From Robiginitomaculum sp. (GTDB lineage: Bacteria; Pseudomonadota; Alphaproteobacteria; Caulobacterales; Maricaulaceae), in the NCBI GenBank assembly GCA_002733495.1, contig NVVV01000063.1, forward strand, positions 62,001 through 126,000: a stretch of DNA of 64,000 nt. Reading direction: 5' to 3'. The position numbers were made by a program, and so were the translations under genes. This document shows, one piece after another, positions 1-64,000 of the stretch. Every line of letters starts with the position of its first letter. Position 1 is the stretch's first letter. The notes beneath the pieces are model-generated. The model searched no databases. It was not told the DNA's origin and saw only the letters and a list, made by a program, of their open reading frames with translations.

Positions 1-180
1 AATAGTAATGCGGAATTCATTTGGTCAAATCTATTGATGGTCCTAGCGGAAGTGTGGTTGTAGAGAATGATCCTTTGCCTACGGGTGTGGGCTACACATT
101 TCATGGTTATTGGGCAACTGGATATGTCCAGGCGGCACCTTGAATTTTTCAATCTATCAACATCTGATTAGGAGTTAAAC

Positions 181-870
181 ATGACAATTACATTACGCGC
201 AATAAAAGGCTCCGAATTAACACACGTTGAGGTTGACGCAAACTTTTCAGATTTAGATGGCAGAGTCATAGTCAATATCGATGGTATTGCCAATAACGTG
301 GCCGACATTGTGACTAATGCTTCCTCTATCGCAAACAACACAACCAACATTATATCAAATGATGTTGATATTGTGTCACTACATGAACGTTTTGGTTGGA
401 TTATAGTCGCAGATACTGGCGGCGATATTAATCTTACTGTTGCCGACACTTTTTACAAGTTGACAAATAATGGCGCGGGTGCTCAAACGGATTTAACACA
501 CGGTGTAGCAACACACAAATCTATTTGGAACACTTCAACATCACAATTGGAATTTGATGATTTGGCTATTGGAGACAGAGTACAATTTAGATTGAACTTT
601 AGTGTTGTTGCCAGCAATCCAAATGTGGAATTAATGACTAAGGTAAATTTTGGTATTGGTGCAATTACTCCAAGTGTGCCTCTATTCTCTCTTATTGTGG
701 ATCACATGTCATATAAAGCTGCAGGCCTGAAACAATTCAATGTTGAGTTTTCCGCGGTTATTCAAAATGCATCCATGCGCGACTTCCCAGGAGAAATCAC
801 AGTCTCTTCCGATGCCACAAACGACACAGTGAATGTTGAAGGATTCGTTATCACAACGTTTATACGGTAG
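181..870 (+). CDS. Phage structural protein, probable tail fibre/neck-associated protein
   Basis: Complete 229 aa ORF directly upstream of the head gene cluster; N-terminus TLRAIKGSELTHVEVDANFSDLD resembles phage fibre N-termini; no firm family assignment. Confidence 0.45.
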   Translation: MTITLRAIKGSELTHVEVDANFSDLDGRVIVNIDGIANNVADIVTNASSIANNTTNIISNDVDIVSLHERFGWIIVADTGGDINLTVADTFYKLTNNGAGAQTDLTHGVATHKSIWNTSTSQLEFDDLAIGDRVQFRLNFSVVASNPNVELMTKVNFGIGAITPSVPLFSLIVDHMSYKAAGLKQFNVEFSAVIQNASMRDFPGEITVSSDATNDTVNVEGFVITTFIR

Positions 871-890
871 ATGATGGCGGCATACAATTA

Positions 891-900
891 CATAAATAAA
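891..900 (+). promoter_or_regulatory. T4-type late promoter-like motif (CATAAATAAA) upstream of gp21
   Basis: Similar to T4 late consensus TATAAATA; 16 nt before the gp21 start; window encodes gp55. Confidence 0.4.
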
Positions 901-916
901 CGAAAGAGGACAAGTT

Positions 917-1585
917 GTGACATTACTTATAACAGAAACTACCGATAATATTCATACACTCGTTGAAGCGAAAGCTAACGGTGAAGGTAAAAACTATTTC
1001 ATAGAAGGTATCATCATGCAATCTTCTGTACAGAATCGTAATGGTAGAATCTATCCAGAGTCTGTCCTGATGCGTGAAGTGACTCGTTATACAGAAAACT
1101 ACGTGAATACCAATAGAGCTTATGGTGAGCTAGGCCACCCATCTGGACCAACGATCAACTTAGATCGCGTGTCACATATGTTCACAGAACTAAGACAGGA
1201 AGGCTCTAATGTTATGGGCCGCGCGAAGGTTTTAGATACACCAATGGGCAAGATCGTTAAAAATCTTATCGATGAAGGAGCTAATCTAGGCATTTCATCA
1301 CGCGGCATGGGTTCCCTTAAAGCCAACAAGCAAGGAATCATGGAAGTACAAAGCGACTTTATGTTGGCCACTGCAGGCGATATTGTCGCTGATCCTTCCG
1401 CGCCTCAAGCTTTTGTTAAAGGTATTATGGAAGGTGTCGACTGGATTTATGACGTCGGTGCAAGTTCATGGACATCGGCAAACACACTTGATCGTATAGA
1501 AGAAAGCGTTAAGAAAATGGATTCCCGTGAACTGGAAGAGAATGCTTTAAAGTTTTTTAACTCTTTCATCAAATCATTAGCGTAA
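917..1585 (+). CDS. 21: Prohead core protein protease (T4 gp21-like)
   Basis: YFIEGIIMQSSVQNRNGRIYP...GELGHPSGPTINLDRVSH...GISSRGMGSL typical of T4 gp21 proteases; synteny with gp22/gp23. Confidence 0.95.
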   Translation: MTLLITETTDNIHTLVEAKANGEGKNYFIEGIIMQSSVQNRNGRIYPESVLMREVTRYTENYVNTNRAYGELGHPSGPTINLDRVSHMFTELRQEGSNVMGRAKVLDTPMGKIVKNLIDEGANLGISSRGMGSLKANKQGIMEVQSDFMLATAGDIVADPSAPQAFVKGIMEGVDWIYDVGASSWTSANTLDRIEESVKKMDSRELEENALKFFNSFIKSLA

Positions 1586-1596
1586 AATCGCATTAG

Positions 1597-1605
1597 TATA
1601 AATAT
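1597..1605 (+). promoter_or_regulatory. T4-type late promoter TATAAATAT upstream of gp22
   Basis: Exact TATAAATA 31 nt before gp22 start. Confidence 0.6.
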
Positions 1606-1635
1606 CAATAGAATAATAACTAAAGGAATAATCAT

Positions 1636-2859
1636 ATGTCTGATCGAGCAAGACTGATCCAGATTGACGAAATCTCAAAAAGCTTGGCCGCTCGGGCCGT
1701 CAAGAAAGCTGGAGATTCCCGAGCTGTATCTACTGCAAAGGCTATGGGTTCTGTTCATATTACAAAAAAGGATCGTGCAAAAGAGTTTGACAATATGTCA
1801 AAGCGAAATAAAACGATTGATTTGGGACTTAAGAAACTCACAGGTAAAGCGCGAGTTAATGCTACCGAACAATTCGAAGGCATGAACGAATACGAAATTA
1901 ACGAGGTATTATCCAACATGACAAGAGATGAACTAAATGAAGTGAAAGCTAGCCTAGGCGATGCGTCCGAAGCGAACGATGCAGTAACACCTGCTGGCGG
2001 GAAAGCCAAAGGCAAAAATCGTCCAGCTGATCAAGATAACACTATCGACGCTAAGGCCGATACTGTCGATGATGTAACGCCTGAAGGTAAAGTCAAACCT
2101 GTTAAGGCACCTGCACGTAAAGCCGATAAAGCGGCTGTTAAAGAGGCTGTTGAAGAAATGTTTGAAGGTCAAGACCTATCAGAAGAATTCAAAGGTAAGG
2201 CTGCCGTAGTTTTCGAAGCTGTTGTTAACGGCAAAATCGAAGAATCGCTAGTAGCACTAGAAGAACAATTTGAAGCCAAATTGGATGAGCAAGTTGATTT
2301 GGCAGTAGATGACCTGGCTGACAAAGTTGGCACATATATGGATTACGTTGTTGAAACTTGGCTTTCTGACAATACAGTGGCTATTGATCGTGGTATCCAA
2401 TCAGAAATGGCAGAATCATTGATGATTGGTTTGCGTGATTTGTTCGTGGAGCATAATCTAGATGTTTCCGAAGAAACTGTTGATGTGGTTGAATCTGTGT
2501 CCGCCGAATTAGAGGACACAAAAACTAAATTAAACGCTTCTATGAATGAAAACATTGAATTGAAATCCGCCTTAGACTTGTCTGTCAAAACAGATGCGTT
2601 TGATGCAATCGCCGAGGGCTTAACAGATATCCAAACTGAAAAGCTGAAAACTCTTTCTGAAAATATTGACTACAATAGTGTTGGTGATTTTAAAGAAAAG
2701 GTCGAAATTCTTAAAGAAAACTATTTTTCTAAAGAAAACAAAGAGGTATTAGTGGAAGCTACTGATCTAAATGGTGAAATTGCACCTGAAGATACAACAG
2801 TTATCGACGCTACCATGAACCATTACGTAGATGCTATTTCTAAAAATATTAGAAATTAA
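1636..2859 (+). CDS. 22: Prohead core scaffold protein (gp22-like)
   Basis: Position between gp21 and gp23; acidic, coiled-coil rich. Confidence 0.85.
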   Translation: MSDRARLIQIDEISKSLAARAVKKAGDSRAVSTAKAMGSVHITKKDRAKEFDNMSKRNKTIDLGLKKLTGKARVNATEQFEGMNEYEINEVLSNMTRDELNEVKASLGDASEANDAVTPAGGKAKGKNRPADQDNTIDAKADTVDDVTPEGKVKPVKAPARKADKAAVKEAVEEMFEGQDLSEEFKGKAAVVFEAVVNGKIEESLVALEEQFEAKLDEQVDLAVDDLADKVGTYMDYVVETWLSDNTVAIDRGIQSEMAESLMIGLRDLFVEHNLDVSEETVDVVESVSAELEDTKTKLNASMNENIELKSALDLSVKTDAFDAIAEGLTDIQTEKLKTLSENIDYNSVGDFKEKVEILKENYFSKENKEVLVEATDLNGEIAPEDTTVIDATMNHYVDAISKNIRN

Positions 2860-2865
2860 GTAAAT

Positions 2866-2874
2866 TATAAATAG
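2866..2874 (+). promoter_or_regulatory. T4-type late promoter TATAAATAG upstream of gp23
   Basis: Exact TATAAATA motif 39 nt before gp23 start. Confidence 0.6.
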
Positions 2875-2912
2875 AACGAACAGATTAGAATATCTCAAAA
2901 GGAGAAACTTAA

Positions 2913-4196
2913 ATGACTATTCAGACTCTTAAAGAAAAATGGGCAACAGTCCTAGAACACAAGGACTTAGAATCCATTGGCAATGCCGCAAAAAGTGGTG
3001 TTATCGCTCAGCTTTTGGAAAATACTGAAACTGCATTGAAAGAGTCCACTTCGTGGGATAATACTTCTTCATTGCTAAACGAAGAACCAACTAACGCCGC
3101 GTCTAACGGACAGATCACTAATTATGATCCAGTTCTTATCTCGCTTGTTCGTCGTTCTATGCCAAACCTTATCGCATTCGATATTGCTGGTGTTCAACCA
3201 ATGACTGGCCCGACTGGTTTGATCTTTGCATTGCGTTCTAAATATGCTGTTGATCCTGCCAACACTGCCTCATGGAATGAAGCAATGTATAACGAGTCCG
3301 ACACAGACTTCTCAGGCGCAGGCACACATGCTGGTGTAACTGGTACTGCCGCAACTGCTAATACTGGTACTGGTATGACTACTGCCGCTGCCGAAGCACT
3401 TGGTGACGGTACTGCACCTGATTTCGCTGAAATGTCTTTCAGTGTTGAAAAAATCAGCGTTGTTGCTAAATCACGCGCATTGAAAGCTGAATACACAACT
3501 GAGCTTGCTCAAGACTTGAAAGCAATTCACGGCCTAGATGCTGAAACTGAATTGTCTAACATCTTGACTGCCGAAGTTCTTTCTGAAATCAACCGTGAAC
3601 TTATCCGCACAGTTTACACAACTGCAACCGCTGGTTCACAAGATGGTGTTGCGACTGCAGGTACATTCGATCTGGATGTAGATGCAAACGGTCGTTGGTC
3701 AGTAGAGAAATTTAAAGGCTTGATGTTCCAAATTGAACGTGAAGCAAATAAAATTGCTAAAGACACCCGTCGTGGTAAAGCAAACATCATCATCTGTTCT
3801 TCAGATGTTGCATCCGCTCTACAAATGGCTGGCGTTCTAGATTACACTCCAGCGTTGACTAACAAATTGAACGTTGATGATACTGGTAACACATTTGCTG
3901 GTCTTTTGAACGGTCGCTTTAAAGTTTATATTGATCCATATGCAGGCGGCAATTACCTGGTAGTTGGTTATAAAGGCGCAAGTTCTTTCGACGCAGGTCT
4001 TTTCTATTGCCCATACGTGCCGCTACAAATGGTACGTGCTATCGGTGAAAACAGCTTCCAACCTAAAATCGGATTCAAAACCCGTTACGGCATGGTTGCT
4101 AACCCTTACTCTTCAGGTGCAACTGCTTCTGACGGTAGCCTAACAGCTGGCGCGAACATCTATTATCGCCGCACACTGGTTTCTAATATTCTTTAA
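2913..4196 (+). CDS. 23: Major capsid protein (gp23-like)
   Basis: Contains YTTELAQDLKAIHGLDAETELSNILTAEVLSEINREL, a T4 gp23 hallmark block; synteny. Confidence 0.97.
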   Translation: MTIQTLKEKWATVLEHKDLESIGNAAKSGVIAQLLENTETALKESTSWDNTSSLLNEEPTNAASNGQITNYDPVLISLVRRSMPNLIAFDIAGVQPMTGPTGLIFALRSKYAVDPANTASWNEAMYNESDTDFSGAGTHAGVTGTAATANTGTGMTTAAAEALGDGTAPDFAEMSFSVEKISVVAKSRALKAEYTTELAQDLKAIHGLDAETELSNILTAEVLSEINRELIRTVYTTATAGSQDGVATAGTFDLDVDANGRWSVEKFKGLMFQIEREANKIAKDTRRGKANIIICSSDVASALQMAGVLDYTPALTNKLNVDDTGNTFAGLLNGRFKVYIDPYAGGNYLVVGYKGASSFDAGLFYCPYVPLQMVRAIGENSFQPKIGFKTRYGMVANPYSSGATASDGSLTAGANIYYRRTLVSNIL

Positions 4197-4219
4197 GTCT
4201 ACACAGATAGACACGACTG

Positions 4220-4245
4220 AGGGCCCTTCGCGGGGCCCTTTTTCT
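4220..4245 (+). terminator. Rho-independent terminator after gp23
   Basis: AGGGCCC-ttcgcg-GGGCCCT followed by TTTTTCTTT. Confidence 0.9.
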
Positions 4246-4250
4246 TTGTG

Positions 4251-4260
4251 TATAAATACT
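4251..4260 (+). promoter_or_regulatory. T4-type late promoter TATAAATACT
   Basis: Exact TATAAATA just after terminator and before the tail-tube-like gene. Confidence 0.6.
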
Positions 4261-4278
4261 TCTATAAAGGATTAGCAT

Positions 4279-4752
4279 ATGACAAACTTCTTATCCCAAT
4301 TAGAGTTTGACTTCACAATAAAACGCCTTCCGAATGTGACATTTCTAGTGCAAGCGGTGAGTCTTCCTGGCATGAGTATGGGTACAACCGAAGTCAATAC
4401 ACCTTTTAAACCAATAATGCTACATGGCGACCGTTTAGTTTATGATGAACTTACTGTCACATTAAAGGTGGATGAAGATATGCTGGCATGGACAGAGATA
4501 TCCGATTGGATGAAAGGTCTAACTACACCAGAAAGTTTTGATCAATATAATAATCTTAAGATTGGCGAAGGATTATATTCTGATGCATCTATCATGATTA
4601 TGAGTAATGTGAAAAATCCCAATATAGAATTTTTATTCGAAGATATGTTTCCAATAGCCTTAGGACCAATACAATTCGATACACGATCTTCCGATTTAGA
4701 ATATGTGACAGTGGATGTCACGTTCAAATTTGATTCAATGAAGAAGAAATAG
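4279..4752 (+). CDS. Tail tube-like protein (gp19/gp3/gp54 fold)
   Basis: FLVQAVSLPGMSMGTTEVNTPF...GDRLVYDELTVTLKVDED...DW resembles T4 gp19 pattern; synteny with cyanophage gene between gp23 and uvsY. Confidence 0.7.
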   Translation: MTNFLSQLEFDFTIKRLPNVTFLVQAVSLPGMSMGTTEVNTPFKPIMLHGDRLVYDELTVTLKVDEDMLAWTEISDWMKGLTTPESFDQYNNLKIGEGLYSDASIMIMSNVKNPNIEFLFEDMFPIALGPIQFDTRSSDLEYVTVDVTFKFDSMKKK

Positions 4753-4754
4753 AC

Positions 4755-4763
4755 TATAAATAT
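4755..4763 (+). promoter_or_regulatory. T4-type late promoter-like TATAAATAT upstream of uvsY
   Basis: Exact TATAAATA 15 nt before start codon. Confidence 0.4.
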
Positions 4764-4777
4764 TATGAGGTTTTATT

Positions 4778-5215
4778 ATGAATTTAGAAGAGATAGGCAA
4801 AGCCTGGAATGAAGACGCCATTATTGATGTGACTAATATTGTCGGTGAATCTTCAGAGACACCTAAACTCCATCACAAGTATCTAATGATGCTCCTACAG
4901 GCAAAGCGGGAGCAGCGGGTACGCCATGTTAGACTCACAAAACTGAAAAAATTGAAACAAGATTGGTTTCTAGGCAGATTAGATAAATCAGAGTTGAATA
5001 CACTTGGATGGGAACAATGCCAAATCTTGGTGCCACTTAAATCAGAGATGAATAAATATATAGATCAAGACAATGATGTTATTGCATTAAATTCCATCGT
5101 TGGTGAAGGTCAAGATAAAGTATATTACTTGGAAGAAATTTTACGTCAGATCAATAGTCGCGGTTTTCAAATAAAATCCATAATTGACTGGAGTAGATTT
5201 CAAAGCGGTGGATAA
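4778..5215 (+). CDS. uvsY: UvsY recombination mediator
   Basis: Sequence pattern HHKYLMMLLQAKREQRVRH...SRGFQIKSIIDWSRFQSGG; adjacent to uvsW. Confidence 0.9.
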   Translation: MNLEEIGKAWNEDAIIDVTNIVGESSETPKLHHKYLMMLLQAKREQRVRHVRLTKLKKLKQDWFLGRLDKSELNTLGWEQCQILVPLKSEMNKYIDQDNDVIALNSIVGEGQDKVYYLEEILRQINSRGFQIKSIIDWSRFQSGG

Positions 5216-5216
5216 T

Positions 5217-6665
5217 ATGGACGTATACCTCGAAAAAATAACAGAAGTCTACATAAGGGTTCGTGCAGAACCTAGTGTGTTGATGGAAATGAGTGAACAC
5301 TTCACATTTGATGTGCCCGGCGCACACTTCTCTCCTGCGTATAAAAACAAAATGTGGGACGGCAAAATAAGATTACTCCATGTTATGACTGGTCGTATAT
5401 ATTACGGTCTAGCGTATAAAATTCAAGAATGGTGTAAGTCACGCGACTATTCATTCGGCATCGATAATGAATTGATACCAGAAGTAACATTCACGCCAGA
5501 ACAAGTTATAGAGTTCAATGAGGATATCGACTGCCCGTACACTCCGCGCACGTACCAGTGCATGGCTACATCTGTAGGTATATCGAGAGATAGAGCATTG
5601 TTCTTATCGCCGACCGCCTCAGGGAAATCCTTAATAATTTATCTACTAGCAAGATATCACCAAGCCATGGGCCGAAGTGTTCTTGTTGTTGTGCCTACAA
5701 TAACTTTGGTAGCACAAATGAACGGAGATTTCAAAGAGTATAATAATAACAAAGATTTAGACTGTCATATGATCAAGGCAGGGGTTGACAAATACGTGGA
5801 TAAAGACTATACTATCTCTACATGGCAATCTCTTCATAAGATGAAAGCGGATTACTTTGAACGCTTTGATGTTGTCATTGGTGATGAAGCCCACAACTTT
5901 ACTTCTAAATCGTTAATCGGTATTTTAGAAAAATGTATTCATATGAAGTATCGCTATGGCTTCACTGGCACCCTAGATGGATCGAAAACAAATAAGCTCG
6001 TGCTAGAAGGATTATTTGGTCCTGTTTTGGAAGTTGCCAAAACCAAAGAATTGATAGCAGACGGCACATTGTCCGAATTTGATATCAAAGCTCTTGTGTT
6101 TGAATATACAGATGCCGAACGTAAAGAAGTTAAAGGCATGAAGTATCAAGAGGAGATTGAATGGATAATTTCCCACGAAAGACGCAACAAGTTTATCGCC
6201 AATCTAGCACAAACCATTCCAGGTAACACTCTTATTTTATTCAACTTTGTAGAAAAACACGGCAAAGTTCTGTTACCAATGATCGAAGGCGCAGGGAATA
6301 AGAAAGTCCATTTTATTCACGGCGGAATAAGTGGCGAAGAGCGCGAGCGCATCCGCCATGAGGTTGAACAGTCTGATGAAAATATCATTCTTGCATCGTA
6401 TGGCACGTTCTCGACTGGCACAAATCTTAAGAGATTATTTAATCTTATCACCGCTTCACCGTCTAAGTCTAGAGTGAGAGTTCTACAATCCATCGGTCGT
6501 ATTCTAAGAAAAGGCGAAGGCAAATTCAAAGCCACGTTATATGATCTAGCAGACGATCTACAATGGAAAACAAAACAAAATTATGTTATCCAACACTTCA
6601 AAGAACGTATCAAGATTTATGCTGAAACTGGATTTAAATTTAAAATTTTTAATATTAAATTGTAA
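5217..6665 (+). CDS. uvsW: UvsW-like SF2 DNA/RNA helicase
   Basis: Walker A SPTASGKSL, DEAH box GDEAHNF, QSIGRILRKG motif; start taken at Met of MDVYLEKI. Confidence 0.93.
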   Translation: MDVYLEKITEVYIRVRAEPSVLMEMSEHFTFDVPGAHFSPAYKNKMWDGKIRLLHVMTGRIYYGLAYKIQEWCKSRDYSFGIDNELIPEVTFTPEQVIEFNEDIDCPYTPRTYQCMATSVGISRDRALFLSPTASGKSLIIYLLARYHQAMGRSVLVVVPTITLVAQMNGDFKEYNNNKDLDCHMIKAGVDKYVDKDYTISTWQSLHKMKADYFERFDVVIGDEAHNFTSKSLIGILEKCIHMKYRYGFTGTLDGSKTNKLVLEGLFGPVLEVAKTKELIADGTLSEFDIKALVFEYTDAERKEVKGMKYQEEIEWIISHERRNKFIANLAQTIPGNTLILFNFVEKHGKVLLPMIEGAGNKKVHFIHGGISGEERERIRHEVEQSDENIILASYGTFSTGTNLKRLFNLITASPSKSRVRVLQSIGRILRKGEGKFKATLYDLADDLQWKTKQNYVIQHFKERIKIYAETGFKFKIFNIKL

Positions 6666-6676
6666 GGATTATATGT

Positions 6677-7042
6677 ATGAACATTACCGAAGGCCCAGTT
6701 AAAGTGGACAATCTGATACCTGCCAGTTACAAGTTGACTAACGGTGATCAGATTGTGGGCTACGTGGAAAAACTTGGTATGGATGATCAAGGATATTATG
6801 AAATATTTTTTCCAGTTTCCATGGAAGTGAGTCCAGAGTTTGGCTTAATGTGCAGATTATACAATGCATACACTGATTACGATTCTGTCATAATATCAGG
6901 TCACCATATCGTTTTTGGAGGTAAAGCCAATAAACGTGCTATCATTAATTATAATAACTTTATGGAAAGACTGAATGATAGTATTGATATAATAGATGTT
7001 GATTCACGTATTACACATGTCTCTGCTACAACCAAACATTAA
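6677..7042 (+). CDS. Conserved phage hypothetical, possible Sm-like beta fold
   Basis: Complete ORF; YKLTNGDQIVGYVEKLG...YEIFFPVSM resembles an Sm-like start. Confidence 0.5.
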   Translation: MNITEGPVKVDNLIPASYKLTNGDQIVGYVEKLGMDDQGYYEIFFPVSMEVSPEFGLMCRLYNAYTDYDSVIISGHHIVFGGKANKRAIINYNNFMERLNDSIDIIDVDSRITHVSATTKH

Positions 7043-7111
7043 TGTGTTTTAAAACGATACGTTTATTATACCATGACACCGACAACATGTCAATAGCTAA
7101 ATTAATAACTT

Positions 7112-7141
7112 GACAAATTAAATTAAATAATATACAATATA
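7112..7141 (+). promoter_or_regulatory. Sigma70-type promoter before gp55
   Basis: TTGACA, 17 nt spacer, TACAAT upstream of the 7157 start. Confidence 0.7.
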
Positions 7142-7156
7142 ACATAAGGAGTTATA

Positions 7157-7732
7157 ATGTCAAAGAAAACCCCGAAACATTATGTAAATAATGCGGATTT
7201 TCTGAAAGCTATAGCGGAATATCAGGCTATACTAAAGAAGGCCAAAGAGGAAAACAAACCTCTGCCTATAATTCCGCAATACATAGGCGAATGTATCATA
7301 CAAATTTCTAATAGATTGTCTTTCAATCCAAATTTTGTGAACTACACATATCGTGATGAGATGATATCTGACGGTATTGAAAATGCCATAGCATACGGCG
7401 TCTCAAATTTCAACACAGAAAAATCCAAGAATCCGTTTGCATATTTCACACAGATAGTTTACTTCGCTTTTGTGCGTAGAATCAACAAAGAGAAGAAGAT
7501 TCTATACGCCAAACATAAGGCTATTGAAAATTCTGTGATCATGGGAGAAGCATACACTAATTCAGAACATGGCGGCGCGGGATCAACGGATTATATTAAA
7601 CTAGATAATGATTATATGTCGGACTTTGTGGAGAAATATGAAGCAACTCTGGCCAAAAAGAAAGCTAAAGCTGCCGCCAAAAAAGGTCTAGAAACGCTGG
7701 CAATAACCCAAAAAGAAAAATCTTCCAAATAA
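7157..7732 (+). CDS. 55: Late-transcription sigma factor gp55
   Basis: YRDEMISDGIENAIAYGVSNFNTEKSKNPFAYFTQIVYFAFVRRINKEKK sigma region 2-like; T4 synteny with 47/46. Confidence 0.93.
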   Translation: MSKKTPKHYVNNADFLKAIAEYQAILKKAKEENKPLPIIPQYIGECIIQISNRLSFNPNFVNYTYRDEMISDGIENAIAYGVSNFNTEKSKNPFAYFTQIVYFAFVRRINKEKKILYAKHKAIENSVIMGEAYTNSEHGGAGSTDYIKLDNDYMSDFVEKYEATLAKKKAKAAAKKGLETLAITQKEKSSK

Positions 7733-8799
7733 TGAAAATAGCCCTACTAGCAGATTCCCATTTCGGATGTCGCAATGATAGTTTGATCTTTGCCAAACAT
7801 CATAAGCGTTTTTATGAAGATGTATTTTTTCCAACAATAGATGATCGGGGAATCGACACTATTATTCATGTTGGGGATGTTACTGATAGACGAAAGTATA
7901 TCAATTATATCACAGCAAAGAATCTTGAAGACACATTCATGAAGCCAGTGAACGACAGGGGTATAAAACTACATGTTATCCTAGGAAATCACGATTGTTT
8001 TCATAAAAATAATAATGATGTCAATTCGATGCGGCAGTTGTATGGAACATCTAATTATGATAATTTGATAATTTACGAGAATGATCCAGTGGAAATAATC
8101 TTCGATGGTGTGAAGATTATGTTGTGTCCATGGATATCTCCTGATAATCAAGTTAAATCTATGAAGGCCATTTACGACACAAAGGCTCAAATTCTCATGG
8201 CCCATCTAAGTATAGAAGGTTTTGAGATGAATCGCGGTTCCTATTGTGATCACGGTTATAGTCCAGCTATATTCGATAAGTTTGATGTCGTATACTCAGG
8301 ACATTTTCATCAACAATCAACTCAAGGTAATATCACTTATCTAGGTGCGCCATACGAGATGAATTGGTCCGACTACGACTGTAAGCGCGGTTTTCATATA
8401 TTTGACACAGAAACTCGCACCATAGAGTTTATACCTAATCCATATCGCATATTTCATAAGATCAATTATGTCGACCACGAATTGACGATAGATGAGATTA
8501 ATAATTTTGATATGAGTAATATGGAAGACACCTACGTTAAGATCATTGTGGGTGATAAACATAATCCATATATGTTCGATTTATTTCTTGATGCCTTGGG
8601 CAAAGCTAATTGTGCAGATATAAAAGTGGTTGATGATCACATGAATTTTGACGTGATTGTCGAAGATGATTTGGTCGATGAAGCACAAGATACGTTTACA
8701 ATTATGAAGAATTACGTTAACGCTATGGAAACAAATGTGGATAAGGCACTCATCCTTGATCTATTGAATGACCTACATAATGAGGCTTTAAATCTTTGA
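7732..8799 (+). CDS. 47: Recombination endonuclease subunit gp47 (Mre11/SbcD-like)
   Basis: DSHFG, GDVTD, GNHD, GHFH metallophosphoesterase motifs. Confidence 0.95.
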   Translation: MKIALLADSHFGCRNDSLIFAKHHKRFYEDVFFPTIDDRGIDTIIHVGDVTDRRKYINYITAKNLEDTFMKPVNDRGIKLHVILGNHDCFHKNNNDVNSMRQLYGTSNYDNLIIYENDPVEIIFDGVKIMLCPWISPDNQVKSMKAIYDTKAQILMAHLSIEGFEMNRGSYCDHGYSPAIFDKFDVVYSGHFHQQSTQGNITYLGAPYEMNWSDYDCKRGFHIFDTETRTIEFIPNPYRIFHKINYVDHELTIDEINNFDMSNMEDTYVKIIVGDKHNPYMFDLFLDALGKANCADIKVVDDHMNFDVIVEDDLVDEAQDTFTIMKNYVNAMETNVDKALILDLLNDLHNEALNL

Positions 8800-10508
8800 T
8801 AAAATTTACAACGCTAAAATATAGAAATATATTGTCCACTGGTAATGCATGGACCGAGATATCATTAAACACTCACGATTCAACTTTAATAGTTGGACAG
8901 AACGGTTCTGGCAAATCCACGATGTTGGATGCCATTTGCTTTGCACTTTACGGCAAACCTTTCCGAAACGTGCGGAAACCACAACTAGTGAACAGTATTA
9001 ATAATGCTGGACTAGAAGTTCACATTGCATTCACATCAGGCACGAAATCGTATACAATTAAGCGGGGAATCAAACCCGCTTTATTTGAAATATGGTGTGA
9101 TGGATCAATGTTAAATCAAGACGCTTCGTCTCGTGACTATCAGATATATCTAGAAGAAAATATTCTGAAGATGAACTTTAAATCTTTTGGTCAGATCGTT
9201 GTTTTGGGCAGCTCTACATTCGTGCCGTTTATGCAGTTACCAAGTGCGGCAAGACGTGCGGTGATAGAGGATTTACTTGATCTACAAATTTTCACAACTA
9301 TGAATATTCTTTTGAAGGATAAGATAGATGTGAATAAAGACGCCACCAAAACAGCCAAGTATGATTTCGATCTCTTGACTAATAGAATTAAGCAATCTAA
9401 AACACACTCTGATGCCATAAAAAATCTAAAAGAGGACGTGGTCTCTGGTATCAAAAAAGATATGATTACCGAAATTGATACAATCGAGCTTACGGATAAA
9501 GCCATCAAAGAAATCAATAATAAAATTGATCATGTAGGATTGGATGTAAAAGAATTCGACAAAATACGCGAATGGCAAGCGGCAGAGAAAAATATAGCAT
9601 CTAGATGTTTATCCGATCAGAGATCGTTAAAACGAGAACTGAAATTTTTTAAAGAACATGCTGAGTGTCCAACATGCTCGCAGGATATTGATACCTCCCT
9701 TAAAGCCATGAAGTGTCTTGAGGCCGAAGAGGAATTGAAAAAATTATATAAACTCTACGTGTCAACAGAAGAAAATTTGGCCCAATTGGATGATAGACAT
9801 TCGGATTTGAAACTTGTTGATAACTTTATCCAAAAGCTTAATATGGATATAGGCACCCACAAACACACGATAATCTTTTCCAAAAATAATCTAAGAGCTT
9901 TGAAGAGGCGATTGGATGCAGCACAAAAGGACGCGGAAGATGTTAACACAGTAGAGGCAGCCAATCTTGATAAAGAGCTTGCCTTGGCGCATGAAGCCCA
10001 AGAAACGCTATCTAACGAGCGCGAGATGTTGGCAGTCACTGGTGTGATGCTCCGTGACGCTGGTATCAAAGCCAGAATTATTAAGCAGTATGTGCCAGTT
10101 ATCAATAAGCTAATCAACAAATACCTTGCGGAAATGGATTTCTTCGTACAGTTCGAGTTGGATGAAAGTTTTAACGAAACAATTAAGTCCCGCTACCGCG
10201 ATATCTTCTCTTATGCATCATTTTCTGAGGGTGAAAAACTTAGAATCGATCTATGTTTGATGTTGACATGGCGCTCGGTAGCCAGATTAAGGAGTTCCGT
10301 TTCGACTAACCTTTTGGTCTTGGATGAAGTGTTTGATGGGTCATTAGATAATGATGGAATCGAAGCTTTAACTAGCATTCTAACTTCAAAAAGTGAGAAT
10401 TCAAACATCTTTATCATATCCCACAAGGGTGACAAAATACAGGACAAATTTGACCGTGTTCTTGTTGCGAAAAAAACAAAGAACTTCTCCGTTATTAGTG
10501 AAGAATAG
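8796..10508 (+). CDS. 46: Recombination endonuclease subunit gp46 (Rad50/SbcC-like)
   Basis: GQNGSGKST Walker A, CPTC zinc hook, SEGEKLRIDL signature, LLVLDEVFDGSLD Walker B. Confidence 0.96.
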   Translation: MIKFTTLKYRNILSTGNAWTEISLNTHDSTLIVGQNGSGKSTMLDAICFALYGKPFRNVRKPQLVNSINNAGLEVHIAFTSGTKSYTIKRGIKPALFEIWCDGSMLNQDASSRDYQIYLEENILKMNFKSFGQIVVLGSSTFVPFMQLPSAARRAVIEDLLDLQIFTTMNILLKDKIDVNKDATKTAKYDFDLLTNRIKQSKTHSDAIKNLKEDVVSGIKKDMITEIDTIELTDKAIKEINNKIDHVGLDVKEFDKIREWQAAEKNIASRCLSDQRSLKRELKFFKEHAECPTCSQDIDTSLKAMKCLEAEEELKKLYKLYVSTEENLAQLDDRHSDLKLVDNFIQKLNMDIGTHKHTIIFSKNNLRALKRRLDAAQKDAEDVNTVEAANLDKELALAHEAQETLSNEREMLAVTGVMLRDAGIKARIIKQYVPVINKLINKYLAEMDFFVQFELDESFNETIKSRYRDIFSYASFSEGEKLRIDLCLMLTWRSVARLRSSVSTNLLVLDEVFDGSLDNDGIEALTSILTSKSENSNIFIISHKGDKIQDKFDRVLVAKKTKNFSVISEE

Positions 10509-10512
10509 ACTT

Positions 10513-10542
10513 GACTTTTGATCTATAGCAGACTATATTAAA
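10513..10542 (+). promoter_or_regulatory. Sigma70-type promoter
   Basis: TTGACT-17-TATATT upstream of ORF at 10565. Confidence 0.5.
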
Positions 10543-10564
10543 TAAACCCCAAAATTGTTATTAT

Positions 10565-10909
10565 GTGAGGACTGATATGTCAGTGGAGAAATCTATACTT
10601 GAAGAGAGTACGGTTTACGAAAGCCATGAGGATGATAAAGCGCGGAAAGCTCCGACGCTCGCTGGTCTAATTGGTCAAGAGGAACCACAGGAGGAGTGGG
10701 AAAAGAACTGGAAAGGAATGCCTGAGTTTGATCAGGAAAACAATCCAGCGTTCAAAAAACTGATCGTGACCTTTGCCAGTAAAGAAGATTATGATGATTT
10801 CGCGAAACTGATCGATCAGCCTTTAACCCCCAAGACAAAAAGTATCTGGCATCCTAAACCTGACCGCGTACCAAATTTCATGATGCGTTGGATTGAAGAT
10901 GGAGAATAG
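10565..10909 (+). CDS. Conserved phage hypothetical protein
   Basis: Complete ORF; FKKLIVTFASKEDYDDFAKLIDQPLTPKTKSIWHPK. Confidence 0.6.
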   Translation: MRTDMSVEKSILEESTVYESHEDDKARKAPTLAGLIGQEEPQEEWEKNWKGMPEFDQENNPAFKKLIVTFASKEDYDDFAKLIDQPLTPKTKSIWHPKPDRVPNFMMRWIEDGE

Positions 10910-10936
10910 AATAGATTTGATGGAACGTATTGCTGA

Positions 10937-12022
10937 ATGAAAATCTTAATTCCATATATGTCCTCTACCGAGAGTACACTTGAGGAGGACATTAGAAATG
11001 ATGTCGTCCCAGGTGGAATTGAGAAGTTCACCCAAGAAGTTTTTACAAACATAAATGGAACCATTGCCTGTACTGTTACGAAATCGGATCGCAAGAACCG
11101 TAGAACAAAGAAGATCATCCAAGACGCTATCAGCATAAATGATCCAGATGTTATTATAATGAATGATCCGTGGAAAGCTCAATATTGTTTGGGTTACGAT
11201 ATCCCTATGATCCTCGTTATGCACGAAGGTCAAGTTAGAGATATTCGTATGCTTGAATTGGGTAAAATTCTGAAGCGTATCAATGACGCGGGCCACCATA
11301 TATATTTCGTTTCAAACTCACAGTTAAATTTTCATGTTGATATGGCACAAAGAATTGCTAATGTTGATTTTGGACCAATTAAAGGGTTGATTAATCCAGC
11401 CTATTGTGATAATGTAAGTGGACCATTAAAACAGTATTATGATTGCGCCACGATTGGACGCACAGATACGACAAAGAATCCCTTTCTTTTGCATAAGAAA
11501 CTTGGTGGATCAAATCTCCACACTGTTGTTATGACTTCAAGTGTCGATGTTAAAAGTGCCTCTATAAACGCTTATGCTAAAGCCAATTCCAACTGGTCTG
11601 GACAGCAAAGAACAATATATGATCAATGCCACCAAGATGTTATGTATAATCTTGCTTGCTCAAAATCTTTCATGTCCACGTGTCCCGCAGAATCGTGGGG
11701 CATAACTGCACTGGAAGCATTGTCGCAAGGATGCCCACTTATTCTCGTGACAAGTGATAAGATACCACTTCACGCAAGCGAGAGAATTGCCGCTGACAAA
11801 TCCCATTACAGAACAGTAAATGCTAATGCTACACAGGACGAATTCATAGATTGTGTCACCAGCTTTGGAAACCTATCACTTGATAAACGCCAAGAGATTT
11901 CTGGAATGACGCTAGAGAAGCATAGCTTGGAAGTCTGGGGTCGATCAATTGAGAAAATTATTGATATACGTCTTGACGATAAGACCGACCAAAAACTAGG
12001 ACTTATGCACCTTTTTACATGA
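10937..12022 (+). CDS. GT-B type glycosyltransferase-like protein
   Basis: C-terminal block CPAESWGITALEALSQGCPLILVTS is a GT-B (GT4-like) nucleotide-sugar binding motif. Confidence 0.75.
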   Translation: MKILIPYMSSTESTLEEDIRNDVVPGGIEKFTQEVFTNINGTIACTVTKSDRKNRRTKKIIQDAISINDPDVIIMNDPWKAQYCLGYDIPMILVMHEGQVRDIRMLELGKILKRINDAGHHIYFVSNSQLNFHVDMAQRIANVDFGPIKGLINPAYCDNVSGPLKQYYDCATIGRTDTTKNPFLLHKKLGGSNLHTVVMTSSVDVKSASINAYAKANSNWSGQQRTIYDQCHQDVMYNLACSKSFMSTCPAESWGITALEALSQGCPLILVTSDKIPLHASERIAADKSHYRTVNANATQDEFIDCVTSFGNLSLDKRQEISGMTLEKHSLEVWGRSIEKIIDIRLDDKTDQKLGLMHLFT

Positions 12023-12029
12023 GAATTAA

Positions 12030-13031
12030 ATGACAAATCCCAATTTTCCAGCCTACATTATATCCAAGGGTCGCCATGAATCTATGGTTACTTCGAAGTC
12101 ACTATCCCGTATGAAGATGCCGCATTATATTGCGATTGAGCCTCAAGATGTCGAGAACTATGAGAAAGCTCTGGATCATTTTGGTATACGCAAATGGGTA
12201 ACCCTTCTGACACTACCATTCTCCAATCATGGTAATGGTCCAGGCCGCGCACGTAACTGGTGCTGGGACCATTCAATGACGTTGGGTTATGATAAGCATT
12301 GGGTCATGGATGATAATATCTTTGATTTCTATCGCCTTCATAAAAACATCCGTATTCGTGTGGAAAGTGGTGCCATATTTCGTGCCGCCGAGGACTTTGT
12401 GGATAGATATGAGAATGTGCCAGTCTCTGGATTTCAATATAGATTTTTCATCGCACCAGATAGTAAATATCCGCCGTATGTGAAGAATACTCGTATTTAT
12501 TCCACACTATTGATCAGTAATGATTGTCCTCATAGATGGCGCGGAAGATATAATGAAGATACTGATTTGTCACTTCAAATTTTGAAGGACCCACGAGGTT
12601 TTTGCACAATTCAGTTCAACGCCTTTCTACAAGGTAAAGCTGCGACACAGACAGTTGCAGGCGGTAACACTACCGAATTCTACCACAATGAATCTATGGT
12701 CAAAGGTGCAGATGGTAAAGTCACACGAGTTCGAGATACCGATGATAAGATTTGGGTAGATGGAGTTAACTCCAGTGGTACAATAAATAAGTCTCAGATG
12801 CTCAAAGATATGCACGATGATGGTCCGTGTCCTTTATATGGACCAGCTGGCCGCGACTTAGTAGAAGTTGTATGGAAATACAAACGGTGGCACCATTACG
12901 TGGATTACACAAGATTCAAAAATGATCCAAAGAATCAATTGAGACTTAAGCCTGGTGTTGTTCTACCAACAGGATCAAACAATTACGGAATGAAATTAAT
13001 TACGAATTATGGAGTAGATAATGACCTTTAG
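12030..13031 (+). CDS. TET-associated glycosyltransferase (TAGT) family protein
   Basis: YIISKGR..., GPGRARNWCWDHS, HWVMDDNI, EDFVDRYENV, NTRIYSTLLISND, RWRGRYNEDTDLSLQILK, GGNTT motifs match my recollection of the TAGT family. Confidence 0.85.
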   Translation: MTNPNFPAYIISKGRHESMVTSKSLSRMKMPHYIAIEPQDVENYEKALDHFGIRKWVTLLTLPFSNHGNGPGRARNWCWDHSMTLGYDKHWVMDDNIFDFYRLHKNIRIRVESGAIFRAAEDFVDRYENVPVSGFQYRFFIAPDSKYPPYVKNTRIYSTLLISNDCPHRWRGRYNEDTDLSLQILKDPRGFCTIQFNAFLQGKAATQTVAGGNTTEFYHNESMVKGADGKVTRVRDTDDKIWVDGVNSSGTINKSQMLKDMHDDGPCPLYGPAGRDLVEVVWKYKRWHHYVDYTRFKNDPKNQLRLKPGVVLPTGSNNYGMKLITNYGVDNDL

Positions 13032-13188
13032 AGAAGACTTGATCGATATTTTGAACATTCACGGCTGGGATTCCAAAACTAATACACCAGACACCGTTCT
13101 GGCAGAAAAGATTATATCTGATTTAGAATCTTTTAAAACAGTTATGTCATATGTTCATCCACAAGAAGACATTAACATTGCTGGATAA
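13021..13188 (+). CDS. Small hypothetical protein (55 aa), overlaps the TAGT stop codon
   Basis: ATG...TAA: MTFREDLIDILNIHGWDSKTNTPDTVLAEKIISDLESFKTVMSYVHPQEDINIAG; not in supplied ORF list. Confidence 0.55.
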   Translation: MTFREDLIDILNIHGWDSKTNTPDTVLAEKIISDLESFKTVMSYVHPQEDINIAG

Positions 13189-13204
13189 TGCTGGGAACAG
13201 ATTT

Positions 13205-13669
13205 ATGCCATTAAGCGATGCTGAAAAGGCACTGCGCCTTGGTGCCTTGGGAGAAAATCTATACGCAAACATAAAGAATAATGCTGGCTGTAATGTCCAG
13301 TTATCACTTGATCCATATGATTTTACGCGCGATATGTTAGTTGATGACAAGACCATAGAAATAAAAACACAGATGCTTATGCACTCTATAGGCAGATTTA
13401 CTATCAATAAAAATCAGGCTAAAAAGTGCGCAGGTGTAGATATTCTTGTTATGATTGAAACTCCTCATATAGAGTCGGGTGATGTCGTTAGGATATATGA
13501 ATTCATGGCAGGTAGGGATAGTTTTTCATTAAACACAACATACATCGGCGGCTTACATAAATATACCATTGACCCTTCCCGCGGAAAACTTATATGTGAA
13601 ATACAGGACCCTTATATTTTAAATTTGATGAAGAAATATTCTACTTCTGCATATAAAAGGTTTTCTTGA
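13205..13669 (+). CDS. Putative PD-(D/E)XK-fold nuclease-like protein
   Basis: LGALGENLYANI...DPYDFTRDMLVDDKTIEIKTQ...INKNQAKKCAGVDILVMIE matches D-x(n)-ExK plus trailing Q architecture; upstream Met at 13151 possible. Confidence 0.5.
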   Translation: MPLSDAEKALRLGALGENLYANIKNNAGCNVQLSLDPYDFTRDMLVDDKTIEIKTQMLMHSIGRFTINKNQAKKCAGVDILVMIETPHIESGDVVRIYEFMAGRDSFSLNTTYIGGLHKYTIDPSRGKLICEIQDPYILNLMKKYSTSAYKRFS

Positions 13670-14097
13670 TGAGTAGACCAATATGCGATTTCCCTGGCTG
13701 TGAGGAGGGTGCCCACAACATGGGCAAGAAGAAATATCGCAAGTCTAAGTGGGTACGCGACGAGTTCGGTGTGGAAATGGGCTGGGTATGCTTTCCCCAT
13801 CACGCAATACATTATAAAATGTCTGGCTGGGAATACAAAAAGCACCGATTGGTATTTTGTGAAAATGTGGATGGAAGAATAGCGAACACTGTTTGCGTGT
13901 CTAATATAACACATCCGAAATTACAACTAGACGTTGATCACATTAATGGTGATAGCTCTAATAACCAAATAGAAAACCTACAGACATTGTGTAAGAACTG
14001 TCATGCCGTTAAAACGAATATAAACAAAGATTGGGAATCTCCTGGTCGAACATATTATGCAAATTTGAAGAAAGCGCAAAATGAAAAATCCAATTAA
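13666..14097 (+). CDS. HNH homing endonuclease
   Basis: LDVDHINGDSSNNQIENLQTLCKNCHAVKT HNH core. Confidence 0.88.
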   Translation: MMSRPICDFPGCEEGAHNMGKKKYRKSKWVRDEFGVEMGWVCFPHHAIHYKMSGWEYKKHRLVFCENVDGRIANTVCVSNITHPKLQLDVDHINGDSSNNQIENLQTLCKNCHAVKTNINKDWESPGRTYYANLKKAQNEKSN

Positions 14098-14722
14098 TTT
14101 CATCATGGACTTTGAGACTATGGGACAAGATGTTCTAGCTGTACCTATCTTGGATGTGGCATATACCACATTTGATTGGTCTCGTTTCACGAGTGATAAT
14201 CCTTACACGTTTCAAGAGTTGACTATGAATATGCCAACTTTGAAGGCCGATGTAAAGGACCAAGTGGACCGCTTTGGTTGCAGCTTCACACAAAGGGATT
14301 TAGCATGGTGGACAAGTCAAGGTCCTGAACAAAAGAAAAAGATTTCACCGTCGACAAATGACTTGACACTAGAAGTGATTTGTGATACATTATTAAAATA
14401 CGTACAGAAACAAAAGATAGGTATCTGGTGGTCCAGAGGCAATTCTTTTGATCCCGTATTACTCCACAGAATTATGAGAGATACTGGTAACACCGATGCT
14501 ATAAATAAAGCTTTACAGTTCTGGAACGTAAGAGATACCCGAACATACATTGATGCGAAATTTGATTTCAAAGTTCGAAATACAATGTGTCCAGTTCCCT
14601 CAAAAGAAAAGTGGAAAGAAGTGTTCAAAGGCCACGATAGCACCCATGATGTGGCTGCAGATATTCTGAGATTACAGGCCGTTGTTCGCGGCGAAAACGA
14701 TTTAACACAAGTGGATTTATAA
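14081..14722 (+). CDS. dexA: DexA-like 3'-5' exonuclease
   Basis: MDFETMGQD, WWSRGNSFDPVLL, HDSTHDVAADILR DEDD exonuclease motifs. Confidence 0.8.
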   Translation: MKNPINFIMDFETMGQDVLAVPILDVAYTTFDWSRFTSDNPYTFQELTMNMPTLKADVKDQVDRFGCSFTQRDLAWWTSQGPEQKKKISPSTNDLTLEVICDTLLKYVQKQKIGIWWSRGNSFDPVLLHRIMRDTGNTDAINKALQFWNVRDTRTYIDAKFDFKVRNTMCPVPSKEKWKEVFKGHDSTHDVAADILRLQAVVRGENDLTQVDL

Positions 14723-15351
14723 TGAGTAATAGACCTGAAGATGTAATATCTATAGACTATAGTGGATTTGACGCAATTGTCAAATCTAAGCAACAGGCGG
14801 AACGCGATGATGCATTTACTAATATATTATATAATGATGCTAATAACACTCACATGAAGTTTAGAACTGATGTCGAACCAGCTGATTTTTCTGACCCAGC
14901 CACAAAGCCTAGAAATACAGGCGACTGGCAGAAATCTGATACTGGCGCAATGCGACAGGCCCTTGGCGTTCCATATTTTCGTCAAGTTCCTCTCGAGGCC
15001 ATTGCCGCTGGAGCAACCGCATTAGAATACGGCGCGAAGAAATATGCCGATCGTAATTGGGAAAAGGGACTTCCTTGGCAGCAAATGATCGATAGTTTGA
15101 AGCGCCATATTGACGACTTTGAGCGCCGTAATGATATTGATGATGGTCCTGATGGTTCTGATCTCCACCAGATATGTATGATTATGGCATCGGCAATGAT
15201 GTTGTCTGCTTCAGTCATGCGTGGTGTTGGACACGATGATCGTATGCCCGCAACTCCTGAAATTGCGTTCACATCCAAACAGTGTGGTGGTTGGATGAAA
15301 AATCAACTTGACGGCGCACGAACAATTGTACCTAAGGATAAACGATCATGA
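14722..15351 (+). CDS. dATP/dGTP diphosphohydrolase-like (DUF5664 family)
   Basis: ALEYGAKKYADRNWEKGLPWQQMIDSLKRHIDDFERRNDIDDGPDGSDLHQICMIMASAMML. Confidence 0.75.
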   Translation: MSNRPEDVISIDYSGFDAIVKSKQQAERDDAFTNILYNDANNTHMKFRTDVEPADFSDPATKPRNTGDWQKSDTGAMRQALGVPYFRQVPLEAIAAGATALEYGAKKYADRNWEKGLPWQQMIDSLKRHIDDFERRNDIDDGPDGSDLHQICMIMASAMMLSASVMRGVGHDDRMPATPEIAFTSKQCGGWMKNQLDGARTIVPKDKRS

Positions 15352-16241
15352 GTGAAATAAAGATTACAATTGAGGACTTAAAAGATAAAAAATTAATGAT
15401 TGCCACTCCTATGTACGGCGGAAATTGTGCTGGCATATTCACAAAGTCCACAAACGACTTGTGTACGGCATCAGGTAAATATGGCATCGATATCAACTTT
15501 TATTATCTGTTTAATGAGTCACTGATCACACGGGCCAGAAATTATTGTGTGGACGAATTTCTAAGAAGTGATTGTACACATCTTTTATTCATTGACTCCG
15601 ACATAGGTTTCGAATATAAAGATGTATACACACTGTTACATCTATGTGGACCTGATATGGATGTGGTCACTGGCCCATATCCCAAGAAGACGATCTCCTG
15701 GGAGAAAGTCAAAATGGCAGCCGATCAGGGTTTTGGAGACAAGAACCCATTCGAATTGGCAAATTTTGTGGGCGATTTCGTATTCAATCCCGATGAAGGT
15801 ATTACAGAATTCAAACTAGATTCGCCTGTGCCTATTCAAGAGGGCGGCACAGGCTTCATGATGATTCATCGTGGGGTATTCGAAAAATATGAAGAGACTT
15901 ATCCAGAATTAAAGTATTTACCAGATCATGTTCGAACAGAACATTTCGACGGAACACGTGAGATAATGGCATACTTCGATACTGTTATTGATCCAGATTC
16001 CCGAAGATATTTGTCTGAGGATTATATGTTCTCCTACAATGTTCGGAAGATGGGCATGAAAGTTTATATGTGTCCTTGGATGCAATTGCGCCATGTTGGA
16101 TCATATATATTCGGTGGCTCCTTGTCGGCTATGGCACAGATTGGTACATCACCAACAGCCTCTAAAGAGTCTAATGCTAAACACTACAAGAGAAATAAAT
16201 CAAAAAAGAAACCGTATCATAAAATGGTAAAGAAAAGGTAA
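15348..16241 (+). CDS. GT-A type glycosyltransferase-like protein
   Basis: MIATPMYGGNCAG...LLFIDSDIGFE (DxD-like) ...EDYMFSYNVRKMG. Confidence 0.7.
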   Translation: MSEIKITIEDLKDKKLMIATPMYGGNCAGIFTKSTNDLCTASGKYGIDINFYYLFNESLITRARNYCVDEFLRSDCTHLLFIDSDIGFEYKDVYTLLHLCGPDMDVVTGPYPKKTISWEKVKMAADQGFGDKNPFELANFVGDFVFNPDEGITEFKLDSPVPIQEGGTGFMMIHRGVFEKYEETYPELKYLPDHVRTEHFDGTREIMAYFDTVIDPDSRRYLSEDYMFSYNVRKMGMKVYMCPWMQLRHVGSYIFGGSLSAMAQIGTSPTASKESNAKHYKRNKSKKKPYHKMVKKR

Positions 16242-16247
16242 TATACT

Positions 16248-16907
16248 ATGAAATTTAATGAAGAAACTATGAGCGTTTTGAAGAGTTTTTCGGGAATAAA
16301 CCCCGGACTCATATTCAAGCCAGGCAATAATATTCGAACTATGTCTCCACAGAAAACCGTGATTGCTTCCGCAGTAGTTGAGGAAACATTTGAAACCAAC
16401 GCCGCAGTGTATGACCTGTCGCGCTTTCTGGCATCCGTATCACTGTTCGAATCACCTGATATAAAATTTGGAAAAGATCGTTTCACTATCGCGGATAAAC
16501 AATCTTCAATTTCATACACATTTGCCGCCGAGAATATGGTAATTGCGCCGCCCGTGGATGATATCGACGAGTTTGAAAATCCTATTGCCGTAGTCGATGT
16601 TGCCTGGGACGATATACAGAATGTTATTCGTGCCGCCGGAATTCTACAATTGCCAGAAATAGCATTTACTTCCACTGGAAATGGTGTTATAATGTTAGCG
16701 GCAGTAGATGCACAGAATCCCACCGCTGACAGATTCGATGTGACAATTGCTGATGACGGCACAGATGCAGTGTTCAATATGATTATCAAAGTGGATAATC
16801 TAAAATTATTACCTGCAAACTATAAAGTTAGTTTGTCGGATCAGGGCGTAGCCCATTTCAAATCAACTAAGGTACAATATTGGATTGCCTTATCCGCAAA
16901 GTCTTAA
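16248..16907 (+). CDS. 45: DNA polymerase sliding clamp gp45
   Basis: ETMSVLKSFSGINPGLIFKPGNNIRTMSPQKTVIASA...YDLSRFLASVSLF; followed by gp44/gp62. Confidence 0.95.
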   Translation: MKFNEETMSVLKSFSGINPGLIFKPGNNIRTMSPQKTVIASAVVEETFETNAAVYDLSRFLASVSLFESPDIKFGKDRFTIADKQSSISYTFAAENMVIAPPVDDIDEFENPIAVVDVAWDDIQNVIRAAGILQLPEIAFTSTGNGVIMLAAVDAQNPTADRFDVTIADDGTDAVFNMIIKVDNLKLLPANYKVSLSDQGVAHFKSTKVQYWIALSAKS

Positions 16908-16916
16908 GGAGACATT

Positions 16917-17177
16917 ATGACAAATAAAGTACAACTATCCATTCAGGATATCGCTTCTGCTATTCAGATTATCGATCTATCGGTAGCACGTGGAGCAATT
17001 CGCGGCGAAGAAATGTTTCAGATCGGCGCTTTGCGACAACGCATGGAAGAATTTGTGAAAGCGACACAAAAAATCCAGGAAACTGTACCACAAGACGGTT
17101 CATCCGATGGTGATAAAGATATTGAGAGCCTATTTCCTGACTCCGATGCATCCTCCACAGATAAAGATATTGGTTGA
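16917..17177 (+). CDS. Conserved hypothetical protein between gp45 and gp44
   Basis: Complete ORF, RBS aaggagac. Confidence 0.6.
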   Translation: MTNKVQLSIQDIASAIQIIDLSVARGAIRGEEMFQIGALRQRMEEFVKATQKIQETVPQDGSSDGDKDIESLFPDSDASSTDKDIG

Positions 17178-17189
17178 TGGTTGATGGAT

Positions 17190-17340
17190 GATGACAGTAG
17201 CCCGTATTCCTATATGGTCAAGACTTCTGTCCAATAGTCTGGTGGCTACCTTTCCTGTGAAGGTGTGGTAATCCACGTAATAGTTAGATCACTGAACGGT
17301 GTGAGCAAACCCAGCGACGAGGGTGGAAAGCCCTCTTTTT
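17190..17340 (+). ncRNA. Candidate structured RNA ending in an intrinsic terminator between gp45-side gene and gp44
   Basis: ORF-free; helices GTAGCC/GGCTAC, AGACT/AGTCT, ACCTT/AAGGT, GTGG-taat-CCAC, then GAGGG-N7-CCCTC-TTTTT. Confidence 0.45.
17319..17340 (+). terminator. Rho-independent terminator before gp44
   Basis: GAGGG-tggaaag-CCCTC-TTTTTAATTTT. Confidence 0.8.
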
Positions 17341-17362
17341 AATTTTATAATGAAAGATCAAT

Positions 17363-18307
17363 ATGAACGATGAAAACTTTATTTGGTGTGAAAAGTATCG
17401 CCCAAAGACCATTGAAGATACCATTCTTCCATCACATTTAAAGACGATGTTCTTAGAATTTATAAAGAAAAGAAATGTTCCAAATCTATTGCTGGTAGGA
17501 ACGGCAGGCATTGGTAAAACTACTGTGGCCAAAGCCTTATTGAATGAGCTGGATTCCGATTATATTGTTATCAACGGGTCAATGGACAACGGTATTGATA
17601 TATTGCGCACAAAAATATCAAATTTTGCAAGCTCTGTATCCTTTGCTGGAGGCCGTAAGTACGTGATCTTAGACGAAGCTGACTATCTTGTGGCAAAGTC
17701 TACACAGCCAGCCCTACGTAACTTCATAGAAGAGAATAGCAAGAACTGTGGTTTCATTCTGACATGTAATTACAAGAACAAAATAATTGAACCACTTCAC
17801 TCACGTTGTACCGTTATCGATTTCAAGATTCCTAAATCTGATATGCAAGGAATCGTCACCCAATTCTTTAGACGATCTTTGCAGATTCTTGATGCCGAGA
17901 ATGTGACCTATGACAAAGCCGCAGTCGCAAAACTAGTACAGACATATTACCCAGACTGGCGCAGAACTATTAATGAGCTCCAGAGATATTCCGCGACTGG
18001 GCATATCGATGAAGGAATACTTGTAAATACTTCCGAAAATGTTATAATGTCTTTACTGGACCTTATGAAAGCTAAAGATTTTACAGGCGTTCGCAGGTGG
18101 TTAGCTGAAAACTCTGATATGGATTCTAGTGAATTGTATGACAAATTGTACAGCATTCTTCCTGGGAAATTATCTGATACCCAAAGTGTCGCTGGTATGA
18201 TTGTCGTTCTAGCAGAGTATCAATATAAAGAAGCGTTTGTGGCTAATAGCGAAATCAACAGGGCCGCAGCAATGGCAACATTGATGGCAGAAATGAGCTG
18301 GAAGTAA
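17363..18307 (+). CDS. 44: Clamp loader large subunit gp44
   Basis: WCEKYRPKTIEDTILP, GTAGIGKTTVAKAL, ILDEADYL. Confidence 0.96.
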   Translation: MNDENFIWCEKYRPKTIEDTILPSHLKTMFLEFIKKRNVPNLLLVGTAGIGKTTVAKALLNELDSDYIVINGSMDNGIDILRTKISNFASSVSFAGGRKYVILDEADYLVAKSTQPALRNFIEENSKNCGFILTCNYKNKIIEPLHSRCTVIDFKIPKSDMQGIVTQFFRRSLQILDAENVTYDKAAVAKLVQTYYPDWRRTINELQRYSATGHIDEGILVNTSENVIMSLLDLMKAKDFTGVRRWLAENSDMDSSELYDKLYSILPGKLSDTQSVAGMIVVLAEYQYKEAFVANSEINRAAAMATLMAEMSWK

Positions 18308-18501
18308 TGTGGCCCTTTAATCTATTATTCAGAAAGAAGAAAAACACACAAAGTTTTTGCTTGAATTGTTCTGATGCGGTTGACACACGAACCGCACCGA
18401 CAATACGATTTCAATATTTTGTTGACGATGAAGCAAAGATAGCCACGGAACATTTATGTGAACCTTGTGCCCAAATGTTCAAAAGTAAGGATGATGAATG
18501 A
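18307..18501 (+). CDS. Small CxxC...CxxC zinc-ribbon-like protein
   Basis: FCLNCSDAVD...LCEPCAQMF; overlaps gp44 and gp62 ends. Confidence 0.6.
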   Translation: MWPFNLLFRKKKNTQSFCLNCSDAVDTRTAPTIRFQYFVDDEAKIATEHLCEPCAQMFKSKDDE

Positions 18502-18899
18502 GTAATCCATTTGACTATGTGACTTCGATCACATATAGCAAGAAGGATATTATTTCTGGTGCGGATGATGAAGACCTTATGGTACGGAATTATCCTCCAT
18601 TCATCGTGAATAAAGCTTTATCTTATTTTGCCGACACAGTTCTCCACGCGAATGAAATGAATATCAATCACCAATTGTCCAATAAAACCCAGTACTTGTT
18701 TCTACTAAATAGTATCAGACGAAGAAAGCGTTTTGCAAAGTGGGTTAAAGCCGCTGTACCTGATAATGAAATAGAAGCAATCTGTCTGGTATACGAATGT
18801 AATGCCAGAATAGCCGAACAGTATCGTGGTCTAATGAACAAAGCGCAAACTAAGTCTATTATGAAACTAGTTGAAACGGGCGGCCACAAAAAGAAATAA
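18498..18899 (+). CDS. 62: Clamp loader small subunit gp62-like
   Basis: Position between gp44 and regA; NPFDYVTSITYSKKDI. Confidence 0.8.
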   Translation: MSNPFDYVTSITYSKKDIISGADDEDLMVRNYPPFIVNKALSYFADTVLHANEMNINHQLSNKTQYLFLLNSIRRRKRFAKWVKAAVPDNEIEAICLVYECNARIAEQYRGLMNKAQTKSIMKLVETGGHKKK

Positions 18900-18934
18900 C
18901 CGTCTGTAACGCCTACGCAGAAGAGGTTATAATA

Positions 18935-19333
18935 ATGGATGATATTTTCAGAGGATTGGGTGCAGAAATAGAACTGCAAAATCCCGAAGACTTTTTGAAA
19001 GTGAAAGAAACACTTACAAGAATAGGCATTGCATCACGCAAAACTAATACCCTTTACCAATCGTGTCACATTCTCCATAAACGCGGCAGATATTCCATCT
19101 TCCACTTTAAAGAGTTATTCGTACTTGATGGTAAAGCAGATGATTTCTCCGATGAAGACTTGGGTAGACGCAATACGATAGTTAATCTATTGGTAGAATG
19201 GAATCTGATTTCCACTGTTTATCCAGACGAAGTGTTTGAACCAACAGCACCATTATCCCAGATCAAAATTATCGCCTTTCGTGATAAGAAAGATTGGGAA
19301 CTATCACCAAAATACTCAATAGGTAAACGCTAA
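18935..19333 (+). CDS. regA: RegA translational repressor
   Basis: LTRIGIASRKTNTLYQSCHILHKRGRYSIFHFKELFVLDGK. Confidence 0.93.
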   Translation: MDDIFRGLGAEIELQNPEDFLKVKETLTRIGIASRKTNTLYQSCHILHKRGRYSIFHFKELFVLDGKADDFSDEDLGRRNTIVNLLVEWNLISTVYPDEVFEPTAPLSQIKIIAFRDKKDWELSPKYSIGKR

Positions 19334-19349
19334 CAGAAAGCATTATATT

Positions 19350-19862
19350 ATGAACAAAACTTTGAAGATTTTTAAACATCGTCCTTATGCCCAAATACCA
19401 GAATACTCCACCGACCTTGCTGCATGTTTCGATTTAAGGGCATGTTTAGAGGAAGGTTCTACGTTAACATATTATACAGAAGAAAATGTAAAATCGTCAC
19501 GTGTGATAGGTGGCTTCCAAGCGGTAACTCTTTATAGCTACGAGCGCATTCTTATTCCAACAGGACTTATATTCGATTTATGTCCCGATCAATCCATGCG
19601 AATTCATAACCGATCTAGTATTCCTTGGAAGCACGGTGTAATTCTATGTAACGCTCAAGGTATAATTGATGCGGATTACACCAACGAAACATTCATCATG
19701 CTCCAAAATCTATCTACTGACCCTTTCGAAATCTGTCACGGTGATCGCATAGCCCAAGCTGAAATCGTCGAAACTATTCAAGTTAGTATGGCCGAAATCA
19801 CAGAGGCTCCTACTCAAAAGGGTAATCGTACAGGTGGTCACGGCAGCACTGGACGCAAATAG
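19350..19862 (+). CDS. dut: dUTPase
   Basis: STDLAACFDLRA, MRIHNRSSIPWKHGV, GIIDADYT, GDRIAQAEI, GNRTGGHGSTGR: the five dUTPase motifs. Confidence 0.93.
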   Translation: MNKTLKIFKHRPYAQIPEYSTDLAACFDLRACLEEGSTLTYYTEENVKSSRVIGGFQAVTLYSYERILIPTGLIFDLCPDQSMRIHNRSSIPWKHGVILCNAQGIIDADYTNETFIMLQNLSTDPFEICHGDRIAQAEIVETIQVSMAEITEAPTQKGNRTGGHGSTGRK

Positions 19863-19863
19863 A

Positions 19864-20490
19864 TTATAATATTTTGCATTTGGGGCCATGCCATCGAGTA
19901 TGGGCATTCACCGACATACTCCTACTACAATGAGCACATTCAATTATGGAAAGTTTTTTGCCTATATGTGCATCACGCATTTTCTTTCGAGTATCACTAG
20001 ATGCTTTTTTGCCATACATAGGATTATTCTGACCCAACATTCGCTCAGAATGTTTAACCTTTCTTTCGTCTGTCCAATCTGGTATTTCTCTGACAGCATT
20101 TAAGATTTTCGCTAGTTTCTTTTGATGCTCATTTGATTTCGGTTTACGCATTTTCTGTCTAGTCTCATCACTCAAGGTATATCCACCACGGTTGTACCAC
20201 ACATCACCTCCATTATAAAGATTAAACCATTTATCGGAGGTAGCAGCACTAACCTTATTAAGAAATTTAGTTTCCCAAGAGACGGCAGCTTTCTTTGTTT
20301 TGAATCGTTTACGGACTTCAAACTTAAACTTGTCAATACCCTCTTCGGCTATCATATTTGTTACGATACGTGATGAACTAAAGTAGGTTATGCCTAAATC
20401 CCTAGGGTGACAGTTTCTTGCATATTTAACACCATAATACTTTACTCCAGATGAAATATGTGTTATTATATATGTAAATGGTACAGTCAT
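19864..20490 (-). CDS. GIY-YIG homing endonuclease with NUMOD3 repeats
   Basis: FTYIITHISSGVKYYGVKYA GIY-YIG core; HSERMLGQNNPMYGKKASSDTRKKMRDAHIGK NUMOD3; antisense between dut and gp43. Confidence 0.88.
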   Translation of the reverse strand: MTVPFTYIITHISSGVKYYGVKYARNCHPRDLGITYFSSSRIVTNMIAEEGIDKFKFEVRKRFKTKKAAVSWETKFLNKVSAATSDKWFNLYNGGDVWYNRGGYTLSDETRQKMRKPKSNEHQKKLAKILNAVREIPDWTDERKVKHSERMLGQNNPMYGKKASSDTRKKMRDAHIGKKLSIIECAHCSRSMSVNAHTRWHGPKCKIL

Positions 20491-20525
20491 ACCACTCTCC
20501 TTTTATACTTACAGGACTATTTATA

Positions 20526-23009
20526 ATGTCAACGTTTTACACTAACGTGTCGCGTTTGGGAAACAAGATTCTCTATCGCGGTTTCGACCACACAGGCAGA
20601 ATAGAAAAGAAGTTCGACTTTAGTCCGACACTATTTCTTCCCACCAAAGATGAGACTACAGGTTGGAAGGGCATTCATGATGAACCTCTGATGCCCAAAA
20701 CATTCGACACGATACGAGATTCCATAGAGTTCTACAAGAATTATAAAGATGTAGAGAATCTAGAAATAAGCGGCAACACAAATTACGTCGCACAATTCAT
20801 CCAATCCAAGTTCCCAGGCAAGATCAACTTTGATCCTAAACTGATTAATGTTGGTAACTTCGATATCGAGGTCAAATCCGATGAAGGTTTCCCTGAGCCA
20901 GATGAAGCCAAGTTCCCAGTGATTTCTATAGCCTATAAAAGTTCACACGAAAAGATTTATCGTATGTGGGGACTTATGGAATATGATGAGACTAAAACGA
21001 AACTGTCGGTGCCGATCAAATATATCAAATGTAAAGATGAGAAAGAACTACTACTACGGTTCATAGCTCATTGGGAAGCCAACTGTCCTGATATTATCAC
21101 TGGTTGGAATATGCACCTGTTTGATATTCCATATATCTGTAATCGTATTCTCCGCGTTCTAGGCGAACAAATGGTTAATCGTCTGTCTCCTTGGGGCCGC
21201 GTCAACTATAGAAAACGCAAGATAATGGGGCGTGAATTCGATAGTTATGAGATCGTAGGCGTTCAACAAATCGATTATATGGATGTGATCAAAAAGTTCG
21301 ACTTTACTTATGGCACAATGGAATCCTATGCGCTAGATCATGTTGCCTTTGTTATTCTGGGTGAACGGAAGTTATCTTACGAAGAACACGGATCACTTCA
21401 GAAGTTATTCGATAATGATCCTCAATTATTCGGAGATTATAACGTCCGAGATGTGGAACTTGTTGACCGCTTTGAACAACAACTGAAACTAATTGAACGT
21501 GTTATGGCTATTGCGTATCTCGGCGGTGTGAATTACGTTGATACTCTGGGTACAACTGGTATATGGGATTCAATTCTATATCGTTTCCTATCCAACATGA
21601 ATATTGCTGTACCGCGGGAACGTGGTAATATCAAGAGTTCATTCCCAGGTGGGCACGTTAAGGATGTTATGAAAGGCAAGCACGGTTGGCTTGAGTCTTT
21701 CGACCTCGACGCCCTTTATCCCAATCTGTTGGTGCAATATAATATGTCACCCGAAACTCTTGTTGATGGACCAGAATTTCCAAATGGTGTGGATCACTTC
21801 ATGGAAACTCCTGCCCAAGATACGACATATGCGGTAGCAGCAAACGGTGCCAGATTCCGTAAAGACAAGCAGGGAGTTATTCCTCAGATTGTCATTGAAT
21901 ATTATACAATGCGTAAAAAGATCAAAGGCGAAATGCTCTTGACCATGTCGGAAAACGAGAAGAATCCTAGTGAAAGTTTGAAACAAAAGATCATTCAACT
22001 TGACAACTCTCAAATGGCAGTTAAAATTTTGCTCAATTCGTTGTATGGAGCTTTGGGCAACGCTTACTTTCGCTATTATGATCTTCGTATCGCAACGGCT
22101 GTTACCCTGTCTGGACAGCTTACCATTCGCTGGTCCGAGCGTGTGGCCAACAAGATGATGAATTCTATCATGGGAACCGACACGGATTACGTTATTGCAA
22201 TTGATACTGACTCGATCTATGTGAATATGGACCCACTTGTCCAGAAGTTTAATCCCGCAAGTCCAGTTGACTTCCTCGATCAGACAGCCGCGAAGAAGTT
22301 CGTGCCTAAACTGGCTGAAGGATATGAGACATTGTTCAATCATATGAATGCCTACGATAGACGCATGGTCATGTCTCGTGAGGTTATTGCAGATAAAGGT
22401 GTCTGGATTGCCAAAAAATGTTATATGCTGAATGTGTTAGACAATGAGGGAGTTCGGTACGCAAAACCTAAGATGAAAATCATGGGACTGTCTGCCGTCA
22501 AATCATCCACACCTCAAGTTGTTCGTGATAAATTCAAGGAATGTTTCAAGGTTATTATGCATGGTACCGAGAAAGAGCTTCAAGGTTTTGTGTTAGATTT
22601 TGAGACAGAATTTTTTAGTCTGCCTCCTGAAGCTGTGTCGTTTCCTCGAGGCGTAACGAACCTCAAGAAATGGGAAAAGCCTCTCGTATTATATCAAAAA
22701 GGGTGCCCGATCCACGTGCGAGGTTCCATCATATTTAATGATCAGATTAAACAGAAAAAGCTTGACAAAAAGTATGAAATGATACAAAATGGTACGAAGA
22801 TAAAATTCTGTTATCTTAAAGTTCCCAATCACACAAGAGAAAATGTTATATCCTTTGCGGGATATTTGCCAGAAGAATTGGACCTACACAGATATGTCGA
22901 TTACAGAACACAATTTGAAAAGACATTCAAAGAGCCCCTTGATAAGATAGCCGGGGCCATAGGCTGGAACGTCGAACACATCAACACATTAGAAGCATTC
23001 TTTAAATAG
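20526..23009 (+). CDS. 43: DNA polymerase gp43 (family B)
   Basis: NVGNFDIEV exo I, DLDALYPNL, KILLNSLYGALGN, IDTDSIYV motifs. Confidence 0.97.
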   Translation: MSTFYTNVSRLGNKILYRGFDHTGRIEKKFDFSPTLFLPTKDETTGWKGIHDEPLMPKTFDTIRDSIEFYKNYKDVENLEISGNTNYVAQFIQSKFPGKINFDPKLINVGNFDIEVKSDEGFPEPDEAKFPVISIAYKSSHEKIYRMWGLMEYDETKTKLSVPIKYIKCKDEKELLLRFIAHWEANCPDIITGWNMHLFDIPYICNRILRVLGEQMVNRLSPWGRVNYRKRKIMGREFDSYEIVGVQQIDYMDVIKKFDFTYGTMESYALDHVAFVILGERKLSYEEHGSLQKLFDNDPQLFGDYNVRDVELVDRFEQQLKLIERVMAIAYLGGVNYVDTLGTTGIWDSILYRFLSNMNIAVPRERGNIKSSFPGGHVKDVMKGKHGWLESFDLDALYPNLLVQYNMSPETLVDGPEFPNGVDHFMETPAQDTTYAVAANGARFRKDKQGVIPQIVIEYYTMRKKIKGEMLLTMSENEKNPSESLKQKIIQLDNSQMAVKILLNSLYGALGNAYFRYYDLRIATAVTLSGQLTIRWSERVANKMMNSIMGTDTDYVIAIDTDSIYVNMDPLVQKFNPASPVDFLDQTAAKKFVPKLAEGYETLFNHMNAYDRRMVMSREVIADKGVWIAKKCYMLNVLDNEGVRYAKPKMKIMGLSAVKSSTPQVVRDKFKECFKVIMHGTEKELQGFVLDFETEFFSLPPEAVSFPRGVTNLKKWEKPLVLYQKGCPIHVRGSIIFNDQIKQKKLDKKYEMIQNGTKIKFCYLKVPNHTRENVISFAGYLPEELDLHRYVDYRTQFEKTFKEPLDKIAGAIGWNVEHINTLEAFFK

Positions 23010-23018
23010 GAGAATATT

Positions 23019-24068
23019 ATGTCTGCATTAAGAGATAAACTGGTTGCAGCCAGTACACTAAAATACACATCACCTCTGGAGAAATCGGAAGTATTTGGTC
23101 CCAAAGTTATGGTATCAACGGCGGTACCGATGATCAATGTCGCGCTATCAGGTCGTGTCGACGGAGGTATTAGTCCAGGTCTATTAACACTAGCTGGACC
23201 ATCGAAGCACTTTAAATCTGTATTCGGCCTAATCATGGCCGCGGCATGGATGAAGAAGCATAAAGATTGTGAATTGTTATTCTTTGATTCAGAATTCGGT
23301 TCACCTCTGTCCTACTTCGAAAGCCTTGGTATAGACACAACCCGTGTTACTCATATTCCCATTACCAACGTTGAGGAACTGAAAGTCGAAGTTTCAAATA
23401 TGTTAAGTGTGATCGGTAAGAAGGACAAAGTCTTTATTTTGATTGATTCTATCGGCAATCTGGCTTCAAAGAAAGAGGTCGATGATGCTATGGACGGCAA
23501 ATCTGTCGCCGATATGACCCGCGCCAAGCAATTGAAATCTGTATTCAGAATTATCACGCCGCATTTGACACTGAAGAAAATCCCTATGGTAGTAATCAAC
23601 CATACTTATATGACACAGGAAATGTTTAGTAAAGCTGTTGTGTCTGGCGGGACTGGCGTTTATTATTCTTCCGATGATGTGTGGATTATCGGACGTCAAC
23701 AAGACAAAGCCAAGGCTTCAGATAAAACTATCTCTGGATATAATTTCATTATTAATATTGACAAGTCACGTTCCGTCGTAGAAAAGAGTAAAATTCCGAT
23801 CACTGTGTCGTTTGAAGGCGGTGTCGCCAAGTTCTCGGGTCTATTCGAACTTGCCAAAGAGGCTGGAATTCTCACATCAGCAAAGGTCGGCTGGTATCAA
23901 TACGTTGATTCTGACGGTGTGGTAGACGAGTCTAAATCTTATCGTGCCCGAGACTTCGATAAAGATGAGGTTTTCTGGACAAAGGTGTTCAAAGAAACCA
24001 AATTCGCTGATTGGATTAAGAACAAATATACACTGTCTACTGGTTCATTGATTGAGGATGATGAATAG
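23019..24068 (+). CDS. uvsX: UvsX RecA-like recombinase
   Basis: GRVDGGISPGLLTLAGPSKHFKSVFGL; LLFFDSEFG; VFILIDSIGNLASKKE. Confidence 0.96.
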   Translation: MSALRDKLVAASTLKYTSPLEKSEVFGPKVMVSTAVPMINVALSGRVDGGISPGLLTLAGPSKHFKSVFGLIMAAAWMKKHKDCELLFFDSEFGSPLSYFESLGIDTTRVTHIPITNVEELKVEVSNMLSVIGKKDKVFILIDSIGNLASKKEVDDAMDGKSVADMTRAKQLKSVFRIITPHLTLKKIPMVVINHTYMTQEMFSKAVVSGGTGVYYSSDDVWIIGRQQDKAKASDKTISGYNFIINIDKSRSVVEKSKIPITVSFEGGVAKFSGLFELAKEAGILTSAKVGWYQYVDSDGVVDESKSYRARDFDKDEVFWTKVFKETKFADWIKNKYTLSTGSLIEDDE

Positions 24069-24253
24069 TGGGCAAATTTAAAGCCTGTGTTGTAGAGTAT
24101 AAAGATGTTGGCGTAACGGAAATAGTATTGGAAGATACGACAATCGTTTGGCAACCACACGATACCAGTGTTGGACATGATGTTGATCTTGGATATAATC
24201 TTGACGGTAAACTTGTCGGAGTTAAGTTCTGGTCATTAGTAGGAAATAAATAA
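24068..24253 (+). CDS. Small hypothetical protein
   Basis: GTG-start ORF tightly packed between uvsX and gp41. Confidence 0.55.
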   Translation: MGKFKACVVEYKDVGVTEIVLEDTTIVWQPHDTSVGHDVDLGYNLDGKLVGVKFWSLVGNK

Positions 24254-24254
24254 T

Positions 24255-25661
24255 ATGATTGAAGACACAATTCTTGCGGGTCTAGTACATAACGACGAAT
24301 ACGCAAGAAAAGTGATACCGTTCTTAAAGGAAGAATATTTTGACGACTTCAATGAGAAAGAAGTATTCAACCAAATACAGAAATATATTACAAAATATAA
24401 TGGGCTTCCCACTGCGGAAGCCCTCGGCATCGCGATAGGCAAAATCGATACGTTAAATGATGACCAGTATACTGGCATGATTGCGCTGGTTAACAATCTA
24501 AAATATGACTCAAAGACTGACATAGACTGGATAGTAGATGAAACCGAAAAGTTTTGTCAAGACAGATCAATATATAATGCCGTTCGCCAAGCAATTCTGG
24601 TTCTTGATGGTAAAGTAAAAGACCGAGATCGTGGATCAATTCCAGATTTACTATCGACCGCCCTTGGTGTCTCGTTTGATTCCAACATTGGTCACGATTT
24701 CATAGAAGATTCCCTTTCGCGCTACGATTTCTATCACCATCTCGAGGAACGGGTTCCGTTCGATCTCGAATACTTCAACAGAATTACCAAGGGTGGATTA
24801 CCGAACAAGTCTCTAAGCGTTTGTCTAGCTGGCACAGGTGTCGGTAAAACCATGTTTATGACCCATTGTGCGGCAGCGAACTTAATGCAGGGCAAGAGGG
24901 TTCTGTATATCACAAACGAGATGGCTGAAGAGCGCATTGCGGAACGTATTGATGCCAACTTGATGGACATAACCATCGATGAGTTGGGGCAGATACCGAA
25001 GCAAGATTTCATATCCCGTATGGATCGCATCAAGGCACGAACGACTGGTAATCTATTGATCAAAGAATACCCAACAGCTTCCGCTGGAGCTGCCCACTTT
25101 AGACATCTCCTAAACGAGTTAAAACTGAAAAAGAAGTTCAAGCCTGATATCATCTATATCGATTACCTGAATATTTGTGTCAGTTCTAGATTGAAGATGG
25201 GTTCCAATGTGAATTCATATACATATATTAAAGCTATCGCGGAAGAACTTCGTGGCTTGGCTGTCGAATTCAAACTTCCTATCATGACCGCGACTCAGAC
25301 AACACGTTCTGGTTTCAGCAATTCTGATGTCGGATTAGAAGATACTTCCGAATCTTTTGGTCTGCCCGCAACTGCCGACTTTATGTTCGCCCTTGTGTCA
25401 ACAGAAGAGTTGGAAGAACTTGGTCAACTTATGGTGAAACAACTCAAGAACAGATGGGGCGCAATTGATAATCCACGCCGCTTTGTCATAGGTGTTGAAC
25501 GCGCAAAAATGAAACTGTATGATACCGAGCAAACTTCCCAAGATGATTTGATGGAAGATAAGTCTGTTATGGACGACACAAAATTCGGTGAACGACAATA
25601 CGAGGACGAACGAAAGGGTGTATTTGGCAAGTTCAAAAAAGATACGTCCGAGTGGACATAA
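24255..25661 (+). CDS. 41: Replicative DNA helicase gp41 (DnaB-like)
   Basis: LAGTGVGKTMFMTHCAA Walker A; DIIYIDYLN Walker B. Confidence 0.96.
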   Translation: MIEDTILAGLVHNDEYARKVIPFLKEEYFDDFNEKEVFNQIQKYITKYNGLPTAEALGIAIGKIDTLNDDQYTGMIALVNNLKYDSKTDIDWIVDETEKFCQDRSIYNAVRQAILVLDGKVKDRDRGSIPDLLSTALGVSFDSNIGHDFIEDSLSRYDFYHHLEERVPFDLEYFNRITKGGLPNKSLSVCLAGTGVGKTMFMTHCAAANLMQGKRVLYITNEMAEERIAERIDANLMDITIDELGQIPKQDFISRMDRIKARTTGNLLIKEYPTASAGAAHFRHLLNELKLKKKFKPDIIYIDYLNICVSSRLKMGSNVNSYTYIKAIAEELRGLAVEFKLPIMTATQTTRSGFSNSDVGLEDTSESFGLPATADFMFALVSTEELEELGQLMVKQLKNRWGAIDNPRRFVIGVERAKMKLYDTEQTSQDDLMEDKSVMDDTKFGERQYEDERKGVFGKFKKDTSEWT

Positions 25662-25663
25662 AA

Positions 25664-25693
25664 GCTTGACAAATATACAATTTATTATATATA
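25664..25693 (+). promoter_or_regulatory. Sigma70-type promoter
   Basis: TTGACA with AT-rich -10 downstream of gp41. Confidence 0.5.
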
Positions 25694-25719
25694 TTAATTC
25701 TTAGGTATAGGAGATAACA

Positions 25720-26085
25720 TTGTTCGGTTTTGGTAGAGATAAAGCGTATGCGCCCACCATTCCAAGATATTGTACCTCAACAGGTCACAATTTCGATAGA
25801 GAGTGTTATGATAATATAGATTGTGATATAGACACCTGTGTATCATGGTATATAATGTCACATTTCGCGAACAAACAAGGCGATCAAATCTTATCCTCCA
25901 CTGCCCATAAATATGTCGGAAGAAAGTTGTTATATAATTTTCACGACATAGACCACAAATATAAAAATCTTATTGATCAGTGGGACGCGACACATAACGA
26001 GTTCAATGGTGAATATCCTAAAAATATGGAGAAAAAACTGAATGCATTCCGACAAGGTTTTACGAACTCTGGACACAAAGGATGA
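25720..26085 (+). CDS. Hypothetical protein (TTG start)
   Basis: Complete ORF with RBS ggagat. Confidence 0.5.
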   Translation: MFGFGRDKAYAPTIPRYCTSTGHNFDRECYDNIDCDIDTCVSWYIMSHFANKQGDQILSSTAHKYVGRKLLYNFHDIDHKYKNLIDQWDATHNEFNGEYPKNMEKKLNAFRQGFTNSGHKG

Positions 26086-26233
26086 TATCCTATATGCACT
26101 TGATGAGGCGAATATGTTAGAGTTATCTAGAACATATTATGATATCGATAACATGTTAGGTGTCGCAACACGATTATCTGGAGCACCATTTAAATGGGTG
26201 TCAGATATGTATATACATATGAAGGAAAAATAA
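26042..26233 (+). CDS. Small hypothetical protein
   Basis: ORF overlapping previous by 44 nt. Confidence 0.4.
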   Translation: MHSDKVLRTLDTKDDILYALDEANMLELSRTYYDIDNMLGVATRLSGAPFKWVSDMYIHMKEK

Positions 26234-26234
26234 C

Positions 26235-26354
26235 ATGATGATATTGTTAGTAATAACACACGCATTTAGAACAAACGATGACTTTAGTCCAGAGTTGTTA
26301 TATTTAGGTGCGTTTATATTCGATACATCTTTAATAAAATATTTGTTTACATAA
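26235..26354 (+). CDS. Membrane microprotein A of a tandem pair (39 aa)
   Basis: MMILLVITHAFRTNDDFSPELLYLGAFIFDTSLIKYLFT. Confidence 0.4.
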   Translation: MMILLVITHAFRTNDDFSPELLYLGAFIFDTSLIKYLFT

Positions 26355-26365
26355 GGAGAAATATT

Positions 26366-26494
26366 TTGACAATCTTAGCACTTTTAATTCACGCATTTAA
26401 ACCGCCAAGACATGATACCATAGGTGGTGTATATTGGGGAACAGTATTGTTGGACATGATGTTGATCGCCGTATTGTTTAAGGAAACATTATGA
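26366..26494 (+). CDS. Membrane microprotein B of a tandem pair (42 aa, TTG start)
   Basis: MTILALLIHAFKPPRHDTIGGVYWGTVLLDMMLIAVLFKETL; resembles 26235 ORF; preceded by AAGGAGAA. Confidence 0.4.
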   Translation: MTILALLIHAFKPPRHDTIGGVYWGTVLLDMMLIAVLFKETL

Positions 26495-26540
26495 AAGATT
26501 TTACAGATGTTAGAACTGATTAAAAGAAAGTTAGATCGAG

Positions 26541-26840
26541 ATGGCTAAAAGAAAACATGAGCATTATATCAAGAAGTTTACACCGTTTGGAAAGTTTATA
26601 TACTTTTCTAAGTCCGCCACATTTTATTATAACGGTGATGGTTTAAATTTTTATTGGAACTGGTGGAATCCAATGTCATGGATTATAGGAATGGTAGTAG
26701 CTATTATCACAATCTTATGTTATGGAATTATCGAGACATGGAATGATCGAGATGAGTTGGGGTTCGGCTTGAACCCATGGTTTAAAACCCATCCTGATCG
26801 ATATGAACAATTTTATTGGAAAGAGAACACAAATGATTGA
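26541..26840 (+). CDS. Hypothetical protein with predicted TM segment
   Basis: NWWNPMSWIIGMVVAIITILCYGIIETW hydrophobic stretch. Confidence 0.5.
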   Translation: MAKRKHEHYIKKFTPFGKFIYFSKSATFYYNGDGLNFYWNWWNPMSWIIGMVVAIITILCYGIIETWNDRDELGFGLNPWFKTHPDRYEQFYWKENTND

Positions 26841-27003
26841 ACCTAGAGTACAAGGCAAGTATAACGCGCACTTCGAAAAACCTTCGGGTGCAAAGATCAC
26901 ATTCGGTGACGATGATCCAATACAATTCCAAAAGCGCGTGAGCAAGTTTTCGCAAGTATGGGGTGTTTCATCTTTAATGTGGATGAAAGAATGGCACGAC
27001 TAA
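26803..27003 (+). CDS. Small hypothetical protein
   Basis: Complete ORF overlapping the previous one; likely start at MIEPRVQ (26834). Confidence 0.45.
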   Translation: MNNFIGKRTQMIEPRVQGKYNAHFEKPSGAKITFGDDDPIQFQKRVSKFSQVWGVSSLMWMKEWHD

Positions 27004-27081
27004 CGGGTATGCGATAATAGCATACGACATTATATCATTTTTCTGCTATAAGTATCTAAATAATGACAATACAAGGAGAAA

Positions 27082-27228
27082 ATGGTGTCAATATTTACGA
27101 AAATTTATAAAGGCTTTGTACGCAAGGCCGCAGAAGATGAAACGGTGCGCATTTTGAAAACGACAGAGTATCGTGGTGAGTCAGAAGACTATGTGCGCAA
27201 TCTAGTAAAATACGGAAAGGCATTTTAA
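27082..27228 (+). CDS. Microprotein (48 aa)
   Basis: ATG...TAA MVSIFTKIYKGFVRKAAEDETVRILKTTEYRGESEDYVRNLVKYGKAF preceded by AAGGAGAA. Confidence 0.5.
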   Translation: MVSIFTKIYKGFVRKAAEDETVRILKTTEYRGESEDYVRNLVKYGKAF

Positions 27229-27229
27229 C

Positions 27230-27403
27230 ATGAAAACCTTTCTAAATAAACTTGGTCACAAATTTAATTGTTATTTCACTATGAGTCCAGAAGAACGTTT
27301 CTTGGCATCATCTACTGATCTAGCCGATCTAGAGAAGCGCCAAAGAATGTTACAACGAGGTCTAGGTCCAGCAACAGTCGGCCGGGCATATTTGCGCAGC
27401 TAA
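27230..27403 (+). CDS. DUF3563-like small protein (57 aa)
   Basis: MSPEERFLASSTDLADLEKRQRMLQRG resembles bacterial DUF3563 core. Confidence 0.55.
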   Translation: MKTFLNKLGHKFNCYFTMSPEERFLASSTDLADLEKRQRMLQRGLGPATVGRAYLRS

Positions 27404-27425
27404 AATTTAACATAATGTATACTTC

Positions 27426-27451
27426 AAAGGGTGCCGAAAGGCACCCTTTTT
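27426..27451 (+). terminator. Rho-independent terminator
   Basis: GGGTGCC-gaaa-GGCACCC-TTTTT. Confidence 0.92.
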
Positions 27452-27513
27452 GCGTTTCAAAGCTTAGATATGTGGTCATATAAATAGTAATAGTAATATT
27501 GAAGGATGGTCAT

Positions 27514-28848
27514 ATGCCTAAGCGCGTTATTCAGAACAATGAAATTGAGGTCGTTGATGATAAAAGTAAAAAGAAAAAGAATCCGCCTAATAAAGGCGTA
27601 AATAACCAGATTGATCTGGAGCCACAGCTAAAAGAGGCTATTCTTACGCCCATGCAAAGGCGTCACCGTGCCATTGTAATGAAGCGCCATATGCCCAAGA
27701 TCATTGCTGCTCGTAAACGCGCAAGAAAACGCGTTGCTGGAGGCGATAAGCTAAGAAAACGTGCGAACAAACATGCCACCAACGCAATGAGAGCTAAAGT
27801 TGCTGGTCAAAAAGGTAAGAACTACAATCAATTATCGCCATCCGAAAAGAGTGCTATTGATAAACGAGTTCAGGCCAAACGTGGTGCATTGAAACGTATT
27901 GCAAAGCGCATGTTGCCTGTTCTTAGACGCAAAGAGGCAAGTAAATTTTCCAAGAAGCATGAGTCATATGATATATCATTTGAAACATTTTTACTTGAAT
28001 CATTTAAGACAACTCCCAAGAAGAGACCCCATGAGTTGTTCACCAAAAAAGGTACAGTGAAAGCGGATAAACGTTTCAAGATCAATCGTAAAGTGCAAAA
28101 AGAAGAGATAGAAGATTTACATGCTGTATATTCTCTGGCACTTAATGAGGACTTGTCAGGTAAAGCTCTGGTAGCTGCACTTAAGCGTATAAAGGCAAAA
28201 CAGATAGACAGCTTCGCAGCGGCGGCCCTAGGCGCCCTCCGTGATGCGGTTACTGGTGACACTAAAGATAGAATGTCTGTGGGCGGCCATGCCTTCAATG
28301 TTGCTAGAAATTTTAAAGGTGTAAATTCGCGCGAACTAGAAAAGAACTATCGCGCAATCTATGAGGAGCACGGTGCTGGCGAAGAAGGCACAGATAAGAT
28401 TATTAAAAAGTATATCAAAGATACCCCAGGCCAAAAAATACTAAAGAAGTTTACCATCGATGAGGAATTTGAGAACCTATTCGAAGATACTGTTACATTA
28501 AAACAAATGAAAGCGTTTGAGAAATTCGTTGATAGACTGTTTAAAAAGTTTGATATTGACTTTGAATTCACTAAACATTTTGCCGACCGTATGAACGATG
28601 ATCGTAATGATCCAGATATAAAAATGCAAGAGCTTGCTGATTTTGTTAAGAAAATACTCAAAGCAAAAGGTGAAAATCTGAAGGCAGTGGCAGGCAATGA
28701 AGCCGTCATGAAAGACCTTCATGCTGATCTGAATATACCAGTTGTTGTAAAGTTTGACAAGAAAAATCAAGAGTTTGATGTTGTCGCTAAGACCATCATG
28801 CGCAAGAAGAATTTCACAACGACAAATAAAGTGATTAAATTCAAATGA
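27514..28848 (+). CDS. Phage virion-associated/structural hypothetical protein
   Basis: Highly basic N-terminal half; late-promoter-like CATATAAATAG upstream at 27479. Confidence 0.5.
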   Translation: MPKRVIQNNEIEVVDDKSKKKKNPPNKGVNNQIDLEPQLKEAILTPMQRRHRAIVMKRHMPKIIAARKRARKRVAGGDKLRKRANKHATNAMRAKVAGQKGKNYNQLSPSEKSAIDKRVQAKRGALKRIAKRMLPVLRRKEASKFSKKHESYDISFETFLLESFKTTPKKRPHELFTKKGTVKADKRFKINRKVQKEEIEDLHAVYSLALNEDLSGKALVAALKRIKAKQIDSFAAAALGALRDAVTGDTKDRMSVGGHAFNVARNFKGVNSRELEKNYRAIYEEHGAGEEGTDKIIKKYIKDTPGQKILKKFTIDEEFENLFEDTVTLKQMKAFEKFVDRLFKKFDIDFEFTKHFADRMNDDRNDPDIKMQELADFVKKILKAKGENLKAVAGNEAVMKDLHADLNIPVVVKFDKKNQEFDVVAKTIMRKKNFTTTNKVIKFK

Positions 28849-29276
28849 TACCTTTTAAAAAATTTCTGAATGCTGATGAAAAACGGTTTAGTCTAGATAC
28901 TCCTGGACTAAACATACTCCGCAAGGATATGCCACAGGTATCTGATGCAAATATGCCCGAATATTTTGTCTATCTTAAGTCTAAAGGCGCAAAGATAGTA
29001 AATAAGAAAATGTCTGCCAAGACGCTGAAGCACACCCAGAAAAACTTCAATACAGCTGGCGTAAAACGTATGTTGCAAGGATTCAAAAAGGTCGGACTAA
29101 AGAAACCAGTGATCGTTTCTCAGGACAATTTTATTATAGACGGACATCATAGATGGCTGGCCGCGAAACACTTAGATAAGGATGTGAACGCGGTACACAT
29201 CACAAACATGAAAGTTAGGGAACTTTTGAAGATAACAAAAGCTTTTCCTAAAGTTGAATTTAGAACAGGAAAATGA
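28845..29276 (+). CDS. ParB/sulfiredoxin-like nuclease-fold protein
   Basis: KKPVIVSQDNFIIDGHHRWLAAKHL motif. Confidence 0.75.
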   Translation: MIPFKKFLNADEKRFSLDTPGLNILRKDMPQVSDANMPEYFVYLKSKGAKIVNKKMSAKTLKHTQKNFNTAGVKRMLQGFKKVGLKKPVIVSQDNFIIDGHHRWLAAKHLDKDVNAVHITNMKVRELLKITKAFPKVEFRTGK

Positions 29277-29277
29277 C

Positions 29278-30108
29278 ATGATACATATTACTAAAGAGAT
29301 GGTAGCAGCACTACTACCAAGAAATAAAGAGCCTGAAGTTTGGGCCGAATTGATGAACAGATTGTTTCCTTATTATGGTATAACTACCGAGAATCAGGCC
29401 GCAGCCTTTATTGCCCAAGCATCCCATGAAAGTGTCCAGTTCACAGTATTGGAAGAGAATCTTAACTATTCATCTTCTGGGTTGAATAAGACCTTTTCTA
29501 AGTATTTCAAGAAAGCTGGCCGTGATGCCAAGGATTATGCGCGGAAACCAAGTGATATAGCAAATGTTGTTTATGCAAATCGTATGGGCAACGGCAGCAC
29601 TGCATCTGGCGACGGATATAAGTTTCGTGGACGTGGCATTTTTCAACTAACTGGCCACGACAATTATCAGACATTTTCTAGAAGCGTTGATATGTCTATC
29701 GATGCTACCATAGACTATATTACGGCTCCAGCTGGAGCCATGGAAAGTGCTTTGTGGTACTGGAAAAAGAATGACTTGAATAGATATGTCGACGATTTCA
29801 GAAAATTAACTAAACGTATCAATGGTGGATATAATGGTCTGGCCGACAGGCAAAATAAGTTCACACATGCTCAATCAATCTTCGGTGCACCTACTTTCCA
29901 TGACGCTCCTAAAGCCTCTGGACGCGACTTGGGCATAGGTGATAGAGGAGTAGACGTTGCAGACATGCAAACTGCCCTTGGAATTAAGGCCGACGGTTTG
30001 TTTGGGCCACAGACACATAGAAAAGTGAAACTATTTCAATCAATTAACGGATTGGTGGTTGACGGTGTCGCGGGTGCAATAACATTAGCTAAGATGGGCA
30101 TTAGCTAA
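29278..30108 (+). CDS. Endolysin: GH19 chitinase-like domain plus C-terminal peptidoglycan-binding domain
   Basis: FIAQASHESVQFTVLEENLNYS...GDGYKFRGRGIFQLTG...RINGGYNG; C-terminal GDRGVDVADMQTALGIKADGLFGPQTHRKVKLFQ. Confidence 0.92.
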   Translation: MIHITKEMVAALLPRNKEPEVWAELMNRLFPYYGITTENQAAAFIAQASHESVQFTVLEENLNYSSSGLNKTFSKYFKKAGRDAKDYARKPSDIANVVYANRMGNGSTASGDGYKFRGRGIFQLTGHDNYQTFSRSVDMSIDATIDYITAPAGAMESALWYWKKNDLNRYVDDFRKLTKRINGGYNGLADRQNKFTHAQSIFGAPTFHDAPKASGRDLGIGDRGVDVADMQTALGIKADGLFGPQTHRKVKLFQSINGLVVDGVAGAITLAKMGIS

Positions 30109-30134
30109 ATAGTCTTATAAATGAGGAGATAACA

Positions 30135-31391
30135 ATGAACCTATTAGAAACTATCAACAGTGTGGGTAGAGGCGAAGTTTTAGTCGAAGTGAAAGTCGGC
30201 AAAAGTATGACAGTAAACAATCCAAAGGATGACCGTCATGGCCAATCTGGAAAAATTGTCAAGATTGCAAATTCGGCATATCTTTTACAATTCAAGGACG
30301 GCAAACGTGGATCATTTAATGCCGACGAGCTTGATGAGGGTGTTGTTATTCCAGAATCTAGAGACACGACTGATCAGTCCAATGCTGAAGCCATTAAGAT
30401 AATTTCGCAACTTATAGCTATGAGTCCTGGACCAGTTGGAGATTTCATAAAAAGTAACGGCATTAATCCATTAGCCCTAGTGACAGCAATAAAAGGTAGA
30501 AAAAGCGTAAAGGCTAAAGATTTTAGTAATCTTGTTCAATCGTCCCTGTTTGGAGATAAAACGGATGCAAAACTTTTAAAATCTATAAAAGATGCCACAA
30601 GCAAAATATTTAACGTTAAAGAAGAAGTTGAAATCGTAGACGAGGCCAAGAAAGCTGACGTAACAGATAAAGAGGACGATGGCGAAGGCCTTGATCCAGT
30701 AGCCTCAGGTGACAGTGACATCGATAATGATGGCGACTCCGATGAGTCTGATAACTTCCTGAAGAAGCGCCGTTCCGCGATCAGTAAAGCTGTGGAGAAA
30801 GATCGTCCAGAAGCAGAGAAGATCAACAAGAAAAAAGACGAAGAAGACGACGACGAAGTGGTAAAAGAGGAAGTTGAACAGGTTGATGAGCGTAATGATT
30901 TGAACAAAGCCAAGAAAGATGCAGTCATTAAACGTCTAGGCAAGGATGGCGAGGTTCGAGGACCAACACGTAAGGGGCTTGATACTGTATCAAGAAATGC
31001 TAGCGATAAGAAAAAACTTAGAATAGGCGATAGAAATAGTGCTGATATTTATTCTAAACAAAGGGCAAAAGATAACAGCGTCATAGTCGCAAAAGGTAGA
31101 CAACAAAATAGATTTGATCAGTCTAACAAAAAGCCTGGTAAATCATTTGCGGATATTCGCGCCCGTGCGAATAAAAAGGTTCGCAATGAAGAAGTGATTA
31201 ACGAGCGTAGGCCAATTATCAAATCTGAAGACCCACTTAAGGCCCGCAGACGCCAAGACAAAATCAACGTGCCCGATCCAAAAGAGAAAGCACAGCGCAG
31301 AGAAAAACGCTCGGCCATGACAGCTAATACTTCTACTGGAAGATCATTAGCTGATATACGTAATCGCGCAGACAAATTTAGTAGAAAATAA
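30135..31391 (+). CDS. Hypothetical, highly charged virion-associated protein
   Basis: Complete ORF; two similar KSFADIRARANKKVR / RSLADIRNRADKFSR segments at C-terminus. Confidence 0.5.
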   Translation: MNLLETINSVGRGEVLVEVKVGKSMTVNNPKDDRHGQSGKIVKIANSAYLLQFKDGKRGSFNADELDEGVVIPESRDTTDQSNAEAIKIISQLIAMSPGPVGDFIKSNGINPLALVTAIKGRKSVKAKDFSNLVQSSLFGDKTDAKLLKSIKDATSKIFNVKEEVEIVDEAKKADVTDKEDDGEGLDPVASGDSDIDNDGDSDESDNFLKKRRSAISKAVEKDRPEAEKINKKKDEEDDDEVVKEEVEQVDERNDLNKAKKDAVIKRLGKDGEVRGPTRKGLDTVSRNASDKKKLRIGDRNSADIYSKQRAKDNSVIVAKGRQQNRFDQSNKKPGKSFADIRARANKKVRNEEVINERRPIIKSEDPLKARRRQDKINVPDPKEKAQRREKRSAMTANTSTGRSLADIRNRADKFSRK

Positions 31392-31402
31392 GGAGAATTA
31401 AA

Positions 31403-31978
31403 ATGAGCCTATGGGGAAAAACGGACGCAATAGCGGATGTACCAAAATCAGAAACACCTATCGTGGAGAACACACGAACAATTGATGCATCAAATGTGAG
31501 TGTCGTGGTTCTTGCTACGGATAAAATCGTAGAAGTAGCTCACGGATTTGTCACAGGTGATATTGTGTTATATTCAACAGGCGGTGGAACAGCAATTACT
31601 CCTCTCGTGAATGGTAACTATTATTACGTTATTGCACTTAATGCGGACGAATTTCAATTGGCTGCAACGGATGCACTAGCAACGGCAGGCACACAAATTG
31701 TGCTTACAGTTGTAGGCGTCGGTGCTGCACATGTTTTTGAAAAGTCTACATACAACATGTTCTTTATAGATACAACAGAGGCGGCAGTAGCAAGTAACAA
31801 CGCTAAAGGTATTAAAACGCCTGGTTGGAACAAGTACACAACCTATGTGGATTCGAACGGTAACACGCGTCATCGAGTGGAATCTATGGTAGCGATGAAG
31901 GTCACAGCGGCCAGTGCAGGTGACCTTGGCGTCACAGGTGTCACAGCCATAGAAGATGAGACAGTAGCAGATTCCTAA
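31403..31978 (+). CDS. Phage structural protein
   Basis: MSLWGKTDAIADVPK... followed by beta-rich GDIVLYSTGGGTAITPLVNGNYYYVIAL. Confidence 0.55.
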   Translation: MSLWGKTDAIADVPKSETPIVENTRTIDASNVSVVVLATDKIVEVAHGFVTGDIVLYSTGGGTAITPLVNGNYYYVIALNADEFQLAATDALATAGTQIVLTVVGVGAAHVFEKSTYNMFFIDTTEAAVASNNAKGIKTPGWNKYTTYVDSNGNTRHRVESMVAMKVTAASAGDLGVTGVTAIEDETVADS

Positions 31979-31984
31979 TTAGTT

Positions 31985-32008
31985 CGGGGCGAAAGCCCCG
32001 TTCTTTTC
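31985..32008 (+). terminator. Rho-independent terminator
   Basis: CGGGGC-gaaa-GCCCCG-TTCTTTTC. Confidence 0.88.
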
Positions 32009-32026
32009 ATTTACAGTGAGTATATA

Positions 32027-32401
32027 ATGATCCTAAGTGAAGATACCTTCATGTTATTTGCAGCACACCATTACGATATGGACCGTGCAATTTCAACAGA
32101 AGAGTTTCAGGAGGACGCAAAGAGATTTCAATATCTAAAGCGTCTCTTTAGACGGTATGACAATGGAAAAGAATTAAAGCTAAGGCTTGTCTTAAATCAT
32201 ATTATCATTATATATAATTGTTTCGGTCCTGTTGCGACCGAAATGTTATTCATGAAGTTAGAAGGCTATCATAAATACTTGAAGCCGTTTGTGGTATATT
32301 TAAGTTATATGCCAGAGACAATAAAATATGATGATGTGATTGTTAGAAATAGTGATGTGTCTATGGATGAAAATATAATAACTGAATTAAGGAAAATCTG
32401 A
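32027..32401 (+). CDS. Conserved T4-like phage hypothetical protein
   Basis: Complete ORF. Confidence 0.55.
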   Translation: MILSEDTFMLFAAHHYDMDRAISTEEFQEDAKRFQYLKRLFRRYDNGKELKLRLVLNHIIIIYNCFGPVATEMLFMKLEGYHKYLKPFVVYLSYMPETIKYDDVIVRNSDVSMDENIITELRKI

Positions 32402-32907
32402 TGGACCTGTTTTTAGTGTTCTCTTTTATTAAACGACTTGTCTTACCGTTTATCGAATGGGAAGCATTTAAGCTTGGGATAATAGATAAAGACGGCAAGA
32501 TTCTAAAATCACGCAAACAGTTAAGAACACAGAAAGAACGTGCGGCATTTGGAACATTTGATCTTATGATTCTTAAGTTGAAGACGTTATTAGGTAAATT
32601 CCCAGGTGGCAGAACGCGTATTGCAAACTATGCGGCAGCTCTATGGCTAATCAAAGAGCAAAAGATCATAGAGGATCATGGCGAAGAGTTGACAGAGGAT
32701 TATATTATAGAAGGTGTTAAGGGATATCTGAATATTTTAAACGAAAACACTGATCTTAAGTTTGAAATAATGCTACATGAAGAAGGTAGTGCAACATCTG
32801 TCGGTGGTGGACAGTTCGCGGGTCTAGAACCAGATGATCCTCCTGTTAATAAACGTGTAATGAAAAAGTTTAAAAAGAAGAATAAAACCACACAAAAGGA
32901 AATATAA
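32401..32907 (+). CDS. Conserved T4-like phage hypothetical protein
   Basis: Complete ORF, ATGA-type coupling. Confidence 0.55.
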   Translation: MDLFLVFSFIKRLVLPFIEWEAFKLGIIDKDGKILKSRKQLRTQKERAAFGTFDLMILKLKTLLGKFPGGRTRIANYAAALWLIKEQKIIEDHGEELTEDYIIEGVKGYLNILNENTDLKFEIMLHEEGSATSVGGGQFAGLEPDDPPVNKRVMKKFKKKNKTTQKEI

Positions 32908-32910
32908 GAT

Positions 32911-33408
32911 ATGTTTACTGCAGGTTTATTAGGCACATTAATTGGAGGCATAACGTCGATGCTTCCTGGTGTTTTGAATTTCTTCCTGCGCAAGGAGGAG
33001 CTAAAAAATGCTGCCACAATGGCTGAAATTGATATTAAGGTCATGGAACTCCGCGCGAAACAAGAGATGGACATTATTGATGTTAGAGCGGATGCTGCCG
33101 AGGGAGACTCTCTTCGACGCCATGATAGTAATCTGGACGGTAAAGGCTTCATTGGAGCACTTCGCGCCTCAGTTAGACCTATCATCACTTATCTATTCTT
33201 TTTTCTTTTTGTAGCAGTCAAACTGATAGCAGTTTGGGCATTCGTTAACACATCAGGTAACGGAGACTGGTTGGCAGACTCTATTGCTTGGACAGACATC
33301 TATCCTATAATATGGGATGTAAACACACATGGCATCTTTGGTGCTATAATGGGGTTCTGGTTCGGCTCAAGAACTATAGAAAAGTTAAAAGGATATTATA
33401 AATCATGA
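32911..33408 (+). CDS. Putative holin-like membrane protein
   Basis: ASVRPIITYLFFFLFVAVKLIAVW TM segment plus ...IFGAIMGFWFGSRTIEKLKG; near endolysin. Confidence 0.6.
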   Translation: MFTAGLLGTLIGGITSMLPGVLNFFLRKEELKNAATMAEIDIKVMELRAKQEMDIIDVRADAAEGDSLRRHDSNLDGKGFIGALRASVRPIITYLFFFLFVAVKLIAVWAFVNTSGNGDWLADSIAWTDIYPIIWDVNTHGIFGAIMGFWFGSRTIEKLKGYYKS

Positions 33409-33878
33409 CCGAAAATCCATCAAGTGGATCACTTGGCACAGACGTGGCAGTTTTGCGTACCCAAGTAGGACAAATCAAAACTTTGCTGACAAGTGTTGAC
33501 GGTGCTATATTGAAAATGACTGAAATTAGTAATCAAACATCTAAGATTATAGCGGTGCACGAAAACAAACTAACAAATCATGGCGAAACAATCATGGACC
33601 TACAATCAAACTTCAGAAGTCTTGATAAAGCTGCCGAAGACAAGATAAGTTCCCTACATAAAAGGATCGCCGATATGAAAGAGGAAAATCATAAAGAGCG
33701 TGACATATATCATAGAGAGTTGATGCAAGCCATTGACGCCATGGGCAATAGAATTTCAAAAGATAAGATCGCAACAGATAGACGTTTATCAGTTCTTGAA
33801 AAATGGCGATGGTACTTGATGGGTATCGGCGCGGCAGTATTATTTTTAATCATAAATTTTAGTAAATTTCTACTTTAA
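33405..33878 (+). CDS. XhlA-like coiled-coil protein with C-terminal TM (lysis-associated?)
   Basis: Long coiled coil, C-terminal WRWYLMGIGAAVLFLIINFSKFLL. Confidence 0.5.
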   Translation: MTENPSSGSLGTDVAVLRTQVGQIKTLLTSVDGAILKMTEISNQTSKIIAVHENKLTNHGETIMDLQSNFRSLDKAAEDKISSLHKRIADMKEENHKERDIYHRELMQAIDAMGNRISKDKIATDRRLSVLEKWRWYLMGIGAAVLFLIINFSKFLL

Positions 33879-33882
33879 TGAT

Positions 33883-33910
33883 TGACAGTTTAGTCTCCAA
33901 GTGTATAATA
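33883..33910 (+). promoter_or_regulatory. Sigma70-type promoter before gp61
   Basis: TTGACA-16-TATAAT. Confidence 0.75.
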
Positions 33911-33947
33911 GGTTATAACGCTTTTTCATATACATTATGGAGACTAA

Positions 33948-34988
33948 ATGAATCATGTAGACTTAAAGTTCTGTGGTATACTTTCTACCCGCATAGACAG
34001 ATTTGAGATTAAAGAACAATCTCCCTATAGAGCTAACATGCGTTGCCCCATATGTGGTGACTCCCAGAAGTCTACGGTAAAATGTCGTGGATGGATTCTA
34101 GACAGAAAGAATTCTGGCTGGTATTATTGTCATAATTGTGGCGCGTCAATGCCACTTGGTAAATTTATCAGAGAAATATCTCCTGCTTTAGCAGATGAGT
34201 ATATAATTGATATCGCACTTGAGCGAAAATCATTCCGAAAACAGATAAAGTTATTGAAACCTGAGACGGCTCTAGATACACTGGTACGTAAAAAGCCCAA
34301 GTTCATGAAGAAAGAAGGTCCTCTATCTAGGATCAAGAAAATTTCTACATTGAAAGAGACGCATCCAGCAAAGCAGTATGTGGTCAATCGGCAGATACCA
34401 ACCGACAAACATTTTCTATTGTATTATGCGCCCAAGTTTAACTCATGGGTCAATAGCATTTTGCCAGACAAACTCAATTCGAATTTCGATGAGCCAAGAC
34501 TGATCACACCCTTTATTGATAGCAATGGCGAGATGTTTGGATTTGCTGGTAGATCATTTGATCCCAAGGCTATGCTAAGATATATCACCATCATGATTGA
34601 GGACGATATGCCCAAGATTTTCGGGCTGAATACAATCGATTTTGCAAAGCCATATTTCGTAGTTGAAGGTCAGATCGATAGCCTATTCTTATCTAATGCT
34701 CTCGCTATGGCAGGCGCAGAAGGTAACACCACAGCATTACAGAATGTCGAGAACGCCACGTTTGTGTTTGATAATGAGAACAGAAACAAAGAGATCATTC
34801 AGCGCATGGAAAAGGTTATAAACAGAGGCAATAAGATTGTCATATGGCCACAGAAATTGCTTGACAATGATATCAATAACATGATAGTATCAGGTATAAG
34901 CTCAAAAGAAGTCGAGACGTTATTGGAAGACAATACGTACTCTGGACTTGATGCTAAATTAGCCCTATCATTATGGAAGAGATGTTGA
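33948..34988 (+). CDS. 61: DNA primase gp61
   Basis: CPICGDSQKSTVKCRGWILDRKNSGWYYCHNCGAS zinc domain; FVVEGQIDSLF TOPRIM. Confidence 0.93.
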   Translation: MNHVDLKFCGILSTRIDRFEIKEQSPYRANMRCPICGDSQKSTVKCRGWILDRKNSGWYYCHNCGASMPLGKFIREISPALADEYIIDIALERKSFRKQIKLLKPETALDTLVRKKPKFMKKEGPLSRIKKISTLKETHPAKQYVVNRQIPTDKHFLLYYAPKFNSWVNSILPDKLNSNFDEPRLITPFIDSNGEMFGFAGRSFDPKAMLRYITIMIEDDMPKIFGLNTIDFAKPYFVVEGQIDSLFLSNALAMAGAEGNTTALQNVENATFVFDNENRNKEIIQRMEKVINRGNKIVIWPQKLLDNDINNMIVSGISSKEVETLLEDNTYSGLDAKLALSLWKRC

Positions 34989-35305
34989 TGAATGTGAAAT
35001 GGAAAATGGGTATCAGTCAGTGTCCAGTTTGGAAACCAAGTGATCTACCTGAAATCTTAAAGCCCTTTTACGTATTGGTCCCGCCTGATGGAGTGATCAA
35101 TGGCTCACCATCGCATCATTTGATGGGCTATTACTATCCCAGTAAAGAAGTTCTAGATAGTATATCCGAGACCTTCAACACATATATGCATCTTCGTATG
35201 CCCTTTGGTCAAAAGAGTTATGTGTGGTCCTCTTATGGCGATGAACGTGATCCAGTAAGGTGCCACGCATATGATGCTATAGACCACTTCCATTGTGACC
35301 TATGA
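34973..35305 (+). CDS. Hypothetical protein
   Basis: Complete ORF; start may be 34991 (MNVKWKM). Confidence 0.5.
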   Translation: MEEMLMNVKWKMGISQCPVWKPSDLPEILKPFYVLVPPDGVINGSPSHHLMGYYYPSKEVLDSISETFNTYMHLRMPFGQKSYVWSSYGDERDPVRCHAYDAIDHFHCDL

Positions 35306-35979
35306 TATTACACACTAATTATCTTACCGCTATAACCATGATGAACGATAAATCAGTAGACTTGGTTATGACTGATCCACCATATAAAGTGATATCTGGC
35401 GGCAACAAATCACCGGGGAGACCTGTAGGCATTCTGTCTGAGAATGACGGCAAGATATTTGAGCATAACGATGTGGATATGGAAGTAGCATTCAAAGAAA
35501 TGTATCGCGTCCTTAAAGACGATGCTCATATCTATATCATGACCAACTTCCTCAATATGCGGAAGTTCTGTGATCTCATGGAGAAAGCTGGCTTCAAGAT
35601 ACACAATCTTCTCGTTTGGGAAAAGAATAACTGTACGCCTAACAGATGGTACATGAAAAATTGTGAATACACCATCTTCGCCCGAAAGGGTAAAGCAAAG
35701 ACAATCAATTTGCCTGGGTCCAAGACTGTTCACCAATTCGACAATATTATTGGAAACAAAAATCATCCAACTGAAAAGCCAGTAGAGTTGATCAAGTTCT
35801 ATATTGAGAATTCCACAAATGAAGGTGACATAGTTCTTGATCCATTTATGGGTGGAGGATCATGCGCGGTCGCGTGTAGAGATACAAAAAGAGAATTCAT
35901 TGGCTTTGAAATTGATCCAAAACATTTCAACACGACCAAAGAACGATTAGAAATGAAAACATTGGAGAATTTATTATGA
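35302..35979 (+). CDS. DNA adenine-N6 (or cytosine-N4) methyltransferase, beta-class order
   Basis: VMTDPPYKV catalytic motif precedes DPFMGGGSCAVACRDTKREFIGFEID. Confidence 0.93.
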   Translation: MILHTNYLTAITMMNDKSVDLVMTDPPYKVISGGNKSPGRPVGILSENDGKIFEHNDVDMEVAFKEMYRVLKDDAHIYIMTNFLNMRKFCDLMEKAGFKIHNLLVWEKNNCTPNRWYMKNCEYTIFARKGKAKTINLPGSKTVHQFDNIIGNKNHPTEKPVELIKFYIENSTNEGDIVLDPFMGGGSCAVACRDTKREFIGFEIDPKHFNTTKERLEMKTLENLL

Positions 35980-36260
35980 TAGAAATACTAGAAACAAATT
36001 CCGTCAGGGTTAGTGCGATAGCGAAGGCATTATGTCTTACGGCTGGTCAAGACCCGACAGACTTTGGGGATTATTCTGATCTACGCCGTGGTAAACAGCG
36101 TTGGGAATATTTCATAGACGATGCCAAAGAGGATTACAGAAAAGAACTTATTGAAATGGTAATCAAAGAGGTCGAAGGCGTTCTAACCGAAGTCGGCGAA
36201 GAAAGTAATATCAGTGATATTGTGAAAACAACTATCAGTGTTTTAGAGGGAAGAAAATGA
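35976..36260 (+). CDS. Hypothetical protein
   Basis: Complete ORF in tight operon with methyltransferase and thyA. Confidence 0.5.
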   Translation: MIEILETNSVRVSAIAKALCLTAGQDPTDFGDYSDLRRGKQRWEYFIDDAKEDYRKELIEMVIKEVEGVLTEVGEESNISDIVKTTISVLEGRK

Positions 36261-37117
36261 AACAGTATTTAGACAGTCTTAATGAAATTATTGCAAACGG
36301 AACTGACAGATCGAACAGAACTGGTGTTGACACACGAGCCATATTTGGTTATCAAATGCGTTTCAATCTACAAGACGGTTTCCCTGCCGTGACCACAAAG
36401 AAACTTGCATGGAAAGCCGTTGTCGGCGAGTTGCTATGGTTTCTTGAAGGATCAACAGACGAACGGCGTCTTGCAGAACTTACATACGACACTTGGCGGC
36501 ACAGATTAAAAGATAAGAAAACCATCTGGACAGCTAATGCCGAAGATTATGGCATGAAAAATATGCTCTACCGCAATTGGGATTCAATGCAGTTGGGTCC
36601 TGTCTACGGCAAGCAATGGCGAGACTTCGGTGGATTCGATCAGATTGCATATGTGGCAGATCAGATCAAGAATAATCCCGAGTCCCGTCGTATTATTATG
36701 TCCTCATGGAACCCACCAGAGATTAGCCAAATGGCTCTGCCTCCTTGTCATATCATGGCGCAATTCAATGTACATGATGGCATGCTAGATTGCATGATGA
36801 CCCAACGAAGTGCCGATATGTTTCTTGGTGTGCCGTTCAACATTGCATCTTATGCTCTCTTGACTCACATCTTGGCCGACTATGCGGGACTTGCCGTTGG
36901 TGAATTCGTCATGTCTTTAGGCGATGCCCACATCTATCATACCCATTTTGCGGCAGTTAACGAGCAGCTAAATAGAAAGCCAGCAGTTCTACCAACATTA
37001 GAACTTCCGAACATCACATCACTAGACAAAAATAAAATACTTGAATACTCCGTTAGCGATTTCACACTAGAAAACTATAAACCGATGAGTAGTATTTCAG
37101 CACCAATGGCTGTCTAA
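36257..37117 (+). CDS. thyA: Thymidylate synthase (ThyA)
   Basis: DRSNRTGVDTRAIFG, ALPPCHIMAQF, QRSADMFLGVPFNIASYALL with Asn typical of dUMP specificity. Confidence 0.96.
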   Translation: MKQYLDSLNEIIANGTDRSNRTGVDTRAIFGYQMRFNLQDGFPAVTTKKLAWKAVVGELLWFLEGSTDERRLAELTYDTWRHRLKDKKTIWTANAEDYGMKNMLYRNWDSMQLGPVYGKQWRDFGGFDQIAYVADQIKNNPESRRIIMSSWNPPEISQMALPPCHIMAQFNVHDGMLDCMMTQRSADMFLGVPFNIASYALLTHILADYAGLAVGEFVMSLGDAHIYHTHFAAVNEQLNRKPAVLPTLELPNITSLDKNKILEYSVSDFTLENYKPMSSISAPMAV

Positions 37118-37142
37118 TTAACCCAAGGACTATTACACAATA

Positions 37143-39353
37143 ATGCACTTATCAAATAGAGAAATTGACACTAAGGACCTTATGTCCCAAACGAAATTCT
37201 ATGAAGGATATTCTAGATGGGACCAAGACCTTAACCGATACGAGACTTGGGAAGAATCAGTCTCGCGCGTAATGAATATGCACCGAGTATTCTATAAAGA
37301 TAAAATGACGCCAGAGCTTTCGCTTCTTATTGATGAAGCGGAATCCTCATACAAATTACAATATGTTCTGGGTGCCCAACGTGCGCTTCAGTTCGGCGGC
37401 GATCAACTTCTTAAACATCACATGCGTCTGTATAATTGTACAAGCTCGTATGTTGATAGACCTGAATTCTTCGGTGAACTATTCTACATTCTGTTATGCG
37501 GCGCAGGGGCTGGTTTTTCAGTACAAACACACCACATTGCCAAGCTTCCTAATATTACACAACGAAAAGGCCAAGTAAAACAGCATGTGGTGGAAGATAG
37601 TATTGAGGGTTGGGCTACGGCTGTTGATATCCTTATGTCCTCATATTTCTATGGTGGTGGGAAACACCCAGAATATGCTGGTCGGAAAGTCTATTTTGAC
37701 TTGAGCTTGATACGTCCAAAGGGTGCCGAGATTTCTGGTGGGTTCAAAGCACCAGGGCCTGAGCCTCTTCGTCGAGCCCTTGATAAAATCGAATATCTTA
37801 TTCAAGGTCGCGTCCTTCGTGGTGAAACTAAATTACGTTCAATCGACGCCTATGACATAGCGATGTTCATTGCGGATTCAGTCCTAGCTGGCGGTGTTCG
37901 CCGTTCTGCTACCATCTGTCTCTTCTCTCCTTTAGATGGTGAGATGGCTAATGCGAAAATCGGTAACTGGTTCGACGAAAATCCACAACGTGCCCGTTCA
38001 AACAATTCAGCGGTCATTGTCAGAGATGAAATTACCCGCGATGAATTCTCAAAACTTATGAAAACGATTAAAGAGTTCGGTGAGCCGGGCTTTTATTTTG
38101 TTTCAAGTAAGGAACACTCTACGAATCCTTGTGTCGAAATTGGTATGTTTCCACAGATCGACGGCGAGAGTGGCTTTCAAGGCTGTAATCTAGCAGAGAT
38201 CAATGGCTCGAAGTGTACAACAATCGAAGAGTTCTATAAAGCGTGCCGTGCTGCATCCATTCTAGGTACATTGCAAGCTGGCTACACAGACTTCAAATTC
38301 TTATCTGACACAACTAAGAAAATCTTTGAACGTGAGGCCTTGTTGGGTGTATCGATCACAGGCTGGATGAATAATCCTGATGTTCTATTGGTTGCTGAGA
38401 ATCAACGAGACGGTGCAGAGATTGTTAATTCGGTCAATAAAATGGTCGCAAAACTTATTGGTATAAACCAAGCAGCAAGAACAACCTGTGTTAAACCTTC
38501 TGGTAATGCGTCTGTCTTGCTTCAAACCGCTTCTGGTATTCATGCCGAGCATTCGCCACGTTATCTACGTCACGTCCAATTGAACAAAGACAGTGAAGTG
38601 GCACAACTCGTAGCCACAAGTAATCCTTACATGGTAGAAGAAAGTGTTTGGTCAGAGGCCAAATCTGATTATTGTGTTGCGTTTCCTGTCATATCCAAAC
38701 CTGGGTCAATACTCAAGTCTGAAGTTATGGGCATGAATCTGTTACAGAAGGTGAAACTTGTTCAACAGAATTGGGTAGAAGCTGGTACAAATGTTGAATT
38801 GTGTGCTGATGAAGGCTTGCGCCACAATGTGTCTAACACTGTTCAAGTCCGTCCAGATCAATGGGAAGAAGTCGAAGAATACCTATTCAAGAATCGTTAT
38901 AGCTTCTCAGGCGTTTCGTTTCTTGCCGACTCAGGCGATCAAGATTTCAATCAAGCACCAAATGCTGAAGTCATGACCGAAGAAGAGATCGTTCAACGCT
39001 TTGGTGTAGCCGCTTTGTTTGCCTCAGGTTTGATCGTGGACACATACAAAGGTTTCGATAATCTATGGGATGCCACACGTATTGCTCAATCGGATAACAA
39101 ATCTTTCGGCGAAGTCTCTGATTTACGCGCAGATTGGATTAGACGGTTCAATAAGTTTGCCGAGAACTATTTCGAAAGCAACACAAAGAAGGCTGAATAC
39201 TGCCTGAAATCTGTGTATTATCTCCACAAGTGGACAAAGATACAACACAATCTGAAGCCTATTGATTTTAAATCAGAGTTGACATCGAAACGTTTCACGG
39301 ATATTGACACGATGGGTGCGCAAGCTTGTGTTGGAGGTCAATGTGAAATCTGA
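37143..39353 (+). CDS. nrdJ: Adenosylcobalamin-dependent class II ribonucleotide reductase (monomeric, NrdJ/RTPR-like)
   Basis: MRLYNCTSSYVDRPEFFGELFYILLCGAGAGFSVQTHHIAKLP; VKPSGNASVLLQTASGIH; C-terminal CVGGQCEI. Confidence 0.92.
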   Translation: MHLSNREIDTKDLMSQTKFYEGYSRWDQDLNRYETWEESVSRVMNMHRVFYKDKMTPELSLLIDEAESSYKLQYVLGAQRALQFGGDQLLKHHMRLYNCTSSYVDRPEFFGELFYILLCGAGAGFSVQTHHIAKLPNITQRKGQVKQHVVEDSIEGWATAVDILMSSYFYGGGKHPEYAGRKVYFDLSLIRPKGAEISGGFKAPGPEPLRRALDKIEYLIQGRVLRGETKLRSIDAYDIAMFIADSVLAGGVRRSATICLFSPLDGEMANAKIGNWFDENPQRARSNNSAVIVRDEITRDEFSKLMKTIKEFGEPGFYFVSSKEHSTNPCVEIGMFPQIDGESGFQGCNLAEINGSKCTTIEEFYKACRAASILGTLQAGYTDFKFLSDTTKKIFEREALLGVSITGWMNNPDVLLVAENQRDGAEIVNSVNKMVAKLIGINQAARTTCVKPSGNASVLLQTASGIHAEHSPRYLRHVQLNKDSEVAQLVATSNPYMVEESVWSEAKSDYCVAFPVISKPGSILKSEVMGMNLLQKVKLVQQNWVEAGTNVELCADEGLRHNVSNTVQVRPDQWEEVEEYLFKNRYSFSGVSFLADSGDQDFNQAPNAEVMTEEEIVQRFGVAALFASGLIVDTYKGFDNLWDATRIAQSDNKSFGEVSDLRADWIRRFNKFAENYFESNTKKAEYCLKSVYYLHKWTKIQHNLKPIDFKSELTSKRFTDIDTMGAQACVGGQCEI

Positions 39354-39501
39354 TATTGGAGAGTATTCAGTAGAGGCAGCACAGGATTTAGAAGCTCAAT
39401 ATGGCCTAGATATTGAGGCAGAGCTTTTGAAAATGCTTCAAGAAGAAATCGCTATAGAAATGGTCAAAGAAATAAAAGAGGGCCGCTCGGGAAAACTTTA
39501 A
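39343..39501 (+). CDS. Microprotein (52 aa, GTG start) resembling a helical segment of major capsid protein
   Basis: EYSVEAAQDLEAQYGLDIEAELLKMLQEEIAIEMVKEI vs gp23 EYTTELAQDLKAIHGLDAETELSNILTAEVLSEINREL. Confidence 0.65.
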   Translation: MKSDIGEYSVEAAQDLEAQYGLDIEAELLKMLQEEIAIEMVKEIKEGRSGKL

Positions 39502-39571
39502 GATCGAGTTCCATATAACAGTAGAAGCCTCATGCTAAATAGTATTGAGGCTTTTATTATGGGAGATTACA

Positions 39572-39994
39572 ATGTGGAAGTATCAGAACAAAGAGTTTAC
39601 CTCGGACGATATAGGTGATTATATCGGATTCGTTTATGTGATTGAGAACGTAAACAACGGCAAGAAATATGTCGGCAAGAAATTATTCAAAAGCACACGC
39701 AAATTACCACCACTAAAGGGCAAGAAACGCGCAAGAAAGAAAGTTGTAGAGACTGACTGGATGACCTATTATGGGTCAAGCGTGGAAACTATGGCTCTGG
39801 TAAAGGCCGAAGGTCCTGGGTGTTTTAAGCGTGAGATACTACACTTATGTCATATGAAGGGCGAGTTATCGTACCAAGAGCTGGTCGAGCAGGTGGAACG
39901 CAAGGTCCTATTGCGCGACGACTACTATAACGGCATAATCAATTGCAGAATCAATCATAAACACGTTAAGAAACTTTGGGAAAATAATTCTTGA
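39572..39994 (+). CDS. Seg-like GIY-YIG endonuclease
   Basis: IGFVYVIENVNNGKKYVGKKLF GIY-YIG core; DWMTYYGSS. Confidence 0.8.
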   Translation: MWKYQNKEFTSDDIGDYIGFVYVIENVNNGKKYVGKKLFKSTRKLPPLKGKKRARKKVVETDWMTYYGSSVETMALVKAEGPGCFKREILHLCHMKGELSYQELVEQVERKVLLRDDYYNGIINCRINHKHVKKLWENNS

Positions 39995-40020
39995 CAGGCG
40001 ATATCTTATAATATATGTAT
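39993..40020 (+). promoter_or_regulatory. Sigma70-type promoter
   Basis: TTGACA followed by TATAATAT. Confidence 0.5.
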
Positions 40021-40049
40021 CTTATATGTTAAAAAAATATGAGGTAAAT

Positions 40050-40451
40050 ATGCACAACGTAAAAATATTCATCGCCACTAATGGCGAATGTCATGTGATC
40101 TGCCCTGAAAAATTTGGTGCTCTTAGCAAAAAGTGTGCCAAACAATTAGAATCTGCAGCCGCGTCAATTTCATTAGAGTCTTTCGGAAAAGATGGACAAC
40201 GAAATTCTTTCTTCTCGGAACACAAGGGACAGATTGTCCAGTGTATCACAGAATCCGTTCCACGCTCCGCTTACCCAGGCCGTGATAACAATTACGTTCG
40301 ATGGGCAACATATCGAAAATTAGAAACACTTGGTTACACCGAATATAAGGCGGATCAAGCGCGTTTCGATAAAGCCGTGGCAATGCGCATGGACACGCCT
40401 GTTAGCGTGAAGATGATCACCCTTGGAACATCTGTTATGGAGAAAGTGTAA
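40050..40451 (+). CDS. Hypothetical protein
   Basis: RBS gagg; complete ORF. Confidence 0.5.
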   Translation: MHNVKIFIATNGECHVICPEKFGALSKKCAKQLESAAASISLESFGKDGQRNSFFSEHKGQIVQCITESVPRSAYPGRDNNYVRWATYRKLETLGYTEYKADQARFDKAVAMRMDTPVSVKMITLGTSVMEKV

Positions 40452-40969
40452 TGAATACTAATCGTATCAGTGACGTTTCGGCTGTCGTAAATATAATGAG
40501 CATGGCAGAATTGGAGGCAGTCAATATGCTATTGACCACTCGTATAGAAGAAGTGGTAAAAACTAATTTATCCAATGCCAAAGCTTATATTGTCAGTGTT
40601 GATGAAAGTTTGAAAATAGATATTCAATCACTTAAAACGGCAGCCGAACAATCTAAACGGCGGATCGCTAAAGAGTGTGGATATGATCTCTCAGAAATTT
40701 GCATCTTGGCCGAGAAATTCGACCTGTTCTATCGCAACAAAGATCATATGAAATTAGTGAACGATGCTTTGGCACTTAGGCCTTGCAATGGTAATCCTGC
40801 CCATGATGAATTTATCACTATAGGTCCTGATCACGAGTTGGCTGGAACCACACCTAGATTTGCATCGCGTTTGCGGCAGTTTGCTACCCGAGTAAATTAT
40901 AAGTTGTCCGATAAAGGATATACTGCAAGGCTCGGTGCATCATACGGAAAACTTTATCGTAAGGTGTAA
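40451..40969 (+). CDS. Hypothetical protein
   Basis: Complete ORF. Confidence 0.5.
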   Translation: MNTNRISDVSAVVNIMSMAELEAVNMLLTTRIEEVVKTNLSNAKAYIVSVDESLKIDIQSLKTAAEQSKRRIAKECGYDLSEICILAEKFDLFYRNKDHMKLVNDALALRPCNGNPAHDEFITIGPDHELAGTTPRFASRLRQFATRVNYKLSDKGYTARLGASYGKLYRKV

Positions 40970-40980
40970 TAAAAGTGGTT

Positions 40981-41009
40981 GACACCTGTTTACGTGGACG
41001 CTATGATGA
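40981..41009 (+). promoter_or_regulatory. Sigma70-type promoter
   Basis: TTGACA-17-TATGAT. Confidence 0.65.
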
Positions 41010-41033
41010 TCTTGTAACAAAGAAAGATATAAC

Positions 41034-41540
41034 ATGACTCATACAGTTCACGTTTTCAGTAACTCGAAAAAAGAAGTCTACATCGCCGTTCGGATGAACA
41101 GCGCATGGCAAAGTAACGTTATCGCGTCTCTAACGAAACACGCGATGAATTGTGATCTTGCCGTCTTCATGAAAGACTCGAACCTGAACGCTTTCATGTT
41201 AGAAAATCAAGACGATATCGCCTATGAAACTTATCCTTACATGGGAGTTGTTCATAAAGATCGGTCTCGGGTTGAAGAGATTGTCAAGTATATCGATATG
41301 GGTTATACCAAATTCGAGCGGGACGATTCCGAAGCAACGAAAATTGCCCAAAAACGGGTAAAGATCAATGACAAACCTGCCGCAACAAACTTCTCTCAAG
41401 TCTTGAAAATGATCACAGATAAAACATCTTGGTCAAAGTATTACGGCACAGAAACCTTAATGAAAGCCCGGGCATCACTGACGGTCAGCGAAATGATTTC
41501 AGCATTCCCTTGGCCTTTGAAGCGAGTTCATAATGACTAA
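41034..41540 (+). CDS. Hypothetical protein, possible distant paralogue of the 40050 ORF
   Basis: Shared N-terminal H-x-V-x-(I/V)-F pattern and GYT(E/K)(Y/F) block. Confidence 0.45.
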   Translation: MTHTVHVFSNSKKEVYIAVRMNSAWQSNVIASLTKHAMNCDLAVFMKDSNLNAFMLENQDDIAYETYPYMGVVHKDRSRVEEIVKYIDMGYTKFERDDSEATKIAQKRVKINDKPAATNFSQVLKMITDKTSWSKYYGTETLMKARASLTVSEMISAFPWPLKRVHND

Positions 41541-41943
41541 TTTTATCAAAACTCCAGACACCGCTGATCGTATAACTTCGCCTGAGATATATAAACTCGC
41601 AACTATAACGAATAGTTTGCCGTATCTCGTGTTCGAACGCGATAGTATGGCAAGTGTACGGCACGTCCACATGCGAGGCAATTGCCCTGGAACATACGGA
41701 AACACCGCTGTGTCTGATGCAAAGAGTAATTGGCCAAAAACAAAATATGGCGAGCATGATGGAAACAAGAATTCTTGTGCCGCGCATCGAAAACTTAAAA
41801 CCGCACGAGACGAGTTAAAGTCCTTCACCGAATCGAAATTCAAAAAGGATGATCCATATAAAATTGGTGTTAAATTACAAATAGCAGAACGGAAAGCTGA
41901 TATTGAGGTCGATAAATTACGAAAGGAATTCGCGATTGTTTGA
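41533..41943 (+). CDS. Hypothetical protein
   Basis: Complete ORF. Confidence 0.45.
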   Translation: MTNFIKTPDTADRITSPEIYKLATITNSLPYLVFERDSMASVRHVHMRGNCPGTYGNTAVSDAKSNWPKTKYGEHDGNKNSCAAHRKLKTARDELKSFTESKFKKDDPYKIGVKLQIAERKADIEVDKLRKEFAIV

Positions 41944-41953
41944 TGAGGATGTA

Positions 41954-42349
41954 ATGGATGAAATCATTGCGACCAGCACAGATATAGAAACACAAGTGGA
42001 CTGTATTCTCATTGGTCATAATTGGAAAATAGTTGCCGCGAACAGACACACTTTTGGTATCGAGATCACAGAGGAAAATAGCAAGCGGCCTGTCAAATAT
42101 GATTATATAGAACATGCGGAACGAAATGCGATATTCCGCGCCGCCCGACTCGGCCATAGGACTCTAGGCGCGACAATGATTATGAAAAAGTTTCCTTGTG
42201 TGGAATGTGCTAGGGCCATTGTCCAGTCTGGAATAGGAACACTGTGTCACGGATCGACAAAAGGTTTTTCTGAGGAGCGATATAGATTTGAAAAATCGCG
42301 CGAGATATTGAATGCAGGTGATGTAGTGTTAATTGAAAGCGAGTCTTGA
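41954..42349 (+). CDS. Deoxycytidylate deaminase-like protein
   Basis: HAERNAIFRAA and FPCVECARAIVQSGI zinc deaminase motifs. Confidence 0.9.
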   Translation: MDEIIATSTDIETQVDCILIGHNWKIVAANRHTFGIEITEENSKRPVKYDYIEHAERNAIFRAARLGHRTLGATMIMKKFPCVECARAIVQSGIGTLCHGSTKGFSEERYRFEKSREILNAGDVVLIESES

Positions 42350-42481
42350 TTATCATTGAAAAATGTGTTCTCGGTATATGGTCAGATCATTTTACTGTTA
42401 CAGCACACACAAACCTTACTGTGGATTTTGTGGTGGAATGCCTGAATAAAAATAGTATATGGACATACAGAATTAAAACTT

Positions 42482-42510
42482 GACATGATCTATCCAATTC
42501 GCTATTATAA
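42482..42510 (+). promoter_or_regulatory. Sigma70-type promoter
   Basis: TTGACA-17-TATTAT. Confidence 0.7.
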
Positions 42511-42534
42511 ATTGAAAGTAACGGAGATAGTTCA

Positions 42535-42885
42535 ATGACTACAATAACAGAAGCGGTTGCCGATTATATTGAAGAAATTTGTGCCGATTACCGTGACTGG
42601 CACCGAAATCCCGCCTGCGCACAATTGAGTGAAACCCAGATCGCTCGCCGCACAGCCATGATTGAAGATTTTGAAAATACAATTAAGTATAATGTAGGCA
42701 AAAAGTATATTAAAGTCGTTCGCGAACGCGGTGGAGTACACTCATTCATCGTCGCTGTAACTAATGACGCGAAGTTCCAATACGGTGATATCTTGAAGCC
42801 TGCTGGCTACAATTCTCCCACACGCAACTTTTCGCGGGGCAATATTTTCGGTGAATATGAAACTCACTGGACTGGCGCTGTATAA
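42535..42885 (+). CDS. Hypothetical protein
   Basis: RBS ggagat; complete ORF. Confidence 0.5.
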   Translation: MTTITEAVADYIEEICADYRDWHRNPACAQLSETQIARRTAMIEDFENTIKYNVGKKYIKVVRERGGVHSFIVAVTNDAKFQYGDILKPAGYNSPTRNFSRGNIFGEYETHWTGAV

Positions 42886-42896
42886 ATATAACATAA

Positions 42897-42968
42897 GTGT
42901 CCTTAGTTCAGCGGAAGAACAGATGTCTTCTAAACATCAGGTCCGGGGTTCGAATCCCCGAGGGCACA
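42897..42968 (+). tRNA. tRNA-Arg(TCT)
   Basis: GTGTCCT/AGGGCAC acceptor, GATGT-CTTCTAA-ACATC anticodon arm, canonical T-arm. Confidence 0.93.
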
Positions 42969-42996
42969 CTAGATTTAAGTTTGTATAAATACGTGT

Positions 42997-43593
42997 ATGC
43001 ATTACACAGTTTATCAAATTATGAATATCAGTAATAGTAAGATTTATATTGGATATCACCAAACGGAAAATCCCATGGATAATTATATGGGCTCTGGAAA
43101 ATATCTAGGTCATGCCAAAGCGAAATACGGTATGGAGAATTTCACTAAGAAAATTCTGTTTGATTTTGATAATCGCGAGGAAATGATATCCAAAGAAAAG
43201 GAACTCGTTAATGAGAATTTCATAGCGAGATCGGATGTTTATAATTTAGTCAAAGGCGGCAAAGGCGGCTTTACGACTGCCGCATGTGTCAAAGGTGGCA
43301 AAATCTCTGGAAATATACATAAGGTTAGAATTGAAACTGATAAGAAGTATCGGGTAAAACATATGGTAGCATGTGCGAAAAACATATATTCTATGGCTTT
43401 TCTGGGCAGAAATCATACAGACGAATCTCTATCTAAAATGTCGGGTCCAAGATTAGCCTCTAAAGGCAAAAATAACTCACAGTTTGGTTCAATGTGGATA
43501 ACAAATGGATCAGAGAATAAAAAGATAAAACGAGTTGACTCTATCCCAGAAGGATTCTATAAAGGTCGTAAGATTATAAAAGAAGAAATATGA
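42997..43593 (+). CDS. GIY-YIG homing endonuclease
   Basis: YTVYQIMNISNSKIYIGYHQT; NHTDESLSKMSG NUMOD3-like; C-tail KIKRVDSIPEGFYKGRK. Confidence 0.85.
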   Translation: MHYTVYQIMNISNSKIYIGYHQTENPMDNYMGSGKYLGHAKAKYGMENFTKKILFDFDNREEMISKEKELVNENFIARSDVYNLVKGGKGGFTTAACVKGGKISGNIHKVRIETDKKYRVKHMVACAKNIYSMAFLGRNHTDESLSKMSGPRLASKGKNNSQFGSMWITNGSENKKIKRVDSIPEGFYKGRKIIKEEI

Positions 43594-43781
43594 TGAATAC
43601 GCTTTTAGCAGAGAATTTAGGACTAGAAAGTTTAGTGTGGTTTCCTTGGTTGGGATTTTTCATTGCACTGTTTAATCCATTCAAAAATCTAGGCACAGTA
43701 CATCGTTCTGTTCAAGGTATAATTTGTTTGCCTTGGGCTCTAATTAACACGATGGCATACGGTGTTATGGTACTAGGATAA
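43590..43781 (+). CDS. Small membrane protein
   Basis: Hydrophobic ORF between endonuclease and tRNA-Leu. Confidence 0.45.
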   Translation: MMNTLLAENLGLESLVWFPWLGFFIALFNPFKNLGTVHRSVQGIICLPWALINTMAYGVMVLG

Positions 43782-43785
43782 ATAT

Positions 43786-43874
43786 GCGGGTGTGGCACAG
43801 AGGCGAACCGCGTCGGGTTTAAATTCCGATATAGATTAACGATCACATCATGGGTTCGATTCCCATCATCCGTA
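43786..43874 (+). tRNA. tRNA-Leu(TAA)
   Basis: GCGGGTG/CATCCGT acceptor, TCGGG-TTTAAAT-TCCGA, long variable arm, canonical T-arm. Confidence 0.9.
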
Positions 43875-43883
43875 CAAGATAAT

Positions 43884-43912
43884 GGTTGACACCATAGGCC
43901 ATGCACGTTATG
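43884..43912 (+). promoter_or_regulatory. Sigma70-type promoter
   Basis: TTGACA-17-TATGTT. Confidence 0.6.
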
Positions 43913-43940
43913 TTTAATCATAACTTAGAGAAAGCGAACC

Positions 43941-44192
43941 ATGAACCTTATAAAACTAATTGCGCCGCAACAAACAGAAGATACACAAAAACTTTTGCGA
44001 GTTATCGCTAACATTCTTGAAGTGTATGCGCCGAACGCAAAAACTACTTGTGATGATCAATTGAATATAACAATTAATCTTCCAATATATGCTGATCGTT
44101 CTGAAGTTATGTTAGAATTGATGTTCTCACATATATATAAATATTATCTAGAAGACATGTTCGCCGATGAATTTACTGTAAAATTTAGCTGA
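43941..44192 (+). CDS. Hypothetical protein
   Basis: Complete ORF. Confidence 0.45.
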   Translation: MNLIKLIAPQQTEDTQKLLRVIANILEVYAPNAKTTCDDQLNITINLPIYADRSEVMLELMFSHIYKYYLEDMFADEFTVKFS

Positions 44193-44199
44193 ATATAAA

Positions 44200-44270
44200 A
44201 ATCGTGTGAGAGTGAATTTCACACGATTGACCACACAACCGCAAGGGATGGCAAATGGGGAGCCTCCCAA
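44200..44270 (+). ncRNA. Structured leader/hairpin element upstream of tRNA-Met
   Basis: Perfect 10-bp stem AATCGTGTGA/TCACACGATT followed by GGGGAgccTCCC. Confidence 0.35.
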
Positions 44271-44276
44271 TATAAT

Positions 44277-44352
44277 GGAAGCATGGTGTAAAGGTGGCAC
44301 AACACGCTCATAACGTGTCAGGAGATGGGTTCAAATCCCTCTGTTTCTACCA
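44277..44352 (+). tRNA. tRNA with CAT anticodon (Met or Ile2)
   Basis: GGAAGCA/TGTTTCT-A-CCA, ACACG-CTCATAA-CGTGT. Confidence 0.9.
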
Positions 44353-44812
44353 ACCAAATAGAACCTTTGGTTCTATTTTCACTTATCGTGAGATACTGAA
44401 GATTATTTTCGTGGTGTAGACCGCCTTTTGCCAATGGTCTAATGTGATCCACCTCATATCCTTCAGGCCTATTTTTATAAAATTCGCGAACTATTTTTGC
44501 ATTAGCATTTGGATGAAGTTGACGTAGTTTCTTGGCTCTATATCGTGCCTGTCGCGCAGCATTAGTTGCTTTAAGTTCTTCCACAGTTTTCAAAATTCTT
44601 TTTGGCTTAGGAGGTTTAGTGTGAAACATAGAGTTGCATTTATGTGAACAGAAACTTTTATTGGTGGTGTGGACATGACATTGCTTACAATGTATTATTA
44701 CGGGAGAGGTGCCGTGTCTACATCTCCCAACGTTCGCTGCCGTGACAGAACATGATCTGGAACAGAACTTTGGATTAGTCGTTTCTGAATTACATTGTTT
44801 GCATATATTCAT
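44318..44812 (-). CDS. HNH homing endonuclease
   Basis: EGYEVDHIRPLAKGGLHHENNLQYLT; N-terminal CxxC clusters; last residues GFEPIS are tRNA antisense. Confidence 0.85.
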   Translation of the reverse strand: MNICKQCNSETTNPKFCSRSCSVTAANVGRCRHGTSPVIIHCKQCHVHTTNKSFCSHKCNSMFHTKPPKPKRILKTVEELKATNAARQARYRAKKLRQLHPNANAKIVREFYKNRPEGYEVDHIRPLAKGGLHHENNLQYLTISENRTKGSIWLVETEGFEPIS

Positions 44813-44942
44813 AATATTATTTATACGTTACGCTATTTATAGATAACTAAAGACTTCAATTATAAAAAGGAGAAATAATGCCTTTAACTTCAGATATGGT
44901 ACAGACAAGTTGGTTGGAATATCCAAAGTGCGAATCTTACTT

Positions 44943-44971
44943 GACATTTTCTAGCCCTTAGTTTAATATGA
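44943..44971 (+). promoter_or_regulatory. Sigma70-type promoter
   Basis: TTGACA-17-TAATAT. Confidence 0.65.
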
Positions 44972-44997
44972 AGATAGACAATAAGGGAAATTGTAAA

Positions 44998-45213
44998 ATG
45001 ACCACTAAAGTAGAACAAGAACTTGAAAAACTTTACGGCATTGATCTTGCCATTGCTGTTCTAGAATACTTCGGCGAAAGCGTAATTCACCTTGTAGGAT
45101 TCGACGTGAAACAAGTCGTCGTTGGTTGTAAGTCGGAGAACGTGGCGTTTGATCTAAAATCCACTAAAATCGTGGAGAAGTGTGTCAAAGTCGCCCGCAA
45201 AAAGATCAAATAA
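44998..45213 (+). CDS. Small protein with LEKLYGID motif
   Basis: MTTKVEQELEKLYGIDLAIAVLEYFGESV; start chosen downstream of promoter -10. Confidence 0.55.
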   Translation: MTTKVEQELEKLYGIDLAIAVLEYFGESVIHLVGFDVKQVVVGCKSENVAFDLKSTKIVEKCVKVARKKIK

Positions 45214-45292
45214 AGTTATACATATTTAGATGTATAAATAATACTAATACAAGATAGACTTGTATTTGACATATCGCTAAAGGAGTTTTAGC

Positions 45293-46420
45293 ATGGAATA
45301 TAGTACACTCGCCTTCATTGGGCGATTTCAGCCATTCCACAACGGACATAAAGCCGTTGTAGATAGTGCGCTTTTAAAAGTAAACAAAGTCGCCATTGTA
45401 ATTGGTAGCCACGATAAGGCACCAGACACGCGCAATCCCCTAACAACACGAGAACGAATTGACTTGATCGCCGCCGTTTATCCAAACGAAGTGGCCAACG
45501 GCCGTATCAAATTCGTCCCACAAGTAGATCACACATATAATCTGGATCGTTGGATTGCAGGCGTGATCTCTGGTGTGGAGAGTGTCGCATATTCAGGTAA
45601 ATTTGAAGATGATCCCGTGATCGGCCTTATCGGACACTCGAAGGATGAAAGTAGCTTTTATCTTAAATGTTTTCCTCGTTGGAAAAGTGTTGAGGTACCT
45701 AACGTAAGCATTATTAATGCCACAGATATTCGCGAGCGGTTATATAATGATATCTCCGTCAAAGACTATATGCCAAAGGCGGCCCATAAGGCTTTGATGC
45801 AGGGTGATTCTAGACTCTTTGGTGATATGGCGGCAGAATTCCGATTTAATATGGCATACCAGAAACAATTCCGTATGCCTTCAGATGAAGAATTGTATGA
45901 ATGGTGTTGGGATCGTGGGATAGCACACGTTGAATCGTGTGATATTATGCCTATGCTGAAAGATTTTATGAAGGACTGGAAATCACCATACCTGCCGACC
46001 CACAAGACAGTTGATGCTGTAGTAGTTCAATCTGGTCACCTGCTACTGGTAAAGCGCGGCTCAGCACCTGGCAAAGGATTATGGGCACTACCTGGTGGAT
46101 TTTTGAACCAAGGAGAGACACTTCTTTCGGGCGCACTCCGCGAATTGAAAGAAGAAACTAAGATTGATGTGCCGATGAAAGTATTACGAGGATCATACAC
46201 CAAACAGCAAGAGTTTGATGATCCACACCGTTCACTTCGAGGCCGAACATTGACAACGGCATTCCTTTTTAATCTGACAAGTCAGGAACGTTTGCCTAAA
46301 ATTAAAGGTAGCGATGATGCCGTTAAGGCGAAATGGGTACCATTGGGCGAAGTGATGACCAAGCGAAATAAATTGTTCGAGGATCATTATGATATCATAG
46401 AAACAATGACTGCAATTTAA
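45293..46420 (+). CDS. Bifunctional NMN adenylyltransferase / Nudix hydrolase (NadM-Nudix)
   Basis: AFIGRFQPFHNGHKAVVDSAL nucleotidyltransferase; GGFLNQGETLLSGALRELKEETKI Nudix box. Confidence 0.93.
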   Translation: MEYSTLAFIGRFQPFHNGHKAVVDSALLKVNKVAIVIGSHDKAPDTRNPLTTRERIDLIAAVYPNEVANGRIKFVPQVDHTYNLDRWIAGVISGVESVAYSGKFEDDPVIGLIGHSKDESSFYLKCFPRWKSVEVPNVSIINATDIRERLYNDISVKDYMPKAAHKALMQGDSRLFGDMAAEFRFNMAYQKQFRMPSDEELYEWCWDRGIAHVESCDIMPMLKDFMKDWKSPYLPTHKTVDAVVVQSGHLLLVKRGSAPGKGLWALPGGFLNQGETLLSGALRELKEETKIDVPMKVLRGSYTKQQEFDDPHRSLRGRTLTTAFLFNLTSQERLPKIKGSDDAVKAKWVPLGEVMTKRNKLFEDHYDIIETMTAI

Positions 46421-46467
46421 GCAATTGGATAGACCGATTGTATTTTAACCGAGAGAGGAGCTTTCTC

Positions 46468-47877
46468 ATGACTACATATACATTAAAAGATTTCCCACTA
46501 ATCGAGCTTAATCCTATCCTAACTGTGGATAGCTATAAGACTTCCCACCCATTTCAATATCCCGACGGTTCTACAAATGTGTCATCATACATCGAATCGC
46601 GCGGCGGACCATTCAACGAAGCAGTGTTCTTTGGACTTCAGGCATTCATCATCAAGTATCTATTGAAACCCATCACAAAGGCCGAAGTCGATTTTGCCGC
46701 TGATGTATTTGAAGCACACGGAACACCATTTGATAAAGCTGGTTGGATGATTGTCGTCGATGATTGGGATGGGTTCTTGCCTATCGAGATTGAAGCTGTT
46801 CCAGAAGGAACAGTTATGCCGACACGTAACGCTCAGGTTCAGATTATTAACCTTGATGATAGACTTCCGTGGATGACTTCGGCAGTAGAAACGGCAGCCC
46901 TTCGTGCTGTTTGGTATGCATCAACGGTTGCCACATTATCTCGTGCAGCTAAACAGCACATTTATAAGGCATTAAAATTGACTTCCGATGATCCTGATGG
47001 ACAAATCGATTTCAAACTTCATGACTTCGGCGCCCGCGGTGCAACTTCATCAGAATCAGCAATGTTGGGAGGCATGGGACATCTTGTGAATTTCAAGGGC
47101 ACAGACACAGTTGAGGCTGTAATTGGAGCCCGTATGTTTTACGGTGAACATATGGCAGGTTTCTCTATCCCAGCAACCGAACATTCCACGATCACTTCTT
47201 GGGGACGTTCGGGTGAAGTGGATGCCTACCGAAATTTCTTGCTTAAAAATCCAACTGGATTAATAGCATGTGTGTCCGATAGTTATGATATGATGTATTG
47301 TGCGGAACATATTTGGGGCGGTACACTGAAAGAGATGGTAGAATCCCGTGACGGCACTCTTGTTGTTCGTCCAGATAGTGGCGATCCAATGGTAGTTCCT
47401 CTAGATGTCATTGAGGTGTTGATGACGAAATTTGGATATACTGTTAACTCGAAGGGTTTCAAAGTTCTTCCAGATTGTATTCGTGTCCTTCAGGGTGACG
47501 GTATGAATATCGATAGTATTCAAGTTCTTTTGACAAATGCAATAAAACGTGGAATTTCTATCGACAACTTTGCGATGGGTATGGGTGGTGGACTTCTACA
47601 AAAAGTTGATCGTGACACCATGAAATATGCCATGAAAGCTTCTGCTATCAAGATTGATGGTATTTGGAATGATGTATTCAAAGACCCAATTACGGACAAA
47701 GATAAGCGTTCAAAGAAAGGCCGCTTGTCTGTGATCAAAACGAATGGTAACTATGCGACTGTCCGTAAAGAGAGTGATGGAGGTCGCAACATCATGCGTC
47801 CAGTATTAAATGCAGGTAAATTGCTTGTATTTGATAACTTCGATATCATTCGCGAAAGGGCCGCAAAAAATAAATAA
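46468..47877 (+). CDS. nadV: Nicotinamide phosphoribosyltransferase (NAMPT/NadV)
   Basis: LTVDSYKTSHPFQYPDGS, HDFGARGATSSESAMLGGMGHL, RPDSGDP, GMGGGLLQKVDRDT. Confidence 0.95.
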   Translation: MTTYTLKDFPLIELNPILTVDSYKTSHPFQYPDGSTNVSSYIESRGGPFNEAVFFGLQAFIIKYLLKPITKAEVDFAADVFEAHGTPFDKAGWMIVVDDWDGFLPIEIEAVPEGTVMPTRNAQVQIINLDDRLPWMTSAVETAALRAVWYASTVATLSRAAKQHIYKALKLTSDDPDGQIDFKLHDFGARGATSSESAMLGGMGHLVNFKGTDTVEAVIGARMFYGEHMAGFSIPATEHSTITSWGRSGEVDAYRNFLLKNPTGLIACVSDSYDMMYCAEHIWGGTLKEMVESRDGTLVVRPDSGDPMVVPLDVIEVLMTKFGYTVNSKGFKVLPDCIRVLQGDGMNIDSIQVLLTNAIKRGISIDNFAMGMGGGLLQKVDRDTMKYAMKASAIKIDGIWNDVFKDPITDKDKRSKKGRLSVIKTNGNYATVRKESDGGRNIMRPVLNAGKLLVFDNFDIIRERAAKNK

Positions 47878-47894
47878 AATAAATAACAAAAGAC

Positions 47895-47925
47895 TTGACA
47901 TCGTAAGTTACATGGTGTATAAATA
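47895..47925 (+). promoter_or_regulatory. Hybrid early/late promoter of first tRNA operon
   Basis: TTGACA-17-TATAAATAG: sigma70 elements with late-type TATAAATA as -10. Confidence 0.6.
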
Positions 47926-48002
47926 GTCTTAATAAACATTTACAGAAAGCCTACCCAATGACAATGTGTTTCACCAAACATTTTACAGAGACGTATATTA
48001 AA

Positions 48003-48011
48003 CGCTCTTTC
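48003..48011 (+). promoter_or_regulatory. boxA-like antitermination motif (CGCTCTTTC)
   Basis: Resembles boxA core GCTCTTT; located downstream of promoter at 47895. Confidence 0.3.
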
Positions 48012-48061
48012 GAGGGGTACGGTGGATAGGAATTGTAAGTAATACATTTTTAAACACACGA

Positions 48062-48092
48062 GACCTTCAGAGAAATTTGAAGGTCTTTTTTT
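48062..48092 (+). terminator. Rho-independent terminator-like hairpin before first tRNA
   Basis: GACCTTCA-N8-TGAAGGTC-TTTTTTT. Confidence 0.85.
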
Positions 48093-48164
48093 GTGTCGTA
48101 GCTTAATCGGGAAAGCAGTCGGTTCATATCTGACAGAGAGTGGGATCGTAGCCCACCGACACAA
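48092..48164 (+). tRNA. tRNA with CAT anticodon
   Basis: TGTGTCG/CGACACA acceptor; GTCGG-TTCATAT-CTGAC; GTGGG-ATCGTAG-CCCAC. Confidence 0.82.
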
Positions 48165-48200
48165 CTAATATCAGGACGAAGCGATAGCATCAATCTCCAA

Positions 48201-48210
48201 CGCTCTTTGA
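48201..48210 (+). promoter_or_regulatory. boxA-like antitermination motif CGCTCTTTGA
   Basis: Matches bacterial boxA core; followed by conserved CTTAGGTGAATGCCGATGATAG shared with 57.7 kb. Confidence 0.5.
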
Positions 48211-48254
48211 AATTAATTAGTACCGACTTAGGTGAATGCCGATGATAGTCATAT

Positions 48255-48329
48255 GTCTGGGTAGCTCAGTGGTAGAGCGATGGGTTGAAGACCCATGCGC
48301 CGAGGGTTCGATCCCCTCCCTAGACACCA
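48255..48329 (+). tRNA. tRNA-Phe(GAA)
   Basis: GTCTGGG/CCTAGAC-A-CCA; ATGGG-TTGAAGA-CCCAT. Confidence 0.95.
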
Positions 48330-48390
48330 AAATAGGAATGTTGCTAATTCGTCAACTACGGAGGATGCATCATCTAAGGAGTGGTCAATA

Positions 48391-48440
48391 CAGACGGCTA
48401 GGGGCGAAAGCTTAAATTCCTAGTGAATAGTTGTCGTCTG
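48391..48440 (+). ncRNA. Nested hairpin element between tRNA-Phe and tRNA-Tyr
   Basis: CAGACG...CGTCTG enclosing CTAGG...CCTAG. Confidence 0.35.
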
Positions 48441-48510
48441 GGCCTTTAATTAACACCTATTACTATTGACAGTGTAATTTATGGTCGATAGAGTAAGCAG
48501 TATAAAGTAT

Positions 48511-48595
48511 GTGTCGTTAGCCAAGTGGCCGAGGCAGGGGATTGTAAATCCCTAGGGGAAACCCCACGGTGGTTCGAATCCATCACGGCATACCA
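48511..48595 (+). tRNA. tRNA-Tyr(GTA)
   Basis: GTGTCGT/ACGGCAT-A-CCA; GGGGA-TTGTAAA-TCCCT; class II variable arm. Confidence 0.94.
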
Positions 48596-48608
48596 AATAA
48601 AGGACAAG

Positions 48609-48767
48609 ATGATGAAAATCACTCAAATCAAATCAGGTCAACGTGATCCCTTTGTGATCGCAATGCGGATGCGTAAATCTGGCGCTCACGGCAAAACTGT
48701 GAAAGCTGATCGTCGTGCGTCTAAAATGAAGATGAAAAAGGATTTGAATAAGATGTTGACGACATAA
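48609..48767 (+). CDS. Small basic phage protein
   Basis: MMKITQIKSGQRDPFVIAMRMRKSGAHGKTVKADRRASKMKMKKDLNKMLTT; upstream part of the listed ORF lies in tRNA-Tyr. Confidence 0.55.
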   Translation: MMKITQIKSGQRDPFVIAMRMRKSGAHGKTVKADRRASKMKMKKDLNKMLTT

Positions 48768-48814
48768 AGAACTGTCGCTATAGTATAAGAGTAACAAAGA
48801 GTAGGATAACGACA

Positions 48815-49015
48815 ATGTTCAAGATTAAAACATACAAGACGCAAAAGGGCGTTACGTCCGCGGTAAAACGTTTAGGTATGCAGCTTATGGAATATGATGT
48901 TGTGTATCATGACGAATGAAGTTCTTCTGGTTGGACGGCTAAATTTATTGTTGACAATGCCGAAGATTTGTTTGAAATTCGTGATAGAGGATTTTTAGTC
49001 GAAAGGAAAATTTAA
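48815..49015 (+). pseudogene. 67-codon reading frame interrupted by in-frame TGA at codon 35
   Basis: MFKIKTYKTQKGVTSAVKRLGMQLMEYDVVYHDE*SSSGWTAKFIVDNAEDLFEIRDRGFLVERKI; TGA at 48917-48919. Confidence 0.5.
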
Positions 49016-49161
49016 TGAGTGTAATGGCCTATGCCATGTTTAAGGCATACGAGGAAGCACAACTCCGTATTCGCGAGGTTCCTTCCACACAAACGGTAAA
49101 CGATGCTATGTTGGAAGAATCTGATGTGGATTTGGACACTCGTGTAGGAAAGTTGAAATAA
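49015..49161 (+). CDS. Microprotein (48 aa)
   Basis: MSVMAYAMFKAYEEAQLRIREVPSTQTVNDAMLEESDVDLDTRVGKLK; overlaps neighbours. Confidence 0.45.
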   Translation: MSVMAYAMFKAYEEAQLRIREVPSTQTVNDAMLEESDVDLDTRVGKLK

Positions 49162-49325
49162 TGTTCTCACTGATTTTAGTATGGACAACGTTTATTGTCT
49201 CCTCACTATGTTTATTGATGTTGGCAGTTGAAGTTTTTATGAATAAATCAATTTTACCATACAACTATAAATTTTATTTGCTTATATTATTCTGGGTAAG
49301 TTCAGGAATTTACTTATTCGGATAG
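49161..49325 (+). CDS. Membrane microprotein (54 aa)
   Basis: MFSLILVWTTFIVSSLCLLMLAVEVFMNKSILPYNYKFYLLILFWVSSGIYLFG. Confidence 0.45.
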   Translation: MFSLILVWTTFIVSSLCLLMLAVEVFMNKSILPYNYKFYLLILFWVSSGIYLFG

Positions 49326-49330
49326 ACCTT

Positions 49331-49414
49331 GGACCGCGTCCATGCATTGGTCACCTGGAACAGGCTTTTAACCCGTCGATATGCTCTTACTGGGTTCGAT
49401 TCCCAGGCGGTTCA
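49331..49414 (+). tRNA. tRNA-Lys(TTT)-like, atypical D and variable regions
   Basis: GGACCGC/GCGGTTC; CTTTTAA loop with imperfect stem; CTGGG-TTCGATT-CCCAG. Confidence 0.65.
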
Positions 49415-49461
49415 CATCAAGATTTGGGATTTTATAAAGGACGTAAGATGGAACAAAGCTC

Positions 49462-49489
49462 TTGACAATATATGTTCAATCACTATACT
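49462..49489 (+). promoter_or_regulatory. Sigma70-type promoter
   Basis: TTGACA-16-TATACT. Confidence 0.7.
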
Positions 49490-49518
49490 GTAAGAGTAAC
49501 AAAGAGGAAGATTTTATT

Positions 49519-49704
49519 ATGAACGGTTATAAATGTTTTTATGAATGTAAGAGCGTCGATGTCAAAGCAAAAACGTCTTACGCTGCACAAAATGCGGCAG
49601 TTAAACTCTTTCAAAAAGAGAACAGAAAAACTGTTAAAGGCTGGCTAGTCAGTGTCAATTTATGTGAAGTTGACGGCAAGCAAGTAGATACAGTAGCAGA
49701 ATAA
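49519..49704 (+). CDS. Small conserved phage protein
   Basis: MNGYKCFYECKSVDVKAKTSYAAQNAAVKLFQKENRKTVKGWLVSVNL... Confidence 0.6.
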   Translation: MNGYKCFYECKSVDVKAKTSYAAQNAAVKLFQKENRKTVKGWLVSVNLCEVDGKQVDTVAE

Positions 49705-49709
49705 TTTTT

Positions 49710-49784
49710 GCACCCTTAGCTCAGTGGTAGAGCAGCGGACTTTTAATCCGAAGGTCCTGGGTTCGATCCCCAGAGGGTACACCA
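49710..49784 (+). tRNA. tRNA-Lys(TTT)
   Basis: CTTTTAA anticodon loop, CTGGG-TTCGATC-CCCAG, AGGGTAC-A-CCA; one acceptor mismatch. Confidence 0.9.
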
Positions 49785-49792
49785 ACAAACAA

Positions 49793-49867
49793 GGTATGCT
49801 GGCGGAATTGGTTACGCGCGGGACTGCAACTCTCGTTATCTCGGTTCAAGTCCGGGGCATACCTCCA
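49793..49867 (+). tRNA. tRNA-Cys(GCA)
   Basis: GGTATGC/GCATACC-T-CCA; CGGGA-CTGCAAC-TCTCG. Confidence 0.9.
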
Positions 49868-49878
49868 AGGAAAATAAA

Positions 49879-50076
49879 ATGTGGTTAACAGATAAGGAAA
49901 TTAAAACAATACACGATAAGTGGCCAAATCCAGACAGTCACGGTGTGCCAAAAGAGGTACACGTATCGTTGATCCCAAGATCAACTCGTGAGGAAGCGAT
50001 GGTTGAAATAGAGCTTTTTGCTAAAGCTATTTCAGAAGGAAAATTTACTCCCATATATTGGGACAAATTCGAATAA
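49879..50076 (+). CDS. Small hypothetical protein
   Basis: Complete ORF between tRNAs. Confidence 0.5.
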   Translation: MWLTDKEIKTIHDKWPNPDSHGVPKEVHVSLIPRSTREEAMVEIELFAKAISEGKFTPIYWDKFE

Positions 50077-50081
50077 CAAAT

Positions 50082-50160
50082 GGAGCGTTGGTCTAGTGGC
50101 CTAGGACGCACGGTTTTCAACCGTTGAGGACGCAGGGTTCGAATCCCGCCCGCTCCGCCA
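50082..50160 (+). tRNA. tRNA-Glu(TTC)
   Basis: GGAGCG.../CGCTCC-G-CCA; ACGG-TTTTCAA-CCGT. Confidence 0.85.
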
Positions 50161-50175
50161 AACAAGGAATACAAT

Positions 50176-50421
50176 ATGAATGTTAGAGAGTTAAAAGAGG
50201 CACTCGAAGACTTGCCAGATGATATGGAAGTTATTTGTCAGAAAGATTCTGAAGGAAATGGATATTCTCCACTTTCTGGTATCGATTCCGATGCGTATTA
50301 TGTCGCAGATTCCACATATAGTGGAGACGTATACATGGAAGAAGATCGAAACGAATTCGGTGTGGATGAACAAGAATTGATATATAAAACAAAATCGTTA
50401 ATATTATATCCCACAAACTAA
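50176..50421 (+). CDS. Small hypothetical protein
   Basis: MNVRELKEALEDLPDDMEVICQKD...; common phage fold. Confidence 0.6.
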   Translation: MNVRELKEALEDLPDDMEVICQKDSEGNGYSPLSGIDSDAYYVADSTYSGDVYMEEDRNEFGVDEQELIYKTKSLILYPTN

Positions 50422-50473
50422 TATGCTAGTGACTGTCTAATGGAAAGGCAGGCGCCCGATAGAATTATAACAT

Positions 50474-50546
50474 GCCGCTATAGCTCAGTTGGTAGAGCAC
50501 CCGTTTTGTAATCGGGATGTCCGGAGTTCGAATCTTCGTGGCGGCA
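50474..50546 (+). tRNA. tRNA-Thr(TGT)
   Basis: GCCGCTA/TGGCGGC; CCCG-TTTTGTAAT-CGGG. Confidence 0.9.
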
Positions 50547-50556
50547 CTCTAGATTT

Positions 50557-50627
50557 GCTCCCTTAGTTCAATGGTAGAACAGACGGCCGATTACCGTCAT
50601 ACAACAGTTCGATTCTGTTAGGGAGTT
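50557..50627 (+). tRNA. tRNA-Ile(GAT)
   Basis: GCTCCCT/AGGGAGT; GACGG-CCGATTA-CCGTC; AACAG-TTCGATT-CTGTT. Confidence 0.8.
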
Positions 50628-50643
50628 CTATATAAATTGCACT

Positions 50644-51216
50644 ATGCATAAATATATCGACGCTATAGAGGGTTCGATTATGGAACAACATACATGTGAG
50701 AGATGCAAAACAAAATTTGAACGGCCTTCCAAGGGATATAAGAAACGATTTTGTTCACGATCATGCGCTAATGTGAGAGAGCAGACTGAAAAAATGAACA
50801 GTAAGCGGCGAGTAGCCATGGCAGTTCATTGGGACAATATTGAAAAAACCTTTGGACACAGAAAGGCTGCCAAGCCTAACACTGCTAAGAGAATGCGGAC
50901 GTATCAAGATAACTTTATGAGGTCTAATTTTGATGATCTTAAACATGGCACAAAACGTCGGCGAGTAATGATTGAACAGAAAAACTGTTGTGTAGGATGT
51001 GGTATTTCTGAATGGAGAGGATCACGTATCACATTAGAGTTTGATCATGTTAATGGTGATAGAAAAGATGAAAGTCGAGAGAATGTTAGATTCCTTTGTC
51101 CGAATTGTCATGCACAAACTGACACGTGGCGGGGTAGAAATGGAACTGATAATAAGAAGATTAAACGTATTGACTCTATCCCAGAAGGATACTATAAAGG
51201 TCGTAAGTTAAATTGA
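50644..51216 (+). CDS. HNH homing endonuclease
   Basis: LEFDHVNGDRKDESRENVRFLCPNCHAQTDTW; C-tail KIKRIDSIPEGYYKGRK. Confidence 0.87.
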   Translation: MHKYIDAIEGSIMEQHTCERCKTKFERPSKGYKKRFCSRSCANVREQTEKMNSKRRVAMAVHWDNIEKTFGHRKAAKPNTAKRMRTYQDNFMRSNFDDLKHGTKRRRVMIEQKNCCVGCGISEWRGSRITLEFDHVNGDRKDESRENVRFLCPNCHAQTDTWRGRNGTDNKKIKRIDSIPEGYYKGRKLN

Positions 51217-51226
51217 TGGAAACATT

Positions 51227-51679
51227 ATGCACACAACAACTGGCATAATCACATATGAGCCCAGACGAAATCTTAAGGGTGGATCGAAATGGTGGTTGAC
51301 AGTAGAGCTTCCATATTTCTTCGGCACCATGGATTACTATCGGTGGCTTATTGATACGAATTGGGTGGATGCGGACAGTAGAAGCATGAAACGTGCTTAC
51401 CACAGGCCGTCCCACCCACCTCATCTTAGCATCAATCGGGGTGAAGAGCCACGAGCAAATGGCGAAGATTGGGGTAAATTTATGGCGGGTAGAAAGGTGA
51501 AAGTTCACTATTCTAATTTGATTCGCCAGACTAGTCGTCGTATAGATGGCAAGGACCATTTCTGGTTCATTGATGCAGAGATTGAGGATTACGTTAAGTT
51601 GCGGAAACACTTCGGTCTAAGATATGATTATAAAGGTGTCCCATTTAAAGGACATATAACAGTTGCAAGAGCATATTGA
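51227..51679 (+). CDS. 2H phosphoesterase resembling anti-CBASS Acb1/T4 57B family
   Basis: Two H-x-(S/T)-x motifs: HPPHLSINRGEEP and KGHITVARAY; WWLTVELP...DYYRWLI. Confidence 0.7.
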   Translation: MHTTTGIITYEPRRNLKGGSKWWLTVELPYFFGTMDYYRWLIDTNWVDADSRSMKRAYHRPSHPPHLSINRGEEPRANGEDWGKFMAGRKVKVHYSNLIRQTSRRIDGKDHFWFIDAEIEDYVKLRKHFGLRYDYKGVPFKGHITVARAY

Positions 51680-51688
51680 GGAATTATC

Positions 51689-51937
51689 ATGAAAATTAAA
51701 ATTGAAAAGGCCCAGCCAGAACGCGAACTCGTAGGACTATTAGGCGACAAAGGTCAATTGTTTTTACGATTCGAAAGTTCTATGGCACCGAATCAGCGAA
51801 CCGTCGTGTTAAACGGAATAGGTTCTGGCGAATTCGCAAGTGTCGTTAAAACTAACGGAACATTCTCGATTGAGGCTATTGGCCATCAGGAGCATACACC
51901 GATTTATAAAGGCGATACAATCTCAATTACTTTCTAA
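51689..51937 (+). CDS. Small hypothetical protein
   Basis: Complete ORF. Confidence 0.45.
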   Translation: MKIKIEKAQPERELVGLLGDKGQLFLRFESSMAPNQRTVVLNGIGSGEFASVVKTNGTFSIEAIGHQEHTPIYKGDTISITF

Positions 51938-51996
51938 TTATGTGTTGACTTACTGTTCCACATTTTGTATATTATACTTGTACCAACAAGAAAGAT

Positions 51997-52245
51997 ATGA
52001 AAATGCAAATAGCAGGTAAAACAGTCGATCACGTAGAATGTCATCTTTATGTGATGGACAAAATTTCATTACAACATTGTGAAGATGAGCTTGTTGCGGC
52101 GATAAATGTGCATAAAGAAATTTGTGAAAGTATCGACGATCAAGAATTGCAAGATGAGTATAACGAAGCTTTCGTCGACGACTTTGCGCGGGCTGAAAAA
52201 GCTCTTGAAGATGTACAGTGGCAGTTGCTTAAAGAGTCTTTATGA
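51997..52245 (+). CDS. Small hypothetical protein
   Basis: Complete ORF; promoter-like TTGACT/TATATT upstream. Confidence 0.45.
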   Translation: MKMQIAGKTVDHVECHLYVMDKISLQHCEDELVAAINVHKEICESIDDQELQDEYNEAFVDDFARAEKALEDVQWQLLKESL

Positions 52246-52251
52246 TAAAAT

Positions 52252-52329
52252 GCCCTCATAGTTTTAACCTGTTTAAAACAGTTCCTTGGTACGGATCAGA
52301 ACCGAGTTAGAGTCCCGGTGAGGGCACCA
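52252..52329 (+). tRNA. tRNA-like, possibly Thr(GGT), atypical
   Basis: GCCCTCA/TGAGGGC-A-CCA; T-arm CCGAG-TTAGAGT-CCCGG; imperfect anticodon stem GTTCC-TTGGTAC-GGATC. Confidence 0.6.
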
Positions 52330-52334
52330 AACAT

Positions 52335-52386
52335 ATCGTGACTGGATAAGACTGGTGGAGAGGTGAAAAGCCTTATCACGATACCA
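52335..52386 (+). ncRNA. Truncated 52-nt tRNA-like element with CCA end
   Basis: Perfect ATCGTGA/TCACGAT followed by A-CCA; no canonical T-arm. Confidence 0.4.
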
Positions 52387-52387
52387 T

Positions 52388-52459
52388 ATCGAAATAGTTC
52401 AATGTTAGAATAGGACCTTACAGGGCCAGATTGCGGTTCAACTCCGTGTTTCGATACCA
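52388..52459 (+). tRNA. tRNA-like, possibly Val(TAC), weak anticodon stem
   Basis: ATCGAAA/TTTCGAT-A-CCA; T-arm TGCGG-TTCAACT-CCGTG; CTTACAG loop. Confidence 0.6.
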
Positions 52460-52460
52460 T

Positions 52461-52536
52461 ACTGAGATAGTTTAATGTTAGAACACCGTCATTATACAAG
52501 ACGGAAATAGAGGTTCAAGTCCTTTTCTCGGTACCA
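52461..52536 (+). tRNA. tRNA-like, isotype undetermined (9-nt anticodon loop ATTATACAA)
   Basis: ACTGAGA/TCTCGGT-A-CCA; CCGTC-ATTATACAA-GACGG; T-arm AGAGG-TTCAAGT-CCTTT. Confidence 0.6.
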
Positions 52537-52551
52537 AACAAAGGAAATAAT

Positions 52552-52692
52552 ATGTCTAAGAACATGCCTGCTTATACTGGTTACTATTATGATCCAGATA
52601 TAGACGTGTATATCCCGGAAGTCGCGGGCTTTCCAGCTGCAACTCCAAAATGGATGACAGCTAATAGGAAAGAGCTCCTAGAGGAAACATAA
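52552..52692 (+). CDS. Microprotein (46 aa)
   Basis: MSKNMPAYTGYYYDPDIDVYIPEVAGFPAATPKWMTANRKELLEET with RBS aaggaa. Confidence 0.45.
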   Translation: MSKNMPAYTGYYYDPDIDVYIPEVAGFPAATPKWMTANRKELLEET

Positions 52693-52874
52693 TGTCACTG
52701 GCAGATGAGCGTAAGGTCGAACTAGCATTTAGAGAACTTCTTTATGAGGTGTCACCCAAACATTTGGTTGATCTATTCTATATCATTCGAGTTTATGGCA
52801 ATTCCATGTCTCGTTTTCAGGCGGAAGAAATGGTGTCCCGTGTGTATAAAGAGTATGAGGATGACCAGTTATGA
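52692..52874 (+). CDS. Small hypothetical protein
   Basis: Overlapping ORF, complete. Confidence 0.45.
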   Translation: MSLADERKVELAFRELLYEVSPKHLVDLFYIIRVYGNSMSRFQAEEMVSRVYKEYEDDQL

Positions 52875-53095
52875 CGAAAGATGAGTATTTAAAGGCAGCA
52901 CACACAAGAATGTTGTTAATTTGGCGCAATAAATCATATGCATGTGGAGGATACTATAATCCCCTAGGTAACCATTGCTGCGATATGGAATTCACCACGG
53001 AACAAATTCTCACTGAATTGAACACACGAGAGCATGTTCCGACTAAAGTGGAAGCGAAGATTATTCGCCAGAACAAGGCAAAACAGCGTATATAA
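52871..53095 (+). CDS. Small hypothetical protein
   Basis: Overlapping ORF, complete. Confidence 0.45.
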   Translation: MTKDEYLKAAHTRMLLIWRNKSYACGGYYNPLGNHCCDMEFTTEQILTELNTREHVPTKVEAKIIRQNKAKQRI

Positions 53096-53111
53096 TAGTG
53101 AAAGAAATATA

Positions 53112-53642
53112 ATGAAATATCTAGTATTTGTTGATATCGATGGAGTTTTGACCTCTAACAGGGCAGAGTTCTCGGATGGACTAAAAGGTAGACTTTGGTC
53201 TAAATTTGATCCTATTGCTATCGACTTCTTCAACAGAATACACGATACTTTTCATGAGGTTGAATTCGTTATGATTTCCACGTGGAGAAATTATATCAAA
53301 TATGACGACTCAATGATGCGTCTTTGGATGGAAACGTCTTTTAGAAATAGTGGCTTTCGAGGTGAATTTAGTTATCCTTATTGGAAAGTTAACCCATTGG
53401 AAGATCGTGAGTTGTATCAAAAAGAACGTGCCTACGAGATAAAGCATTACCTAAAGGAGTATGCGCAAGAATGTAAGGATTACATTATCTTCGATGATTC
53501 TGATTTTAAATTCGAAGAGGTTTTGGGTAAAAAACGGTTGGTTAAAACCGATTGTGATAACGGAATGCTCTTTAAACATATGCGCAATGCATGGTCAATT
53601 ATGGGCATGTGGGATCGAAAATCTGAATACGACCGAACGTGA
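53112..53642 (+). CDS. HAD-like phosphatase domain protein
   Basis: MKYLVFVDIDGVLTSNRAEF (DxDGVL); FVMISTWRNY; IIFDDSD. Confidence 0.75.
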   Translation: MKYLVFVDIDGVLTSNRAEFSDGLKGRLWSKFDPIAIDFFNRIHDTFHEVEFVMISTWRNYIKYDDSMMRLWMETSFRNSGFRGEFSYPYWKVNPLEDRELYQKERAYEIKHYLKEYAQECKDYIIFDDSDFKFEEVLGKKRLVKTDCDNGMLFKHMRNAWSIMGMWDRKSEYDRT

Positions 53643-53667
53643 TAGGACACGTATAAATATAATTAAT

Positions 53668-53744
53668 GGTCACTTAGCTCAACTGGACAGAGCAGCTCCC
53701 TACGAAGGAGAAGGTTCGGGGTTCGACTCCCTGAGTGACCACCA
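53668..53744 (+). tRNA. tRNA-Arg(ACG)
   Basis: GGTCACT/AGTGACC-A-CCA; CTCC-CTACGAA-GGAG. Confidence 0.93.
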
Positions 53745-53821
53745 TAAAAGAAAGATGTGTTATGCATAAAGAAAGTGAAAAATTATTCTACCGATCGGAA
53801 AATTGACCGAAGGAGAATAAA

Positions 53822-54370
53822 ATGTCAAGAACGTATAGAAAATCCCGTCATACTGATGGGGAAAGTTTTAAAAGCTATCTTGCTGGTGAGATTCACTGGT
53901 GGAAAAGAAATCCTACACGCACCCAAAGAATCAAAAGAACCGAAGCTGAAATGGTTGAGGCCAATCGTATCGCGGATGAGGAATATGAGAAACGTGTTAC
54001 AGAGCTTGCTAAAGAGCGGGGAATTTCACGTGAGTTGGCCAAACTATATAGAGGTATCTGCCGTTGGACAGGTATTAGGAGTGGCCGTCCCACATTGAGC
54101 AGATGGTATGTAGGAAACTATCGTTTCGTTAGAATTCCGATATCATATGATGAGCTTGTGAATAAAACCAAGATTGATTATGCCAAGTTCAATCGTGATG
54201 GTTCACGGTGGCACGATCACGGCAAACGTGCATACTGGCGCGAATTGACAAACAAAGCGGTTCGTCGTGAAACTAAGAAGCTAGTTCACAGTCACATGCG
54301 CGGTGAAGAATGGGATAAACCATATCCAGGTGATTATTTAGGCAAGAAATATATATGGTCCGTTTGGTGA
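53822..54370 (+). CDS. Hypothetical basic protein
   Basis: Complete ORF with RBS aaggag; preferred over overlapping 53757 ORF. Confidence 0.55.
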   Translation: MSRTYRKSRHTDGESFKSYLAGEIHWWKRNPTRTQRIKRTEAEMVEANRIADEEYEKRVTELAKERGISRELAKLYRGICRWTGIRSGRPTLSRWYVGNYRFVRIPISYDELVNKTKIDYAKFNRDGSRWHDHGKRAYWRELTNKAVRRETKKLVHSHMRGEEWDKPYPGDYLGKKYIWSVW

Positions 54371-54437
54371 AGAGGAAATAATTGTGATTACACTGAAACG
54401 TTAAATTAGAAAAAGTAGAAGTAGAATTATAACAGAT

Positions 54438-54512
54438 GCCAGATAAGGTGTAATGGTTGCATAGCCCCCTGTGACGGGAAAGGGTGAGGTTCGAATCCTC
54501 TATTTGGTGCCA
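54438..54512 (+). tRNA. tRNA-His(GTG)
   Basis: GCCAGAT/ATTTGGT-G-CCA; CTGTGAC loop; GAGG-TTCGAAT-CCTC. Confidence 0.75.
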
Positions 54513-54530
54513 AAGGAATATATATATATT

Positions 54531-54809
54531 ATGAAAAAATCTATAAGAATGTACGCAAATAAGACGCGCTATTGGATTCAAGTCTATTGGTTCGGTATTC
54601 ATCGTGTCATGACCGACAAGAATCTAGAAAAAGATTACCAAGACAAACTGTATTCCGACAAGCTCATTAAAGATAGTGTCGAAGCATTAAACGGCTCAAA
54701 AGATATTGGCTGTGGCTGGGACGTCTATGCTGGTGATATTCCACATGACTGGGAAAGGCGTCTTGATACTAAAATAGCGGAATTAGAGGACAAAGTAAAT
54801 GATACATGA
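54531..54809 (+). CDS. Hypothetical protein
   Basis: Start Met after tRNA. Confidence 0.5.
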   Translation: MKKSIRMYANKTRYWIQVYWFGIHRVMTDKNLEKDYQDKLYSDKLIKDSVEALNGSKDIGCGWDVYAGDIPHDWERRLDTKIAELEDKVNDT

Positions 54810-55434
54810 TAATTATTATGTGATTCCAGACCTTCACGGAATGAATGGGATGTTGCAGCAAGCTCTTACGACAATATATGACGATAATCCAAAAGGCGGC
54901 AAGATCATTTTCCTTGGTGATTATATAGATCGAGGAACAGAATGTCGTGCCGTGGTCGAAACTGTCATGCACCCACCTGAAAATTGGGAATTTATCTGTC
55001 TCAAAGGTAATCACGAAGAAATGTTCGTTGATGCTGCCAACATGAGATATCCTTTCTATGATCATAGAGTTCCTATGGAATGGCCAGAAGGTATTCCCTT
55101 GGCAGTCATACGTTGGATGGATGCATTGCCATATTTCCACTTCGAAGGAAATAACGTTTTCGCCCACGCAGCTTATGATGGACACAGATCACCAGAGGAT
55201 CAAATTCTTGCCGATTGTGTTTGGCTTAGATATAGTGATTCGGAAAGATTTCATAGCAAAGACAGTATGTATCTGACACACGGTCATACACCGAGACGTA
55301 ATGGTCCTATTAAAGCACCCAATAGAATCAATATGGATTGTGCTGCCGCAATGGGTGGAAGACTTGTTGTTGGTATCTATAACAGAGATCATATTGGTCC
55401 TGTGGACTTTTTAGAATTTGGTATTGACACCTGA
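54799..55434 (+). CDS. Calcineurin-like serine/threonine protein phosphatase
   Basis: YVIPDLHGM, FLGDYIDRG, LKGNHEEM, HGHTP motifs. Confidence 0.92.
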   Translation: MIHDNYYVIPDLHGMNGMLQQALTTIYDDNPKGGKIIFLGDYIDRGTECRAVVETVMHPPENWEFICLKGNHEEMFVDAANMRYPFYDHRVPMEWPEGIPLAVIRWMDALPYFHFEGNNVFAHAAYDGHRSPEDQILADCVWLRYSDSERFHSKDSMYLTHGHTPRRNGPIKAPNRINMDCAAAMGGRLVVGIYNRDHIGPVDFLEFGIDT

Positions 55435-55482
55435 TTCCATATATCGTATACAGTTCATATAGATGAAACGTAAGGAAACGAT

Positions 55483-55830
55483 ATGCAAAAGTTTAACAAA
55501 GCCACTCTCGCCGAAGTTCGTGTGAAAGTCGCCGCCGCACTGAAGTCTATCGGTATTGATAATGTCGATTTTCAGGTCGGAACTATTTCATATTCAGAGC
55601 ATGAAGCGACGATTAAAATCGGCGCAAACATTCGCGGCGGTATTACACGCGCCGAATCGGCCTTGAAATATCAGATGTTAATACTCAATCTTAACGAGAC
55701 TAACGAAGACGGCGACAAGTTGGTTGAATATAAATCTCGTAACAGTAAGTTCCCATGGATTTATATTTGTGGTATAACAGGTAAGCGTTACAAATGCGAC
55801 GATACACAAGCCAAATATAAATTCGCATAG
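55483..55830 (+). CDS. Hypothetical protein
   Basis: Complete ORF. Confidence 0.45.
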   Translation: MQKFNKATLAEVRVKVAAALKSIGIDNVDFQVGTISYSEHEATIKIGANIRGGITRAESALKYQMLILNLNETNEDGDKLVEYKSRNSKFPWIYICGITGKRYKCDDTQAKYKFA

Positions 55831-55839
55831 GGAACAGCT

Positions 55840-56010
55840 ATGGAAGATAAGATTTTTAATGGTCTAAAATTTGTGATGGTCGCATTTGGATTATTCATAT
55901 TTCTCGGCGCATGGGCAGGAGCAGTTATTGCGAATCCTGTTGGCACATTAGTCTTTACTGGCATTCTGGGCGACGCTTTCGCTATTGGATATTTAATGTA
56001 TAAAAAATGA
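55840..56010 (+). CDS. Small membrane protein (56 aa)
   Basis: MEDKIFNGLKFVMVAFGLFIFLGAWAGAVIANPVGTLVFTGILGDAFAIGYLMYKK; stop codon lies in the stem of the 56.0 kb RNA element. Confidence 0.5.
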   Translation: MEDKIFNGLKFVMVAFGLFIFLGAWAGAVIANPVGTLVFTGILGDAFAIGYLMYKK

Positions 56011-56102
56011 ACTGTTGGCTGTAAAAATGTCACGGGTAAGAACCGCAACGAGAATCGCCGCCGCGAGGCGCTTGGAGAGAGCGATTTCCCGCCAACAGTT
56101 CA
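56008..56102 (+). ncRNA. Candidate structured RNA, 95 nt, closed by a perfect 12-bp stem
   Basis: TGAACTGTTGGC/GCCAACAGTTCA; inner AATCGC/GCGATT, CGCC-GCGA-GGCG (GNRA), CGG/CCG; ORF-free. Confidence 0.55.
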
Positions 56103-56145
56103 CTTTTATATTCTTATAAATATATGATAGATATAAGGATTTCCT

Positions 56146-57084
56146 ATGTTAAATTTCAACAAGTTTGTTAATCAAGAGCCAGTTAAACTGGACGAAGAAG
56201 TCGATATACTCCTGGAGAAATTGATCCTATTCAGTAACGGTAAAAAGACTGGACAGATTGTATTTCTCAGCGGAGGCGCAGGGTCTGGTAAAGGGTTCGC
56301 TAGTTCTAAGTTTATGGAATCTGAAAAGTTTAAAGTTCGCGATGTCGATGAGTGGAAGAAAGCCCTTATCAAAATAGATACACTGAAAGGTAAGTTTCCA
56401 GAAATTCGCGGCTTAGATTTGAAGAATCCTCTTGATGTGATGAAGATGCATAAGTTTGTCACGAAACTGAAGATTAAAGAGAAAACACTCACGCTGCTAT
56501 TGAATGACCTTAGAGCGGACAGACTACCCAATATCATGTTTGATATCACGGGCAAATCCATTAAAGACTTTGAAAAAATTATTCCTGGCCTTATTGATGC
56601 GGGATATTCATCACGCAACATCCACATCTCATGGATTTTAACGGACTTTAAAGTGGCATTTGTCGCGAACCTCACACGCAAACGCGTGGTGCCCGCGGAT
56701 GTATTTCTTCAGACACATCGCGGCGCAAATAAGACCATGAGTGCTTTGCTCGACACACACAAAATGCCTAAGGGTGCAGACGGTACCTTCATTGTTGTAT
56801 TGAACAATAGGGAGAACACGATTAACTTTGTCCCTGGCGAAAAGTTCAAGGGTAAAACAATTCCTCCTTTGTCTTCTAGAGTTGTCGGCGGCCAAATCAA
56901 GAAGATACAGAACATTAAAGGCTTCTATTCGATCACTGTTAAAGATCAAGGCAAAGGCTTTAGAAATGAGAAGTTCTGGAAGGCAGAATTGTTTAGACAG
57001 ATAGTCGCAAACGTGCCTGGCGGCACCGATACAATTGATTCTCTTATTGATCATGGTAATAAAGAATTAAAATATAAGAAATAG
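56146..57084 (+). CDS. P-loop kinase-like (zeta-toxin-like) protein
   Basis: IVFLSGGAGSGKGFASSKF Walker A. Confidence 0.65.
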   Translation: MLNFNKFVNQEPVKLDEEVDILLEKLILFSNGKKTGQIVFLSGGAGSGKGFASSKFMESEKFKVRDVDEWKKALIKIDTLKGKFPEIRGLDLKNPLDVMKMHKFVTKLKIKEKTLTLLLNDLRADRLPNIMFDITGKSIKDFEKIIPGLIDAGYSSRNIHISWILTDFKVAFVANLTRKRVVPADVFLQTHRGANKTMSALLDTHKMPKGADGTFIVVLNNRENTINFVPGEKFKGKTIPPLSSRVVGGQIKKIQNIKGFYSITVKDQGKGFRNEKFWKAELFRQIVANVPGGTDTIDSLIDHGNKELKYKK

Positions 57085-57113
57085 ACTTGACACCATCCTA
57101 AAATATTGCTATA
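57085..57113 (+). promoter_or_regulatory. Sigma70-type promoter
   Basis: TTGACA-17-TATATA. Confidence 0.65.
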
Positions 57114-57145
57114 TATAATAGTAAATAGTTAAAAAGGTTACGAAA

Positions 57146-57331
57146 ATGTCAGATTACGATGAAGATATGTTTACTGCCGCTGTTAAAGCTTACGGCGATT
57201 GTATTGGCGATGAAGGTTGCTTTGATGCCACAAAAAACAAATTAACCCAAACTTTCGATCTGAATGATGTTGCGGCCACAGAGTTGACCCAAAAAGCATT
57301 AGACGATTGGACAGACGCCTACTGTGATTAG
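57146..57331 (+). CDS. Small hypothetical protein
   Basis: Complete ORF downstream of promoter. Confidence 0.5.
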   Translation: MSDYDEDMFTAAVKAYGDCIGDEGCFDATKNKLTQTFDLNDVAATELTQKALDDWTDAYCD

Positions 57332-57333
57332 TT

Positions 57334-57362
57334 GTTGACATCTCTTGCAATTGATTCTATAA
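57334..57362 (+). promoter_or_regulatory. Sigma70-type promoter
   Basis: TTGACA-17-TATAAT, near-consensus. Confidence 0.75.
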
Positions 57363-57386
57363 TAAGATGAAACGAGAGATGAAACA

Positions 57387-57599
57387 ATGATAAAAGAAAA
57401 ATCAGACCGCAAGCCTGAAATTGATATTACAGGTCCCGCTGGCAATGCGTTTGCCCTTATTGGCACCGCTATGAGATATGCAAAAGATTTGGGTCTAGAC
57501 GGAGATACGATTCGTGTTGATATGGAATCAAGCGATTATGAAAATCTGATTCAAGTATTTGACAGACATTTCGGTGAATATGTCGATTTAGTTAAATAA
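57387..57599 (+). CDS. Small hypothetical protein
   Basis: Complete ORF downstream of promoter. Confidence 0.5.
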   Translation: MIKEKSDRKPEIDITGPAGNAFALIGTAMRYAKDLGLDGDTIRVDMESSDYENLIQVFDRHFGEYVDLVK

Positions 57600-57612
57600 T
57601 TCAAGAAAAGTG

Positions 57613-57643
57613 TTGACAAAGTTTATACTTAGTGTATAAATAG
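57613..57643 (+). promoter_or_regulatory. Hybrid early/late promoter of second tRNA operon
   Basis: TTGACA-16-TATAAATAG. Confidence 0.6.
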
Positions 57644-57667
57644 TGTAACAAGACAGAAAGACTGTCG

Positions 57668-57677
57668 TGCTCTTTGA
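57668..57677 (+). promoter_or_regulatory. boxA-like motif TGCTCTTTGA
   Basis: Close to rrn boxA TGCTCTTTAACA; followed by CTTAGGTGAAAGCCGATTATAG. Confidence 0.55.
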
Positions 57678-57739
57678 TACTAATTAATACTACATCTTAG
57701 GTGAAAGCCGATTATAGATAGATACACCACATAAGTGGG

Positions 57740-57836
57740 TGTATTTCAAAACACATTCCTCTCACTTAGACAGGCGAATCAGGAATATGAAGCTGATTTA
57801 GTCACAGTGGATTCCTCGAATGTGTTTTGAAATACA
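57740..57836 (+). ncRNA. Long hairpin RNA element with perfect 19-bp stem
   Basis: TGTATTTCAAAACACATTC/GAATGTGTTTTGAAATACA; inner CACT/AGTG, GAC/GTC, AATCAG/CTGATT. Confidence 0.6.
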
Positions 57837-58145
57837 TATTGCGTCGATAGAAAATGCATGTTAAACATTCCGTCGGGTAAAAACAACGAGGCTTCGGCCA
57901 ACATTTGAGTGATATGTATACAGAATATTCTGTCTCCGGGGTGTTTCGCGAAATTGTGTACACGATATTAGCGTTAAGCTTGAGGTTAAGAGTTGTATTA
58001 TCCAGTCATGACGGTTTACATTTGGGTGCGACTCCCATTCAGAATGCCAAATATGGGAACGAGCGGAAGTCGCTAAAAGCCTAGTGGAAGTGGGAGACAG
58101 TCCCTGAAACTCCTGAGGATAGAACAGGACCACACAAGAACAATA
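57837..58145 (+). ncRNA. Unannotated ORF-free structured region incl. H-type pseudoknot candidate
   Basis: ATTTGG..CCCAT..CCAAAT-ATGGG interleaved; AGCG/CGCT, GGGA/TCCC, TCCT/AGGA hairpins. Confidence 0.35.
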
Positions 58146-58146
58146 T

Positions 58147-58222
58147 TGCGGGGTGGAGCAGAGGTCAGCTCACTTGGCTCATAACCAAGAGGTCGCAGGT
58201 TCGAATCCTGCCCCCGCAACCA
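58147..58222 (+). tRNA. tRNA with CAT anticodon
   Basis: TGCGGGG/CCCCGCA-A-CCA; CTTGG-CTCATAA-CCAAG; GCAGG-TTCGAAT-CCTGC. Confidence 0.93.
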
Positions 58223-58223
58223 A

Positions 58224-58296
58224 GTCGAGATCATCTAATGTAAAAGACATATGGTTTTCCGTGTGAATGTAGGTTGGAGTCCTACTCTCGACACCA
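58224..58296 (+). tRNA. tRNA-like, isotype unclear (CATATGG-TTTT-CCGTGTG hairpin in anticodon position)
   Basis: GTCGAGA/TCTCGAC-A-CCA; T-arm GTAGG-TTGGAGT-CCTAC. Confidence 0.6.
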
Positions 58297-58391
58297 GATC
58301 AATAATAGCTTTGGCTTAATAGCGCCATGCTAACTGGTAACATATAAGAATAGTCATTGAATTCCTATCGATGCGCTGGATGGGCAATGAC

Positions 58392-58473
58392 GACAAGGTA
58401 GTTTAATTAAAACATCGGCCTGGATATGCAGCGGTGATGTGGGTAATGTAAATTTCGAGTCCCACTCTTGTCA
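58392..58473 (+). tRNA. tRNA-like with enlarged T-loop, isotype unclear
   Basis: GACAAGG/TCTTGTC; GTGGG-[taatgtaaat]TTCGAGT-CCCAC. Confidence 0.5.
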
Positions 58474-58490
58474 CAATATTAAATAATATG

Positions 58491-58540
58491 AATAATATCA
58501 CTAGAATGTCCGTAGCTCGGCAAAGAACTGTGATATTATT
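58491..58540 (+). ncRNA. Hairpin element with 11-bp perfect stem
   Basis: AATAATATCAC/GTGATATTATT. Confidence 0.4.
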
Positions 58541-58548
58541 TACATTAA

Positions 58549-58608
58549 GTAGGAGAGGCGCCGTTTAAATCGATAGCATGGCTCATTACCATGTATCTCC
58601 TACGACCA
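58549..58608 (+). ncRNA. T-arm-less tRNA-like element (CAT-type anticodon loop)
   Basis: GTAGGAGA/TCTCCTAC; CATGG-CTCATTA-CCATG; tail GACCA. Confidence 0.4.
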
Positions 58609-58704
58609 ATAGCCAACGTCTTTGACACAGTAAACCTTCGGGCTTAATACGAAGATAATGATCTTAGAGACCTGCCGATAGGGAGTAAATCGGCATTAAT
58701 TATT

Positions 58705-58786
58705 GGATAATTCTGCGCATGGGCGCAAGCGGTTTTGAACACCGTCGGCAACCGTAAGGTTGAGGGTTCGATTCCTTAGTTATCCG
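58705..58786 (+). tRNA. tRNA-Ser(TGA)
   Basis: GGATAAT/GTTATCC; CGGT-TTTGAAC-ACCG; class II variable arm. Confidence 0.85.
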
Positions 58787-58827
58787 CTGGAGATTAATAT
58801 AATATAAACTTGAAAAGGAAATATACG

Positions 58828-59049
58828 ATGGAATCATTTATTATACTGGTAATCTGGGCGGCCATTATTTGGCTTTCTGTGGAAATGTCAAAATCGCGTG
58901 ACCGTGAGCCCGTTGTTTGGGGAATATTGGCTGCACTATTCGGAATTCTAGCAGTGATCGTTTTGGCTTTAATAGGCACGAAACGTGCCGATCGCGTGGC
59001 AATTAACAACTACAATTCGGCACCTGTCGAACGTGATATTAAGAAATAG
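58828..59049 (+). CDS. Small membrane protein
   Basis: MESFIILVIWAAIIWLSVEMSKSRDREPVVWGILAALFGILAVIVLALIG. Confidence 0.6.
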   Translation: MESFIILVIWAAIIWLSVEMSKSRDREPVVWGILAALFGILAVIVLALIGTKRADRVAINNYNSAPVERDIKK

Positions 59050-59079
59050 TAGTCAAGATATTCCTCACGGAATATCAAC

Positions 59080-59151
59080 GGGGCTGGCGTATGGGACGCA
59101 CGACACACTTGCAATGTGTTAGGTGGGGATCGTTACCCCATAGCTCCACCA
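59080..59151 (+). tRNA. tRNA-Ala(TGC)
   Basis: GGGGCTG/TAGCTCC-A-CCA; ACACA-CTTGCAA-TGTGT. Confidence 0.92.
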
Positions 59152-59169
59152 ACAATAAGACGATACATC

Positions 59170-59325
59170 ATGAATCCACAATATGAAAAAGAAATTGTAG
59201 CTTTGAGGTTGCTCAATAGAAATTGGGACAGTTTATCAGAGGACGATCAACGGGCAAAACATCACACGTTAATGTGGACTATTGATGCATTAATCGAAGT
59301 GAAATTGTTAGAATGGCCAAAATAG
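59170..59325 (+). CDS. Small hypothetical protein
   Basis: MNPQYEKEIVALRLLNRNWDSLSEDDQRAKHH... Confidence 0.5.
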   Translation: MNPQYEKEIVALRLLNRNWDSLSEDDQRAKHHTLMWTIDALIEVKLLEWPK

Positions 59326-59330
59326 TTATT

Positions 59331-59359
59331 GACAACACATAAATAATATCATAAGATAA
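59331..59359 (+). promoter_or_regulatory. Sigma70-type promoter
   Basis: TTGACA-17-TAAGAT. Confidence 0.5.
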
Positions 59360-59377
59360 GTTATTCGAAAGAATGAT

Positions 59378-59452
59378 GCGGGTATAGCTCAGAGGCAGAG
59401 CAGGCGGTTTCCAACCATCAGGTCGAGATTTCGAAATTCTCTATCCGCTCCA
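59378..59452 (+). tRNA. tRNA-Gly(TCC)
   Basis: GCGGGTA/TATCCGC-T-CCA; TTTCCAA loop. Confidence 0.88.
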
Positions 59453-59473
59453 ATATAACGAGGAGAATAAATC

Positions 59474-59560
59474 ATGCCAGACCCAATAGTGTTCTGCACA
59501 TATGGTTTCGCCGATGACACTACACAAGGTGTCGAGGGTACTGTACTTAACAAATTGTAG
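59474..59560 (+). CDS. Microprotein (28 aa)
   Basis: MPDPIVFCTYGFADDTTQGVEGTVLNKL with gaggagaa RBS. Confidence 0.3.
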   Translation: MPDPIVFCTYGFADDTTQGVEGTVLNKL

Positions 59561-59736
59561 GCGTAGATAAATCCTAATGGACTGCCCATGGTCCACCAGT
59601 TAATGGTACCGATAATGTCGGTGTACGAAATTGATCAATTGGCACTTGATTAGTAGCAGATTTCAAAAATTACAGAGGCCCATGGTTCTTGATGTAATGC
59701 AAGATAGGTAAACTGGAGTCGAAAAATCCAGTACTC

Positions 59737-59809
59737 GCAGGTGTAGCTCAATCGGTAGAGCGTCTGGTTGCCAATCAGAAGGCAGAGGGATCGTAACCCT
59801 TCACCCGCT
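59737..59809 (+). tRNA. tRNA-Gly(GCC)
   Basis: GCAGGTG/CACCCGC (one mismatch); TCTGG-TTGCCAA-TCAGA. Confidence 0.88.
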
Positions 59810-59891
59810 CGAATTGTCCACAAAGATATAAGCGACTGGCTTATACCAAGTTTTGGACAGTAGGGATGGACTCCTCAAGACGTCCGATTTT

Positions 59892-59964
59892 ATCGGTGTA
59901 GCTCAGTGGTCAGAGCGGCGGTCTCCAAAACCGCGCGTCAGGAGTTCGAATCTCCTCACCTTTG
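59892..59964 (+). tRNA. tRNA-Trp(CCA), acceptor partly mismatched
   Basis: GCGGT-CTCCAAA-ACCGC; AGGAG-TTCGAAT-CTCCT; acceptor 5/7 paired. Confidence 0.8.
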
Positions 59965-59993
59965 CATACTGTCAATGGCACAGGAAATAATGT

Positions 59994-60698
59994 ATGAGTC
60001 GGCCTCTGATTCAAGCTCTCATACACAGTATAGGATATATTATGAAAATGCTTGATGATGGCCTTTGGGTCCCAGAAAATGATGGATTCTTCAGTATGAG
60101 TTTTGAAGTTATGGTGACCAGAGAGGCAATGAGACATGCACGTCAAGGCGGCACCTTTCTAGATGTTGGCGCACACGTAGGACTTTGGTCAATGCGATTA
60201 AATGATATGTATAGACGAATATATGCAGTCGAGCCCGTCAGTGCACACCACGCGTGTCTTGTGAATAACCTTTTGGAAAGCAATTCCGACAATGTACACA
60301 CTTTGAATTATGCCGTCGGCAATTCCACACAAGATGCTGAAATGAAAGTTTCCGTGCATAATTCTGGCACATCCACATTACATTTTCGCAATAGAAAAGG
60401 CGTGAAGACCGAAACGGTTCGCATGAGAAAGCTCGACGACATCATTCCTAAACCTTTTGTTGATATCAACTTCATAAAAATGGATGTTGAAGGCAACGAA
60501 TTAAAGGCACTTCAGGGTGCCAGAGAAATTTTAGACGTATCTTCACCAGATATATTTGTTGAAGTTAATCGTCCTGAGAAACAAAGAGAATATAACGCAT
60601 TACATTATCTGGATGAACTGGGATATGAAATTCTGTATACTTCTGGATGCAATTACTTTTTGCGAAAACGAGAACATCCTCGCCCTAAAGAGGTCTAA
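59994..60698 (+). CDS. FkbM-family methyltransferase
   Basis: FLDVGAHVGLWSMRL...IYAVEPV...INFIKMDVEGNELKALQGA. Confidence 0.9.
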   Translation: MSRPLIQALIHSIGYIMKMLDDGLWVPENDGFFSMSFEVMVTREAMRHARQGGTFLDVGAHVGLWSMRLNDMYRRIYAVEPVSAHHACLVNNLLESNSDNVHTLNYAVGNSTQDAEMKVSVHNSGTSTLHFRNRKGVKTETVRMRKLDDIIPKPFVDINFIKMDVEGNELKALQGAREILDVSSPDIFVEVNRPEKQREYNALHYLDELGYEILYTSGCNYFLRKREHPRPKEV

Positions 60699-60732
60699 TG
60701 CATTAGGGATACATTCGGGCGTATCCACAAAT

Positions 60733-60808
60733 GGTCCTATCGTATAATGGCTGATTACGACTCGTTGTCTGCGAGAAAATCGGAGTTCGATTCTCCGTAG
60801 GACCGCCA
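60733..60808 (+). tRNA. tRNA-Asp(GTC)
   Basis: GGTCCTA/TAGGACC-G-CCA; CTCG-TTGTCTG-CGAG. Confidence 0.9.
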
Positions 60809-60828
60809 ACAAAACTGGAGAATAAATT

Positions 60829-61035
60829 ATGTATTTAATGAATATCATTGGACAGTCTATCGAGACATTTTTGTTTGAGGGTACGATGATCGCTATCATG
60901 CTAGGAGTTCTATTGGTGCGAATCATCTTATATCCATTGATACTTTCGGATTGTTGGAAAGCTTCCCGAAGCCGTGAGATGTCTAAACGGCAAATCGCGG
61001 GCATCGAAGGAATTCCACCAGGACATTGTTGGTAA
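60829..61035 (+). CDS. Small membrane protein
   Basis: Complete ORF with hydrophobic segment. Confidence 0.5.
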   Translation: MYLMNIIGQSIETFLFEGTMIAIMLGVLLVRIILYPLILSDCWKASRSREMSKRQIAGIEGIPPGHCW

Positions 61036-61096
61036 GCACATAGGCTATAAGGTACGCGGATGAAAATCTTCCCTTATAGTCGATAGGAGGACAAGA

Positions 61097-61303
61097 ATGG
61101 AATATCTTACTGATACCAAGAGACATCTAATTTGTCTTCCTTATTCGATAAATAATTTACATAAAATGGCAAAAGAGCTTGACATTAATCGCTGCTGGTT
61201 TCATAGTACACATTATGATATACCCAAGAGACGTATTGACGAGATCAAAAGTAAATGTCGATACGTCTCATCAAAAGATATAGTGAGAATTATACGGAGT
61301 TGA
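61097..61303 (+). CDS. DUF4031-like small protein
   Basis: HLICLPYSINNLHKMAKELDINRCWFHSTHYDIPKRR. Confidence 0.75.
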   Translation: MEYLTDTKRHLICLPYSINNLHKMAKELDINRCWFHSTHYDIPKRRIDEIKSKCRYVSSKDIVRIIRS

Positions 61304-61306
61304 ATA

Positions 61307-61483
61307 ATGAGAGTTAGAATTAACAATACACAGTTTGGCTGCACGGAAGGTTCAGCTAATGAATTTCTCTTTATGCTTGTGAACATAAAGGCTATGTATG
61401 GTAGAGATGCCATAGTCACGACACTGAAGCTGTTTAATATAGATGAAACAAAGGCGAAACGTTTAGCGGACGCAATGCCATAA
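61307..61483 (+). CDS. Small hypothetical protein (58 aa)
   Basis: MRVRINNTQFGCTEGSANEFLFMLVNIKAMYGRDAIVTTLKLFNIDETKAKRLADAMP. Confidence 0.5.
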   Translation: MRVRINNTQFGCTEGSANEFLFMLVNIKAMYGRDAIVTTLKLFNIDETKAKRLADAMP

Positions 61484-61488
61484 AATAT

Positions 61489-61566
61489 GCACGGTTAGCT
61501 CAGTCTGGTAGAGCTGGAGGTTTACATTCTCTGCAAGCATTGGTTCGAATCCAATACTGTGTACCA
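61489..61566 (+). tRNA. tRNA-Val(TAC)
   Basis: GCACGGT/ACTGTGT-A-CCA; GGAGG-TTTACAT-TCTCT. Confidence 0.9.
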
Positions 61567-61583
61567 ATTATAGGATGAATAAT

Positions 61584-61745
61584 ATGAGTGATACGTTAAA
61601 GAAAATTCGCAAATTGTGGATTCGAAAGCGCAAGAATCCCGATAACAGTTTGCCTTCTGCAAGCTTTATCGCTATGCTGGTATCCGAGTGCGAGATGATC
61701 GGCAAAGATGATGGTAGTCGCCAGACTACAGAGGATGAAGTCTAG
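61584..61745 (+). CDS. Small hypothetical protein (53 aa)
   Basis: MSDTLKKIRKLWIRKRKNPDNSLPSASFIAMLVSECEMIGKDDGSRQTTEDEV. Confidence 0.45.
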   Translation: MSDTLKKIRKLWIRKRKNPDNSLPSASFIAMLVSECEMIGKDDGSRQTTEDEV

Positions 61746-61763
61746 ACACACCTACGTAAAGTT

Positions 61764-62009
61764 ATGAAGGGTGTTGTAGAGATGATAGGATATTCGTCTG
61801 GTGAAGCACTGTGGAACCTAAATGTCGAGCGTGAATTCATTAAGGCTATGTTGCCTCAGATGATTTCTCAAGACCAACTATATGATGAAATTGGGGCTAT
61901 GGGACCAGATATACACATAGGTAAAGTTATGGGTGCTCTGAAGAAGAAGCACGGCACATTAGTCGATTTGAAAGTTGCAAAAGATATTATTGATAATTTT
62001 CTATGGTAG
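61764..62009 (+). CDS. GatB/YqeY-like domain mini-protein
   Basis: LPQMISQDQLYDEIGAMGPDIHIGKVMGALKKKHGTLVDLKVAKDIIDNFL matches YqeY/GatB tail pattern. Confidence 0.75.
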   Translation: MKGVVEMIGYSSGEALWNLNVEREFIKAMLPQMISQDQLYDEIGAMGPDIHIGKVMGALKKKHGTLVDLKVAKDIIDNFLW

Positions 62010-62064
62010 AAAGATGTTGACATTCCGAGTATAGTGTAGTATCTGTAATAAATATAAGAAATAA

Positions 62065-62138
62065 TGATCCTTCGTCTAATGGTAGGACTGCTGGTTTTGA
62101 GCCAGTCAATGCGGGTTCGAGCCCAGCAGGATCATCCA
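62065..62138 (+). tRNA. tRNA-Gln(TTG)
   Basis: TGATCCT/AGGATCA-T-CCA; CTGG-TTTTGAG-CCAG. Confidence 0.93.
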
Positions 62139-62163
62139 AGAACAGAGCGTGTTTGAGTTTCCC

Positions 62164-62173
62164 CGCTCTTTAA
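62164..62173 (+). promoter_or_regulatory. boxA-like motif CGCTCTTTAA
   Basis: Matches boxA core; inside GAGCG/CGCTC hairpin region before tRNA-Leu. Confidence 0.4.
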
Positions 62174-62255
62174 ATATCAGATGAATCCCGTGTAGCGCAC
62201 CACGGCCAGATCGTAAAGGTCAGATAGTGGAAGACTAGGCAGCGGCTAGTCACAA

Positions 62256-62332
62256 GTCCTGGTGGGCAAATGGTAAAGTCGCTCGGTTTAGAACCGAGAG
62301 TTATGAGGGTTCGAGTCCCTCTCGGGACACCA
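62256..62332 (+). tRNA. tRNA-Leu(TAG)
   Basis: GTCCTGG/TCGGGAC-A-CCA; CTCGG-TTTAGAA-CCGAG. Confidence 0.94.
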
Positions 62333-62344
62333 AAGGAGAATATC

Positions 62345-62554
62345 ATGAAGTGTTTTTGTTGTGATGGTGATATGAAAATGTGGGATTATAGCGATGATGC
62401 AATACATCCTCTAAACGGTCTACATTTTATATCATATGGGCATTATGGTTCAAGTTATTTTGATCCTATGGACGGATCATTAATCAATATAACTATTTGT
62501 GATGTGTGTTTAGAGAAAAAATCTGAAAGCAGTAAAATCACAAAAAGGAAATAG
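62345..62554 (+). CDS. Small CxxC protein
   Basis: MKCFCCDGDMKMWDYSD...ITICDVCLEKKS. Confidence 0.55.
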   Translation: MKCFCCDGDMKMWDYSDDAIHPLNGLHFISYGHYGSSYFDPMDGSLINITICDVCLEKKSESSKITKRK

Positions 62555-62555
62555 C

Positions 62556-62846
62556 ATGACACGATCAAGAGCATTCCGAAGAAATAAATCTGTTCTTAAA
62601 AAGCTTAAGGTAGAACGTAGAATAAACAGCCGCTTTCATGTGGCTGTTGGTAGATCAGATTTTGCTGATCCCGTATCTATAGGCATTGAAGCTAGAACGC
62701 CTCATATGTGTTCAGGACCATGTTGTGGTAATCCAAGAAAATGGTTTGGTGGCAAAAATAAACTGACAATGCAGGAACGCAGACAAGATCACATGGATTT
62801 GTCATGGTATCCAGACGGATATGATTATGCCGACGATTGTAGTTAG
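62556..62846 (+). CDS. Hypothetical basic protein
   Basis: Complete ORF; HMCSGPCCGNPRKWFGGKNKLTMQERRQDHM. Confidence 0.6.
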   Translation: MTRSRAFRRNKSVLKKLKVERRINSRFHVAVGRSDFADPVSIGIEARTPHMCSGPCCGNPRKWFGGKNKLTMQERRQDHMDLSWYPDGYDYADDCS

Positions 62847-62861
62847 ATGAGGAATATAATT

Positions 62862-63020
62862 ATGACACCACATCAAGGCGGATCAACTGGCGATCCATGC
62901 GATAGGGATTTCTATGACGAGTGGTCAAACGAAGACAATAAAAATGCGTGGGCATCCACTGGTCAACCTTATGTCACAGAAGAATTTGATGAATGGTCAA
63001 ACGAGGAACAGTATTACTAA
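62862..63020 (+). CDS. Small acidic protein (52 aa) with internal repeat
   Basis: FYDEWSNED ... EFDEWSNEE. Confidence 0.45.
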   Translation: MTPHQGGSTGDPCDRDFYDEWSNEDNKNAWASTGQPYVTEEFDEWSNEEQYY

Positions 63021-63031
63021 GGAAACATAAA

Positions 63032-63117
63032 GCCCAACTGGCGAAATTGGCAGACGCGCTAGGTTCAAAATCTAGTATCAGTTAAATGGTGTAAGGGTTC
63101 AAGTCCCTTGTTGGGCA
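63032..63117 (+). tRNA. tRNA-Leu(CAA)
   Basis: GCCCAAC/GTTGGGC; CTAGG-TTCAAAA-TCTAG; class II variable arm. Confidence 0.94.
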
Positions 63118-63132
63118 CTAAGGAAGAGAGTT

Positions 63133-63160
63133 CGTGGGTTCGATTCCCACCTCGCGCACA
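63133..63160 (+). pseudogene. Orphan tRNA 3' end (T-arm plus acceptor 3' strand)
   Basis: GTGGG-TTCGATT-CCCAC followed by CTCGCGC-A; no matching 5' half upstream. Confidence 0.5.
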
Positions 63161-63379
63161 AAGAATTCCCTAGTCGATGGTACCGTTGACTTGCTAGAGG
63201 AGACAGGGGCCGATCCCCTTCTATTGGCTTAGATAGCATAGGACCAATGCGCCTCTATATTGGACAAAGAATTTTGATGGTGTAACTGTAATGGAGACGC
63301 TTACTTTACGATTGTATAAGTTGCTGGTAAAACCGATAAAAGCTTTCTCAGGCTGTGCAACGAAATCGACATCAAAATA

Positions 63380-63568
63380 ATGGAGAATATTATGATAACT
63401 GAAAAAGAGTTTGAAGACCATAGACATATGGTGGAATGTTTGACTAAAATCGCTAATGTGGTGCGATGTCCAATTGAAAAATTGCCGGCCAATGTCGACA
63501 AAATGTTAATTGAAATAGAAGAACTTAAAGTACATAGACAAAAATTGTTGGAACAATTGGATGGATGA
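63380..63568 (+). CDS. Small coiled-coil protein
   Basis: Complete ORF with RBS ggaga. Confidence 0.5.
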   Translation: MENIMITEKEFEDHRHMVECLTKIANVVRCPIEKLPANVDKMLIEIEELKVHRQKLLEQLDG

Positions 63569-63707
63569 TCATATTTTATCGTGGCTGGTAGTAGAAATAC
63601 AAATTGAATTGCGTTTCAACCTAATCGACACTAATATGTCAACTTCAGACATGAAAATATTTATTAATAAATTTATCGAACAAACTGAAATAGAAGTTTT
63701 CGGATAG
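63561..63707 (+). CDS. Small hypothetical protein (48 aa)
   Basis: MDDHILSWLVVEIQIELRFNLIDTNMSTSDMKIFINKFIEQTEIEVFG. Confidence 0.45.
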   Translation: MDDHILSWLVVEIQIELRFNLIDTNMSTSDMKIFINKFIEQTEIEVFG

Positions 63708-63757
63708 GTGGCAGAGTGGTAATGCGTGGATCGTCAATTAGCGTCCATATCTATCTG
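63702..63757 (+). ncRNA. T-arm-less tRNA-like element
   Basis: GGATAGG/TCTATCT; canonical-looking D region GGCAGAGTGGTAATGC; stem GTGGA/TCCAT; no T-arm. Confidence 0.4.
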
Positions 63758-63831
63758 TAAATAAAATGTAAATAACGCTTTACAACCATTTCAACATATG
63801 CTAAAAGTAGTTATAGAGAAGATATTCTATG

Positions 63832-63841
63832 TGCTCTTTGA
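63832..63841 (+). promoter_or_regulatory. boxA-like motif TGCTCTTTGA
   Basis: Same core as 57668; followed by CCTAGGTAGTACCGATGATGG. Confidence 0.45.
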
Positions 63842-63962
63842 AAATAAAAAAAATAAAAATTCCTAGGTAGTACCGATGATGGAAATGTTGATTCTGATTT
63901 CACACACATAAAGGGTGGAAGTGTGGGTCCTCTAGGGCCCGGAACTTTCTCGATGGCCATTA

Positions 63963-64000
63963 GGACTTCGATAGCTCAAGAATAGAGCATTATGTGGCTG
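63963..64000 (+). tRNA. 5' part of a tRNA truncated by window end
   Basis: GACTTCGATAGCTCAAGAATAGAGC: acceptor 5' strand plus D-arm. Confidence 0.45.

Follow-up and report, generated by a model that had tools for sequence, protein, structure and literature searches.

The gp24 vertex protein of T4 is a diverged paralogue of the major capsid protein gp23 that has been kept as a separate gene. The T4 Gol peptide, the activator of Lit, is part of gp23's first quarter (PMC3014915), and Lit/Gol is, together with CapRel and staphylococcal Thoeris, one of the defences that sense the capsid (PMC9712102, PMC11312562, PMC3014915); of these, Thoeris reportedly recognizes the capsid protein as a hexamer. 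In yeast, the Ty1 restriction factor p22, which is a piece of Gag, inhibits the assembly of particles (PMC4599808). Here we describe a 52-aa open reading frame (ORF) of a marine, T4-like phage whose sequence marks it as a diverged piece of a major capsid protein (MCP) of the T4 superfamily, encoded on its own.

The nrdJ locus and the 52-aa reading frame

The window, that is, the whole stretch of 64,000 nucleotides that was analysed, has the gene content of a T4-superfamily phage, including gp23, a thymidylate synthase-like gene, the class II ribonucleotide reductase gene nrdJ and many tRNA genes, and its contig was binned with a 3.2-Mb bacterial assembly. The 52-aa ORF sits between nrdJ and a transcription terminator (Table 1), and the coordinates (39343-39501), plus strand, GTG start and length given for it in a first-pass annotation were borne out. 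Its GTG lies inside the end of the upstream nrdJ gene, with an overlap of 11 nt, and the GGAGG preceding it falls within the conserved C-terminal Gly-Gly codons of nrdJ. The terminator hairpin, a strong one, begins 19 nt past the end of the ORF and is predicted to end the nrdJ-microgene transcript. The next gene in the 3' direction is SegE-like, a conserved downstream neighbour of this slot that is found at most 2.5 kb from nrdJ in 44 of the 54 relatives with enough flanking sequence. The 52-aa ORF, at 39 kb, is thus outside the head-gene cluster, gp23 being located at 2.9 kb.

Table 1. Positions of the 52-aa ORF, its neighbours and gp23 in the window
Feature	Position	Strand	Evidence or remark
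gp23 major capsid protein, full-length homologue	2913..4196	+	Pfam Gp23 E 2.2e-142
nrdJ-like B12-dependent (class II) ribonucleotide reductase	37143..39353	+	phrog_367 E 4.6e-95; Pfam RNR-II insertion domain above cutoff
GGAGG Shine-Dalgarno-like site, 5 nt before GTG	39333..39337	+	sequence; comparison of nrdJ ends with relatives
52-aa microprotein ORF, GTG start	39343..39501	+	residues 7-44 homologous to gp23 193-230
Codons for gp23-like helix-turn-helix (ORF aa 7-44)	39361..39474	+	ungapped 18/38 identity; AF2 helices
Intrinsic terminator hairpin, then U-rich tail	39521..39557	+	81-nt fold -25.7 kcal/mol, z -5.2
SegE-like GIY-YIG endonuclease gene	39572..39994	+	Pfam SegE_GIY-YIG E 2.6e-35

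Several side observations were made in the same window. In phrog_447 and in many phage records the product of the SegE-like gene bears the name 'NAD synthetase', which looks like a misannotation that has been propagated. Two further ORFs, at 19864-20490 on the minus strand and 42997-43593 on the plus strand, resemble GIY-YIG homing endonucleases by eye. The stretch 42897-63118 holds 26 predicted tRNA genes on the plus strand, including a Tyr tRNA with the anticodon ata.

Relationship to gp23 and origin of the segment

Residues 7-44 of the ORF align without gaps to residues 193-230 of the phage's own gp23, with 18 of 38 positions identical (about 18 of 40 had been counted by eye) and a BLOSUM62 score of 87. 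Composition-preserving shuffles of the ORF (n=5,000) gave a mean score of 27.5 (sd 4.4) and a maximum of 54, corresponding to a Gumbel p of about 2e-8 for the observed value. Of the window's 1,386 stop-to-stop frames with a length of 25 aa or more, that of the 52-aa ORF matched gp23 best after gp23 itself (score 89, the next being 56). The ORF also matches the Pfam family Gp23 (PF07068) with an E-value of 1.2e-9 and 38.5 bits, passing the curated cutoff of 24.4 bits, and the major head protein family phrog_138 with an E-value of 7.7e-9; positions 153-190 of the 376 in the Gp23 profile are covered, and these only. Sequence matches in the PDB were confined to T4-type gp23 structures (best E 6.7e-5), and in the whole assembly gp23 and the 52-aa ORF are the only Gp23 matches. 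These comparisons place the sequence homology to the T4-superfamily capsid protein far above chance and bear out the resemblance that the first-pass annotation had read from the alignment, while the ORF falls short of the roughly 400-520 aa of a complete HK97-fold capsid protein. The counterpart of the segment in T4 gp23 is residues 269-307 of 521. Elsewhere in the window, an 81-aa ORF at 44968-45213 carries a weakly similar motif, ELEKLYGID (VEQELEKLYGIDLAIAVLEYF), with a score of 45; it has no tblastn match in the phage records and no profile match.

The predicted structures agree with the annotation's description of a helical segment. In an AF2 model of gp23 built from a 30-sequence alignment (mean pLDDT 60.6, a modest confidence), a helix at 196-206 is followed by a GLD turn and a long helix at 210-237, which we take, by analogy with the HK97 fold, to be the spine helix; segment 193-230 would hence take in the short helix, the turn and the first part or most of the long helix. 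Modelled alone, the 52-aa ORF is predicted to form helices at residues 10-20 and 24-48 (mean pLDDT 77), and the registration of the helix-turn-helix is the same in the two models. A Foldseek search of the PDB with the ORF model returned no match, a result that says little for a query of two helices.

The phage's own gp23 had been named as the source of the fragment, and this part of the annotation was not upheld. Out of 150 segments of other T4-superfamily MCPs, drawn from two clades, 143 score higher against the ORF than the own gp23 does. At the nucleotide level, the ORF and the own gp23 are 53% identical, codon positions 1, 2 and 3 matching at 21, 27 and 12 of 38, so that third positions are random, and only seven of the 18 identical residues share a codon. 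A recent duplicate of the own gp23 was therefore rejected, this gene being among the poorer matches and most codons not being shared, and an origin from it is not supported by the sequences. No other gp23 gene is a clear donor (the best matches at 71 of 114 nt), and a nucleotide search for a donor gave chance matches only. In 82 distinct MCP segments from two clades, 15 columns are invariant or nearly so, of which the ORF keeps 13 and loses H206 and I226; in addition, seven of its residues were never seen at those places in the sampled capsids, four of them at 224-228. The ORF therefore descends from a capsid protein of the T4 superfamily, but the split is either old or involves a lineage outside the sample. 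Overall, the picture of a stand-alone, translatable helical fragment of the gp23 type next to nrdJ stood, whereas the own gp23 as its source did not.

Distribution, start region and possible selection

The first-pass annotation had staked its reading on the ORF being conserved behind nrdJ as a gene of its own, and no such conservation was seen in the records searched. The 52-aa ORF is absent from all 80 IMG/VR loci whose nrdJ is 71-76% identical, no direct relative was confirmed in IMG/VR, and each of 34 gp23-bearing records in which a second Gp23 match was sought, several of them longer than 110 kb, has a single Gp23-family match. A tblastn search of 50,697 phage records matched 2,144 records, with no more than 2,146 places among them, and the annotated matches that were inspected were all capsid genes or hypothetical proteins, none being shown to be a stand-alone copy. 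Five degenerate DNA patterns were also designed for the ORF-like, mostly not gp23-like sequence; four found only unrelated proteins or chance frames, and the matches listed for the fifth were, apart from a permuted 146-aa ORF discussed below, nearly all capsid genes, either full-length or edge-truncated. The 52-aa ORF is an orphan at the nrdJ locus in the records searched, and sister phages of the window phage could exist.

The slot behind nrdJ carries different small genes in different relatives. A zinc-ribbon-like ORF with a CPxCG motif occupies it in 72 of the 79 relatives with enough flanking sequence. This ORF is about 44-61 aa long and is missing from the slot in the window phage; similar ORFs follow the ribonucleotide reductase small-subunit gene in the Kyanoviridae phage C48C1 (OQ984149) and precede a SegE-like gene in phage Melnitz-3.

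The start region of the 52-aa ORF is shared with the coding sequence of nrdJ, whose C-terminal end is a conserved GGxCEI motif. In many nrdJ relatives, the Gly-Gly codons yield a Shine-Dalgarno-like GGxGG and the Cys-Glu codons TGTGAA an out-of-frame GTG, the two occurring together, by a simple test, in 8 of 88 nrdJ ends. The GTG frame at the nrdJ ends of relatives mostly runs into a stop after a few codons (median 10), but in three relatives (L001, L016 and L017) it stays open for 144-163 codons and in two others (L008 and L027) for 56-100, with different downstream frames. In the window, the nrdJ end at 39320-39353 has the conserved GGxCEI codons holding the Shine-Dalgarno-like site and the GTG. 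The perfect Shine-Dalgarno site and GTG of the 52-aa ORF are thus partly a by-product of the nrdJ protein sequence, and because they lie inside conserved nrdJ codons they are weak and non-independent evidence of a selected gene. Given this start region, translation of the ORF is likely, and anything that lands behind nrdJ would seem to find a start already in place.

Neutral drift to the observed identity was simulated from six donors, the own gp23 and five others. A stop-free frame was retained in 35-46% of the runs, so an open frame over 38 codons says little, and the BLOSUM similarity of the replaced residues was not significantly better than under neutrality (P 0.05-0.40); stops and BLOSUM similarity alone therefore failed to separate selection from drift. 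The replacements introduce no new Pro or Gly, and their mean helix propensity is 0.32-0.37 kcal/mol as against 0.63-0.70 kcal/mol in neutral runs (P at most 0.0024 with each of the six donors), a measure that separates selection from drift only if the donor resembled the sampled MCPs. This helix bias favours selection for a helical protein; alternatively, the helix-forming residues could have been inherited from an MCP outside the sample, with a recent capture.

Possible roles and comparison with known systems

Our tentative reading, held at somewhat below even confidence, is that a captured capsid helix-turn-helix has been kept as a microprotein that is co-transcribed with nrdJ and acts by mimicry on gp23 or on one of its partners, a function that we infer. 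The fragment most likely came from some capsid gene other than the gp23 that the phage has now, and would have been retained as a helical-hairpin microprotein in the slot bounded by the stop codon of nrdJ and its terminator. Translated from the start region built into the last codons of nrdJ, it would be made together with the nucleotide-metabolism genes, and could bind the contacts of the same hairpin in unassembled capsid protein, that is, gp23 itself, its chaperonin or its scaffold, and so tune or disturb capsomer assembly of its own phage or of a co-infecting relative. Points in favour are the homology far above chance, the 13 near-invariant columns that are kept, the matching helices, the helix-biased replacements, the Shine-Dalgarno site with GTG, the terminator, and a second stand-alone Gp23-family fragment on an unrelated contig (see below); against it stand the lack of a relative with the ORF among the records searched, the start inside nrdJ codons, the drift-compatible frame and BLOSUM similarity, the modest gp23 model, and the chance that the helix-forming residues were inherited from an unsampled MCP.

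The main rival, somewhat unlikely in our estimate, is that illegitimate recombination, in which the adjacent GIY-YIG endonuclease perhaps had a part, left a piece of a capsid gene behind nrdJ, either from the phage's own ancestor or from a co-infecting phage. The piece would then be functionless debris that will decay and is translated only through the start supplied by the nrdJ end. The orphan status of the ORF against the 80 nrdJ relatives and the 34 gp23-bearing records, the built-in start region, the unsurprising lack of stops over 38 codons, the neighbouring SegE-like gene and the variable content of the slot are all in keeping with such debris, but the retained capsid columns and the strong helix bias of the replaced residues argue against it, and the low nucleotide identity with random third positions speaks against a recent copy of the own gp23.

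An unlikely variant is that the captured hairpin has acquired a new, non-capsid use, for instance as a small partner of the co-transcribed ribonucleotide reductase in the place of the usual zinc-ribbon-like ORF. That ORF holds the same slot in most relatives, the overlap with nrdJ permits translational coupling, and the MCP-invariant H206, I226 and N/D227 are gone; however, the 52-aa ORF is unrelated in sequence to these zinc-ribbon-like ORFs, and the residues it keeps are those conserved in capsid proteins. A narrower form of the mimicry, which we regard as quite unlikely, is that the microprotein poisons or tunes assembly through its helix-turn-helix and targets its own phage's capsid less than those of co-infecting relatives, because the own gp23 is among the poorest matches; it would then be a phage counterpart of Ty1 p22. 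Very unlikely is a decoy role against an MCP-sensing host defence, in which the free helix would take up the sensor and leave it untriggered: capsid-sensing defences such as those introduced above do exist, but Thoeris reportedly senses hexamers, Gol maps elsewhere in gp23, and a fragment produced ahead of the capsid itself might set the sensor off instead of blocking it. A Gol-type EF-Tu-binding peptide or Gol/Lit decoy is likewise unlikely given the position of the segment in T4 gp23. Finally, a chance likeness of an acidic amphipathic helix of non-coding or unrelated origin is extremely improbable: the segment is helical and Glu-rich and also weakly matches phrog_4074 (unknown, 90 aa; E 0.023, no member found for comparison), but the shuffle scores and the Pfam match weigh against it, as do the retained non-helical GLD turn and invariant AQDL.

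Returning to the captured hairpin, the T4-superfamily MCP gp23 (PF07068, phrog_138) is one of the closest known systems, with 38 homologous residues, the same predicted helix-turn-helix and the common pattern EYxxExAQDLxAxxGLDxExEL. In contrast to gp23, the ORF has about 9% of the length, lacks the N-arm, E-loop, A-domain and the rest of the P-domain as well as H206, I226 and N/D227, and is not in the head-gene cluster. The 146-aa ORF mentioned above (L263:4559-4999; IMGVR_UViG_3300036770_005835, a 50.7-kb contig, G728) stands alone outside any head cluster on a contig unrelated to the window and matches Pfam Gp23 with 79.3 bits. It carries a strand and the same helix-turn-helix (profile positions 135-195), followed by an earlier capsid piece (22-59), in permuted order. 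It is longer than the 52-aa ORF, has the extra strand and the second gp23 stretch, and shows no close sequence tie to it beyond the capsid region; it may be a second stand-alone Gp23 fragment centred on the same segment, an assembly error being possible, and suggests that fragments of this gp23 region can occur as separate ORFs.

Partial capsid-gene paralogues are a known kind, whereas a phage stand-alone MCP fragment gene in a metabolic operon is without precedent in the freely accessible literature searched, in which no stand-alone gp23 fragment gene was found described. If expressed and selected, the 52-aa ORF would give a phage just such a separate gene. T4 gp24 differs in being a full-length structural protein and not a fragment. 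The Gol peptide is likewise a short gp23 stretch, with an activity of its own, but is a different segment and has no separate gene. Even if the ORF is debris, the locus still points to the conserved end of nrdJ as a built-in start region for sequence landing behind it; if it is expressed and selected, it would offer a 52-residue tool to probe the contacts of the conserved AQDLxAxxGLD hairpin during gp23 folding and assembly, and a way to ask whether phages compete through capsid-fragment interference. Ty1 p22, a separately expressed fragment derived from a capsid gene, provides a works-like model for such interference with assembly, with no homology to the 52-aa ORF and with a function that is established for p22 and proposed for the ORF.
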